Assembly: GCA_902728285.1 (NCBI GenBank)
Contig: CACVBU010000237.1
Coordinates: 1,054,001 to 1,118,000 of the forward strand
DNA length: 64,000 nt
Direction of reading: 5' to 3'
Source of the DNA: Clytia hemisphaerica
Lineage: Eukaryota; Cnidaria; Hydrozoa; Leptothecata; Clytiidae
Shown: positions 1-64,000 of the stretch, one piece after another
Numbering within the stretch: position 1 is the first letter of the stretch
Layout: each line of letters begins with the position of its first letter
Made by a program: the position numbers and the translations under genes
Notes under the pieces: generated by a model
Told to the model about the DNA's origin: nothing
Database searches by the model: none
The model's input: only the letters and a program-made list of their open reading frames with translations

Positions 1-352
1 AATAATTAATTGTCCTAAATATGGACCATTTAACCTATATCTGACTCTAAAACAGCTACAGCTGGTACTATTATACCCCAAATCATGATAAAAACATGAG
101 GGATAAGTCAAAACGGGCCATTAAATGGACAAAATGTTGTCTTGTAGTTGCGGTAAAAATAGATAGACTATGGAGCTTTTAGATATCATTTGCAGGACAA
201 TTTTTTGTCTAACTTTGGACCCTTTTACATTCAAACTAATTTAGTATTTCTTAGTTTATATTCTTACAGTATGAATTAGGAGAGCTGTTCCACTCTTTTT
301 TATTATAGCTCTACCTTTTTCTAAAGATAAAAGAAACAAGCTAGATGCTGAA
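1..352. other. Older GGACAA-rich repeat to the left of copy A
   Basis: No gene. Related text resumes after copy A at about 1990-2190 (phrases such as TTGTCCTA, GGGCCATTTAACC, TTTAGGACAAT), suggesting copy A inserted into an older element whose interior repeats a GGACAA/GGACC phrase. Confidence 0.5.
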
Positions 353-1875
353 TGGACCTACCTGATGATGAAAGTTAGATAGCAATGCGAGGAGAAAAAA
401 ATCAGTCAGAAAATATATCGTTTAGCGAAAATGCATAACGCAATAAATTCATCACTGATTGTTGATGGTGAGCATTGTTATCAATAATGTTTTTGTGTGA
501 AGAATATAGAAATACAAGGAAAATATATAATGAAAATCTGCAAAGACGATTTCCGGCATTTTCAACCGGTAAAAATTTTTTCTCAAAAATCGAACTCGGC
601 CATGTTTTGAGCATTGCAAATACGCATCTTTCTGCAAAAAATCAGAAAAAGCTAAAGATGAAAATTCGAGAAAATGTAAAAAAAACGGTTTTCCGGCATA
701 TTTCTGGCATTTTCGGCCGGGAAAAAATATTTTTCGAAAATCGGGCTCCGTCACATTTTAGGTATTGTCATTTTGCATCAGTGTGCAAAATTTCATGAAA
801 AAATATAAAGTACAGCTCGAGAAATTCAAGATATACCGTTTTTCCGGCGAAAATAGGCTGTTCCGGCGATTTTTAGAAAGTTCCGGCTTCAAAAATCACT
901 TTTATTGACAATTAAACCATGCTTGATGGTGGGCATTGCTATCAATAATGTTTTTGTGTGAAAAAACAACGAAATATAAGGAAAAAGTCCGATGAAAATC
1001 TGCAAAAACGGCGATTTCCGGGATATTTCCGGCATTTTCAGCCGGGATAGAATTTTTCTCAAAGATCGGACTAGGCCATGTTTTAGACATTGTTAATACG
1101 CATCTTTGTGCAAAAAATCAGAAAAAACTAATGATGAAATCTCGAGAAAATGCCAAAAAACCGGTTTTTCCGGCATATTTCCGGCATTTTCGGCCGGAAA
1201 AGTACGTTAATTGAAAATCAGGCTCTGTCATATTTTAGGTATTGCCATTTTGCATCAGTGTGCAAAATTTCATGAAAAAATATAAAGTACAGCTCGAGAA
1301 ATTCAAGAAATACCGTTTTTCCGGCGAAAATAGGCTGTTCCGGCGATTTTTAGAAAGTTCCGGCTTCAAAAATCACTTTTATTGACAATTAAACCATGCT
1401 TGATGGTGGGCATTGCTACAAATAATGTTTTTGTGTGAAAAAACAACGAAATATAAGGAAAAAGTCCAATGAAAATCTGCAAAAACGGCGATTTCCGGGA
1501 TATTTCCGGTATTTTCAGCCGGAATAGAATTTTTCTCAAAAATCGGACTAATCCATGTTTTAGGCATTGCTAATACGCATCTTTGTGCAAAAAATCAGAA
1601 AAAACTAATGATGAAATCTCGAGAAAATGCCAAAAAACCGGTTTTTCCGGCATATTTCCGGCATTTTCGGCCGGAAATGAATTTTTTTCGAAAATCGGGC
1701 TCCGTCACATTTTGGGCATTACCATTTTGCATCTTTGTGCCAAAAATTAGGAAAAACTAATGAGCCAATCCCGAGAAAAGCTAGTAACGAACGGACGAAC
1801 GGACGAACGGACGAACAGACGAACGAACGAACAGAGGTTAATTTATAGGACCTACAGCCCACCGGGGTAGGTCCA
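353..1875. mobile_element. GGACCTACC-ended element, copy A
   Basis: Left end TGGACCTACCTG, right end CGGGGTAGGTCCA (inverted 9-mer GGACCTACC/GGTAGGTCC). The interior holds two direct repeats of about 480 bp (starting near 770 and 1250) tiled with the phrase CCGGCATATTTCCGGCATTTTCGGCCGG. A short (ACGA/ACGG)n run sits just inside the right end. Copies B to E share this plan. No open frame of a transposase; short frames in it are artefacts. Confidence 0.8.
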
Positions 1876-2573
1876 AAAATTCCTCTTTTGAAGAGCTAAA
1901 AGACAACAATTTGTTTTTGTGTTAAAGATCACTTGATAGTTTCAGTTTTGACCACTTTCATAATTTAGATACTAAAACTAATGTAAAATTAAGGACAACT
2001 TTATTGTCCTATTTTGGGACCCAAGAACGTAAAAAGTTGCCCTTTTTGCTATCAGGAGTTAAAACAACCATTCAGCTTTAGTTTAAACTAGGTTTGTTAT
2101 AGACTAAGCTTAAATGGCCCTTTTTAGGACAATCTTTTTTTCTGGACAACAAATTAGCCATATTTGGGCCATTTAACCCCCTGGAGTGATTTTAACCATC
2201 TTTTACCCTTTCTAATGTTAATATAGAGGTATTCTGAGATTTTCCCTAATTTTTGATGTAATTTGGGCAAGTTATTACAAAAACCTTATTTTAAGCCATT
2301 TTTGGCATGGTGCATGATTTGTACCATTTAAATGACAGTGTCCTGCAGGCAACGAACCTTTGATATAGCCTGAACATACAGAGTTTGAATCATAAATTTA
2401 AGGAGCTTCGCTAGAGGTAAATTTTTTCACTGTTTGCGAAGCATTTTTAGTATTTTGCAATGTTGTTTGGAAGAAAATGCAAAAGTATCTTTGATGCATT
2501 TCTCAAGAAAAGCGAAGTAAGACTTGAAATAAGTGGTTGTAGATAAACGAATGAAGAAAATTGCGAGGTAACG

Positions 2574-3143
2574 CAGGGGGGGGGGTCCGAATCCAGATAC
2601 CAAGCCCAGGGCCGGGGGTGGTACCTACCTACCTCTTTGTACCTCTTTTTGGCTTTTGCCTGAACAGCTCATCCAACTCGTTGAGTCCGATGCTTGGTGT
2701 CAATTTTTTTTTTCAAATTTCAAAAAGTCAAGTTGGTATCGATACCAATTAATAAGAGGAATGTTCTTTGAAAAAAAACATCCACAGATTTTGTTTAGCG
2801 TCCTTTGTATGCAGTATCCTATGCATATAACTTCTTGTATTTTTACTAATGGCTAATTTAGGGGGGGGGGGTAGGTCCCCCTTTTTCAGAAAAATTGGGA
2901 TTTTCAAGTTCGTATCGATACCAATTTAGGGGGGGGGGTGGGTCCCCTCTTTTTCAGAAAATCAGGATTTTCATGTTGGTATCGATACCAATTTAAGGGA
3001 AATGGTCCCCCCTTTTTTAGAAAATTGGGATTTTCAAGTTGGTATTGATACCAATTTAGGGGGTGGTGGTGTCTACTACTTTCAAATCTCAAAAAGTCAG
3101 GTTTTTGGGCCCTGGGTTGGTATCCTGGACCCTGACCCCCCTG
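2574..3143. mobile_element. hAT-type MITE with GGTAACG duplication
   Basis: Ends CAGGGGGG...CCCCCCTG, with imperfect inverted ends of about 45 bp. Direct GGTAACG copies lie at 2567-2573 and 3144-3150 (seven of eight expected bases match). CAGGG termini and 7-8 bp duplications are characteristic of hAT. The interior has repeated phrases with the palindrome GGTATCGATACC in at least three tandem-like blocks. No transposase. Confidence 0.8.
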
Positions 3144-4519
3144 GGTAACGAGTAGTAAAGCAAGATATAATGAATAAAGAAAGTTGCGAAGTAGTGAGTA
3201 GATAAATCAATAGATAAAATGAATGAAGAAAGTTATGAAGCAGTAATTTGATAGAGCAAAAGATAAACAAATGTGTGGGTAGCAAAATAGGTGTTGTCTT
3301 ATAATTTTTTAACTTCGCATTTTTGAGTTAGAAAATCTTTTTGGTTGCTAAATCTATAATTCACTTCGCATTTTGCAAAGCACAAAGCAACTATTCGAAC
3401 CCTGACATACTCCTCATAGTTTTGGTTCATATTTGGGCCAAAATAGCAAAACATTCTTTTGACCTGAACATTGATGTTTGCACAAATTTTGGATTTCATC
3501 TCAGAAACCTGGACCAAACAGGCCCCAAACATGTGATAGCCAGCTCAATTTTCAAGTTCAAAATCACAAAGTGGCTGGAAAAGATTCAGGCCATACCGTA
3601 GATTGTCAGTTATCTGTACCAAATGTTAAACAAGTGACAAAAACATTAGAAAAGCTAGAACACAAATTACATTCCCAGGCTACTAAGGTCTAAAAAAAAC
3701 TATGTCATTTACAAATGTAATGTCAAAAAAGTCAACACCCAGGCAGGCAAACATTACATTGGTTGGTTTAACTGCCAATCCTTTCAAACAACGTTGGTAT
3801 AGGTGTAGGCTTCTTCTTATCTTAAGCGAAAGACATAAATCTATTTTTCGGATCCGACATGAGGGAATAGTGTCAGGACCTGCAGACGACCTGGTAGGGT
3901 TGGGAATGGGTGTGGTTTGGGTGTGGTTCTGTATCAGATTGGCTAGGAATTGGGTTATTATCAGTTAGGGTTAGAGTTGGAGCTTGAAACAAGCACTCTT
4001 TTGTGATTTTCTCTTACAGGCTAGCTCTAAAGCTTTAAAACAGCATCTAATAACATGAAAACCAGAATATGATTCTTCAATGGGAATCAAAACTATAAAG
4101 TGCACTTACAAACATCAATTTGTCAGATCTAACAAAATTAATAACCGCACTGTCATCGCGCGGGTGAAAAACTTCAATCTGTCAATCATTTTCTCAAGCG
4201 AAGAGTACGCGAAGAGATTCTAGCTTTACGATAGTGCCGCGGATCATCAATGGATAGTATTCAATTATCATTATCCCTTTATTTTCATTCCTAGAACTTT
4301 TGCAAAAAAAAGGAAAAATAGAAAAGTTGTATTTCTCACTGCTCTATTCACATACTGAATTTGAAAGATCTTCTATGTGGCGTTTTTTGCAAACTTCAAA
4401 AAACTGATTTTTGTCCCACCTTTGCAGGACTTTGGCTTAAGTGCTTGCGTGCAGCATAGGGTACAAAGTTCAAATATGCATTTACCGTAATTTTAGTATG
4501 AAGAGTTAGGTCTATACTG

Positions 4520-4850
4520 TTGGAGAATTAGAGAACACCCACTGCCTAACCGCCTATCGCACAATGGGATTAACAAATAACGAATGTGTAACTTGCCGCG
4601 CGAGTGACGTCAAACGCTCCATCGTTTTGCCACTAATTTGGTCTTTTTCGTTCCAGACATTCGCGTGTGTTCCACTACGGATTTTTTTCATATTTTGAAA
4701 GTCTTGGTGCGAAAGAGAAATCGTGTATTTTTTAATAAGCTGCTCATAACTCAAATCAAATGACTTTGGAGGTTCGGTGAAATGGTGGCCGAATTGCCGT
4801 CCTATGTTTTGTCAGATAGTCCCAAGTTAGAGCAGTTGACGGTAGTCTAG
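4520..4850. repeat. Intact copy of the repeat that the 28.9-kb LINE invaded
   Basis: Runs from GAGAACACCCACTGCCTAAC to TGACGGTAG. A reverse-complement copy, split by a LINE, lies at 28800-31745. No coding potential is recognised, and there is no clear terminal inverted repeat within it. Confidence 0.75.
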
Positions 4851-5034
4851 CAAAGTTGCATTGAAAAATAGAATAATGGAGACAAATTCCCCCAATCTTG
4901 ACCCCCAATTTTTGTCCCTTTTACCTTTCTTTTTAAACTGAAAATCTAAAACAAAAGTGAGAATGAGAATTTCGAGATCACAATTACCAAACCAAACTGA
5001 GTGAGAAATGGTCTATAAACACTCTCCTGACATG

Positions 5035-5095
5035 AGTCTGTGGCGCAGTGGTTAGGGCATTGGGTTTCTAAACATTGCATTGGGCCATTCCAGAA
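5035..5095 (+). other. tRNA-like A-box fragment (possible SINE head)
   Basis: GTGGCGCAGTGGTTAGGGCAT matches a eukaryotic tRNA D-arm / polymerase III A box. No B box or closing acceptor stem follows, so this is not called a tRNA gene. Confidence 0.35.
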
Positions 5096-5255
5096 AATTT
5101 TTGTTACCCCCTCTCGATCGGATGATGTGCATTTTTTAATTTTTTTCTAGCCTCAGAAATAATTTTTCTTTTACAGTGGTGGTCGGAAGTTCTGATAAAA
5201 ATCCATGTACTTTTGCAAAATGCATCGGAAATTCCACTCTTTTTTGCCTTTTTTA

Positions 5256-5845
5256 GGGGTCACTCACATATCGATTCTTCCCACGACTAACGTCAAATTG
5301 ACGCTAATTTGAAAACCCCCCCACCCCCACCTCTTAACGTCAAAGTTCAAAAATTATCAAAAATCGATGAAAATTTTCTCCTTCACTTTCATCGTTGTTT
5401 CGTCAGCCATCTTTAATTTCGCTACGGCTTGCTCAGGCAGTTTACATTTAAAAAATAATGGAGATAATTTCTAAACTTTTTTCAGAAAGTTGCCGGAATT
5501 AATTATCTCCATAATCATAATAAACAGAAAAGCCGCATTTCACAAAAAAAGACCGACCGTCGGCGAAATTCAAGGGCCGGGCGGACCGTCTGAACAAAAG
5601 GAACTCGAGACGTAAACATCGGGCCGTTTGTTTTGGTTAAAATTTCTGTAAAATAGCGAAATGAACGAATATTTAGGTATGTAAAAGGAGGAAAAGAATT
5701 ATGAAAAGTAACATTTGTCACGGAATAAACGTATTGAAAATCAATATTTCTGGTGAAATTTCTTAGCGTCAAAGACTCTAACCCACCCACCCCTTCGCGT
5801 CAATTTAACGTTAGTCATGGGAAGAATCGATATGTGAGTGACCCC
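5256..5845. mobile_element. PIF/Harbinger-like MITE with TTA duplication
   Basis: Ends GGGGTCACTCACATATCGAT and its reverse complement, with inverted similarity reaching about 50 bp (to the GACTAACGTCAA segment). TTA flanks both sides (5253-5255 and 5846-5848). Three-base TTA/TAA targets are typical of PIF/Harbinger. 590 bp, no transposase. Confidence 0.8.
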
Positions 5846-6922
5846 TTAATAGCGCCCCGCAACACATACGTCATAATTATAATAATTTATTTTTCACTTT
5901 TTTTGACATTTGTACGAGTTGCAATCCCACAATTCAATGCGGCTGAATTAAAGATACGTGCAAGTTGTTATATATCTTTTGTCAAATGATGCAATTAACG
6001 TGCAAAAGAGATTAACGCAAAGGTTGATGGGATTGGAACTCGTACAAACACATCGAGAGTAATGATTATGTCAAAAATAAAATCTATTTTTAGATTCAGC
6101 GCGGTGCGCTATTCAATTGCCTTGGAAATTCATACATTTTCTTCTCTCGCCTTGGAAATTTTGAATTTTGGTGAAAACTTTTGCCCTCGGAAATCCTGTG
6201 TAATCCGCCCCCCCTGTTACAGACAAATTCTGGAATGTCCCAATCCAATGGAACTTTACATTTTTAGTGGGGGTTCGAATCCCACCGGATAATCTCGATT
6301 GTCACATTCAGTAAAAACTCAAATTAGATTTACTGACTGTAACTAGGGTTTCATTGCAGATGACAAACATCATCAACAAACAGTGTGTGCATAGCCAAGT
6401 AGCTAATGGGAGAGATAGAAAAGCCATCAGCCACTACCAGACTGTAGACTATTTCTTACCCTTGGCTTTTTCTTGGGTCCAGACCAGACTTGAAAATTAA
6501 ACCCCAGATACAATAACTGATTTAAATTCAACCTATAGAAAATAAATTATCTAAGAAACACAATAAGAGAAAATTCACACTTCAAAAACGTCCACAATTT
6601 AACAACTGAATGACCAAAAGGAACCATTTCAAGTGTGAAGATGTCAAGCGAGGCAGCCATGTTGGTTTCTCGCAATAATGCATGTTTACTCGAAATCCTC
6701 CTCTTGTTTCAAAATTCACTCGCCTTTCACTTCCATAACTCGCCAAACATTTTTTTGCGGGAAAATAGGGCGGTTCTCAAGAGGGCGCGATGATGTGGTG
6801 CGGTGCAAACATAAAAGATGTGTCCAACAACACCATGCTCTTCTTTTTATTTTATGTCCAAGTCGTCGGAGCCAAAAATCATTAGCTGTTGAGGGTGGGT
6901 TGAATTATGTCGTTCTTTGATA

Positions 6923-6950
6923 GTTAGGGTTAGGGGTTAGGGTTAGGGTT
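6923..6950 (+). repeat. Interstitial telomere-like (TTAGGG)n
   Basis: Four to five copies of TTAGGG with one extra G. TTAGGG is the usual animal telomere unit. A single short internal run is compatible with repair of a break. Confidence 0.85.
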
Positions 6951-7071
6951 TGTCGTTCCTTTTGTCGCTTTTTAATAGTTATTTGTTGATGTTGTTCTTT
7001 TTTAGATGGAAACGTTAGATGAACAGTCTCTTCCACAAAGGCTTCACCCTCGCCTTTTTAACGGTAGCTAT

Positions 7072-7425
7072 CCCGGGGGGGGGGGGTACTTAGGCAAAAT
7101 GGGTGCCGGGTATGTGCGAGCAATAAGGGTACCTTTTTTCATTCCTCAAAAGTCTCTCAAAGGGGTACAAATTCAAAAGTTAGTCTCTGAAAGGGTCCCA
7201 AAATCACGAAAATCAGAAATTTCTCTCTCAAAGGGTCACGAATTCCAAAAATTTTGACCAAAATTTGGTGACAATCAAACCAAAATTTGGAAAAAATGGA
7301 CCAAAATTTTGGAAAAAGTCTCTCAAAGGGTCCCAAAATCACCAAAATTTTGTCTCTCAAAGGGTCGATTTTCGATTTTCGGCTCGGACATACCCGTCAC
7401 CTCGCAAACCTAGTACCCCCCCGGG
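7072..7425. mobile_element. hAT-type MITE with 8-bp duplication GTAGCTAT
   Basis: Ends CCCGGGGGG...GTACTTAGG and CCTAGTACCCCCCCGGG. GTAGCTAT is duplicated exactly at 7064-7071 and 7426-7433. Between the ends, the phrase TCTCTCAAAGGGTCCCAAAA recurs about five times. No transposase. Confidence 0.88.
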
Positions 7426-7739
7426 GTAGCTATATACGATATGTATATAGAAGATGCTCAAAATTAATGATGAAAGTTTCCATAACTGAAAAGCCCACGG
7501 GGAGCACAAATTTGTTCGAGTTATTTAAGGCAATTTCGAGCTATGGGAACTAGTTTATAAGCGATAAGCGACATTGTTAACTCAAGGGACCGGCAAACTT
7601 GTTAAATATTTCCCTACTATAGGGGAATATTTGTTAAAACGGCCTTTTTCCGTCTTTTCTTCCATTTTCGATGTTAATGTTTTCTTTATTCGTGCTGCAC
7701 ATTATGACTAGGCTCGTTCGTCCATTTTCGAAAGCATCC

Positions 7740-8262
7740 AACGAGGACTTTTTTAAATATCTGTTTCCCAGACATAACCTTCTGGAAAATTTTGATCTGT
7801 TGGCCGAATATTTCAAAAATCTTATTCCTAGAAATGAGATCTTGTTCTCCGCAAACCTAAATTTTTTAATCTCAAAGTATCTTTCCTAGAAAATTGATCT
7901 GTTTCCACAATTTTCAGAATTAAAATTTTGATCTGTTTTCCCGAAAATAGGATATCTGTTCCCCTCTCCTGGAAATTTTCATCTGTTTCCCTTTCTTTTT
8001 GTTATTGATATCTGTTTCCCCCATAAAGTTCAATCTGTTTCCAATGCAATATCATCTTTTTTGGAAACAGATATCTGTTTCCCAATTTATTATGTCATCT
8101 CCTAGAAATATTGATCTGTTTCTCTCTGATGACGTCATCAGCTGGAGCGGGGAAACAGATAGTTTTAAGGAAAAGGTCTCTCCTAGAAAATCGGATCTGT
8201 TTCCCCATTTTTCAAAAAAAGCTCTCTCCTGGAAAAGGGAAACAGATATTTCGGGGAAATGG
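7740..8262. repeat. Array of the phrase ATCTGTTTCCC (about 13 copies, both strands)
   Basis: ATCTGTTTCCC or a near variant recurs at irregular 20-60 bp spacing, mostly on the plus strand, with complementary GGGAAACAGAT copies near 8066, 8150 and 8240. Many are preceded by CTCCTAGAAA. Not a simple tandem repeat and no ends identified. An open frame through it is not considered coding. Confidence 0.75.
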
Positions 8263-8494
8263 GCTCGTTGGCTGCTTCTGCATTTTGAATTTAAAAAGAC
8301 TTTTTAAATCTTGAGAAGAAAGAAAGAAATCAACATTACAAATATTACTCATTCAACAAAAAAAACTCCAAGTTAAAATCTCCAAACACTCGTAATTTTT
8401 GCTCACTCACTCGCTTTATATGCATTTTGTCTAAAATCACACCTCTCACTTTCACCGTGAAAAGTAGCATGAAATGATAAGTCTAAATATAATG

Positions 8495-8815
8495 CTTTAA
8501 GGCCTTGGGCCGTTAAAGTCATAATAATTTCGCGCACAAAAAAATCACATTTCTTGTTTTCCGGCCAATTTGGTTTAGGAAATTCGTTGTCAGAAATATT
8601 CAGGTCTTGGACCGCTGATTATCACCCAGAATTAAAAAGTGACTAAGTTTCCGAGGGCTTGGACCGTTGTTTGAGGGCTTGGACCGCTATTTTGAGCCGC
8701 AGAATACTTTTCGGAGGGCTACGACCGCTAAAGTAGGGCTTGGGCCGCTGGCGCAATCAGAGAATTCTAAAAAGAGGGCTTGGACCGCTAAATGAGGGCT
8801 TGGGTCGCTTACGGA
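8495..8815 (+). repeat. Array of the phrase GAGGGCTTGGACCGCTA (eight copies)
   Basis: Copies near 8503, 8604, 8654, 8673, 8714, 8733, 8774 and 8793, all on one strand, with unrelated AT-rich spacers of 2 to 85 bp. The phrase is GC-rich against an AT-rich background. No terminal inverted repeat was found. Confidence 0.75.
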
Positions 8816-9501
8816 AAAAAATTTTGCGCCGGCGAGGCGACCTTTTCCGATGTGTTCTGAGAGTATGTTTCAGCAAAGTCTTTGGTTTCAGCTAGGAATT
8901 TTGATCTGTTCTGATAAGATCTTCGAAAATTAATCAGCTGTGTTCTGATGAGACAGGTGTAGGTATAATCAAAAAGTTTCAGAACAGGACAAAATAAATA
9001 TCTTACAAGTTTATCAAGTTTATCTTTGCAAAATGTTTTTCCTAGATTTTAGAACACATCTAACAATAAAGTAGTAATAAGTTTGGGGAGACAATAAATA
9101 TAGTGCGATAAAGGTTTCCTAGAAATCAGAACACATCATTTGTATAAGAAAACTGAAGGTCATAACATCTGTAACATGTGGTCTCGGGGTGGTCTCCTAG
9201 AAGATAAGACCACATATTTCTAAAAAATCTCTCCGCCGGCTGCTTCTGAAATAAATATCGATTCAATATTTTCTCTGATGAAAACTTGGCCTCTAGAATC
9301 TCAAGTAAAAATTCGGCATTTTTGTGGAACCTTTTAACATCGCTGGGAAGAATTGACAATTAAAAATGGTAGAATGCTTTAAAAATGGAATTGTTAGGTT
9401 CATTCGCCAAATTCCACGATGATATGGCTAGTATGGGGTGGTATTCTTACCATATTCTTATTTCTTTGGGCAATTTCATCATAGATATAAAGTATAGTCT
9501 A

Positions 9502-11457
9502 TACTAGCAGTTAGCTGAAGCTATAAATGCCCCGCCAATAGCAGATATTGGCCCAGAGGAACTTAGTCATGAAGAGAGCAAGGGAATCAAAATCAGACTA
9601 TAAATTGGTGAAATGAGTCTTCATAGAAAGTGCTCAATGTTACTAGAGCTGTTTAAAGTTAAGAAGCACGAGCCGATGCGGTTAAAATTTTCTCAGTAAG
9701 ATCCATACATAACGAAAGTGTCAATCCAAAAAAACATGTTTAATCTACCCTTTCTGATGCAAAGTGACTTAAATTAAAACCATTACAGGTTTCGCAACAT
9801 ATTAAGAACTAGAATGATATCAAAGTTGATTTTCTTCAATCACAAGATAAAAATCTAATAAAAATCCCTTTTGAAAACCCAAACATAAGAATGTGTACTG
9901 TGAAACTGAAAGTGCTTCCCTTTCATAAAGAATATACATAATGCAGATTAAAAGGTGAATTTGAAAATGAAATTGAATATAATTTCAGTCATTTGATTTG
10001 AAATTTAAAAAGTAAGTAACTTTGGACTGGTGGCATACTGTAGATATAATTTATTTGTATCAAAGGTTACTGAAAATTATCTGAAAAACTTTAACAATCT
10101 TTATACGTGTTTCTGCAAAAAGTTTTCAGTTAGAATAAAATTTCTTCATGGTTACTAAAGATATGAATTTGATAGTTGCTCTCAAAATTGCCAGGGGAAT
10201 TTTCAGATACCGTGTCCTGTTGTAACCACCGTCAACATGGTTAAAAACTTTTCACTTCACAGGTAGGTACAACATTGTGTTTGTATTAATTTTATTGGAC
10301 GTCTGGTTCTAAAAAGTCAAAAAGTTTGTTCAGATTTGATTTGAGCAAAGTATACTCCTGCGTTGAACATCAATACGGTACAATGTGCCGTGGGGGTATT
10401 AGTAGAGAGAGTGTTCGAGTCTGTTCATAATATGAGGCTGAAAATCTTCGGCGTACATTACATATCGAAGTACCGTTCTGACACAGTGACATAAACAGCA
10501 TTTTCAAAGTTTGCTTTTTAAGCTTCAATATTGGCGTAAAGAATTATTCACAAAATAGCATCAAATACTTCATAATCCATCGTTTTCGGCTTTTTTTCCG
10601 CTTCTGTTTACATTTTTCTGCTCGCTGCTTCCCATGCACAACCATTTTTTTTGTTGTAACACTGTGCTTCAAATGTCCACGAGAATGAATCAGTTCATGT
10701 TAGTCATAGTATATTTTCATTGGCATGTCTCACTCACTAAACCTTTTGTAAGAAACTCGATGTTGGTAGCAGTTTTTGGCACGTTTTGGCGCAAGGCTTA
10801 CTCTTTGAAAAATTACTTTCCGCGCATGCAATATCCATATAATTATTATAGGGTACTCTGGGTTTTGTCTTTCCACCAAAAATTTCAATTTAATTTCCTT
10901 CAAAATGAAATCACTATATAGGTAAACAATATGAATTAACGGTCAATTTCCCTTTTGTCTATGCCTTTATAATATCAGCAGGGTTTCGTTAGAGCAGCGC
11001 ATAACACTCTGTCTGTCGTGTGTGTGTGTAACAAACTGTCATTGAAGATGTCCATCGTCCATTCTGACAATTGTATAAGGTTTGATCTAATATCAGTAGT
11101 TTGATAGTTATTCATTCAGTAGCAAACAATGTCCCTCAAGTAAATCCAGTTGAGCAACTACGTTAAAAAGATATTAGTCAAGCAAAAATAAAATCTTGTG
11201 TGCTGTTTGTTGTTTGTGAAAGCTTTTAGCTGTGTGGACTGGCAGTGCAGACGGGAAGCTACCTTCTCTGTCCGTGCATAGCTAGGAGATCAATACAAGT
11301 AGCAGCAAAAGAGATATCGCGCGCGAACATTTTTTAACCGCGCGCGGCCCGCTCAGAATCGGAAGAAACAACATGAACATGAATCTGAATCATGAACATG
11401 AATATTTTTCTGGCGAGCAGGTCCGCTACGTGAAGCAACAAAAGCCCCTGCGGGGCA
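9502..11457. repeat. 1.98-kb tandem duplication, unit 1
   Basis: Nearly identical to 11484-13417 (offset about 1981 bp), with scattered substitutions and short indels. It starts CTAGCAGTTAGCTG and ends in a short hairpin (GCCCCTGCGGGGC). No protein family is recognised in either unit; frames differ between copies, so it is probably non-coding. Confidence 0.9.
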
Positions 11458-11483
11458 AAAAAGAGCGTGTAGATTTAATAATA

Positions 11484-13417
11484 ACTAGCAATTAGCTGTC
11501 GCTATGAATGCCCCGCCGATAGCAGATATTAGCCCAGAGGAACTTACTCATGAAGAGAGCATGGGAATCATAATCAGACTATAAATTGGTGAAATGAGTC
11601 TTCATAAAAAGTGCTCAATGTTACTAGAGCTGTTTAAAGTTAAGAAGCACGAGCCGATGCGGTTAAAATTTTCTCAGTAAGATCCATACATAACGAAAGT
11701 GTCAATCCAAAAAAAACATGTTTAATCTACCCTTTCTGATGCAAAGTGACTTAAATTAAAACCATTACAGGTTTCGCAACATATTAAGAACTAGAATGAT
11801 ATCAAAGTTGATTTTCTTCAATCACAAGATAAAAATCTAATAAAAATCCCTTTTGAAAACCCAAACATAAGAATGTGTACTGTGAAACTGAAAGTGCTTC
11901 CCTTTCATTTTTCATAAAGAATATACATAATATGCAGATTAAAAGGTGAATTTGAAAATGAAATTGAATATAGTCATTTGATTTGAAATTTAAAAAGTAA
12001 GTAACTTTGGACTGGTGGCATACTGTAGATATAATTTATTTGTATCAAAGGTTACTGAAAATTATCTGAAAAACTTTAACAATCTTTATACGTGTTTCTG
12101 CAAAAAGTTTTCAGTTAGAATAAAATTTCTTCATGGTTACTAAAGATATGAATTTGATAGTTGCTCTCAAAATTGCCAGGGGAAATTTCAGATACCGTGT
12201 CCTGTTGCAACCACCGTCAACATGGTTAAAAACTTTTCACTTCACATGTAGGTACAACATTGTGTTTGTATTTTATTGGACGTCTGGTTCTAAAAAGTCA
12301 AAAAGTTTGTTCAGATTTGATTTGAGCAAAGTATACTCCTGCGTTCAACATCAATACGGTACAATGTGCCGTGGGGGTATTAGTAGAGAGAGTGTTCGAG
12401 TCTGTTCATAATATGAGGCTGAAAATCTTTGGCATACATTACATATCGAAGTACCGTTCTGACACAGTGACATAAACAGCATTTTCAAAGTTTGCTTTTT
12501 AAGCTTCAATATTGGCGTAAAGAATTTTTCACAAAATAGCATCAAATACTTCATAATCCATCGTTTTCCGCTTTTTTTCCGCTTCTGTTTACCTTTTTCT
12601 GCTCGCTGCTTCCCATGCACAACCATTTTTTTTGCTGTAACACTGTGCTTCAAATGTCCACGAGAATGAATCAGTTCATGTTAGTCATAGTATATTTTCA
12701 TTGGCATGTCTCACTCACTAAACCTTTTGTAAGAAACTCGATGTTGGTACCAGTTTTTGGCACGTTTTGGCGCAAGGCTTACTCTTTGAAAAATTACTTT
12801 TGGCGCATGCAATATCCATATAATTATAGGGTACTCTGGGTTTTGTCTTTCCACCAAAAATTTCAATTTAATTTCCTTCAAAATGAAATCACTATATAGG
12901 TAAACAATATAAATTAACGGTCAATTTCCCTTTTGTCTATGCCTTTATAATATCAGCAGAGTTTCGTTAGAGCAGCGCATAACACTCTGTCTGTGTGTGG
13001 GTGTAACAAACTGTCATTGAAGATGTCCATCGTCCATTCTGACAATTGTATAAGGTTTGATCTAATATCAGTAGTTTGATAGTTATTCATTCAGTAGCAA
13101 ACAATGTCCCTCAAGTAAATCCAGTTGAGCAACTACGTTAAAAAGATATTAACCAAGCAAAAATAAAATCTTGTGTGCTGTTTGTTGTTTGTGAAAGCTT
13201 TTAGCTGTGTGGACTGGCAGTGCAGACGGGAAGCTACCTTCTCTGTCCGTGCATAGCTAGGAAATCAATACAAGTAGCAGCAAAAGAGATATCGCGCGCG
13301 AACATTTTTTAACCGCGCGCGGCCCGCTCAGAATCGGAAGAAACATGAATATGAATATGAATATTTTTCTGGCGAGCAGGTCCGCTACGTGAAGCAACAA
13401 AAGCCCCTGCGGGGCAA
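11484..13417. repeat. 1.98-kb tandem duplication, unit 2
   Basis: Second unit, starting CTAGCAATTAGCTG. The LINE's 3' tail begins right after the terminal GCCCCTGCGGGGC hairpin. Differences from unit 1 are small (for example ATAATTATAGG versus ATAATTATTATAGG). Confidence 0.9.
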
Positions 13418-15745
13418 TAATGATAATAATGTTTTACAGATTTCCAGGCCACTGTGCAAGCACATGGGCCTCTATAAATCGCTCATACATTGGTTTGGTT
13501 TATTACAAAGGTTAACTTCAAACAGATATGCAACAATAGTGACAATTTCAATCATACTCAAACATTTTCTCTTTCCAAGCTAGACCGAGGTTTTCTTTAA
13601 ACTCTTGTATTGTAGATGATTTAACTACTTTTTCAGGTAGGCTATTCCACTGTTGAATGCCCCGATAGTAAAGGGAGTTGCTCTGGGGTCCACGGACACC
13701 ATCGTTCCCGAAAATTCTTACCAGTTCAGAATTATGTGTTCTCATTGGTCTTATTCGTTGGTTAAATTTCTTAGGAACACACAATTTTTCATAGTGATTT
13801 AAATGTTTAAAGATCTCAACCATATCACTTACCCGCACGCCTATATTTTAGACTTGGGATTCCAATTCTTTGTAGTCTGCTTTCATAACATAGTCGTCCA
13901 CATGTTTCAAACCGTTTTTGTAGCGCGCCGCTGAACACCTTCTATAAGTTTTTTGTGTTTTTTCAGTTTTGGTGACCAAATGACTTGTGCATATTCTAGG
14001 TGGGGCCTGACAAATGTTATGTTAAGTTTACGGAATAATTCAGGAGTGAGATACGTGAAGGTTCTTCTAATTAGACCAGCCATTGAGTTTGCCTTTTTTA
14101 CTTGGTTTGATATATGTTGGTCGAATGAGAGATTTTGGTCAAAGATAACTCCGAGATCCTTTTCGAATTGTACATGTTTCAGTAAATTTCCTCCGAGTGT
14201 GTATTGATGTACATGTTTAATTATATTCGGCTTACCTAACGTTAGTACATGGCATTTGTCGGGATGAAATTTTAAAAGCCACGTATCTGACCATTGCTGT
14301 AGTCGATCGATGTCCTCCTGGATTATAAGTGCATCTTCAATTGATTCTACTTTATTGACAAGTTTAGTGTCGTCAGCAAATAGAAAGAGTTGTGATTTAA
14401 TTGAATCCGGTAAATCGTTGACGTATAGAACGAAAAGGGTAGGCCCTTGGACACTACCTTGGGGTACTCCACTAAGAACTAAAGTCTGTCTCGAAATAAT
14501 TTGCAGCTGTAGAAAAAACGGGCTGTAACTTTTGATAGAATTCGAATCAAGTTGCGATTTTGTGCTCGTTAAAAAGATATTCGTGAGTGGAATATTATCA
14601 AGTAAAAAATTTTGAAAAAAAAAGGAAAATGAAAATGAAAAATGAAGAAGAAAAAAATCAACTTTTTGTAGAAATGTGGTATAATTACCAATTTTACAGG
14701 ACTGACTCTTCAATCTTAGATCATCATCACTGTGAAAATTTTTTTCAAAAATATTCATTCAATCAAAAGATATAAAACAAAGTTTATTGCTGGTTGACTA
14801 TATAAAGTAGTAAAAAACGTTAAAAAACGACAAAAAAACAGCCTTTTGTCGATCAACCAGCAATAAACTTTGTTTGATATCTTTTGATTGAATGAATATT
14901 TTTGAAAATTTTTTTGACAGTGATGATGATCAAAGATTGAAGAGTCAGTCCTGTGAAAATGGTAATTATTATACCACATTTCTACAAAAAGTTGACTTTT
15001 TTCTTTTTCATTTTTCATTTTCATTTTCATTTTCATTTTTTTTTCAAAATTTTTTACTTGATAATATTCCACTCACGAATATCTTTTTAACGAGCACAAA
15101 ATCGCAACTTGATTCGAATTCTATCAAAAGTTACAGCCATGTTTTTCTCCAGCTGCAAATTATTTCGAGACAGACTTTAATTGTTTTTCGGATTCAGCTC
15201 CATTTACTTTAACTATCTGAAATCGATCCTTCAGGAAGTATCTGATCCATTCAAGCAACTTATTTCTTATTCCGTAGGCTTCTAATTTGATTAAGAGCCT
15301 TTGGTGGGGAACTGAGTCGAATGCCTTTGCAAAGTCAAAGTATACTGCGTCAACAGCTTTACCGTTAGCAATGTCTTCGGTACACACATCTAGATAGTTT
15401 AGCAGTTGTGTTACTGTTGATCGGCGATTGATAAAACCATGTTGCTTGTTAGAAAGTAGTTTCTCTTGCTCTAGATGTGACATATAATATGTATTTTAAG
15501 AATCTTTTCCATCATTCGACACACAATGGATGTCAGGCTAATCGGACGGTAGTTTTCAGCTATATTTTTGTTTCCTTTTTTGTAAACAGGTGAAACATTA
15601 GCATGCTTCCAGTCGTTTGGGAGACAACTTTCGTTGAGAGATTTTGTCATTATAAGGAAAAGCGGTTCTGCAATATATTCAGCGAGCTCCTTATTAAGCA
15701 TCCTTGGGTGAAGTTCATCTGGCCCCATGGATTTGTTTGGATTTA
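13418..15745 (-). mobile_element. LINE (CR1/jockey-superfamily-like), 5' truncated, decayed, interrupted
   Basis: On the minus strand the pieces run 15728-15471 (DELHPRML, WKHANVSPVYKKG, NYRPISLTSI), 15483-15160 (AVYFDFAKAFDSVPH, reverse transcriptase motif A), then after an insertion 14480-13907 (VLSGVPQGSVQGP, FADDTKLVNK motif C, thumb and connection) and 13838-13548 (the typical C-terminal RGIQQWNSLPEKVV end). Frames shift near 15475 and between 13907 and 13838. No apurinic endonuclease is present, so the copy is 5' truncated. The 3' end lies near 13420 with a short ATT-rich tail next to the second unit of the tandem duplication. A 696-bp palindromic element splits the reverse transcriptase. 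Confidence 0.9.
14482..15177. mobile_element. 696-bp palindromic (foldback) element with TA duplication inside the LINE
   Basis: Begins AAGTCTGTCTCGAAATAATT and ends with its reverse complement. The two arms of about 320 bp are near mirror images around a spacer near 14800-14840. TA flanks both ends (14480-14481 and 15178-15179). With one TA removed together with the element, the LINE reading frame is continuous across the site (...EKQ to LVLSGVPQGS), which fixes the boundaries to the base. TA duplication suggests mobilisation by a Tc1/mariner-type transposase. It carries no gene; frames read in the arms are palindrome artefacts. Confidence 0.92.
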
Positions 15746-16768
15746 ACGCCTAATTTAGATCACGTTTAGGTGCAACCTCGTGCTCGTGTATCCTAGGCTT
15801 TATTTACACTACTGATGGACGCCAGAGAATTATCTAGCGCCATATAGTTAAATTAAAGCATAAAAAAGCTGATGATGCGCAGGGAACGAGGTTGGTTTAG
15901 GTGCTAACCTAAGAATTCTAGGTTTATATTTCCCAAAAGGTTAAGAATATTCATGGATTGGATATGGAAAAACACCATTTTTATAAAAAAGCGTGTACCC
16001 CCTTCAGTTCAGAATTTAACCGATTGAACATTAAACTTTATCCTCAAATTCATTTAAAAAGGTGAGTACTGAATGCGCCGCGGGTTGAAAAAGTTCAACA
16101 TCCTTTTGAACTAGTATATGATCGAGTGTAAAGGCTTGCAGTTTGAGAGTTAGACATATGTCTTTATTTTGACCTTTTTGTGAATACTTTTGACCATTTT
16201 CCTAAGAAATAAGGTGTTTTGAGTCAATAAAGCCTTAAAATGTTCTTAACTTGTTTTTCACAATTTATATAGCTTTTTCTTATAATAAAAATAACGTGTA
16301 ACATTATTAGAAGGGTATTTTTTACACTCTTTGAAAAAGCGTTTGTCCCTTGGAAGTGGACAGGAGCTATAACGAAAAGTCTTGGACCTATTCTTGACGC
16401 AGGATTTTCGGGTTTTAAGTGTTGTTAGCACAGTGAGTGTTGAGTGAGCTCAACTGCGAAAATTTATCCCGCATAAAGATTAAAGACTGATATTTTGGAT
16501 TTTAAGAGAAATCGTCTCAACCACAGATATTTTGCTTTTTTCACCATGCAGTGATCAACCAACGTGCTCATTAATCGGTTTAATTAGTGTTTTGTTTCTG
16601 TTGTTTCCGAAGATTAGACAATCAGAATGCCGAAAATGTGCAGAAGGGCTGAACTACACTACACATGAACAACTAAGGCTGAAATACATATTCAAGGTTG
16701 CTCGAATATAAACAAGCTCAAAGAAAAAGTAGTCTTCAAGCTATAAAAAAATGGAGGAATGAAAGAAA
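15746..16768. other. No gene recognised
   Basis: AT-rich sequence between the LINE and the small basic protein gene. Promoter elements are not identifiable by eye. Confidence 0.5.
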
Positions 16769-17179
16769 ATGGAGGAAGAGATCAAAACAAGGATTGATTG
16801 TTATCGAGCGAAACAACGAAAAGCAAACCGAATGCCAATCGAAGAAAATACGTCATTAGAAATTGAAAAGAGCGAAGAAATCAGCGAAAATGAGCAAGCA
16901 GAGACTAGATTTAATTCAGCGTTGTCGACTTTATTATCTGAGAATTGTTGGGAATTAACAACAACAAGAAATGGACGATATAAAGTTCAATTCAAACCTT
17001 CGTTGGATTTCAAAGACCGTGTTAATATATTAGAAATCGTTTTAGAAGACATCAGAGAACGTTACTGTGATGTTAAAGCTAATTTCCAACATTCAAAACG
17101 TAAATTTAGGAAACGCCATTCGAAGAAAGATCACAATAGTGGTGGAGGGAGACCAAGGAAGAGAATGAAGGGGAATTGA
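16769..17179 (+). CDS. Small charged protein with basic, AT-hook-like C-terminus, function unknown
   Basis: A 136-codon frame starting AAAATGG, with an in-frame TGA twelve bases upstream that makes this the first usable ATG. Residues about 28-45 are strongly acidic (Glu-rich), the middle (about 45-100) reads as a compact alternating segment with WELTTTRNGRYKVQF followed by a helix, and residues 108-136 are very basic with KRKFRKRH and GGGRPRKRMKG, the latter close to an AT-hook core. No family is recognised. A nuclear, DNA-associated protein is possible. Codon use and composition look like the window's real exons rather than its repeats, but there is no second line of evidence that it is expressed. 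Confidence 0.5.
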   Translation: MEEEIKTRIDCYRAKQRKANRMPIEENTSLEIEKSEEISENEQAETRFNSALSTLLSENCWELTTTRNGRYKVQFKPSLDFKDRVNILEIVLEDIRERYCDVKANFQHSKRKFRKRHSKKDHNSGGGRPRKRMKGN

Positions 17180-17287
17180 ACTGGAAAACTAGTTAATGTT
17201 TGTCGTGAACGAAAAACTAACATCAAGTTGAAAGACAATTTAAGCTAGATTTAAAACCTAAAATGTAAAATATCGGAACTGCTATAA

Positions 17288-17460
17288 AGAGCTTTTCCAG
17301 AAAAAATTGAATATAGGGGGGGGGTTGAGGATATAACATTTTTTGGTAATTTACCCCCAGACAGCAGGTCTAACCCCCCGGACAAGCATTAGTTGACCCC
17401 CTGGACAGTATATATCCTCCACCCCCCCCCCCATGTACGAAAATTCTCTGGAAGAGCCCA
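17288..17460. mobile_element. Short G/C-run-ended inverted-repeat element
   Basis: An inverted repeat of about 60 bp: AGAGCTTTTCCAG, then a G-run, then TTGAGGATATA on the left, mirrored by TATATCCTCC, a C-run, then CTCTGGAAGAGCCC on the right. No coding potential. The target duplication is not clear. Confidence 0.6.
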
Positions 17461-18483
17461 GACACAGAATCTTAGCATGGATTGTCATTTTTCAGTTATA
17501 CAACAACAGCTTAAAAATTTAGTCTGAGGTGTAAAGATTTTTTTTAGATCTTTAGTTATAAAAAGTGTGGTATAACAACATTGTAAAAGTACAATAAATA
17601 TAAATAGAATCTTTTATAAATAATATAAAACTATTTCAAAATTTAGAATTTGATAGGAATTTATTGCTGGTAGTTCCAAAATCTGATAAGTAAAAATAGA
17701 TCTACTAAAGTGCCATACAAATCAGCTACAGAATACTAAAACTACCCTAACCCTTTAAGTGCTACGGTCTTTTTTTCTCTAAGTTTTTTAAGAAAATCGC
17801 TGGTTCAAACTTTAAAGGCTTATATCTCCGGATCTAGAAGGAGTTAGAAGTTCGTTCATAGCTCGTTGGATAGCTTAGAGTCTCCTCTTTTTTTGGGCGG
17901 CAGCTAGGTTAAGGTTAGCTAGTTAAGGGGAATTAAAGCTGGGCACCTGCGCGGACCAGACTAAATGACGGAAAGGTGCCCAGTGGTAAAACTTCAAATC
18001 AATTCGCAGGGCCAAATTTGGAGATTCTTTGATCACTCGTTGACCAGAAATGGTGAAAAAAACGGTCAAAATCTCAAAAAAGTGGATCTTTGTTAAATTT
18101 TTGCATTCTTTTAACCTTTAGGCTTAAAATCTCGCTGGAAAGACTCACTTTTGAATTTTTTTTTTGCTTGACCATGAAGCCCAATCCAATTCCTACGAGT
18201 TAGACCAAAAATGACGATTTCCGCATTACAGGAGGGCTTCGTCCTCCTATATAGCCCATGTCCAATATCGACATTGGCACTTAAAGGGTTAGCTACTCCC
18301 AAAAACGAAAACTTCAACTAGAGCAAGCCCATGAAATAGGCGCCATTACAATACTTGAGAGGTAATGGTACATTCCAAGTACATTTCTTATTTCCAATAA
18401 GGATTTTGCTATACATAATTTTTATGGTATGCCTACCTAAATTTTGCTAAAATCAATTTTATAAATCAGAATGAAAAACCTCA

Positions 18484-21400
18484 TTATAGAGGCAATTCAG
18501 TCTTAGCTTTCTGCAACAATATCTGCTTTTCTCGATATTTTGCGAATGTATAAAGCGCACCTCCAAGGGCGTTCATTGAAACACCACCCAGTGTAAGGGC
18601 GGAGGGTGGCACTCCTCCAAAAGTAAAGAAACCAATGATGGACGTTATGACGCCTTTCACAACACCGACAACACTGAAAAGAACAATTAAAGATTAAATA
18701 AAATCGAATTAATTAAAAAGACTTCTCAGAATCCATCAAGTGTTCACTGTATTCATTGACGATGAGTATTTTAATCACTTCAGGTTAATCATTTGCATTA
18801 AGGGTCCGTCAACATAGTACGTACGCACAAAATTTCAAAAATCGTGTACTCTACTACACGGAGGGAGGTGTACGTAACGCGTATGCACCTATACCCCTTG
18901 TTGGTACGTACTTTTTTTCCACTCCCTAACGAAAAAAATTGAAAAGCAATCGTCTGGATTGGGCCTATATTTCAAAAAGAAAACTTCATTAGAAACTTTT
19001 TATGTTTTTGCATTGAGGATGAGCAGCCAAAAACACAAAAATGTATTTGTTTAAGGTCGCTTATTATTTCGCGAGGACAGCAATTCACTCTTTATCTCTT
19101 TCACAGAATTTTACATGCAAAAAAATGGTCTACTTTCCCCTCAGTGCGTACGTAGTATGTGAATGTGATCGAATAGTTGAAGGGAAGAATAGTTGAAGGG
19201 AAGAAAAGTGGGGCGGGGGTGCATTATAGTGATAGGTGTTGTTCCTAGAAAAACAAGCACTGACCCATACAAGGTAAACATAATTTGTCTTGTTTGTCCA
19301 AAGCGCCTTAGAAAGAAAATCTAGAGTAGTCTGATCTCAAATATGACAAAGTGAATGACGGTTCCTAGTTTTTTGACACTCTTCAGGTGAGTAATAAAGC
19401 TAAATTAGCCTGAAAACTTTCGAAAAGACAAGCCTCAGGCCAAACTTCAGTGGTCCTAACAAAAATCGTCTATAATTTTACCTGGTCGTAAGAGCAGAAT
19501 TCATAGTTGCACACAAGAAAAGCGAATAGTTTAACACGCATCCCATGGAAACATTGATCATGAACGACATCTGAAAAATAAAGGTGTGGAAAAATTGAAA
19601 ATTTCGCTTTTGTTGGCTCGTCATGGATAAGGGTAGATTTCTCTGCCACCATCAAAAAGCTGAGTGAGCCGAAAGGTACACCACCTCTATGCGAAAGCTC
19701 ATTGGCTCAGAAAAAAACAATCAGAACATATATCACATAACAAAAGCCTCAGAGTATTTTAGACATTTGATTTTTGTTTATACCTAAACTATTCTCAAGA
19801 AAAGATGAAATAAAGAATTCCTGAAAAGAGAGAATGGATCATTTCAACTTACGTTGAAAGATGAGTCTTTGAATCCTTCGAAGCGAGCGGCTTGAAGCAG
19901 AGAACCATTCCACAAAGTATACATCATGAGCGGTAGGATACAATTAATACTGTTCAAATGAAGAACTGAAAGAGCCGATGCACCTTTCTCGATACCGGTC
20001 TTTTGAACGTAAGTCAAGTAGAAAGATTGCGCCATCACACTCAAAATGGCGTCCACATAACCGTATAATTTGAACTGCAAATCGCCAAAGCCTAAAGTGA
20101 TTAAAAAGTTTTTTTAATAAAAATTTTAATATTCATGTTTAAAATAATGACATCTTGTTCCCTTCTAAAGAACCCGAGAACTCGCTGCTCTGGACTATAA
20201 TTACATCAACAATGGAGTTTATGGAAAACTCATAGAGGAACAAAAGTTAAGGAAATTTCGAGTTATTAAAAAAAGATTTATAAGTCATCCTTAACTGAAG
20301 CAAGGGACCATAAAACTAATCGAGTTCAAGAAATATTCAAGTCATAGGTTCATAATCACATACCAGCCATAAGAGTGCCAACAACAGTGAAAGCGATTGC
20401 GACATAAGTTTTTCGTGAGAGCGTCTTTTTCAATACATATCTTGCCATTAGAAGACTTGCCAATGGCAACATGCGTCGCAGAACATTATATCTGAGAAAT
20501 GCGAATTGAAGAGAGAAAGTCAGTCAATGTTTTCATTGAATGGAACTTTTGCTTTTCACGGATTATAAAGTTCAATTTTTGATTTTTGATTCTGATTTGA
20601 TATTGTTGGAACCAGAAATAAAGAAAATGGCAATTTCATGCTAATGCAAAGGAAGGTTCTTGCGGAATATGATCAAACAAAAAAAGGATCCTTTAAGAAA
20701 GAGGATTAAAGGCCTACTTACATTGGGATGGAAAGTTCTGCTAAAGCAGCCAATGCCAGTGTCGTGTGTAATGCAAAACACAGACTTGGTATCAAGAACT
20801 CTTTACCCCTAAAACGAAAACGATATTTTAATCTAAAGCCTAAATAAAATTCAGTCCAAGTCCAGGAAATATTTTCCATAGCGTTTACGATGTAAATTTT
20901 TTGAAGATCTTCTGACCTGAAATCTTTAAAGTATTTTATCGTAGCCCATTGCGAGATATCATTTTCTACCTCTTATAATTCATAGTGTGAAATTTAGAAA
21001 AAATTATAATTGAATTGGAAATAAGAAAAAACTAACATTAACTTTTATCAAAACACCAAAAATCCTACCTAAAGAAATTAATCCCCACCTTACCTTGTTT
21101 CTCCTACCTAAAACCTGAAAATTTCCAAATCCCACCTGGAAATTCATAGAGTGCAGAGGGGTTGAAGCCCCCCTGAAGGTTCAGACCACCCTGAGATTTA
21201 GCCCCCACCAAAATTCGAAATAGACAGCCCCCCTACCAAAATACAAAAAAAAATTCTAATTTATGCTTAAAATTCTGAACTCTTCAGAATTTAAAAACTA
21301 GAACTATCAAAAAGCTTATTAAAAAGCTAGCAAAATAAACTAAAAAAATTAAAGTTACAGAATAATAGAACTAACCTATCAGAACTTATTAAAGAACAAC

Positions 21401-24400
21401 AAGAAAATAATTTAATGAGATAAAAGTCTTGAACTAGCTAAGGAGGTAGCAGGTTCGATTACAGCCATCTTAATAGGATGTCATATCACACACCCGCACG
21501 CACACACCACAATACAAAAAAAAACAAAAATGTTAGAATGGAAAAAAATTTCAAATAATGCAAGGTCTTAATCTTACATGTCCACACAAGAGAAAGAGAT
21601 ACCAAATGTATAATGTCTTCTTTTGAAATTCTAATCAACAAACGTCAATAGTACGACTTCATTATTACACAAACAAAATACCAAAATGTACAAAGAAAAA
21701 TTTCTTAGTTCTTGGAAAAAGTTGTTAAGTTAGCCCCCAGTCAACAGACCTAAACAAATCGCCCCCTGAGTAAGTAGCCCCCCCTGATCTTAGGGAAAAA
21801 GAGCCCCCAACCAGAACTTTAGGTTCTAGCCCCCCCCCCACTAAGAGCCAGGGGGTTGCATTCTATGAAATTTCCGATCCGAAACATCAAACCCCCCCAC
21901 TATTCTGGGGGGGGTGCACACTATGTAATTGTGTGCCGTTTATTATACCTCTGCCAAGTCCATTGTGGAATGTCGCACATCTTGGTCACCCTGCACAATT
22001 CCACCACAATTGAGGTCATCACAACTTGGGCAAGCATCACGATATCCGGATAATGGAATTTGAATGTTGTCAACACAACCTATGGTGAAGAATCCAAACA
22101 CGATTTGCTCATCACATATTCTCGTTTTTTATAAGAACAAACTATATGAGAACATAAGGAATGAATTGATTTCAAGGGGTTAGAGATTTGAAACTCTTGG
22201 ATGCGTAATGAAGCCACTTTTTTATTCCCCGGCTACCCCAGCCATAGTTTGTTCTTATAAAAAATGAATCCAAAACGTGTGACCCGCGTAGCTTTCACAC
22301 AAACGTCAGATTGAAAGTACCGTAGAATCCCAGTTATTCGAAGCTCCAAGGGGGATAAGAATTTACTTCGAATAACCAGAGGGGTTTTTTTTTTATCTGA
22401 CATTGCGATGGTCCAGACGGTGTGTCATTCGAAAGCTTTGATTATGTTCAATTGTATTCCATTATGTTTGTTTGAGATTCGATTGCGTTCGACAACCGAA
22501 TAGCAGTTATCCGATCGCCCTCGATTACATTCGATTGGTTCGATTGCGATTTTTGTTCGAACTTATTTGATTGACACCGTTCTGAAATGGTGGATTAGCA
22601 ACCGCGCACGCTAAAGCTCAAAAGGATCAGACTAATTTTTCCCATTCAGTCTAGACTTAACTTCTATATCAGGATTAGAAACTAGGCTAATCTTACCTCT
22701 TTTAAATGAAGTAAATCGCGCCGCTGCATTAGTATGTTTATGTTTATGTTTCTTTTCTTTAAAGTTGATGCAAAGTAGTACAATGTGTACTTAGCTCGAG
22801 GCTAATCAATATCAACTATTAATTACAAATCTATCTAGAAGGTTGATACTCAAGATCAACTATTATTTACAAATTAATTTTAATTCAATCAATGAAACCA
22901 ACGCCATGAATAAAAGTGCGACAGTTTCGGCAAGGACAAGTAGTGGGCCTCCATTGCTTGATTTCTTTTTTAAATTCATCTAGGTTTTTAAGTTTTTTAA
23001 AGTCATCGGGAAGGGTAGCCCAGATTTTAGGTCCCAGGAAAGCTAAAGACGATTTTCCATTCATTTCACTTTCAACTACACTACTACGAAAGGAATTCCT
23101 TTTTCTCGTTTTGATCTTACATTGGTTTTTGAGAAATATTTTATTTTCTGATTCATTGAGTTTTGATTTAAATAGCTCTGTGGATAAGGATTGAATTGCT
23201 CGTCGATGGAAGGTGGAACCATTGTCAAGTTTCAACAGATCTTCGAATGATGAGTTGTAGTCTGCGTAAACGATTCTCAAGCATCTTTTATGTAGATTGT
23301 TGATTTTATCCTCTAGAGCCCTGCTATGAAACATCCATATGAGAGGACAGTAATGGAAGTGGCATTTAATGAAAGCATTCATCAAGCGTTTCTTTTTTTC
23401 TAAAGTGAGATATGTGCTCATTCTGGCTAAGGCGGTTATTTTCAAACTAGCTTTCTTGCAAAGATTTTCTATATGCGATTCAAACGTCAAAAGATTATCG
23501 AAGGTTACTCCATAAATCTTTGACGTTTTGGTATTGAAAACAGTTTCTTCTCTAATATTTAGATAGAGCGAGTCGTCAATGATGTTAACTATTAGCTGAC
23601 ATTTGTCAGCATTACCAACCATTTGATTAATCGAAAGCCATGTGAAGATTTTTTCTGCTACAGAGCTTAGTTTACCACTTACTTCAATCCAGGTAGGAGC
23701 ACTAACATAGGGTGTCGTATCGTCCGCATAATTCGCAACCTTAGTATCCTCAATGATGAAAAAGAGGTCACAGATATAAATATTGAAAAACAGAGGGCCA
23801 AGGATAGATCCCTGGGGGACACCATCCTTGATCTTGATCCAGTTACTCAGTTCGTTGCCTATTTTCTAGATAACTCTTGACTTACCCAGTGGAAAGGTAA
23901 TCGAACCCGTATGCATTGATCTTTGCTACACGTAATTTGTGGCACATGCAGTCAAAGGCCTTAGAAAGGTCGATGAGCAGTGCCCCAAAAACATCTTTTT
24001 TGTCATTGGCTAGCTTCCAGAGCTCTTCCATTGGGAGAAGAGAGGTTTGAGTGGAATATCCTTTCCTGAAACCACATTGTTGTTCATCAAAGTAGTGCTC
24101 AAAGTATTCTGATATTTGATTGTGATATACTCTTTCGTAAATTTTGGATATTACCGGCAGTATACTTATTGGTATATAGTTACTTTTATCGTTTTTAGAA
24201 TTTTTCTTGTAGACTGGGGTGACAGTCGCGAACTTGGAAATGTTGGGAAAAAAGCCTGAGCTGAAGGAGTCATTTATGCTTATAGAGAGGCAGCTTGCAA
24301 ATAAGTGAGAGTATTTTTTAATTATTTTCGCTGGTATATCATTTTCCGCTTGAGACTTATTTGTCTTAAGGTTACTAATTATCTTCTCTACTTCGTCTTC

Positions 24401-25215
24401 GGTGGTGTTTCTGAACTTGAAGGAGTTTTCATTGTTTGATACCTTTTCTTTTATCTTGAGTATACTAGGGTGGTTTCTAAAAAGCATTATTTCATTTTGA
24501 AGAATATTATCAGAAAGTTCATTGAGAGGCACTGGTTCTGTTGGTGGTTGATTGAGATCTAATTTTTCAGTGATATTTATGAAGAATTCATTAAACATTT
24601 TTGCAATTTCTTTATCATCTTTAATCAGTTCATCATTTTCGACTAAGGTTATTTTCTCACTTATTGGTCCTTTATTAGAGAAAAAAGGGCGCTCAGTTTT
24701 CCAAAATCTTTTATTGTCAGTGATTTGCTTTTCATCCAGAGATTCATAAAATCTTCTTTTAGTGTTTCTCAGGAGATATAAGCATCGGTTTCGCTGTTGG
24801 TTGTAATTATATTTGTTGATGTTAGAGGGGTCTTTTCGTTTAATGTTATTAAGTCGAGGTCGATGCACATCATGGCCTTTCGTAGTGATTTTGTCATGAA
24901 AGGTTTATCATTACCTCTTAGTATCGAGTACTCTAATTGTAAAGAGACAATTTACAAGAGACCCCAGCATAGGTAATCAAGACATAAAATAGATAAATAC
25001 CCTACCAAAGTAGCTCAAACTACTTGTAATGTGCCGAGTTAATGTTAAGTATCTCCAATGCTTTAGAATCATAAAGGGAAAAAATATTATAACGCACAAA
25101 CTCTTACCTTGTTAAGAAAGGACATGGAACCAGAAACCAGGCCATAGAAAAGAGCGGCAAGGAAACCAGGAGCAAAGGATTGAAGCCATGATAGAAGTGT
25201 CTTTCTTTTCGACAT
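18484..25215 (-). CDS. Nucleotide-sugar transporter, SLC35D type
   Basis: Exons found: 25215-25108 (ATG, 36 codons, first membrane helix), 20808-20722, 20491-20364, 20091-19853, 19570-19482 and 18673-18484 (TAA). The last five join in matching phases. The translation follows SLC35D1 closely in order: LSIPIYNVLRRML, then LQFKLYGY, then TGIEKGASALSVLHLNS, AARFEGF, NYSLFLCATMNSALTTS and VVGVVKG. SLC35D proteins exchange UDP-sugars for UMP across ER or Golgi membranes with about ten membrane segments. The first exon ends in phase 0 but the next needs two bases from upstream, so at least one exon (second helix) is missing from this model. A weak candidate ends at 20917 (KYFKDF, phase 2, correct for the join). 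The LINE at 22.8-24.9 kb lies in the first intron. Confidence 0.88.
18800..19172. mobile_element. MITE-like inverted repeat in the last SLC35D intron
   Basis: GTCAACATAGTACGTACGCAC near 18807 is mirrored by GTGCGTACGTAGTATGTGAA near 19144. The interior repeats TACGTA phrases. No gene. Exact ends uncertain. Confidence 0.6.
21138..21875. mobile_element. C-rich inverted-repeat element
   Basis: GGAAATTCATAGAGTGCA at the left end mirrors TGCATTCTATGAAATTTCC at the right. Interior enriched in CCCCCC runs near both ends. No coding frame. It lies in an SLC35D intron. Confidence 0.65.
22118..22268. mobile_element. Inverted repeat with TTTTTTATAAGAACAAAC ends
   Basis: TTTTTTATAAGAACAAACTAT and ATAGTTTGTTCTTATAAAAAA enclose about 110 bp. 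Similar ends occur near 38659/39005 and 49500/49732, so this is a small dispersed family. Confidence 0.6.
22780..24930 (-). mobile_element. LINE (jockey/CR1-superfamily-like), 5' truncated, in an SLC35D intron
   Basis: Two open pieces, 24868-23882 and 23622-22885, with readable remains between them. The first has RRFYESLDEK, FNEFFINITEKL, a VTPVYKK box and LIDLSKAFDC (motif A). Between the pieces the strand reads DGVPQGSILGP and YADDTTPY (motif C) after a frame break near 23870. The second has the ADKCQLIV and GVTFDNLLTFESHI thumb, then FHYCPLIWMFHSR and HKRCLRIVYADY, the usual C-terminal part of metazoan jockey-like elements. The endonuclease is absent. It lies in the same orientation as the host gene. 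The limits are approximate. Confidence 0.9.
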
Positions 25216-26110
25216 CCTTGTAAATAGCCAATATTATAACAGTGTCACAGAACAGACACCTTATCATAAAGTCTTATTCCATTTTGTTTTATAGTAATTC
25301 ATACCTCTAAAAAATAAAATAAAAGAAGTTGAATATAAATGAGTTGGGCGTTCTCGTGGAGATGAAGTAGGTCATTGTTTATTCACCTATAACTAATCAA
25401 ATTATATTAATTATGTTTCTATCCATTTAATCCATTAAGGTCTAGAAAATAACTTGAAATGCCATACATAGATTTCTGATGTTTGGATTGGTATTGTTAG
25501 AAAAAAAAATCTAATAATTTATAGATTTAAGGAACGTCCACATCACGAAAGACGACGAATGAAACATTTCTAAAGAACATTTTAAAATATTTGCAATCTT
25601 TTCAAACCTAATTTTATTTTCATTTTCAATAGTATTATTAGCACCTTAAACTTTTTAGATAAAAACACAATTGTGTGTGTGAAACATAAGAATTAAAAAA
25701 TCTATTGACACCTCCAAGAAAATTATAAGTTACACGTTTCATATAACATAAGTACTGTAGTCAAGAAAATAAAAATCGTAATTCATAATAATCTATCTAA
25801 ATAATACAAATGGTTCTAAATCTTTTATTTATTAACTAGTTAATTTCGAAAAAAGAATATTAAAAAAGCTGGGAAGACCTAGCATCAAGTTTCATAAAAA
25901 TAGGAAGACATATACCTAAGGAATATATTTTTTCCTGTTTATTTTATTTGTCAATTGTTGCTATGACTACCGACGATGGAAGGAATGATTCAAGCAATGG
26001 AATTTGAATTTCGAATATTAAAATCAGCGAATATTCCAAGAAAAAAAGTCTCTAAGTTCTAACATTATTTTCATCACATGAAATCATATCAAAAGTTCAT
26101 AACAGGATAT
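25216..26110. other. No gene recognised
   Basis: AT-rich spacer between the SLC35D gene start and the dehydratase stop, both on the minus strand. It should hold the transporter's promoter and the dehydratase's 3'UTR, but no specific signal stands out. Confidence 0.5.
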
Positions 26111-26824
26111 CTATTCAGCTTTCGGTTTTCCAAGAACTTTCTTGCGTTGGCGCAGCATGTATGTAAACAAATGATAGAATCCAGGAATATAGACAGGATA
26201 TAAGACGTAGCAAAGCCAAACAAAATCGAAACCAAAATTCAATTTGTTTGGTAATCTGATAGAGAACTTTCCTGTCTTGGTAGCATATGGAATGGAATGA
26301 TAAATGGAAATCAATTCACCTGTGACACCCATTGGGTATAACACTAAGAAAAACGTATAACGACACCATTGCAAAGAATAAGGGACATTATCCATTAATG
26401 CATTGGCGTAGAATGAATAGCGTACTATCTCGGTGATGCTCCAAGCAAACAGCAACATAGGGAATCCAATGCTCTCTTTAGCAACCTCGTCTTGCATTAA
26501 GAGAGGATCCACAATAAACCAAAGGACAAAGATTCTTGAAGCCACTTGTGGTAAAGTTGTAAATATAGATGATCTGACCAAACCAAATATAGAGTGTAAT
26601 AACTCTAACAAGGCTGCTGTTTGAGATACTTTGAGCCAGAACTCAACTTCATTGTATAATCCAGAGAAAGAGTTCTTTTCAGATATGTAGATCATTGCTT
26701 TTAGAAAGATCAGACCCCAGCCAATGATAAGAGAAACATTGTACAGAATGAGATATACTTTGGTTATTTTCAAATCACCCTTTGGAGGGGACTTCAATGT
26801 TTCCTCTGATGTTTCACTAGACAT
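26111..26824 (-). CDS. Very-long-chain (3R)-3-hydroxyacyl-CoA dehydratase (HACD/PTPLA family)
   Basis: A single open frame of 237 residues, close to the length of the family. The enzyme removes water from 3-hydroxyacyl-CoA in the third step of very-long-chain fatty acid elongation in the ER. The catalytic pair is visible as Y163-P-M-G-V-T-G-E170 in a membrane segment, the Tyr-x6-Glu spacing of the family. Other family marks are E74-L-L-H-S (followed by GLVRS) and W128-S-x2-E132-x3-Y. Several hydrophobic segments span residues about 21-45, 66-81, 95-110, 121-140, 153-175 and 200-222. The C-terminus KPKAE fits the KxKxx ER-retrieval signal. The ATG is preceded by TTTCAGTAAG, which may be the acceptor of a 5'UTR intron. 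No coding intron is present. Confidence 0.93.
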   Translation of the reverse strand: MSSETSEETLKSPPKGDLKITKVYLILYNVSLIIGWGLIFLKAMIYISEKNSFSGLYNEVEFWLKVSQTAALLELLHSIFGLVRSSIFTTLPQVASRIFVLWFIVDPLLMQDEVAKESIGFPMLLFAWSITEIVRYSFYANALMDNVPYSLQWCRYTFFLVLYPMGVTGELISIYHSIPYATKTGKFSIRLPNKLNFGFDFVWLCYVLYPVYIPGFYHLFTYMLRQRKKVLGKPKAE

Positions 26825-27992
26825 CTTACTGAAATATAAAAATATTTACGAATATGTTATTTAATCTTACGACCGCTGACACTGGCAACTGACGTAATTA
26901 CGTCAAAAACTGAAGACTGTATATTGTAATTTTTGATAAAAAATAGAGAAAAACCTTTTAGTGCTAAAATCTTAATTTTTCGGTACAGAGGTATCTTAAC
27001 CCTTTGAGCATCTTCCATTTCTAGAGGAAGTATCTTAGGGGAAACAAATTAGGTGGTGGTCGAGGTCCCCTTAAAATCTCAAGAAGTCCTATGACCTTGA
27101 GAGTTTTCCCAATTTTCCAATGTTTCCTGAAAATTTTTCATATTTTTGAAACAACTACATACCGATAAAAAAACAAGTATTGGGAAGAAAAACTTTTCAG
27201 CCAATTTCTTTTTGATTTCGTCCACAAACTCCACTGAAAGCATATACAATTTCACTTACTTTCACCTTCGCGCACAAATTTGCAACTTTAAAAGTACAGT
27301 TTTGAATTAGCTATGATGAAAAAACTCTTTTTTCATTGGCCAACGTGCTGCCGTTTACTTCAAAATGTTGCAACTTCATAGTGTATTCTTAACTTTTGTT
27401 TTGATTAACAATATCAATGCAGGTATGAAAAAAATCAATGTTGGCGCAAATAGACAAAAATTCAACGATGACAGGTGAGAAGGCAAGACGAACCCGATGA
27501 CGGACATGATTGGAGAAAATTGTGTTTTTGAAGATGTAGTTAAGTTGGTTTTGAAAAATTTTGGCAGATAAGTGCAAGGGAGAGGGGGTCTGAAACTTAT
27601 CGGCCCAATGCCAATAAAAAAATTTGAAAGTTTTTTGTCGTGTCGAAGACCCTAAAATACACGATACCAACACGTGGCAAAAATTTGATTCCATGCCCCA
27701 AATATACATCTCAATTGTCACACGTTCTCAAAATTTTTTAAGCAAAGACCTATTTTAGCATTTTCAAAGAATGACAGTTAGGAACACTTGTCAAGTTCCT
27801 GTACTCTGGCGCAATCAAAAAATCATAACCACCTTCATAAAAAAATTACGTTTGCGTCTTTTTTTACCGTTTTTTGCCTAGATGATATAGCAAACTTATA
27901 AGTATAAGCAGACTGTGCTTTTAATGGGCTGTAAAAAAATTCTGCGTCGGTTAGAAATTTCTCCAATTTTCAACAATGATAGAACACACCTA

Positions 27993-28292
27993 CCTTATTG
28001 GAACTAATTTTCGCGGGAACTAATTTTCGCGGTCGAAAAAAAAAATCCGAAAAATAGCATTTCGCGGGTTTTAATTTTTCGCGGTTTTGCCCTTTTTTGG
28101 ACAAATTTCTTTCATTTTCCTAGGGATTTTTCAAATTTTTCAATAAAATTGGAAAAAATTGTATTTCGCGGGAATTAATTTTCGCGGTTTTCAACTCTCA
28201 ACATTTTTCGCGGGATCAAATTTTGCGCGATTTTGATGAAAAACCGCGAAAAACGCTAAAATTAAAACCCGCGAAAATTAGTTCCAATAAGG
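27993..28292. mobile_element. 300-bp MITE with TA duplication and TTCGCGG-tiled interior
   Basis: Near-perfect 25-bp inverted ends CCTTATTGGAACTAATTTTC..., flanked by TA (27991-27992 and 28293-28294). The interior repeats TTTTCGCGG or CCGCGAAAA about eleven times. Related ends occur in the element at 44211-44577. Confidence 0.9.
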
Positions 28293-28417
28293 TATTTAAA
28301 CAAAATTAACCAGCGCATTTTTTATCTTTCTATTTCTTAAGCTCTCAAAGTCAAATAGAATTAAGCACATAAAATATTCTTATAATTGTGAAATGCCGTT
28401 CGCACCTTGCGCTACGG

Positions 28418-28670
28418 TCAACTCTGGGGGTTTGTAGGGGTTCGAAATACCGTTTTCCCGTCAAAATTTTTGCTGAATCCCGGAATCCAGAAAATTGAAA
28501 AAATAATAACACCGTCACACCGGCTTGTACAGGGCAAAAATGTACCTAAATACTGTCACCGTCTGATTTTAAAATACCGTTTTCCTGTCTCTTTTTACGT
28601 CAAATCCCGTAATACCGTACTAAAAAAGGGCCAATCCCGTCACACCGTAAAAGTTCAAACCCCCCCTAAA
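28418..28670. repeat. ACCGT-phrase repeat block with inverted C-run ends
   Basis: GGGGGTTTGTAGGGGTTCGAA near 28425 is mirrored by GTTCAAACCCCCCC near 28650. Between them AATACCGTTTTCC, CCCGTAATACCGT and CACACCGT phrases recur. An open frame across it is not considered coding. Confidence 0.55.
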
Positions 28671-28910
28671 TAAGGAACTCGATAAGGATCTTTGAGGCTG
28701 AAATTCTCTGTAAAAATAAGGAGCTCCAGGCTCAGAGCAAAGTGAAGGTTCCTTATTAAAAACAATGTGTATTTGATCCATTCCATTTAGAGATCTATAT
28801 TATATTTTTACCGTCAACTGCTCTAACTTGGGAAAATCTGACAAAACATGGGACGCCCATTCTGCCACCATTTCACTGAACCTCAAAAGCTATTTGATTT
28901 GAGTTAATTG

Positions 28911-29220
28911 AATTGAATTGAATTGAATATATTTTCGCTGCAACACAGCAGGATAACCCCTTACAAAAAAAAATAGATTTCTCTAATACAATGGGGAACC
29001 TAGAAGAAACTGAAAAATTATTACAGAACTAAAGAAAAAATGAATAAACGATTATCATAATATTAATAGTGACACAAAATAATGAATATAAGAAATATTT
29101 TTACTTTTATTTTATTTTATGAAAATTTCTTTGAGTAGTTTTATCTATGAAGTTCTTCCTGTTACACGACCCACCCCCTCCCACCCTGGGAAAACACACT
29201 AAGCTCATGCACACACAATT

Positions 29221-29281
<61 letters not shown>

Positions 29282-31515
29282 GATTATTCGTTTTCAGCTT
29301 TGTATTTGTCTAAATAGAATTTTGTAGCTAAAGATTTTAGTTCATCAGTATCAAGGTTGTGAAAATCAGTGTCAGGATGATTTATTAGTAACTCATTCCA
29401 TTGTTTTGACGAAAGACGAGAGAAAGAGTTAAGTCCAAAATTTGAGGTTTTGACCGTTGAAAGTTTTAGTAGTTTAATAGCTTTGCCCCTGGTGCCAGTT
29501 TTGTGATCAATTTCATCAAAATTAAGTGTTGATAGGACATCAGATGGAAGATTACCCTGGAGGTATTTTTGAATAAATAAGATATTCATTACTTTCACCT
29601 GATCAAAGATTTTGAGTAATTTAAGTTCAGCAAACAGGGGAGTGGCAGAAGTTCTTGGTTCACTAAAGGTCATGAGTCTTAGTGCAGTGTTTTGAAGAGT
29701 AAGAATTCTATGTGTGACAGTATTGTCACACAGTCCCCAGAGTTGACTAGCATAGCGAACATGAGAAGCAAAAATTGCATGATAAATGTTTAGAAGGATG
29801 TGAATTGGAACATAGTGACGAAGTTTGGATATTGCCCCATTTGCCCTTCTCAATGTAGCAGCAACGAAAGAAGTATGAACCTTCCAGTTTAGATGATTAT
29901 CAAGGTGAACACCCAAATACTTCACACTCTTACTTGGTGATAGAATTTTCCCGCAAAGCTTAATTCTTGGAATACAGTCCATCTGTCTCCAAGGGGAACG
30001 AAAAATAACAAACTCAGTTTTGCTAGCATTCAAAGAAATTTTGTTGGCATTAAGCCAGCTGACTAAAACTCTGAGATCAGCATTAACCCTCCCACAAAGA
30101 CTCCATACAGTTTTTGAAAAATTTAGTAAATGAGTATCATCAGCAAAATGATATGTTTCAGAGGTTCTTATACAGCGGTGAAGATCGTTTATATACAACA
30201 AGAACAGCAGAGGACCCAAGACTGAACCCTGAGGAACTCCATGATTAATAGATTTTAAAAGGGAATTTGAGCCTGAAAGAGAAACATACTGGGAACGGTT
30301 AGTGAGGTAAGATCGGAACCAGTCATTAACAATGCCTCTGACTCCGTAGTGATCGAGTTTTTCAAGTAAGATTTTGTGATCAACTGTGTCGAAAGCCTTT
30401 TGTAGATCGACAAATACACCACAGGCAAACCCACCATTGTCAAGATAGTTTCGGATACGTTCGACAATATTAATGAGTGTATGCTCAGTAGAGTGAGCCT
30501 TACGAAAACCAAATTGTCGAGAGTAGATTTGATTATGGTTTTCAAGAAAATCAGAGAGACGTGAGTACATCACTTTCTCAAAAATTTTTTCAATGTTAGA
30601 TAAAAGTGAAATTGGCCTATAATTAGAGACTTCAAGGGGAGAACCTTTGTGTTTGAAGACAGGCACAACTTTGGATATTTTGAGAGTAGAGGGAAAAATA
30701 CCACTGAGAAAGGAGTAGTTTATCAGCGCCGATATTGGCACAGAATATCAAGTCTTAAAAGTTTAAGGATTTTTATAGGAATACTATGAGGACCACTTGC
30801 TTTATTTATTGAGAAAGAGCCAATCACCTTCGCAATTTCTTGATTAGTGGTTGGTGCTAAGAGGATGGAATGCAGATTTGGATCTTTCATGAAACTGCTG
30901 AAGTGATTGTAAGAAGGCGTCATTTTTTCACGAATAGAATCAGCTATAGTAGTGAAAAAATCATTGAAGGAATTGGCTACTTTCTCAGGATCTGATGTCA
31001 AAGAGTCACCTGTGATGATTGAAATGGGTGATTCTGAGTTAGCCCTTGTTGAGATTATATCGCGAACACCAGACCAGACTTTTCTAGAGTTTTTAGAATG
31101 GAAATCAAAATATCTGATGTAGTGGTTTTTTTTACTACGTCTAGTCAAAGTGACTATCATATTTCGATACCTACGATATAATTCATAGAGTCGATCTTTG
31201 GACTCCTTAGTTTTAGCCTTAGCGTGTTTTGTTTGGTAGTGGTCACGTTTTTTGATTGACTTCAAAATTCCTGGCGTTATCCATGGTTTTGTTTTTGATC
31301 TAACTTGACGTTTGGTAAGTTTGACTGTGGGTAGATGTCTTTCTACAAGTACTTTCATTCTGTCATTAAAAATATTGAAACAGGAGTCTGGATTATGACC
31401 AAATCTCAAAAAAAGGGTGTCCCAATCAACTTCAAGAAAATCCAGAATAAATTCTTCTCGGTTGAAACGAGACCAGTCTTGCTGAAAAAAAGTATTATCT
31501 TCACCATAATGAATT
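28911..31515 (-). mobile_element. LINE (CR1/jockey-superfamily-like), 5' truncated, inserted in an older repeat
   Basis: Open frames 31409-30723 and 30741-29284 overlap and represent one polyprotein with a frame shift near 30735. Motifs: SGPHSIPIKILK, KVVPVFKHKG, NYRPISLLSN, VFVDLQKAFDTVDH (A), NHGVPQGSVLGP (B), YHFADDTHLL (C), then a thumb ending with RYASQLWGLCDN and LTLQNTALRLM. The downstream frame ends just before a long (AC)n array. The 3' end is a short tandem of AATTG units at 28913-28926, typical of self-primed CR1/L2-like tails. No endonuclease is present, so the copy is truncated. Flanks on both sides match one continuous repeat copy at 4.53-4.85 kb. Confidence 0.9.
29221..29279. 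repeat. (AC)n microsatellite
   Basis: About 28 dinucleotide units with one interruption near 29223, lying a few bases beyond the stop codon of the LINE's frame. Confidence 0.97.
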
Positions 31516-31982
31516 GCATATTAAAAAATATACAATTTCTCTTTCGCACCGAGTAGGCTTTTAAATCGAAACATGAAAAAAATTTGTAGTGGAACACACA
31601 CAAATGTCTGGAACAAAGAAGACCAAATTAGTGGCAAAATAATGGAGCGTTTGACGTCACTCGCACGGTAAGTTACACACTCGTTATATGTTAATCCCAT
31701 TGGGTGATAGGCGGTTAGGCAGTGGGCGTTCTCTAGAGAACGGTTCTCTATTCTACAATTGGCATCCGGCCATTTTGAATGAAAAACAAAAAAGTTAAAA
31801 AGGGGGCGCTATAAGTGAAAGTTACCGTGGCATGTTACGACAGAAAGTATGATTGATAAACTTGGTTGAGTTATCATAACAAATTTGTTGTCAAAGAGAT
31901 TAAACAGTAAGTGAAAATACAGGCCAGATATCCAACAGTCAGTCAGTAAAAAATATCTTTGTCAACAGAGAAATCTGTAATA

Positions 31983-32183
31983 GACCTTTTTTCAAAGAGG
32001 ACGTCCTGTTGAATATATAATATAATATAATAATTAATTATGGTAGTCCAGCCATAAAAACAATGATAGAGCCATGCATAATTACTGTATCATGCATATT
32101 GTAATAATTATGAATGGTTTTATCATTGTTTTTCTGCTGGACTACATAATTATTCAACAGGGTGGCCTCTTTGAAAAAAGGTC
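31983..32183. mobile_element. 201-bp palindromic MITE with TA duplication
   Basis: Ends GACCTTTTTTCAAAGAGG and mirror image, TA on both sides (31981-31982, 32184-32185). The interior is also partly palindromic (GTAGTCCAGC / GCTGGACTAC). Confidence 0.85.
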
Positions 32184-32293
32184 TATATGGACCTTGATGT
32201 ATCACTCCGATTGAGTTTGATTGATCGCTCTTGATCACTTCGAATGACTTCAGTGATCAACTCGGCCAATCACTTTGATTGATCTTGATTATA

Positions 32294-32739
32294 CCGTGAG
32301 TGGTCCTAAATCCGACAGCACTGCCTTCTTTCGACCCCCCAAATAACAGTTATGAAAAGAATTCTATGTTTACAAACACTCCCTCTCCAAGTTAATCTCA
32401 AAACAAATTCAAAACATCTAACAATAGATGGCTATAATGTTAAGATGTCAATAATGTAATTAAAATGTGTGAGTTGTAAAAGAAAAGTAGTTACTTTTGT
32501 TGTCATTTATGACGTTGGACATACTACTGTATATTGCAATAAAAAATCATGTTTCGTATAAGAAGCAATTATTGCTAATTATTTGGTTCGACTGGTTAAC
32601 TGTATCAAATTTCTCAGTTAAGTTGATTCTTTGGTATTTTCGTTGCGTCACAGCAAAAGATTTGTTTTTATTTTAGCTTGTATCTTTGAAAGACCACGTC
32701 AGATTTAGGCAGGGCTGTCAGATTTAGGACCACTCACAG
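32294..32739. mobile_element. 446-bp MITE with TA duplication
   Basis: GTGAGTGGTCCTAAATC-GACAGC on the left mirrors GCTGTC-GATTTAGGACCACTCAC on the right, TA at 32292-32293 and 32740-32741. No coding frame. Confidence 0.8.
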
Positions 32740-33379
32740 TATTCAATTGGTTCGACAATCGAATTTTTGATTAACATCCCCCTATAACTGATGGATTTGA
32801 GCAACAATCATCAATCATCTAATCAATCCACCCCATGTTAAAATGATTGGCTGGTTTAGCACCAGTTTTCAGAACATATGGCTGCCCCCACAAGTGAAAA
32901 ATTGAAAACCCTGCCCCTGAAATTGCCAAACTTGCTCAAAAATTTTGAAAACCTTGTAAAATTAGGGAAATTTTGAGCTTTTTTGCCCCTGTCCCCTGAG
33001 CTGAGATTGAAATTTGATCGAAATCTGCCCTGCCCCTCAAAAAAGAGTCTTGTCTGCCCTGGAGATCTCAACGGTTTCTGCCATTTATTCTGAAAAATGG
33101 GGTTTAGATTAGGGCATCTTGATTTAGCAATTCTTTTATTGATAAATAAACTTACCATATTATATACCTGCAAGCTCCCAATCCTGCATCAGCAACAAAC
33201 CTTTCACATTGAAAATTGCATTTAAAATTAAGGTCAGGTTAGGCTGTCAGGCGACTATACTGGGCTATATTTTCATAGCTTGAGAATTTCCGATTTTAAA
33301 CCAATGAAGCACATTAGCTTTCCCGCATTAGAATAGTTTTACGGAACCGAAAGATTATTGTCTCTTTGTCTGTGATGCC

Positions 33380-33663
33380 CACTGACCTTTATATAACCCT
33401 GGACCAAACAATATCTGCCATCTTTGATTGGAGTTTTTTTAGAATTGGTACCCAAGGAGAAGCCATTGCAATGTTAAAAATTAACGTCTAACGCCGCTAC
33501 ATCATCAAAAGAATTTGAGGAAAAGTAGACCTAGCGCTCTCGATGCATTTACACCGCTATCGAGTAGTGCCGACATTAGGGTACCAATTTTCAAAAAACT
33601 CCGATCAAAGATTTTGCTTGGCTGGGATTGAGAAGCTTTGTCCAGGGTATATAAAGGTCAGTG
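33380..33663. mobile_element. 284-bp MITE with 8-bp duplication GTGATGCC
   Basis: CACTGACCTTTATATAACCC mirrors the right end GGGTATATAAAGGTCAGTG. GTGATGCC is duplicated exactly at 33372-33379 and 33664-33671, the hAT hallmark. The inner arms also pair (ATTGGTACCC / GGGTACCAAT). Confidence 0.9.
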
Positions 33664-34317
33664 GTGATGCCCGATATCTGTAAAGCCCGAAGGATTAGAT
33701 ACCGGCAACTTTAAGCTTTCACCAGCAAAAAAAAGTGAAGCAAAAATTTGACTTTTTAAATTTCGTGCCGCGCCGATGGATATAGGATCTAGCATTTTAA
33801 TTGTCTTCGGAGCGCAAGCGCAAGATCAAAAAAAGTAGGCGGCAAACGCCTTTTCTCACATCTCTCAAACTGGTGAAATTGCATATTTTAGTCACGTGAC
33901 TTTGGTAGGAAATCCTTCCAAACCTAGGCTTGGGCCCAAGCTTCACTTTTCGATAAAAGCCGCAAATCTAGCATTTCGGGCTTTACAGATCTGTGGTGTG
34001 CATTTCAATATTTCTGACTTTACTTTCACGATACGGTTTTCATATCTCAGCTACGCATGGGCACTCCGGTCTTCGATCTGAGTCATGTTTTTATGGTAGG
34101 AAAAAGAGGAAAAAATCCAAGTTAGCTAACTTAAAAAAGGGTTGTGTGAGAAAAAATCCTAGTTGATCCTAACTCGGAAAAACATTTTTTGAAATGAAAA
34201 TGAAAAATCGAGTTAGACTTAGTAGAGTCGAATGACGTCACAATTTGCACTTTTGTGACGTCATAATTTAGCTAGCTCGAAAATCCCTTACTCGAAAATT
34301 CCTAACTCGAAGATTCT

Positions 34318-34420
34318 GGGCCTACGGTTAGATTAGAGCATCGTACATTGAGACATGATGGTTGTTCGAACCCATGTAGTCTTATCCGTTTGTCTAGGAA
34401 CTGTGGAACTTAATACCTCT
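34318..34420 (+). mobile_element. tRNA-derived SINE (copy 1)
   Basis: TTAGATTAGAGCATCGTA resembles a tRNA D-arm/A box, and GTTGTTCGAACCC a B box, followed by the tail GTCTTATCC-TTGTCTA that is also seen at 36.6 kb. Confidence 0.5.
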
Positions 34421-34806
34421 ATCTAAATTCCTAAAGTTCTTAAAAAGCTCTATTTTGTTGCATGAATAAGAAGCTCGAATCCAATCTTAGTCTTATCATG
34501 GATTTATTATAGAGACTCTGGATAAACATCGAATGAAACAGTGAAGAGCAAAGTATTGTCTTTCTATTGTTTCAGAAAACAATAAATGTACAGGCTTTGT
34601 CCGCAAAGGACAACCGCCATGGTGGTTCAAAGGACTAGAATAAAAAGGATTAATGCTCTATTTCTAAAAAGCTCTCTAACTCTTTCTATTCGTACTTTTG
34701 CTGGCCAAAATGTTGAAAATAAATGCTAGAATACCAAGCGAATACATTTATGAAATGTGGTGTGAGAAAAACATCATCAGACGAGTAAAATCAAACAAAA
34801 TGCTTA

Positions 34807-35304
34807 CTCCAGGGGAATAAGGCGTGTTCGTGGAGGTCAAAATTCTTGCAACGTTACAAATCATTTTCATAAGCTCATTTTGGGCTCAAACGAAGCTTAT
34901 AACTAAGTAGAATAATATTCAGTCCAGGCAGATGTTTTTTTATTTAGAAATATTGCGTTATTCTAAAAAATCCCCAATTTTGCGCTATTTTGATGACGTC
35001 ATTAAAATTGAAATTCCAATAACTTTTGATAGAATCATCAAAATAATTTCAAATTTTCACTATAGATGCATTTCAATACAAATTTTCAAAATATTTAAAA
35101 ATTTTTTTAAAATCTTGATGACGTCATCAAAATGGCGCAAAATTGAGGATGTTTGCGAATTACGCAAAATTTCTAGATAAAAAAACATCTGCCAAGACTG
35201 AATCTTATTTTACTTAGTTATACGCTTCGTTTGAGCCCAAAATGAGCTTCTGAAAATGATTTGTAACGTTGCAAGCATTTTGACCCCGCCTTAATCCCCT
35301 GGAG
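34807..35304. mobile_element. 498-bp foldback MITE with TA duplication
   Basis: CTCCAGGGGAATAAGGCG at the left mirrors CGCCTTAATCCCCTGGAG at the right, with arms of about 150 bp (including CATTTTGGGCTCAAACGAAGC and its complement). TA at 34805-34806 and 35305-35306. Confidence 0.88.
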
Positions 35305-36574
35305 TATAATGACACGAAATTTTGAATTGGGAATATCTTTCCAATATTTCTCCGAGAAGAGCTGAGATTGACATAAATTAGACGTGAGCCTCATAGCTCC
35401 ACTGTGGTATGAAAATTTTTTGGTGGTACGTGGTGATACAGTGGATTTTTTGAGGTTGAAGTTTAACTTTAAAATTTTCTGGTGTCAATTTCAATATTCA
35501 ATTTGTTATACCATAGAGGTAATGAAAAATAGATGGAGTAACAACTTTTCTGTAATAGCCAGAGAAGTCATAAAACTCTTTAGAAATTTCTTTCAAATCG
35601 GCCTCCTTTGATTACCAATCCTTGATAGCAAAAATCAGTCAAGATATAGATTATAAGAACTAAAATAAAGTTATTCTGTCCAACGAAACCTCGTATTTTT
35701 AGGTAAAATGCGAATTTTTTTCGAGTTAATTTCTTTATAGTTTTAAAAGAAGTTTTTATTTTATCGGGAAACTTTCGAGAGGTAAACTTCTTCAAATTTT
35801 GCGAATTCTTTGTTGTTTGTGGAAGGTTCTTGGCTAAAAATATCTTTAGATCTAAAATAGCAGCTGCTTCAAAATTTTGATAGAATATAGTTGAAAGATT
35901 GGCATTAATAAATATGTAAAAATTTACAAAAATTGCCAAGGATTCCCTGAGCAGCGAACATTTTAAATTCGATGTTCTGTGCTTATTCTTGCAAGGTCTT
36001 CTTATGTTTTATAAACAAAACTGTCATCACACAATGAACAAATTAAAAATGTAGCGTGATTTTATTCAAATTCTCTTCGACTCAAGTATTCCCATGAGCG
36101 AAAGCAAAATTAATGGCTTTTTCCTAAAGCAACAAAGCAACAGTTTGCTATCAACGATACAATACAATAGAATAGTAGGAGTGGTACCTCCATCTATATT
36201 TTTATTACCTCCATGGTTATACAAAGCATGTTTTTGCATCTTTCTCGCAATTTTAAACCGTCATAACGACGACATAAATTAGTAACTAACTAGATGAGTT
36301 TGAATCTCAGAGGAGAACTTAAAGTCTCATTTGGGAATTGGGTAAGTGTATTTTGATGAGAAATGCAATAAGAATGCTATGCAGAATCATTTTACTGGTG
36401 GAAGGAGGGTGAATAATAATGTCATTACTGCGGACAAGGCTTTGAACATGAGAAATCGGTAAAAATCAGTCAGTTGTTTATCCAGTGTCAATAATAATTC
36501 CATGGTCTTATCCTATTGTCTATTATCTGCGCACTTTATTATCATCGGCTTTTATTAAGCCCCATTCATGACAT

Positions 36575-36690
36575 GGATAGATAGCTCAATCGGTTAGAGC
36601 AATCTAAGATTGAGATACGAGAGTTCAAATCCAAGCGTAGTCTTATTCTATTGTCTATATCTGCACACTTCAATATTTCTATCAATCAAA
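36575..36690 (+). mobile_element. tRNA-derived SINE (copy 2)
   Basis: GATAGCTCAATCGGTTAGAGC is an A box, GAGTTCAAATCC a B box 33 bases on, then GTAGTCTTATTCTATTGTCTA and TCTGCACACTTC. The same tail without a head occurs just upstream at 36507-36540 (TATCCTATTGTCTATTATCTG). No proper acceptor stem, so not a functional tRNA. Confidence 0.55.
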
Positions 36691-36866
36691 ATTCTACACC
36701 CCTTCTTTTACTCTTACTCGGCCATGTTTTTGTAAGTAAGAATGTTCATCTGGTGGCTGTCGGCGGAGCCGGGAGTGAGGGAGTCTATCCCCTTTTCTAT
36801 TTGCGCTAGACCTGGGAGATCGAATGCTGAGGTGGAGCGCCACACCTACTCTCAGCTCCCAGTAAC

Positions 36867-37263
36867 TTACCATGTTTTGAGCATTGCGAATACGCATCTT
36901 TCTGGAAAAAATCAGAAAAAACTAAAGATAAAAATTCAAACCAGTTTTTCCGGCCGGAAAAAAATGTTTTTTGAAAATCGGGCTCGGTCACATATTAGGT
37001 ATTGTCATTTTGCATCACTGTGAAAAATTTCATAAAAAAAACAAAGTACAGCTCGAGAAATTAAAGAAATACTGTCTTTCCGGCAAAAATAAGTTGTTCA
37101 TGCGATTTTTAAATAGTTCCGGCTTCAAAAATCAATTTTATTGAAAATTGAAACATGCTTGATGGTGGGCATTGCTATCAATAATGTTTTTGAACGAAAA
37201 AACAACCAATTATAAGGATATCTTTGTGCCAAAATCACACCGGGGTACCCGGAGGTAGGTCCA
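36867..37263. mobile_element. GGACCTACC-ended element, copy D, left part lost
   Basis: Starts abruptly with CCATGTTTTGAGCATTGCGAA, in the middle of the family sequence, and ends with GGAGGTAGGTCCA. Only the interior phrases and right terminus remain. Confidence 0.7.
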
Positions 37264-37336
37264 AAAACTCAAGCCCCTTTGGGAAAATTAGAAAGTCCAT
37301 CTTTTACAATTTACAAAGGAACAAGAGATACTTTTA

Positions 37337-38117
37337 TGGACCTACCTGGTTATGCATTTAACACATATATAATTGATATCTACGTGAGCGTGACCATTAA
37401 ACAATCATTCAGAACACAAATAGTGACGATCTATTAAAATTAGCCGTTTGTTTCTTATAAAAAAAAAACGTTTAAAAACCAAAATTTCATGCTGTTGAAA
37501 TATTCTTTCATATTCAAGACTTCGTGGGCAAAAAAAAAACATCGATCTCATCAAAATATTGAGTAATTTGGCTAAACATTGATGTATGCTTATTAATAAT
37601 GATTCTTATAGATAAAGATGTATTTTTTGAGGCAACAAAATCTTTTTGCAAAAATCTGCTTGAGCCATCTTTTACCTATAATGGTACCCTACTTTGCTGC
37701 AAAAAAATTGAAAAAAATTAATGATCCAATTTTTCACCCGTTTTTTGGCCCAAATTTGCCTAAAAAAATTCTTATCGAAAATTGGGCTCCGTCACATTCG
37801 AGGGTTTATAGTTATGCATGTTTGTGCAAAAAATCAGAAAAAAACTAATGAGCCAATCTCGAGAAAAGCTGGTAACGAACGAACGAACGAACGAACGAAC
37901 GAACGAACGAACGAACAAACGAACGAAGAACGAACGAACGAACGAACGAACGAACGAACGAACGAACGAACGAACGAACGAACGAACGAACGAACGAACG
38001 AACGAACGAACGAACGAACGAACGAACGAACGAACGAACGAACGAACGAACGAACGAACGAACGAACGAACGAACATACAACGGTTAATTTATAGGACCT
38101 CCACCGGGGTAGGCCCA
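37337..38117. mobile_element. GGACCTACC-ended element, copy E, with expanded (AACG)n
   Basis: Left end TGGACCTACCTGG, right end CGGGGTAGGCCCA. Only 74 bp from copy D. It contains the family phrases near 37790-37860 and a 200-bp (AACG)n array exactly where the other copies have 20-40 bp of ACGA. Confidence 0.75.
37876..38076. repeat. (AACG)n microsatellite, about 200 bp
   Basis: Nearly perfect tetranucleotide array with interruptions near 37916-37931. Because 4 is not a multiple of 3 it reads as (NERT)n or (SFVR)n in all frames, giving spurious long open frames. It lies inside element copy E. Confidence 0.98.
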
Positions 38118-38654
38118 AAAACTAAAGCCCATTTGGGAATTAAATTGTCTTTTTTATTCTCTTTTCTCTTGACATATTCATTAAAGCAAAGCAACTTTTT
38201 ATAAGAGCCTTTTAACTCATTATTTATGGTTGATGCTTTCAACTTATTAGAAAATCATTCAGTTTGTGTGTTGAGTTTGTATAAATGCATATGCAAATGC
38301 AAATGCAGCTGTCTGTGTCTTTATTTCATGAACCCCCTCGTAGCTCCATTTGGTCAAGAAAGTTTCTTTTACAAATTACCTCATATGGCAATAGAGAAAA
38401 TATTTTTCATAATAACTTGTCATCTGGCAAAATAGCTCAAAAGTGTTCTTCATTCTAAATCGTCATTTGGCAATAGAGTTAAAAATCAAAAGTGAAAACA
38501 TAACCTTACAATTATGCCATCTTACAAACAAATGACATATTTTTAAGTCATTGGGATAATTGAAAACACTTTTTTTTGGTCGTGGCAAATAGAAAGAGTC
38601 TTTGAATAATAGCCGTGGCACTTAAAGAGTTAATAAGTTTGTTTACAGTTTGTT

Positions 38655-39025
38655 GGTTTTTATAAGAATAGTGTACTTTGGATGAGGGTCAAGTATTCTT
38701 AAGAAAGTGCCAAAATTGAGGGTGGGTGAAATATTCTTAACATATTCTTACTTTTTTAAACTTGACTTTTTTAAAAACATGACAAATTATCAATTTGAGA
38801 GTTTTGGATTTTTTAGTGGACATTTGGGTTAAAATTACATTTCTTCCTCAAAGCTTCTATTTATCTCTAACAAAGGAAGCAGTTTTTCCTGTTAACCGAA
38901 TACAAAATGACTGTATTCTTATCAAACTCTGTGAAATTCACCCTAGATGGTATTCTTAGGGTATTCTTACGATTTGGCCAATTTTCACCATGATATTCTT
39001 ATAGAAGATATTCTTATAAAAAAAA
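38655..39025. mobile_element. Element with TTTTTATAAGAATA ends
   Basis: TTTTTATAAGAATAGTGTA on the left and TATTCTTATAAAAAAAAGCGTGTA on the right enclose AT-rich DNA in which TATTCTTA recurs several times. Related to 22118-22268. Confidence 0.5.
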
Positions 39026-39952
39026 GCGTGTAATTCACAGGAGATGGTTTTGGTAATTTTCATTTTATTTAGCGTAGTTTAGAAGGGGGAGGTTGGTAGT
39101 TGCCACCATTGAGTTTAAAGCCCGAAGGGCTAGAGTACAATCTCTAACCTTTCTCAGGCAAGAAAAAGTCAAGCCTTAAAAAATGCGCCGTATTTTTGAC
39201 GACAGATTGAATCTAGCAATTCCTTTGTTTACGATTAATTTGAAAAAGTCAACTTAATTAGAATAATTTCAATGTTATCAGAATATAAGACAATTCTAGA
39301 ATGTTAAAATAAAGATCTAAATTACTTTCAAATATACATCATAAATTATTAAGAAATTGCCAATATGTACAAGAAAGGAAATTTATAAAAAATTGCAGCT
39401 GTTTCTAAAATGTAATAGAAAATTCAAGCTAAAAGATATAAAAACTTTCAACAGCATTCGCACCCAGTAACCTATTTGTTGGGTAATATCCTGGAATTAG
39501 AAGATTCTTGCTTAATGGGCAATTCCACAAAAATATTTTAGGGGTGTGTTTTATGATACTCGACATTCTTGGGATGTCTGCATATGAAAGAAACCATTTG
39601 ATTAATGCAACAATAAACTCATTTCTATAGATCTATAGTCCAAATTTCGTGAATCAATGGGCTCGAATAGTTTAAAAAGTAAACGCAAAAATGAGGAGAT
39701 ATTAAATCCCACCATTCTGGAGGATTCATTCTTGAAACATCGAAGATTCAAAACTGTCAAATTTTACAATCTAAAACTGACCATAAATTGATATCCTCAA
39801 CACCCCTACACAACTATTTTTGGAAAAGCCCAACGAGCCAATAAACATTTTTTAGGTCCGTGGAAGACATCCACCAATTAGATTACATCACGTGACATCC
39901 AAACTGACCAGTCATCGTCAAACAATTCTAATCATCAAATCAGGAGGGATAA

Positions 39953-40068
39953 ACCAATGAAAATGCACCAAAGTATACAGGCTGGCCAATCAAAACGCAC
40001 CAAAGTATAGAGACTGGCCAATCAAAACGCACCAAAGTATAGAGACTGGCCAATCAAAAGACACCAAT
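39953..40068. repeat. Minisatellite, 34-bp unit, about three copies
   Basis: Unit GCACCAAAGTATAGAGACTG followed by GCCAATCAAAAC. The first unit is slightly diverged. The stop codon of the RH-domain gene (40054-40056) lies within the last partial unit. Confidence 0.85.
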
Positions 40069-43000
40069 GCCAATACTTTCTTTAGAGGTTACAGTCAGCC
40101 TCCTTTCCATTTCATCTTTTTGACTGCTTTGTGTCCGCAAATGAATTCGGACACATTTCGGACAGCGTTTATCTTGACGGCAGACTCGATGAAATGTTGA
40201 TAAACAACCAGGACACTGAGATAGAGGAAAGAAAATCTGAAATTAATCATCAGAAAGTTTGAAAATACCTTCGAATTAGTGTTCTGTGGATTGGTAAAAT
40301 GTCTTTCTTTCGGGAATTTCAAATTCCATTGTTCACAGCGTTAAATATCTATTTGGAATTCTCAAATTTTTTTCTTCATTGGTAATTGGCAAAGTTTTCT
40401 AATATGGATGGAATTCAGAGTGTTTTTTTACCGGAGATGACTTTCACACTGAATCAAAGCCTGAATTCCCAGCTGGCACACAACGTTGTTTCAACGTTTA
40501 TTTAACGTTCACAACGTCCATATAACGCTAGATGAACGTTGTGTGCCAGCTGGGTTATATCCAATGTAGGTATGTGAACCTTTATAAACTAAATCCTTTT
40601 GTCACAAGGGATCGGGTTCTTGTTTCAATTTACTAGATCGACTGGCGTCAAGTATTGATAAACTCGAGTTTTAAATCTTTCCATGAAGGGCTTAGCAAAA
40701 TGGGTTGATGGATGTATTAAGAAAATTTTCCGAAAAAGACAACAGCGATACCTGAACAGCGATGTCGATTTGGAAGGGATAGATGATTTGAGTGTCGTTA
40801 CAATATTCACAGATGAAACCTTTTTGACAACAAAGCTGTAACAAAAGAAAGAAACATTTTCAACAATCAAAATTTATCGAATCACAAAAAATTTCTTCCT
40901 GGCAATCTTGAGATAGTTGCAATTTGAACCAAACATAGGGTTTTTTTTTGTTAACAGTCAATTACGATTGGACTATTTCCCGGCATTCCTTTTATTTGAT
41001 TTTAATCTGTCGTCACATTTGTATAGAATTCACCTGCAAGGGCTTCATTGAGGTTACACCCCGGCCACGATTCGAATGCAATCCCGTCAAAGCTTGGGGT
41101 GTGCTACAAACCCGTTTGAAAGGCTCGGTGCACTTGATAGCAAGATGACGGTTGTACTAGAGAGGATATTGAACTTACAGTGCATTTGTAGATGTGTTTA
41201 GTGAATTGTGCGATCACTTTTTTCAAATGGTGTGATAATTGCCCACTGTGAACTTGTATCAAATCCTGTGTTTGTGGAGAAAATCGAAAAAGAAATTTGT
41301 TTCAGAGCTTTAAGAAATTTTTGCGAATAAAAGTGAGCGCGTATAATCGCAGGTCTATAAGGAGCACGAATCCGTTAGTGGATGTCAGCAGCCTAACAGT
41401 GCTACTCCCAGCTGGCGAACAATATTGTTTCAACGTTCATCTAACATCTAACATGATATGGACGTTGTGAACATTAGATAAGCGTTGAAACAACCTTGTG
41501 TGTCAGCTGGGCTGATGCTTGCCAAATAGCAACTTAAAAAAGTTAGTTAAGAAAGTTTGCCCAAATTTTGGTCGCTTCTGAACATACATCTAGACTAAGT
41601 TTTTTGAGCCTGAAAACTAGATAAAAAGGCTTACCAACAAGGAGTATTGATGGATATCATCACAAAGATATTCTCTTGGCCATAACCTGAAAGATAAACA
41701 TATTGATTTGCCGCCTGGGCTATTAGTAGGGGGGAATTTGTAAACTCGCTCGACTTTTTTTAGTCAAAGCACTTGTTATACATTTTTGGAAAGTTAAGGG
41801 GAAGGGGAATCAAAGTAGTTTAATCGTACCGGGTGTCCCAGAAAAAAGTTCTGCTCTTTGAAGTGAGTTTTTTCGAGTTCTATGAATTTTTAAAAGATCA
41901 ATCCTTTTGCATTGGAAAGAGGAAAGATAAACTTAAATTTTGAGGGGTCATTTATCAAATTTGGTCAACTAGATTAAAAATTATGCTGAAATTAATAAAA
42001 ATTTCACATTTTGAAAAGACTCAAAAACGTTGAAAAGCGACCTATCAAATTTTATAACCTAATTATTACTTTTTCGCAGGAATAAAGAATTTAAAGTGGA
42101 CATGATAACAAAAAATGCTTGAAATAATTCTCTAAAGGACTAAAAATTTTCATTTGGGTCATTTCAAATTATTTTCTATGGAATTCAGCTTCAAGTTTTG
42201 GCTTAAGGACCCCAAAAGTCAAAAGTAGGGCTGATTTTATCAGTGTAGCTATTGAAGTCAAATATCGGTTGGAATTGTCAAGTTTTTCAGATAGATTTCT
42301 TTGTTTCACTTAAAATCTTACTTCGTTTTTCATAAAAAGATACTTCCATTAGGGTTTTTATTGCTTCAACAATGAAAATCATGATCCATGCAATTATGCT
42401 TCTATAACAATTTGATAGGTCGCTTTTAAACGTTTTTGAGCAATTACAAAAAAAAGAATTTTTTATTCATTTTGGCTTAACTTTTGATCCAGTTGACTAA
42501 ATTTGACAAATGACCCCTCAAAATTTAATTTTATCCTTCCTCTTTCCAATGCAAAATGATTGATTGTTTAGAAATTCATAGAACTGGAGAAAATTCATTT
42601 CAAAGAGCGGAACTTTTTTCTGGGACACCCGGTAGAAATTTTAGCGTTTTAGCGAGTTTTTCCTATTTTCGCTAAAATAAATCTCGCTAAAACACGCCGA
42701 ATCGACAGATCGCTAAAATTTATCCACGCGAAGTTTCTGGTTATATTGCCTTGATACATTTTTATCAATAGGAAGGGTTTCAACGCAAAGAAATGCTAGA
42801 AGACGAATTCAGTCAATCATGTAATACGAGTATTCGCTAAAATTTATCCACGCGAAATATTTTGAAATCGTGATTCGCTAAAATAAATCCAAAAAAAATT
42901 AAGATTTTTCTGACCAGCTAATATACGCTAAAATTAGTCTCGCTAAAATTTGTACGATTAAAGTAATAGGTGCCAATTTTTTTTCGGACACTTTGGTGTG

Positions 43001-43807
43001 TTTTTCGGACAAATATGACGGTCTCAGGCAAAAATCATAGGGTCAAAATTTAATGAAAATTTTAGCTTGAGAAAGGAAAGACCTGTTGTATATATTTGGA
43101 AAGCTCTCTAAAAATTAAGATTAGAGATATATTGCGAGTATAGGTGATTTCTGTACCTAACTGGAGATATTGAGCTTCAAAAAGTGGAAAAAATAGCTGC
43201 TTCTGGCTGAAAAACACTAGTTTTAAGGGTCAGTATGATGTTGTTACCTTTTTGACAGCGTATTGCACATGGTATTATATATCACCAAGTAAATCTTATT
43301 TAATGTCAAGTAATTCAAAAATGGTAATTTGGCGAATGACCAAAATGTAATTTTTGGCAGGGATTTAATTTGGCGAACGCTCAATTTTGTAAAATTTGGC
43401 GGGGATTTAATTTGGCCATTAGGTACCCGAGAGTACGTGTAACATAAGATCGTTTATAAAGGCAAAATACAAGATCAGCTTAAGAAAGGCAAAAATAGTT
43501 TTCTGAAATTTCTGGATAAAAAACATGATTTTCCCTTTAATTTTGGCGGGGATTTAATTTAGCGAAAGGGAAATTTCGAAAAAATTTGGCGGGGATTTAA
43601 TTTGGCGAATTGCCGAATTTGGAAATTTTGGCGAGATTTATTCCCGCCAAAATTTATCCACTTAAGGTATCAGGTTGACAACGTATGTGTTATGTTGCAT
43701 CTTAATTTATTGTTTTATCTAGCGTACCTTATGCGGAAATCTTCAGCAATTTCATTTCTGCATGTCTGAATGTATTCCTTGACGTACTGAAGTTGCTGAC
43801 GTAATGT
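40054..43807 (-). CDS. RH domain, second half and C-terminus (five exons)
   Basis: Exons 43807-43728 (TLRQQLQYVKEY...TCRN helix), 41686-41635 (LWPREYL...HQYSLL), 41265-41179 (DLIQVHSGQL...HIYKCT), 40835-40752 (LCCQKGFICEYC then IIYPFQ) and 40215-40054 (CPGC...FHRVC...CPKC, then a tail ending at a TGA). The string C-x2-C, KGFICE-C, I-YPF, C-x2-C, FH-x2-C, CP-x-C is the C-terminal zinc module of Rubicon, PLEKHM and DEF8. It starts exactly where the exon at 57124 stops and overlaps none of it, so these are two halves of one domain rather than two paralogues. The stop codon lies in a copy of a local 34-bp minisatellite. Confidence 0.88.
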
Positions 43808-46800
43808 CTACAAGAAAAAAGTTCAAAATCAGTTCAAAGTTCCCATTCCTTCCAATTCTGTTCAGCTCATAGATGGCCCAGCCAGCTGACCCTAGACCTC
43901 GTTAAAACAATTAAAAGACTGTCTTAACGTCATAGGTTACAGGGCTATCCACGTTAAATATCCGCTTTTAATGAATGAATTAGACCTACCTACTAACAGT
44001 GGGCAGAGTAATCGCCTATACCCTTACGAGAAATTCCGTTTCTTACACTCGTGCAAGAATTAATAAAATTTTCTTTTACATTTTAGATAGTATCTATTTA
44101 AGGCCAAAAATAACTACCTACTCTTGGCCTCTCCCGCTAATTAATTTTTCGAAAAATTTCCAACCGGGGCATTCTTATTCCAACCCCCGTCCGCTTATTA
44201 ATTTTTGGTACTTTAAATGGGATTAATTTTTGCGGGGATTAATTTTCATGGGGATTTCACGGATTTTGCGGATTCGGGCATCATCCGCGAAATTACGTCC
44301 CAATGGAAATTTGGAGGCCTTATCCGCGAAAAATTTCTAAACAAAACTTAACATATATCAAATAAACTACTTTTGAATGTTTACTGGCATCAAAGAAGCG
44401 CCAACAAGGCGTTTTTCAACAACCAGCATGCATGGTTGACAGTGAAAGGGACAAAATCGTGAAAATATTGTCATCCAATAGTTCCATCCGCGAAAATAAG
44501 TCTCTGTAAAACCTTAAAACTTGGCGGATGAGCTCAAGCGCGTAATTTAACTCCCGTGAAAATTAATCCCATTAAAGTATTTCTATCAGCCAGGATATTT
44601 GTTTTTTTTCTTGCCAAAATCTATTTTTTATTTACTAGACACGAGATACGAAATTTTCTAACCCCCCTACTCATTAAGTTTTGAGATTTTTCCCAACCCT
44701 CTCATCTATTAGGTACCCGAGAGTACACCGACCTTTAAAAAGCGATTTGAGCAGGTATCACGGCTTCCTCGATAGAAACGATTATACACTTTCGATAAGC
44801 AAAATCTCGCAAAAACGATTAAAAAAAGATTACTTCATAAATAAGGCAATAATTCACCGTTGCGCAACCTTTAGATTGTTTTGAAGAAAAGCCGAAAAAC
44901 TGAATTTTTGAATGGAAAACTAACTTTCAATAAATTGGTCCCGGTCACATTTCGACCAAGATCAAAACGAACCATAAGATCTGATTAACAGAAGATGTGA
45001 TTAACAGAAGATCTGATTAACAGACGAACCGTTTTTTTGAATTAAAAATCCAAATTTAATGTATTATTTATAAAAAGCGTTTCAAACGGTAATAAAATGA
45101 AAAAAAACTTCCAAGTCCAAGTATAAATTGTTAAAAAATATATTTTAGGAAGATTTTCAAATGCTCTATAAGACTATCACCACGCAAAATGAGACACCTC
45201 ATTCAATACGAAAATTCCCCTTATTCTTTATGAAATACCTATCTTACATTTTAATAATAAAAAATTACTACGTCTTTCAAGCTTTTATGCAAATAATGAT
45301 CGCCCTCAATAAGGATACCGGATTACACGCAAGTGACTCTTACTTCCTTTGGATATTTGATGAATCTGTGAATCCAATGAAATTCTAGGAATCGTTTGTC
45401 AGTAATAGAACTATCGTCAATAATTTCATCGATAAACTCTTTGGATGTCACTTTCCTTGCATCTTCTCGTTTCATAACATCTGAAATGATCAATTTCAAG
45501 TAACCACGCAATGACGGTATTATTTCCAATTTTGATAAGGTGGTAACACTGGAGGAAGAAATTTGTTTTAATGTACCTTCCAAGATCGGCTGAACCTCTT
45601 TGAACCATTCAGAGCTTTCGTTGTAATACATACAATGATCTCTAATAAAGATTCCTGAATATACTTTAAACATTTTTGTAAAAGCGTTGTCTTCCTCCGA
45701 CAAATGCAATCTACCGAGATGGGGTAAAAATAGCTCTGATAATATATTGGAATCAAATTTAATCCAAAAATTAATTTCGAAAAGTGGGGTTTTCCCTTTC
45801 AACATGTTTGATAGTTTGGAAATATCGAAATCAATAGAAAGTTTTAAGAGAGGTTGTTTAAGCAGAGTGTATCTATTCAGCTTTCCAAAGGCACATTCGT
45901 CAAAGGTCCTGAGCAACGATTGAAACTTTAAAGTACGTTCAAAAGTGTCTTGGAATTGCTGAACGGTGGTGCAGTGATGGAGGTCTAATTCGATGGTTCT
46001 CTGAATGAACCAATCCATTCTCAAAAGGTCTCGTATATGCTCGTTTGATAATCGTTCTGTCATGAGCAATGAACTTACGACGCTTAAAAATGGACTTAAT
46101 ACGTTTACGATAGGTTCTGCTGAGAAATTCTGCTGGTCACCGACGTCTGAAAGATTTGCAACTGTTTCTTTAAGGACCGGCAAAATATGCGTGAAAATGT
46201 CACGTCGTTCAAAATGTTTGACATGGTCTAAAAAGTAATTACTTGCACAAATCTTGAATCGACTAAGAAGTTGGCTATCTTCAAGATATGATTGGAGCAG
46301 GCTAACAATCTCAACATAGGGTGTGGTTCCATTTAAATCAGAATTTTGTCCAACAACGTAAAGTTTTGTGGTGCATCGCATTGAAATGTTACATTCGTGG
46401 TGCTCCAGATCTTCCTCCAACATTTCAGCGTTTTCGTAAACCACAACCGGCGATTCGAAGCCCGATACGTAATTTCGAGAGACAACTAGAACATTTCCTT
46501 GACGTAGGAAGTCGCATGGGTTTTCATCATTGTTGAAATCGTTTCTTGAGGAATGGAAGAATTTAACTTGTTCGTTTGGTGGAACAGGGAAATTAACACT
46601 GTCTGAAACAAGAAGAAATCCTTCCTTTGGTTTTGGCAGTAAGCGCTCTTCAAATATGGCTTCGCCGAAAGAGGATACATGCACGGCTGGACTTCCAATA
46701 AGGAAATTCACGGGAGTTTCTGAAACACCATGTGCATATTCGTAGAGTTGTGTTTCAGCTATACTTTTCGTTTTCTTCACAATCTCTTTTGTATTTCTCA

Positions 46801-49800
46801 GATTGCAAGTTAAGTGAATGATTTCAAAACCCTTGAAATGAATTTTAAGCAAACTCAATTCTTTTGATTTCGCACGGTAAGCCGAGTTAGGTGCGATCCA
46901 ACACACGGGAAGATCATCCAACCATTTAACGTCAATTTTTTGTTGAACATCTTCATTCCATTCGTCGAAGAAGATCGCTTTGAAGTGCTGTCTTATCCAT
47001 GGCATCTTCAAACTTTCCTGCAAAAGAAACAAGGTAAGTTCTCAGCATAATTTTAGAATATTCTTTTTGGCATGTCTTTTGTCGCAGTTCTGGTTGTTTC
47101 CTTTCACTAGTTACAGAATATGGCCCCCCAAAATTGTAGGTGCCCCCCCCCCCATCTTGGGCCCTGGAATAGAACTAAAAATTCTAAAGATGGGTAATAG
47201 ATAAGACCTGTGGAATTATTTTGCTATTTACTTGACAAAAAATTAACTTTGCATACATACAATATTATTATTTTCTAAATCAGCAAAAACGGCAAATATT
47301 GTCATTTTAATGAATTCTTTTATAATTGTAAACTTTTTGAATTTTGCTCAGTGGTTCTCAAGTCATGAACTTTTGAAGCCAAAAATTTGCTTTTGAAAAA
47401 GCCCAAAACATGCCAAAAATGGGGTATCAAATTAAATTATTTTTTAAAAATTTATTTTTTACTAAAAACTTTTTGAAAAATCGCTCAGAATTACTATTTT
47501 CCTATTTTTCGCCATAACTTTTGTTAGGATAATTGATAAAAATCAGCTGAGATCATTGTGTCGTAAAAGCCATTAAAAATGTGAAAATGTGGTTTTCCGA
47601 ATAGAATAGCGCACAAGAAAACCACTGTACCAATTTTAAAAAGCTATATGCCAAATTTTAAGTCTTGACAATCAAAAAAGGATATAGTAAAAATTCACGT
47701 AATTTTGGACACAACCATCAAAAATGAAAATGCACAGGTCGACAAAATACAAATGATTGACTTACGATTGCAGACTTGCCAGTGATAACAGTGATTCCTT
47801 TCTCTTCAAGATGGGCTTTTCGGTCGTGGTACAATAAGCCTTCTCCATTACAAATGACATACAGTATTCGATCTCTAAATGTATCATTTTTACTTAATAT
47901 GATGGCTTTTTCAAATAATAAGAAAGTTTTTCCTGTTCCGAAACCAGCCATAAATATAACTTTATTGTAACATGGATCTTTGCTGCTTATTACTGGAAGT
48001 TGCTGTTTTGAGTAGAAAACTATATTGTGTGTATTGGAGAGAGAATCGATTGCATTTCTAACATATTCAAACAGATGGGTCGTAGTGATTGGTCTTGGCT
48101 GGTCTTTGGTTGACATGTGGATTGAGAACACTATCAGTTGGAGGACCTTCTTGAGTTGTTCCAGAGGATGTAGATGAGGAAGCTGGTACAGACACGCCGA
48201 ACGGTTGTTTAAAACGTTTGATAGCCATGTCCTTAAATCAGTACTCAGGTCGATGAAATGGTGATTTGAAAAGTTGATGGTGTTTTTTTCTACGCATATC
48301 ACAGGATGGAAGGACCACCCTGGTCCAAGTTGATCACCGAGTTGCTTCTCCAGCGCTGAATGATACTTGTTAAGCTGTTTGAATGCTGTTGTCTTACTCG
48401 TCAGTGTTCTTTTCACTTCCACACCAATGATGAGCTTGCGTGACCAAGAGAAGATGAGCATATCAAATTCTTGGTGCATCTGACTAGTGACATCTGTCAT
48501 GAAATTGACTGATGATAAAACTACAATGTCCTGCAGTATTTCATCATTCTTTAGTGAAAACAATTTCTCGAAGAAGGAACGTTCGTTTTTCTCTCCACGA
48601 CTAGCCAACTTCAAATTGATAAACCAGCTGAGTATCGGATCCTGTGGCGGTAGTTTGGCTATTTGTTTTTCCACTTTCACTTTCATTTTGTTCGCAGTCA
48701 AGATGTTCAAAATGGAAGAGCTCGGTGCGATACTGTTCAGCTCTTTAGTACACTCCTGAGTGAATGTAGGTGATGTTGTCATTGGCAAATTCAGCTTACT
48801 AACGTCCAGTTCCTGAGTTAACAGGTACATCACTTTCACTTTTAGAATCCACTTTTCGTATTCTGTTTGATCGATTTCACTACCTTGTTTTTGGGTTTGA
48901 AGAAAGACGTCTAAGTCCTTGGTAAGCCAAAATTTTGGAGCTTGTTTCTTAAGATTCTCAAGAGTTTGTCTCATTTGATTTTCAATGTCCGGTTCAAGGT
49001 CTGCAGTTGACGATTCTTTAAAATACTGACTGCATACAAATTCTGATGATATAAAGATTGGTTCATGGTGATTTGAGTCGAAAACGAAAGATTCCCCGTA
49101 CTCTCTCTCTAAAAGATATTCAGCAGCTAGGATCGGATCTTGAAACGTTTGTCCGTTGCCAACATTAAATTGTCGGTCTTGGTTTGCAAGGACTTTCTGT
49201 TGGTTGACGAATGAACCAGTAATTTGTTGATGTAACGATTTCGAAGATGTACATCTTAAAGGGTCGATTGCTCGAGGTGCCAACTTGATTAATTCTTGTA
49301 TCAAATTAGCCATTTTAATTCTTAACCCCTTTCATCTCTATTAAAGAAATTCTGATAAACTAAAAGAGAAAAATTGTACTCATTTAAAATGGAATTTACG
49401 TCACGCACTCCATAATCAAAATAGTTTTACTAATGAAATGATTGTTTTAATCGGTTCTAATGACAATCTTGAGTAGAATTTTTTTTTATACGAAACATTT
49501 TATAAGAACAATGAGGCTTAAAAATGCCAAAAAATAATAACAAATTAAGAACAGTGGAGAGGCTGAAGTTAGAGTTATAGCAAAAAGAATCACTGGTTTC
49601 TAAAATCCTCTATAGTAAATAGCCAAAACTTGTTTTTTACCTTAGAAAAAATAAGAACAAAATAAGAATAATTCAAGGCTCAAAGTGCCAAAAAAAATTT
49701 GAACAGCCGAGCCTCAGCAAAAATTTACTGGTTCTTATAAAAAAAAAGTGTAGCCTGTGAAAAACCTATTATTAGCATTATAATGATTCATTTTAACTTA

Positions 49801-52800
49801 AGATTTTTCAAAGCAAAATAAAGTGAAGTCAAAATATTAACTTTAATATTTCGTGTCGATGAATTAAATCTAGCCTTCAATTTTGTTTTCGAACTGCGTA
49901 AACAAGATTTGATTTTCCTAGCTAGTAAATCAGCGAGATTCTCGGGGGGGGGGGGGGGGGCACTCGGCACTCATATGATCTGGCCTACGTCATGTGCCGC
50001 GCTTAAGGGTGAGGTTTTTCAACATTCCAAAATGCACTGTAAGTGTGTGTTTCTGTGAAATTGCACTGCAAGGGTCAAATTTTAAAACAAATTCAAAATA
50101 ATTGATAAAAAGAAAGGTTTTTACTTCTCGTTTGTATGAAAAAGTTTCTCTTGTCTGATAATTACAGCTGACAAGAATAATTTTCTCAGTTTTTCTTTGA
50201 AACAGAAAATTTCCCAAGCTACTTTTATCACGCAGATTTACAGCTGAAAAATATAGTGCACTATAAGGGTTGGATAAATCATGAGAAAATGCACTGAAAG
50301 GGTACCTTTTCAGCCATATTGAACTGCACTGTAAGGGTAAGATTACGAAAAACAGATTTTGCGCGGCACATACCGTCGTTTCGAAATCGAGTGCCAATTG
50401 AAAATATATTATCAAAATGTATGGAGGTAGAAATTCTCTAATCAAATCTTTTTAATCAAGAGACGAGAAATGACCGTAAAATTATCATCCCGTTCCAGAA
50501 ATAACTACCTTTTAAGGCTGCTACCCACTCAGCATTTTATGGTCGGCGAACAAGACGCACGGCTTGGGCGCTTTGGTTGCTGAACGCTTTTCCCATTCCA
50601 CTCATCCAAAATAGATATGCTGCACTTTTTTTCTTTTTTCTATTGTTTAAATTCTTTTGCACACGGTACAAGAGAGTTAAATGTCTCTTCTGATTGGCTA
50701 ATTAAAAAAGAACAAAAGGGAAGCTGAACAGCTCAGCGAAAAAAGTTGAAAAGTTTCAGTTGCACTCAAAGCCACAGCCTTTGAAGGCTTGATTTATGTA
50801 ATTTATGCAATAATTAAGCCGCGCGCCTTGTTCGCTAGCCAGTACCTTCCCACAAACCAAATTTTTTTCTTTGTTTTATGGTCAGTTACACTTTGAAGCG
50901 TTTGTCGAAAGTTATCGCACTGTGGTGGAGAGTGACGTCGATTCCGTGCAGAGTGCATAAAGGCGGGAAAAACACGGAACTCGAAAGCAAAGACTGGAAT
51001 GGACGACCGAATAGAATTTCTTGCGCGTCGATGTCAAATCTAGTCTTAATTTTAGAGTTCCGTGCATAAAATCAAAACAAAAGAATCCTCGGGATCGGGG
51101 TAAAGTTTTGGTGAGCTAAAAATGCTTGTTTTTCAACAGGCTCTTAATTTAATAAAAAAGGAAACCTCCCTTCTTCAAAAGGTTTTCTTCCTTGCAGAGA
51201 AACAACCAAAATCAAAAAACTCTAGTCAAAACACTAGCCATAGCCAGTCTTTGAAACAGGGATATAAAATAATGAGGATTCCAAGACTAGTATTTGATGG
51301 AATAAGTCGATCTCGTACAATTCCAAGATACGGAGGTACAAAATAAAAATAAATATTTGCTACATCATTATTTACTTTAAAAAAATAAGTTTTTATAAAA
51401 GTTGTAATAAAATTATGACCATGACTGTAAAATCTTAAAAGGAAAGTCAGATAAAAATAACAATATTTAGGTTCCTCCCAAAGTTCACAGTTCTAGTTTC
51501 CAAAGTTGAGGAATTTGAAAGTTTTTTTAATCTTCACTCAAAATTAATTGGTAGTAAACCTTTAAACTCTTATTATACAGAACAAAACTTTTCACATAAA
51601 AATATAAAAAATCTGTCATTGTATCAACTTCAGCGCATAAGTTTTAAATCAAAATCAAAAAAATAGTGTCAAGTTTTGATATATCAAGATTTGTCAATGA
51701 CAATGGTCACTGGTGCTGAGAGCTGAAGAAAATCATTTCCACACCCAGCAACATTCATTAAATTCTTTCGAATCGAATACAATCAAATTTCAGTTTACTT
51801 TCAATCGTATTTCAATTTACATTCTACATTTATGCATTTATGTCACATTTTCAAACAAGCGATCACAAACCACGTCGAACCGCCAATAAAAACAATAACA
51901 AACAAACAGTTATTCTTTCCACTGGAATAAGCGAGGGATAAATTCTTCTAGGTTTCAAGTCATATCCAAAAGATATTCGTTGCCATCCCAAAACATACAG
52001 CACTGTTATGGCTAGGATCCAACCCAAAACAAAGAAATGGTTTGATAATTTTCATTCACCATAACAGGATTGTAGAAGCCGAGAGATTAAACTTTTATGG
52101 AAATAACCCAGCCACTCTGCTGCTGTTGAGTTGATCATGCAATGATAAAATTTCGATCTTCTAAATGCGCCGCGCCGAAGAGAAAATCTTGGACGGACTT
52201 TCCCGTCCAAAAACATTCGATTCCACGGCAAAAAGTAACAGACGTTAAATCGCGATAAACAAGCTAGATGCTGAATGGACCTACCTGATGATGAAAGTTA
52301 GATAGCAATGCGAGGAGAAAAAAATCAGTCAGAAAATATATCGTTTAGCGAAAATGCATAACGCAAAAAATTCATCATTGATTGTTGATGGGGGGAGAGG
52401 GAAGGGTTGTAGGGAAAAATTAATAGAAAGTTCTGGTCGCAAAAATCAGTTTTATTGACAATTGAATCATGCTTGATGGTGAGCATTGTTATCAATAATG
52501 TTTTTGTGTGAAGAACATAGAAATACAAGGAAAACATATAATGAAAATCTGCAAAGACGGCGATTTCCGGCATTTTCAACCGGAAAAATTTTTTTCTCAA
52601 AAATCGAACTCGGCCATGTTTTGAGCATTGCAAATACGCATCTTTCTGCAAAAAATCAGAAAAAGCTAAAGATGAAAATTCGAGAAAATGTAAAAAAAAA
52701 CGGTTTTCCGGCATATTTCTGGCATTTTCGGCCGGGAAAAAATATTTTTCGAAAATCGGGCTCCGTCACATTTTAGGTATTGTCATTTTGCATCAGTGTG

Positions 52801-55800
52801 CAAAATTTCATGAAAAAATATAAAGTACAGCTCGAGAAATTCAAGAAATACCGTTTTTCCGGCGAAAATAGGCTGTTCCGGCGATTTTTAGAAAGTTCCG
52901 GCTTCAAAAATCACTTTTATTGACAATTAAACCATGCTTGATGGTGGGCATTGCTATCAATAATGTTTTTGTGTGAAAAAACAACGAAATATAAGGAAAA
53001 AGTCCGATGAAAATCTGCAAAAACGGCGATTTCCGGGATATTTCCGGCATTTTCAGCCGGAATAGAATTTTCTCTCAAAATCGGACTAGGCCATGTTTTA
53101 GACATTGTTAATACGCATCTTTGTGCAAAAAATCAGAAAAAACTAATGATGAAATCTAGAGAAAATGCCAAAAAACCGGTTTTTCCGGCATATTTCCGGC
53201 ATTTTCGGCCGGAAAAGTACGTTAATTGAAAATCAGGCTCTGTCATATTTTAGGTATTGCCATTTTGCATCAGTGTGCAAAATTTCATGAAAAAATATAA
53301 AGTACAGCTCGAGAAATTCAAGAAATACCGTTTTTCCGGCGAAAATAGGCTGTTCCGGCGATTTTAGAAAGTTCCGGCTTCAAAAATCACTTTTATTGAC
53401 AATTAAACCATGCTTGATGGTGGGCATTGCTACAAATAATGTTTTTGTGTGAAAAAACAACGAAATATAAGGAAAAAGTCCAATGAAAATCTGCAAAAAC
53501 GGCGATTTCCGGGATATTTCCGGCATTTTCAGCCGGAATAGAATTTTTCTCAAAAATCGGACTAATCCATGTTTTAGGCATTGCTAATACGCATCTTTGT
53601 GCAAAAAATCAGAAAAAACTAATGATGAAATCTCGAGAAAATGCCAAAAAAACGGTTTTTCCGGCATATTTCCGGCATTTTCGGCCGGAAATGAATTTTT
53701 TTCGAAAATCGGGCTCCGTCACATTTTGGGCATTACCATTTTGCATCTTTGTGCCAAAAATTAGGAAAAACTAATGAGCCAATCCCGAGAAAAGCTAGTA
53801 ACGAACGGACGAACGAACGAACGAACGAACAGAGGTTAATTTATAGGACCTACAGCCCACCGGGGTAGGTCCAAAAAGCGGGCTACTTGTTCGCCGACCA
53901 TAGAATGCTGAGTTGGTAGCGGCCTGGTAGACGCATGAAGGTAATAAAGATACAGATGGAGAGAAAACGTCTCGGTAATGACCTAAATGGTCGTTGAAAT
54001 CTTTTATAAATATACTCAAAGCGGCTTTTCTTTGATGTACCATCATTGGAAGCAAAAAAACATCAATCTATCACTTTATAAGAACAGAAAGAGGCTGGTC
54101 CGTTGATTTTGAAAAGCTTAATATTGCGAGAAATCTTAGTTAAAATGCGATTCGAAATAGTTTCAACTGATTTAAGGATAAAAGAATATATTAATTTCAT
54201 AAGGATATATTTTTGGGCTGGCATTTTGTGAACATTGAGAGTCGCATCACATTATCATTGAAAGTTTCTTATCTTGAAATCTTCACGTCTAAGTGGGCAG
54301 CGATTTTCATACTCTGACAAAATGTTCGATACAAGGTTCCTAATCGTAACACGTAATTCTTTTTTAAATCTATCGATGGCTTTATGGGCAGCTTCCCCTA
54401 GAAGTTTAGAGTATTGTGCTTATTATGTGAAGTTTTTTTCAATTTTTCATGACAAGGTTATTATATTTCAATATACTTGTTAAAAATGTAATGTCTTTTC
54501 ATTCATCTTAAATATTCCCACGAGTAAACCCAAAATTAATCATTTTATTCCCAAAGCAACCAAACAGCTGTTTGCTTCCGATGATAAATCAGAATAGAAC
54601 AAAAGGCATCGACCCTCCATCTATCTTTATTAGGGACCTTAAGCAACTAGGACGGCGACTTGAGGGAGTACGTGGAGAAAATATTAAAATCCAATGGTAA
54701 ATTTTATTCGATTTTACTATGGTTTAATAGCACGTGAATGGACTTTAACAAAAGCAAACTTTGGTGAAAAATAATCTTTTATCTCCCGAGTGATTTAAAT
54801 GATTAATTATTATTGTACTCTTTTATTACCGCCTTCGTCTTGGAGAGAACGTCGAAACATGTTTTTGAAGTCGCCTTGTAATTTTGAAACGTCCAGTAAT
54901 TACCCAATTAAATCTAAGTATTCACATGAGAAAAGTATATGAAAAGAATCAAATCCTGTCTGGCGTTATTACAAAGTGCGTTAGTACAGGAAGTACTAAA
55001 TCTCAAATAATATAACCCATATCTACATATTATGTACCCATTATTCTAACTTGGTACGACATAACAAACGCTGTTTATGGTGAGAAAATCTTAACCACTC
55101 ACTGCAAAGAAAACAAAAAAGATTTGAAAGTTTTCAAGTGTTTTCAAGAACTGAGGTTGGATCATTATTTGGATAAATATCAAATTACGATCGCATCACA
55201 GATATTATATTCCATTACACATTAGATAGGCAAACTACGTAAGAGTTTTCCATGGGAGTGCAACCAGTTTTGAAATCGATTAGTCCTCCATATGTTTTCT
55301 ATTTTTAATTTCTCATTAATTCTACCTTAGGTTTTCGAACGTTCTCAGTATTTCAAAACATTCGAATTGCGCTGTTGACGACCAGAGTTGAAACAAAATG
55401 TCAGACTAGTAGGCTTTAAAACTTAACGTACGCTTCCTTTTATATTAAAAGCCTGATCCAGTTAAGTAGTCAGAGGATTTGTCCCTATTACCTTCATGGT
55501 AGAGGCCTGCTTTATTATTTATTTCATAATAAGCTTTCCAGCCTTCTGGAATGAATACCTTAAAAAAGGGGTGAAGTATAGTAATAAACGAATAAATTTC
55601 CTACATTGAGGCTAGAAGGCTAGAAATAATTCTCTACGTAGGATTTGAAGCCATCCATTCCCTACCTTAAAGTAGCCCGGACTGTGTTGTATTTAGATAT
55701 GTTTAAAAGTAAAACTTACCGCAAGATTTCAAAAGATATTCAAGGCAAAAAAAAACACACTAGACTAAATATGTTTTCCGAAATGCGGCGTAGAACTTAT

Positions 55801-58800
55801 GGCGGCATTTCCTCTTACTTGAGAAAGGTTGAAAAAACCCGATGTGTATTTTAAACGTCCTTAAACAGACGTTCGACTTTTGATATAAATTAAAGTAACT
55901 GCATTAAAGAAAATCACACGAAAGAAACCAGTAAAAAGCTACTGAACACCATCAATGTCACATAAAAATTCCATGCAGTTCAAAAAGCATCAATATCTCT
56001 ACAAATTCCTCACTCATAAAAAAAATGAGATAAATTGGTATATTGATGTCACTCTAGAAAACAAAAGGCAAGCAAATCTAATTTATTGTCGAATTGTAAA
56101 ATTGGCTTCTAAAGGCCGCTACCACTCAGCATTTTATGGCCGGCGAACAAGGCTCAGGCGCTTTGATCGCTGAACGCTTTTCTCATTCCACTGATCCAAA
56201 ATAAAATGCTGAGTGGGTTATTAAAACAGTTATTATATCAAAATGTAGACTGGCGGCGATTAATATATGTAATCACATGATACGAGTGCAATTTTCGAAT
56301 TGTACAATTTATTGTGTGATTACGAGCTGATCGCATAATGGGTTTCAATACGTTTTTACCATTAGGAAAAGGAAAGTAAATTACACTGAAAGAATTAAAT
56401 TTTTCTCTCTATTTTTCTTTTATTGTTGTTTACAGATTTTCTTTCTCACTAAATGGATTTCTAATGCAATTAAAACGCTCGATGAAAAAAAAATGTAAGA
56501 TATACATCGAAATCAATTTTGTAAACATTGGCGCAGTATTGAAGAGTTTGATTAACGATTAATTGCTCTCTACAGAATGCAATTAACGATTAATGAAAGC
56601 TTTTTGAGTTGGTTTAAATACTTTACCCTTGATCGAAAGAATCATCGCATCATCTCTCTCGATGTTCAGCCCCTTGCCAAAACGACGGAAGATAAAGGAA
56701 CTCCTTTCGGTAGTATTATAAAATCCATAAACAAATTGTAACACATTCTGATCATTGTTCATGCTTCTGCCGAGAAGTGTGTACAAAAGACTATTCAGTG
56801 ACTTTTATAAATTCCCAGCCTCATAAATTAGTTGAAACGAAGATGTAAAGACTCACAAGTCATCACAATTTAGGACATTTTTGGATAAAACAAAAAAGTG
56901 TGGTAATACAATGCCAAACAAACCCGAAAATAAACACCGATTTCCGGTATTTTACCCAAGGGGAGTCAGGACTTTTTACAAACAATTTCTGGAATAGCCA
57001 ATTTTTTCATTGGCTCGAAAGACGAGTGCCGCTAAGATGTGTTCTCCGATTTCAGCACTCATTCCTGCTTTACCACTTTTTATATCATGCCCTTATAAGA
57101 TTTCAGCTCTGAATAAATATTACCTTGACTTCTTGTAGTGAAGCGATATGTTCATAAAGTTTCGGGTTCAGTTCATCCATATGAAAAAGTGGCTCCTCTT
57201 CGATCTTCATTAGAAACAATTTGTTGTATCGCGATACTAAAGAGAAAGGGTATGTCTATCATGGCTACTCTTTTTCACATATCTTGGTTTCTGAGCAAAA
57301 CTTCGGATCACTTCTGTTGGAAGAAGTAATTGCAAACTATAGCTTTGTTTTTAACTGAACTTTTTTGTATGTCAAACCTTGAAAGGCAAAGCTCGGAAAA
57401 GCTGAAAAAGTCTAAGGTTCAAACTTCTTCATTAAGAAATAAGAGAATAGGTTGCGATAGAAAGGTAAAAGTTGCAATAAATAGGATATAAAGACCATCA
57501 ACAGCAGAGCCAGATAAAGCTGCGTAAGGTGGGATGTTCAGAAACTGATAGCCAGTGGAATAGAACTTTTGGGGTGTCGCAAAGAATGGTTAAGTAGATG
57601 CTTGATACCTTTAAACTTTTTGAATTCCCATTGGGAGATGACGTTAGCAGGAACGTAATATTGCTCGTCGTCATGGCAATCCAAACAATAATATCCTCCG
57701 TCGAAATGACAAACACGATACGGGCCGTATACTAAATAATGAAAGAAAAGAGAAATTAGCCAAAAAGAAATTCTTTCACTTGTAGCGTTTGTCATTCAAA
57801 AGTCTCGTGTTTTTTTATCCATCCACTTTTACGTTGGCTTCCCCTGAAATTAAGGTCAGGAATATCTAAGGATAAATTGGCTAAAAAACCTTTCAAATCC
57901 TTTTTTTGTCAAAAAGGTGTACATACTTAATCCGATGGCTTTATTGCAGTGTCTACATTGGAAGTTTTGTTTGTCCAGACCCCATTCCAAACCAAGTTCT
58001 GTCAGCTGGCTGAGTGATGATTGAGTTCTCTGGTAACAGAAATTTTAAACATGTGAGATAATCAAACTTAGGTTTAGTAATTCAACGAGTGCTGACCAGA
58101 GCTGATATCAAACCGAAAGCTATCCTTCCGATAACTGTCTTACATGAGAATAAGAGAGAGCCTAATATGGTGCGCTAACCAGTACGAGGAAAGGAGAGCG
58201 TGTAGCAAGTAATATCCTGCATAGGAAGTTACTCATAACTTTCGCACCGTAGACAAGTATCTGTCTAGAAACCAGAAAAGAAATTACCTTATCAACATTT
58301 TCTCCTTGTAGTTGCGTGTCCATGGGAACAATCTATGAGTAAAAAAAATTAACAATGATAGAAGGGGGTGTGTGTTACTTGCAGTTTTTATTAATACAGA
58401 CTATTTTTGGAGAAGAGGAAAATTTGAAAAAAAAACGAGCAATTACAGGTTTAGTGTTATATTAAGTGTCCCCGTTTTATATCAGGCCGTAGTCTCCTAT
58501 TGTTATATTGTGTTTGATTTTGTGCTAAATAAACAAAAACTTGTTTGATGCATCCGTGTCAATTCAATATGAAAGAGCTTGATAATTAAGCAAATGATAC
58601 CAGAACAAAACCTTTATAAAAGATGTCTTGTTTCTCTCGTACAATAAAACAAACAAACAAACATATACCTCAAACGTTTGGTTCACAGCTGGGTCTGAGA
58701 AAAAAGAAAAAAGTAATCTTCATCAATTAAATTCAGTGAAATGATATTCATGGCTAGTAATAATATTTTCTACATCAGTCATTTCGATTATTAAAAAGAT

Positions 58801-61800
58801 GGCACAGGCACAACGAAAGTGATTGGAAAGAGGATTCATTACCTGCAGTAGGAGATGTGGCTGGAGATTTGTCCTGAAATAACAGAGGATTTGGTCAACG
58901 TTATGAATTATTCAGAACCTGAAAGATACTGTGGTGAGAGTTATGAATCAATCAACATAGCAGAACCTGTGAATACTGTGTAGCCTCAGCCGATCTATCA
59001 GACTCGGATCGGCGTTTAGTAGTTTCGAATATTAGATTCCATAAGAAGGGTTAAAAATCTGTCTTTTGGTAATCTCTCTTCAGCACTACATTATACTTCG
59101 TGAAATCATGGTGGCGGATCGGAGAAGAGTAAAAATTTATGAAAAATAAGACGGAGAGTGTTTATTCCCTTATGAGGAGTTTGGCTGAACGAAACACTCT
59201 CTATCAAAAATTTGAACCCTCTTTTAGATCCGCCCCTGCCGACGGTAGTGATAGCACAAACACGCTTTGAATTTATAACATTTAAAAATGTAAAATAGCA
59301 AATTTTTCTTCTGAATATGAAAATTGTGAGCACAATCTTTGAAAGTATACCTTATCGCTAATAGCTTCACTGTCTCCTTTCAATTTCGAATCACCATCTT
59401 CATTCACATTTTCGACAACATCATCTTCTATTTGATGTGCATCACTTGAAAGTTCCAAACTACTGCTCAACGTTTCAGTATTGTTACCATACGATTTCAA
59501 CAAGGAGTCGAATGTTTTGAATTCTTCTTTGTGAAGTAATGGTGTTTTTGGTGATTCTACATCTCTGGAGATCTGGCCATCGTTTTCGTCTTCTTCGAAT
59601 TGAGAAGACCAACCAGACCATCCCAAACCACCCAATCTATTGCCCAATACCCTCGGAGGTGTTTCTTGAATTACGGTCGCTATAGATTCTGGGTCTTCTT
59701 GAAAGTTTTCAGCATTTTCAGTTATTTCTTTATCCTTTGGTGTTGAGCTTCGTGACTGATTTTCATTGTTTGGATTTTCAAGAGTGATTTTAATTTTGTT
59801 TTCTATTTGATAATTGTCACCAGTCTTTTCAGTAGCTGAATCAGTCTGAAATTTGAGAAAATATTGGAGGTTTACGTTGCCTGAATTAGACAGACACGGC
59901 TTTTTTCTCGACCCGTTCCAAGTGATAACAAGCAACATGCTGAATGGACCTACCTGATGATGAAAGTTAGTTACCATTGATAGCAATGCAAAAAGAAAAA
60001 TGAAAAAAATCAGTCAGAAAATATAGCATTTAGCGAAAATACACAACACAATAAATTCATCATTGATTGTTGATGGGGGGAGAGGGAAGGGTTGTAGGAA
60101 AAAAATAAATAGGAAGTTCTGGTCGCAAAATCAGTTTTATTGACAATTGAATCATGCTTGATGGTGAGCATTGTTATCAATAATGTTTTTGTGTGAAAAA
60201 CATAGAAATACAAGGAAAAAATCCAATGAAAATCTGCAAAAACGGCGATTTCCGGCAACCGGAAAAATTTGTTTCTCAAAAATCAAACTCGGCCATTTTT
60301 TGAGCATTGCGAATACGCATCTTTCTGCAAAAAATCTGAAAAAACTAAAAATGAAAGTTCGAGAAAAAGTCAAAAAACCGGTTTTTCCGGCATATTTCCG
60401 GCATTTTCGGCCGGAAAAAAATATTTTTCGAAAATCGGGCTCCTTCACATTTTAGGTAATGTCATATTGCATCAGTGTGCAAAATTTCATAGAAATATAT
60501 AAAGTACAGCTCGAGAAATTCAAGAAATACCGTCTTTCCGGCGAAAATAGGTTGTTCCGGCGACTTTTAAAATAGTTCCGGCTTCAAAACTCAATTTTAT
60601 TGAAAATTGAAACATGCTTGATGGTGGGCATTGCTATTGATAATGTTTTTGAATGAAAAAACAACCAATTATATGGAAAAAGTCCAATGAAAATCCAGAA
60701 AAACGGCGATTTCCGGCATATTTCCGGCATTTCCGGCCGGAAAAAATTTTTTCTCAAAAATCGGACTCGGCCAAGTTTTGGGCATTGCTAATACGCATCT
60801 TTGTGCAAAAAATCAGAAAAAACTAATGATGAAATCTTGAGAAAATGCCAAAAAACCGGTTTTTCCGGCATATTTCCGGCATTTTCGGCCGGAAATGATT
60901 TTTTTTCGAAAATCGGGCTCCGTCACATTTTGGCCATTGCCATTTTGCATCTTTGTACAAAAAATCAGAAAAAACTAATGAGCCAATCTCGAGAAAAGCT
61001 GGTAACAGACGAACGAACGAACGAACGAACGAACGAACGGACGAACAGACAGAGGTTAATTCATAGGACCTCCACCGGGGCACCCGGAGGTAGGTCCAAA
61101 AATCAAAAAGGTTTTATAGTCAACCATTCTTAAATTATTCGAAATATTTTCAAACAGCAAATGAGCAAAAATAATCCAATTTTTTTAGCCATAACCTCAA
61201 ACGTCCAAATCCTAACATTTTGAAAAGGTGATACATATCCTGCTAACCTTTTCTTTATTCCGCTCGAGAAAACTCGATTTCGCGATAGGCAAATCTTCAA
61301 CTGCTGTAATTCTAGATTTCAATTTTGGTTCGTCATCGATGGATTTCATGCTGCTCGTTGAATCTTCTTTTACTGAAAAACATCACGATAAAAAGTCATT
61401 ATAGCGTCTCGTCATTATTTTAATTCGGATCTGTTTTACTCGAATCTTTCTATTATTCGAACTAAAATATTAGCCCAATCGACTAAAAATAGTGTACTTT
61501 GTGAAGAAATATTCTAGATTTCGAAAATAAATCTTTCTCGCTTCAAGATCGAGGAAGCTATTCATGATATGCACCATTGCAATGTCTTCTGGCATTACAC
61601 CACGGACCCAATAGCTGATTGGTTGTAAGTGACGTAAAATCGATCAATACGTCACTTTCAACCAATTAGCTGTTGGGTCCGTGGAAGACATTGCAATGTT
61701 GCATATCATGAATACTTGGATTATAAGAGCGTGTGTCTCTAGACCACTCTTAAAGACCATTTTTATCGAAAAAATACGCAAACATTCCTCCAATATTACC

Positions 61801-62084
61801 TAACGATGAAGTTTTTGGCAGTGATCCTAAAGATTTTCTTGCGCTCGATTGTGCCGGACCTCTCTTGTGTTTTATCTTTTTATCCGTTGTTGGACTGTTT
61901 GTTTGCTTGGTAACGTCTTTCAGTTTGGCTGTCTGTGCTGATTTGCTATCAGTTGTCACTCCCTCACCTTTGAGAGTCTGGTTTTTATCAGTTTTGACGA
62001 GTCCTGCAAGTCCAAGCGGTTCCATTTCCCACGTGTTCAGTTTGGATGAATTGTAGTTTAAACGAAATTCGAAATGCATCAGAC
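40054..62084 (-). CDS. Rubicon-homology (RH) domain protein, Rubicon/PLEKHM family, 5' end missing
   Basis: Proposed 14-exon gene. Exons in transcript order: 62084-61800, 61372-61248, 59845-59351, 58873-58843, 58694-58669, 58332-58288, 58029-57927, 57731-57609, 57236-57124, 43807-43728, 41686-41635, 41265-41179, 40835-40752, 40215-40054 (TGA). Every junction has GT/AG and matching phase, giving about 602 residues without a stop. The first exon has a stretch (FEFRLNYNSSKLNTW) that resembles the end of a RUN domain, followed by about 300 low-complexity Ser/Thr/Glu-rich residues and then an RH zinc domain. Known family members bind Rab7 through RH and control autophagosome or endosome maturation. 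The architecture (RUN-like end, disordered linker, RH, no PH exons seen) fits Rubicon, while details such as KAIGL and LYEHI also recall PLEKHM1. I found no start exon. A separate gene sits inside the ninth intron listed. Confidence 0.85.
40469..40556. mobile_element. 88-bp palindromic element, CCCAGCTGGCACACAACGTT ends
   Basis: Inverted ends of about 22 bp, with AACGTT-type phrases repeated inside. A second copy is at 41406-41515. Lies in an RH-gene intron. Confidence 0.7.
41406..41515. mobile_element. Palindromic element, second CCCAGCTGGC copy
   Basis: Starts CCCAGCTGGCGAACAATATTG and ends AACCTTGTGTGTCAGCTGGG. The inner TTTCAACGTTCATCTAAC pairs with its complement. Confidence 0.7.
41829..42632. 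mobile_element. 804-bp foldback element with TA duplication
   Basis: CCGGGTGTCCCAGAAAAAAG ends mirror each other, with arms of about 215 bp. TA at 41827-41828 and 42633-42634. No transposase. Lies in the RH-gene intron between exons 41686 and 43728. Confidence 0.9.
42640..43690. repeat. Phrase-tiled repeats (CGCTAAAATTTATCC and GGCGGGGATTTAATTTGGC)
   Basis: Two adjacent blocks, 42640-42975 tiled with CGCTAAAAT/ATTTTAGCG and 43320-43680 tiled with TTTGGCGGGGATTTAATTTGGC. Both are degenerate internal motif arrays like those in the TA-flanked MITEs. The sequence ATTAGGTACCCGAGAGTAC at 43418 recurs at 44697. Confidence 0.6.
44211..44577. mobile_element. 367-bp MITE with TA duplication
   Basis: CTTTAAATGGGATTAATTTT mirrors AAAATTAATCCCATTAAAG (one-base difference). 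TA at 44209-44210 and 44578-44579. The interior repeats TCCGCGAAA/GCGGATT phrases. End and body resemble the element at 27993-28292. Confidence 0.85.
45323..49313 (-). CDS. PD-(D/E)xK nuclease plus SF1 helicase protein, nested in an intron
   Basis: Two exons, 49313-47766 and 47017-45323, joined in phase 0 (ATC/gtaagt...cag/GAA), give about 1,080 residues from a clear ATG. Residues 283-317 hold D284, the E299-V-K301 core and Q313-x3-Y317, the layout of RecB/NERD-like PD-(D/E)xK nucleases. Residues 457-463 are GFGTGKT (Walker A), 533-535 are FDE (Walker B), 584-592 are HLTCNLRNT (an SF1 motif IV-like arginine), 702-706 are GFESP (motif V-like) and about 726-738 hold NISMRCTTKLYVV (motif VI with arginine finger R730). 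The roughly 340 C-terminal residues look helical and I do not recognise them. The first 280 residues have no recognised domain. A DNA or RNA processing or defence role is inferred. A strong alternative donor (GAA/GTAAGAG) near 45340 means the last six residues may be replaced by a further exon. Confidence 0.85.
47018..47765 (-). other. Intron of the nuclease-helicase gene
   Basis: The 748-bp intron begins GTAAGT at 47765 and ends TTTCTTTTGCAG at 47018. It separates Walker A (end of exon 1) from Walker B (start of exon 2). It contains a C-run followed by text related to the C-rich element at 21.1-21.9 kb, and otherwise nothing recognisable. Confidence 0.85.
49314..52275. other. Intronic DNA without a gene
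   Basis: Part of the 13.3-kb RH-gene intron upstream of the nested gene, so its promoter should lie near 49.3-49.6 kb. Contains a TTATAAGAA-ended element (about 49490-49745), a G-run (49944-49960) and the element at 50514. No coding region recognised. Confidence 0.5.
50514..50860. mobile_element. CCACTCAGCATTTTATGG-type element
   Basis: CTACCCACTCAGCATTTTATGGTCGGCGAACAAG at the left; a diverged inverted match (CTTGTTCGCTAGCCAGTA) near 50828. Fragments of the same family lie at 53879-53925 and 56113-56219. Confidence 0.55.
52276..53873. mobile_element. GGACCTACC-ended element, copy B, near-identical to copy A
   Basis: Same ends and order as the copy at 353-1875, differing by scattered substitutions, small indels and about 90 extra bases near 52380. 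The left outside flank (AACAAGCTAGATGCTGAA) is shared as well, so the true left boundary may be a few bases further out. Lies in the large intron of the RH-domain gene. The right end abuts a CACTCAGCATTTTATGG-type fragment (53879-53925). Confidence 0.8.
53926..57123. other. Intronic DNA, mostly without features
   Basis: Remainder of the large RH-gene intron. One minus-strand stretch at about 56600-56790 reads as a plausible protein (VLQFVYGFYNTTERSSFIF) ending near a possible donor, but it matches no family I recognise and has no partner exon. Confidence 0.4.
56113..56219. mobile_element. Short CCACTCAGCATTTTATGG element
   Basis: CCACTCAGCATTTTATGG at the left and AAATAAAATGCTGAGTGG at the right form inverted ends around about 70 bp that includes GGCGAACAAGGC. 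Confidence 0.7.
57124..58332 (-). CDS. RH domain, first half (four exons of the Rubicon/PLEKHM-like gene)
   Basis: Exons 58332-58288, 58029-57927, 57731-57609 and 57236-57124. The translation carries the first zinc pair (CRHC, after the QNF motif), then KAIGL, then a second cluster (RVCHFDGGYYCLDCH), then VPANVISQWEFKKFKVS and PLFHMDELNPKLYEHI. These match, in order, the conserved RH landmarks C-x2-C, CxFxGxYYCxxC, iPaRvixxWdFxkxxVS and PLFxxxxlNpxLY. Two joins complete split codons inside conserved motifs: A/TA gives the Ile of GLIYGP and G/TA gives the Val of FKVSRYN. The last exon ends in phase 0 at LQEVK, where the family continues with a basic helix; that helix is found 13.3 kb downstream. 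Confidence 0.9.
59945..61098. mobile_element. GGACCTACC-ended element, copy C, filling an intron of the RH-domain gene
   Basis: Left end TGGACCTACCTG at 59945, right end GGAGGTAGGTCCA at 61098. It occupies most of the intron between exons 61248-61372 and 59351-59845. One 480-bp unit fewer than copies A and B. Carries the same CCGGCATTTTCGGCCGG phrases and short ACGA run. Confidence 0.8.
61562..61717. mobile_element. Palindromic MITE in an RH-gene intron
   Basis: ATTCATGATATGCACCATTG mirrors CAATGTTGCATATCATGAAT, and the inner GGTCCGTGGAAGACATTG pairs with its complement. About 155 bp, no gene. Confidence 0.75.
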
Positions 62085-63243
62085 CTACAAAAAAGTAAGT
62101 GAGATTAAAATCAAACCCTTTTTGCATTTTAGCATTACTTCTTAGTAAATGTTAGACCCCTAAACCTGAGAAGAAAAAAGATTATGGCTAAAGATGATAA
62201 TGTCTAGATAAGATGTTGGATCTCCGAAGCTGTAGGGTCCTCTGGAAACAAATTTATAAAAGGGGGGGGGGTGACGGAAAAAAGGGAAAAGTCGAATAAA
62301 AGAACCTTTTTAAACGCAGTCAGAGAAAAATAGGTAGCTAAAATTATGTTTTTCTAGAGGTTTTAGTGCGAATTTGACACATCCGAAAAAGTTTACAAAG
62401 AAGGTGATCTTTAAGCAGATTCTAGGGACTCTGCGCAAGACGCGTATTCTAAAGACCATGACTCTTAAAAGAATCTACTTAAGTTGGAGGACTGCTTTGA
62501 TATTTTTCATCGAGTATACGGCCAGTCGCTTAAGAAGCAGGTCATACATCTCTTTAGAGAAAAGCAGGCCGCGCTGTACGCAGAGAAAGTGATATGTCAT
62601 GAGATTAAAAAAAGAAGGGGAAGTTAAATTCATTGTATTTGTTAGAACTCGCAAGTTATCAAGAAAACTCTGAAAAACCCGAAAATGGTGAGCTCTTTGT
62701 GAGAAAGGAAAACGCAAGAAGATTCATGTCAACAACATGAAATGTGCAGTGACCTGGATTTTGGTATGTTTCTGAATTTTTAGATGGAGGATAATATGAA
62801 CGACATCTCCACTGGTGATGTTACATTCATTGGAAATTCTTACGGTGTAATTATTATAGAGATAAAATTTTTATCTTTTTGATGTATGGAGATTTCTTTG
62901 AGAGATCAAAGTCAAGAAAACATAAATAGAAGAATTTTAATAAAATCCAATTGATGAGTCGACAGTAAAGGGCGAAATACCATACAATATATTTTTATGA
63001 GGGAAGTGTCAAATGTTTTACACATGATATCAATAGATGTATTGAAAGTGCAAAAGGTGTCCCAATCAGATCGATTTATTAACTGCCAATAAGAAAGATA
63101 GCATTCGAAATAAAATTCACACAACAAGAGCCTGAAGGGGAAGCTAAGGAATACATGTTTCTCTACCTAGTCTTATAAGGTGGTGTAACCATTTCATCTA
63201 AGAAAGAGGGAAGCAGTTTTTAAATGACAACTGAGGGGTCGCC
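62085..63243. other. Spacer between the divergent RH-domain and FReD genes
   Basis: The 5' exons of the RH gene (start codon and most of a RUN domain, if present) are not recognised here, so they lie beyond the window or are too short to see. Two minus-strand frames (62475-62717, 62912-63127) have no supporting splice context. Confidence 0.4.
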
Positions 63244-64000
63244 ATGTTAAAGACTTTATTCATTTTCATTCATATTATTCGATATATTAACGCAACCCAC
63301 CTATTGTTCAACAGAATCGGTGAAAATGTTGAAATTCAAGACATTGAACCGTTTTACGAAGGAAGAGTAACAAGCAAGCTTCAATGTTCCCTTCTCTGCC
63401 AAAGACACAAAATGGTTTTCGCACAATTCTCAATTCAATACAAATCTCTCTTCAGATGCTACCTTTTTAACGATGTCGATGATGTCATCTCGAAGTTATC
63501 TGAGCGAAAGGGAAGTCAATTGTTCATGGTTTTCAACGAGCCTGACTTGAGCCAGCAAGTTCAAAAACCTATGGACCACCATCTATCAACCACAACATCC
63601 AATCAATCAGAATGCTTAGATTGGTATGAGAAGGGCCACCACGGAAACGATGTCTACAGCCATATGATAGCTGGGAAAGCTACACAGGCCTATTGTATCA
63701 TGGAAGACCAAGCGGGTTATGGGGGCGGCTGGACGGTCTTTCAGCGCCGGACCGATGCGCAAACACCCTTCTCTCAAGGATGGGAAAAATACAAAAATGG
63801 TTTTGGTGAAGTTGGGAAAAACCATTGGCTAGGTCTCGAACAAATCCACCGATTCACCAAAAGTCGGGCTACGACTGAATTATTGATATGTGGTAAGCGG
63901 TTCAATGGTGAAGAAAGATGCGCACATTTCGAAGGATTCGCTGTCGGTGACGAAGCATCGGAATATAAAATGAAAAAGTGGTTATCCAACGAATCTGGCA
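63244..64000 (+). CDS. Secreted PAN/apple-like plus fibrinogen C-terminal domain protein (FReD lectin), 3' end outside window
   Basis: Open from ATG 63244 to the window edge (252 codons) without a stop or evident intron. The N-terminus is hydrophobic (residues 1-17), consistent with a signal peptide. Residues about 30-80 hold C48, C52 and C72 in the pattern of a PAN/apple module (CSLLC...FRCYLF). A Ser/Thr/Asn-rich linker follows (about 105-122). Residues 124 onward are a fibrinogen-related domain: C124 and C151 (the conserved first disulfide pair), GGGWTVFQRR at 160-169, W180-x2-Y183-x-x-GFG, then HWLGLEQIH at 194-202. The C-terminal half with the calcium site and second disulfide is outside the window. 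FReD lectins bind acetylated or glycan ligands in invertebrate immunity and adhesion; the role here is inferred. Confidence 0.92.
   Translation, partial: MLKTLFIFIHIIRYINATHLLFNRIGENVEIQDIEPFYEGRVTSKLQCSLLCQRHKMVFAQFSIQYKSLFRCYLFNDVDDVISKLSERKGSQLFMVFNEPDLSQQVQKPMDHHLSTTTSNQSECLDWYEKGHHGNDVYSHMIAGKATQAYCIMEDQAGYGGGWTVFQRRTDAQTPFSQGWEKYKNGFGEVGKNHWLGLEQIHRFTKSRATTELLICGKRFNGEERCAHFEGFAVGDEASEYKMKKWLSNESG

Follow-up and report, generated by a model that had tools for sequence, protein, structure and literature searches.

Vertebrate Schlafens combine a nuclease with an SF1-like helicase and form a multi-member defence family. In RecB, the nuclease is C-terminal. Core repair enzymes are normally single-copy, and SF1A helicases carry a GDxxQ-type glutamine in motif III. 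A further arrangement is found in the prokaryotic NERD-helicase defence enzymes, which include Nhi, AbiO and the defence reverse transcriptase-associated NERD-helicase (RTasNERD-Hel); a review (PMC12904381) lists Nhi among nuclease-helicases, with nicking and unwinding of DNA as its action. Judged by sequence, the core layout of a gene that we analysed in the hydrozoan Clytia hemisphaerica is that of these enzymes. The gene lies in a 64,000-nucleotide stretch of DNA, the whole of which is called the window here. The mitochondrial genetic code agrees with a non-bilaterian source, probably hydrozoan.

The gene has two exons and occupies positions 49313-45323 of the window on the minus strand. 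A phase-0 join gives a predicted spliced product of 1,080 residues, matching the single protein of about that length in the original prediction. Its domain order is well supported: an N-terminal domain, a NERD-like nuclease, a UvrD-type SF1 ATPase/helicase, and degenerate repeats in variable number. The features, in window positions, are:

47766..49313, minus strand: exon 1, an open frame (residues 1-516) with the N-terminal domain, nuclease domain, linker, helicase Q-like motif and Walker A
48669..49313, minus strand: N-terminal domain, residues 1-215, with many invariant residues in family alignment A1
48294..48596, minus strand: NERD-like PD-(D/E)xK nuclease domain, residues about 240-340, with E244, D284, E299, K301 and Q313
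47925..47945, minus strand: Walker A, GFGTGKT, residues 457-463; G461 and K462 in 30/30 rows
47018..47765, minus strand: intron, phase 0, 748 bp, containing a repeat present at many other genome places
45323..47017, minus strand: exon 2, residues 517-1080 and stop, with helicase motifs II-VI and the C-terminal repeats
46958..46972, minus strand: motif II, FFDEW, residues 532-536; D534 and E535 in 23/23 joined rows
46781..46813, minus strand: motif IV, LTCNLRNTKEI, residues 585-595, aligned to PcrA; L585, N588, R590 and N591 in 23/23
46448..46462, minus strand: motif V, GFESP, residues 702-706; G702 and F703 in 23/23 rows
46367..46381, minus strand: motif VI, MRCTT, residues 729-733; R730 and C731 in 23/23 rows
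45992..46318, minus strand: C-terminal repeat 1, residues 750-858; the repeat HMM was built from repeat 1 in four members including the window (alignment A5)
45425..45709, minus strand: C-terminal repeat 2, residues 953-1047; domain E 1.5e-8 with the repeat-1 HMM

A GTAAGT donor at 47765 closes exon 1, and a CAG acceptor at 47018 stands directly before exon 2; the splice 47765/47018 is predicted from these consensus sites and from the same arrangement in paralogs. Repeat matches elsewhere in the genome fall in query 1592-1983, within the intron. The longest open stretch is 572 codons, compared with a maximum of 256 among 300 second-order Markov sequences. This length, the recurrence of the exons across the genome, the invariant motif residues and the low dN/dS argue that the gene is not a product of chance. 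At the place of the stop (45323-45325), seven of eight paralogs have an in-frame stop of their own and the eighth runs off its locus, and by eye no donor common to these eight was seen nearby. The stop is therefore probably the true gene end, and the paralog ends led us to discount a candidate 3' donor near 45341. Elsewhere in the window, reverse-transcriptase-like open frames were seen by eye.

The residues on which the original prediction was built are exact in the spliced translation: D284, E299, K301, Q313 and Y317, followed by GFGTGKT (457-463), FFDE (532-535), LRNT (589-592), GFESP (702-706) and the motif VI arginine R730. A PD-(D/E)xK signature is present, with D, (D/E)xK and the following-helix Q in order, and the proposal of an animal gene fusing such a signature to an SF1 helicase core is supported. 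The catalytic residues were said to appear intact, and they are: E244, D284, E299, K301, Q313 and the Walker A lysine are identical in 30/30 exon-1 rows, and D534-E535, N588, R590 and R730 in 23/23 joined rows. The first count covers every one of the 30 exon-1 rows, chosen as the best among 89 match rows, and the second every one of the 23 joined rows. Position 705 in motif V is W in 21/23 rows, S in the window copy and C in one, so the usual family form is GFEWP. Motif III is mostly W-I/V/L-x-P, with P at 559 in 19/23 rows, and does not have the usual glutamine. Motifs I, II, IV, V and VI are of SF1A (UvrD-like) type; the form of motif III and the serine that replaces Trp in GFE(W)P refine the original reading. 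With the motif III glutamine missing, strand unwinding is a less secure prediction than hydrolysis of ATP.

The same missing glutamine would suit an ATP-driven switch in place of a helicase, in the manner of STAND receptors; the SF1 core would then be a regulatory NTPase standing between an effector nuclease and repeats that act as sensor. The effector-NTPase-repeat layout is consistent with this, as are matches of exon 1 to nSTAND_NTPase5 (9/30, best 0.0039) and Bac_DnaA (13/30, best 4.5e-7). However, exon 1, the source of these model matches, holds the P-loop half only; motifs IV, V and VI have SF1-type residues that are mostly invariant, and the helicase half aligns with NERD-helicases from Walker A to motif VI. 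We regard a switch as quite unlikely.

In searches with single models, NERD (PF08378) matched the window nuclease segment at E 0.0024 (18.8 bits, below the gathering cut-off of 22.1) and, with E values of 1 or lower accepted, 6/27 members (best 0.00015), and a NERD family search of the genome gave 0 matches. Several PD-(D/E)xK-type Pfam models match family members, all below cut-off, and UvrD-helicase reaches 12.4 bits on the window protein against a cut-off of 23. The N-terminal domain of the window protein has no Pfam match above cut-off and a sub-threshold match to ResIII only. PcrA is the best PDB match to the helicase profile (E 1e-4). The nuclease profile found chorismate mutase at best (0.57) and then EndoMS (1.4) in PDB, and the single window protein had no match there. 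One NCBIfam match was judged chance-like; scattered unrelated Pfam names on exon-2 members (best 7e-05, Spore_permease, 3/22) were taken as chance.

We also compared profiles with profiles, covering NERD-helicases and UvrD-type proteins. The family profile matches that of 11 prokaryotic NERD-helicases, a chosen sample in which one came from the plasmid matches of L038, two came from a further search and eight were picked for length and diversity among 40 listed of 111 records, over 464 columns of local alignment (E 4.5e-12), with nuclease and helicase in the same order. The best of 30 column-shuffled controls reached E 0.11, and the reversed control 0.17. The alignment is collinear, with the NERD-type nuclease ahead of the SF1 helicase in a single protein. 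Most of the score comes from the helicase part (E 1.8e-12 for that half and 0.0043 for the nuclease half). The helicase match is not specific to NERD-helicases, because the score of this half against plain UvrD-type helicases (49.0, E 1.8e-5; a small sample of four plasmid proteins picked from the 111-record set) falls inside the range for 20 four-member NERD-helicase subsets (39.8-77.2, median 60.9). The nuclease half alone matches NERD-helicases with weak significance, giving E 8.8e-5 to 0.43 with 20 such subsets, and does not match the plain UvrD-type helicases (E 0.61). The nuclease had been called RecB/NERD-like; we keep the second half of that label and drop the first, since the nuclease stands on the N-terminal side and, of the architectures found, that of prokaryotic NERD-helicases matches best. 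No RecB-named family is among the matches listed for family members in Pfam.

Among PADLOC models, RTasNERD-Hel matches one of the 30 exon-1 members, AbiO two and Nhi one. L038 matches both RTasNERD-Hel (2.9e-7) and AbiO (7.8e-5), and L028 matches Nhi weakly (0.0047); the window exons have no match to these three models at E up to 10. For a prokaryotic origin, raised as a possibility in the original prediction, the searches gave no support. A pattern scan and tblastn confirmed no relative in viral contigs or genome contigs, and a scan of viral contigs with the Arcobacter protein confirmed none either. In phages, tblastn with window exon 2 or L038 found nothing; in plasmids, window exon 1 and L028 found nothing and L038 found seven records at E 5-7. 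Three of the seven are one Arcobacter NERD protein, a lead only; single-sequence comparisons with it are weak (probabilities 44, 6 and 33 percent).

The window gene belongs to an expanded animal nuclease-helicase family. Both the multigene family and the C-terminal repeats lay beyond what the original prediction could see. Exon 1 yields 89 match rows in the 417-Mb assembly, some being pieces of one place and some allelic, and 60/89 span at least 480 residues without a stop; exon 2 yields 84 rows. Copies lie on 69 contigs, with tandem groups. A phase-0 donor-like site falls within 60 bases after residue 506 in 24/25 testable exon-1 rows, the other 5/30 being excluded for having no exon-2 match in the locus. 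Alignments hold the window and 21/29 other exon-2 loci (A2), 18/23 joined rows (A3) and 27/30 (A4). When 435 exon-1 pairs are compared, dN/dS in the closest 25 is 0.13-0.44, indicating purifying selection; none of these 25 exceeds 1, which we count against a role in defence. The C93 copy of the window gene is disrupted, and its loss may therefore be tolerated. Among the titles and abstract starts listed in searches of an open-access library, we found no description of the family.

These genomic data bear on two other accounts. In genome maintenance, the protein would be a Dna2- or RecB-like repair nuclease-helicase acting on DNA ends or replication intermediates, as its UvrD/PcrA-like core, intact nuclease signature and purifying selection would allow. 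Dozens of divergent places and tandem groups are at odds with the single copy normal for repair enzymes, repeat number differs among paralogs, and the disrupted C93 copy also speaks against it; we consider it unlikely. The spread over 69 contigs, together with the reverse-transcriptase-like frames in the window, could instead point to a mobile-element protein, spread by transposition recently or now. Against this, the donor keeps its place in 24/25 rows, the copies form tandem groups and the gene is under purifying selection. Upstream flanks of 30 exon-1 loci show any similarity in only 16/435 pairs and no common terminus, and flank similarity that reaches the gene belongs to recent duplicates or alleles, the rest being short or away from the gene. 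Neither common termini on the upstream side nor intronless spread was found, and we hold transposition to be very improbable.

The C-terminus carries a new degenerate repeat, present in 1-4 copies in 15/18 proteins and probably helical (by eye). The repeat-1 HMM had 0 matches at E 0.01 in 360 shuffled sequences, and the best PDB match to the repeat profile was 0.51. In the three paralogs examined, the C-terminus is less conserved (identities 94/242, 134/331 and 138/333) than the helicase part (155/222, 148/222 and 139/222).

An effector directed at RNA would be a Schlafen-like alternative, in which the nuclease would cleave viral RNA or tRNA, with the SF1 domain serving as a gate. Vertebrate Schlafens likewise join a nuclease to an SF1-like helicase, and Schlafen 5 appeared weakly in the profile search (E 0.64), but the matches listed for the family do not include the SLFN core nuclease, and a match to the SLFN helicase is confined to one member. 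SLFN_AlbA_2 is absent among the 25 listed of 38 families for the 30 exon-1 members, and the nuclease signature is of another class. The SLFN-g3 helicase matches 1/18 members (E 0.092), and a genome-wide search with it at E 0.001 found no match. A single SLFN_AlbA_2 place occurs in the genome, on contig C508, where no exon-1 place of the nuclease-helicase family lies. An RNA-directed effector seems to us decidedly unlikely.

Our preferred explanation, to which we give an even chance, is an ATP-driven, nucleic-acid-degrading defence effector, belonging to an expanded family with a NERD-helicase core and a repeat array. The innate-defence role proposed originally is plausible; we infer activity, substrate and defence role alike, with DNA a likelier substrate than RNA. 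Such a protein would be idle in the cell at rest. Viral or otherwise foreign nucleic acid or protein would be contacted by the C-terminal repeats, which are less conserved, possibly together with the N-terminal domain. This contact would license the SF1 core to hydrolyse ATP and translocate along single-stranded nucleic acid. The core would feed nucleic acid to the nuclease, which would use D284, E299 and K301 to cut or nick it, and the many diverged copies would provide a repertoire of specificities. More tentatively, and with some doubt, we propose an undescribed animal repertoire of intracellular immune receptors, built on a bacterial-style NERD nuclease-SF1 helicase core and not on NLR, RIG-I or Schlafen parts. 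Each would unite sensor and executioner in one protein, with variable C-terminal repeats that recognise and a nuclease as direct effector, in dozens of diverged copies per genome.

If the family does act in defence, a non-bilaterian animal keeps dozens of nuclease-helicases arranged like bacterial anti-phage enzymes, together with an extra array of repeats from which specificity could come. This would be a new class in animal innate immunity and a further prokaryotic-animal antiviral link, testable in laboratory hydrozoans. Even without a defence role, both the family and its repeat deserve annotation, as the window protein falls below every curated Pfam cut-off.

Compared with known systems, the family differs from Schlafens in nuclease class. 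It shares motifs I, II, IV, V and VI with the UvrD/PcrA SF1A helicases, but falls below the Pfam cut-off, has an altered motif III and carries a fused N-terminal nuclease. Like RecB/AddAB, it pairs a PD-(D/E)xK nuclease with an SF1 helicase, although unlike in RecB the nuclease is N-terminal. The plasmid NERD-helicases (WNL35164.1, Arcobacter; WP_015116150.1, Nostoc) also have a NERD nuclease and then an SF1 helicase, with catalytic motifs in register at about 15% identity (global profile alignment). The NERD match of the prokaryotic L071 begins at residue 13, leaving no counterpart of the 215-residue domain ahead of the nuclease in the animal family, and by eye L071 keeps the motif III glutamine that the animal family lacks. 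C-terminal repeats and an intron set the animal family apart from the prokaryotic NERD-helicases. Whereas Nhi, AbiO and RTasNERD-Hel are anti-phage and the antiviral activity of the animal family is one that we infer, all of them join nuclease and helicase in a single protein.

The spliced gene that the original prediction placed at 45323..49313 is real, and the residue numbers it gave for the protein are right. Two exons, separated by a phase-0 intron with GTAAGT/CAG borders, encode 1,080 residues:

Exon 1: 49313-47766, minus strand, open frame with a GTAAGT donor
Exon 2: 47017-45323, minus strand, with a CAG acceptor

Its open frames exceed chance length, with a longest open stretch of 572 codons versus a maximum of 256 in 300 Markov sequences. 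The intron contains a repeat (47331-47722) with parts in opposite orientation and matches at many dispersed places in the genome; it resembles a foldback or MITE-like element. The window also holds:

26111-26845, minus strand: PTPLA/HACD-type gene (Pfam PTPLA, E 2.7e-59)
63235-64000, plus strand: fibrinogen C-terminal domain frame (E 2.5e-26), running past the window end
13907-14758, 22885-24904 and 29284-31520, minus strand: reverse-transcriptase-like open frames of non-LTR elements, recognized by eye
37712-38204, plus strand: simple tandem repeat with E-R-T-N runs in two frames

We searched the window's assembly (417 Mb, 951 contigs) with the exon 1 and exon 2 proteins and found at least 89 and at least 84 match rows, respectively. 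These counts are lower bounds (83 of 192 candidates were scored for exon 1 and 77 of 141 for exon 2), and rows do not equal genes; some places yield two. Sixty of the 89 exon-1 rows, on 50 contigs, cover at least 480 query residues without an internal stop. Adding nine rows from a second query gave 88 family places on 69 contigs when rows within 3 kb were merged, a rule that fused two tandem copies on contig C256; the genome holds several tandem groups. The copy on contig C93 (about 484220-488587; loci L002, L004 and L042) is collinear with the window gene, carries a ~390-base insertion and has lost the reading frame in exon 2; it is a null allele or else a duplicate that has decayed. Collinearity extends to the PTPLA gene (97 percent), and C93 is therefore either a haplotig or the product of a long, recent duplication. 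Because some family places are allelic, genes are fewer than places.

Elsewhere in the genome, SLFN_AlbA_2 had one match (contig C508:469308-469619, E 4.4e-5). At conserved positions of mitochondrial COX1 and cytochrome b, TGA codes for Trp, AGA/AGG for Arg, ATA for Ile and AAA for Lys, as in translation table 4, which non-bilaterian animals use. COX1 lies after cytochrome b, both on one strand, the order that PMC4655093 gives for a hydroidolinan; the animal is probably a hydrozoan.

The nuclease domain lies at residues about 240-340, and E244, D284, E299-x-K301 and Q313 are each kept in all 30 exon-1 rows compared (the best 30 of 89 matches). The window segment alone scored below cut-off against Pfam NERD (18.8 bits against a required 22.1; E 0.0024) and HSDR_N_2 (E 0.0058), and the window reached none of the cut-offs of NERD, HSDR_N_2 and DUF4268. 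At E up to 1, HSDR_N_2 was matched by 19 of 27 members, DUF4268 by 14 and NERD by 6; a PDB search with this domain gave no useful match. In the helicase domain, all family rows compared share Walker A and the key residues of motifs II, IV, V and VI, motif III lacks the usual glutamine, and motif V has Ser in the window versus Trp in 21 of 23 rows. An alignment of 18 spliced members matched PcrA at E 1e-4. The window protein carries a degenerate repeat twice, at residues 750-858 and 953-1047; L041 and L043, two other members, have a further copy in the middle that is absent from the window. An HMM built on the first copy from four members detected the repeat in 15 of 18 exon-2 proteins, with 1 to 4 copies each (domain E below 1e-3), and had no hit in 360 shuffled sequences at E 0.01. 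A PDB search with the repeat gave nothing better than E 0.5, and the repeat part is conserved less than the helicase part in three compared paralogs.

Among the 435 pairs of these 30 exon-1 sequences, Nei-Gojobori dN/dS was 0.13 to 0.44 in the 25 closest; across all pairs, where synonymous sites are close to saturated, the median pN/pS was 0.44. In 24 of 25 testable rows, conserved glycine 506 is followed within 60 bases by a phase-0 donor-like site, so the intron probably predates the family expansion. Upstream flanks showed any similarity in just 16 of 435 pairs compared and no common terminus. Together with the shared donor, these unlike flanks argue against retrocopies or a transposon as the origin of the copies.

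Prokaryotic relatives were reached through leads rather than direct significant homology. With PADLOC models of anti-phage nuclease-helicases, the family member L038 matched RTasNERD-Hel (2.9e-7, residues 400-475) and AbiO (7.8e-5, nuclease region), and L028 matched Nhi weakly. A tblastn search of plasmids with L038 returned just 7 records (E 5-7), three of them one Arcobacter protein annotated as NERD domain-containing, in which NERD covers 13-118 and is followed by helicase matches. Starting from this protein and a Nostoc relative, we gathered a chosen sample of 11 prokaryotic NERD-helicases. When the animal core (23 rows) was compared with this sample by local profile-profile alignment, the result was a probability of 97.6 percent and E 4.5e-12 over 464 columns (best of 30 column-shuffled controls 0.11, reversed 0.17), with catalytic motifs in register. 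By halves, the helicase gave 1.8e-12 and the nuclease 0.0043. Four plasmid UvrD-type helicases without NERD scored 49.0 (E 1.8e-5) against the helicase half, within the range of twenty random four-member NERD-helicase subsets (39.8-77.2, median 60.9); the helicase half thus leans towards NERD-helicases without singling them out. The nuclease half did not match the four UvrD-type proteins (E 0.61), versus E 8.8e-5 to 0.43 for four-member NERD subsets. What supports a NERD-helicase relationship is the shared order of the two parts rather than the helicase by itself, and the window protein, below the Pfam NERD cut-off, may be called NERD-helicase-like by layout. On an Arcobacter cloacae plasmid, a NERD-helicase gene (L072, 501-2369) is flanked by annotated cas6 and csx20, and at three of the four control plasmid loci (L082, L084 and L085) the UvrD-type gene comes immediately after a very long gene for a DEAD/DEAH-box helicase.

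A defence repertoire accounts for the copy number, the disrupted C93 copy and the variable repeats better than core repair does. Arcobacter and other prokaryotic NERD-helicases share the nuclease-then-helicase order of the animal family. Nhi is listed in PMC12904381 as nicking and unwinding DNA once a phage protein is detected, and in Hachiman, according to PMC12278908, the nuclease is held in check by the helicase until damage is sensed. By analogy, the animal proteins may follow the same logic, in which a trigger is sensed and the nuclease-helicase then acts.
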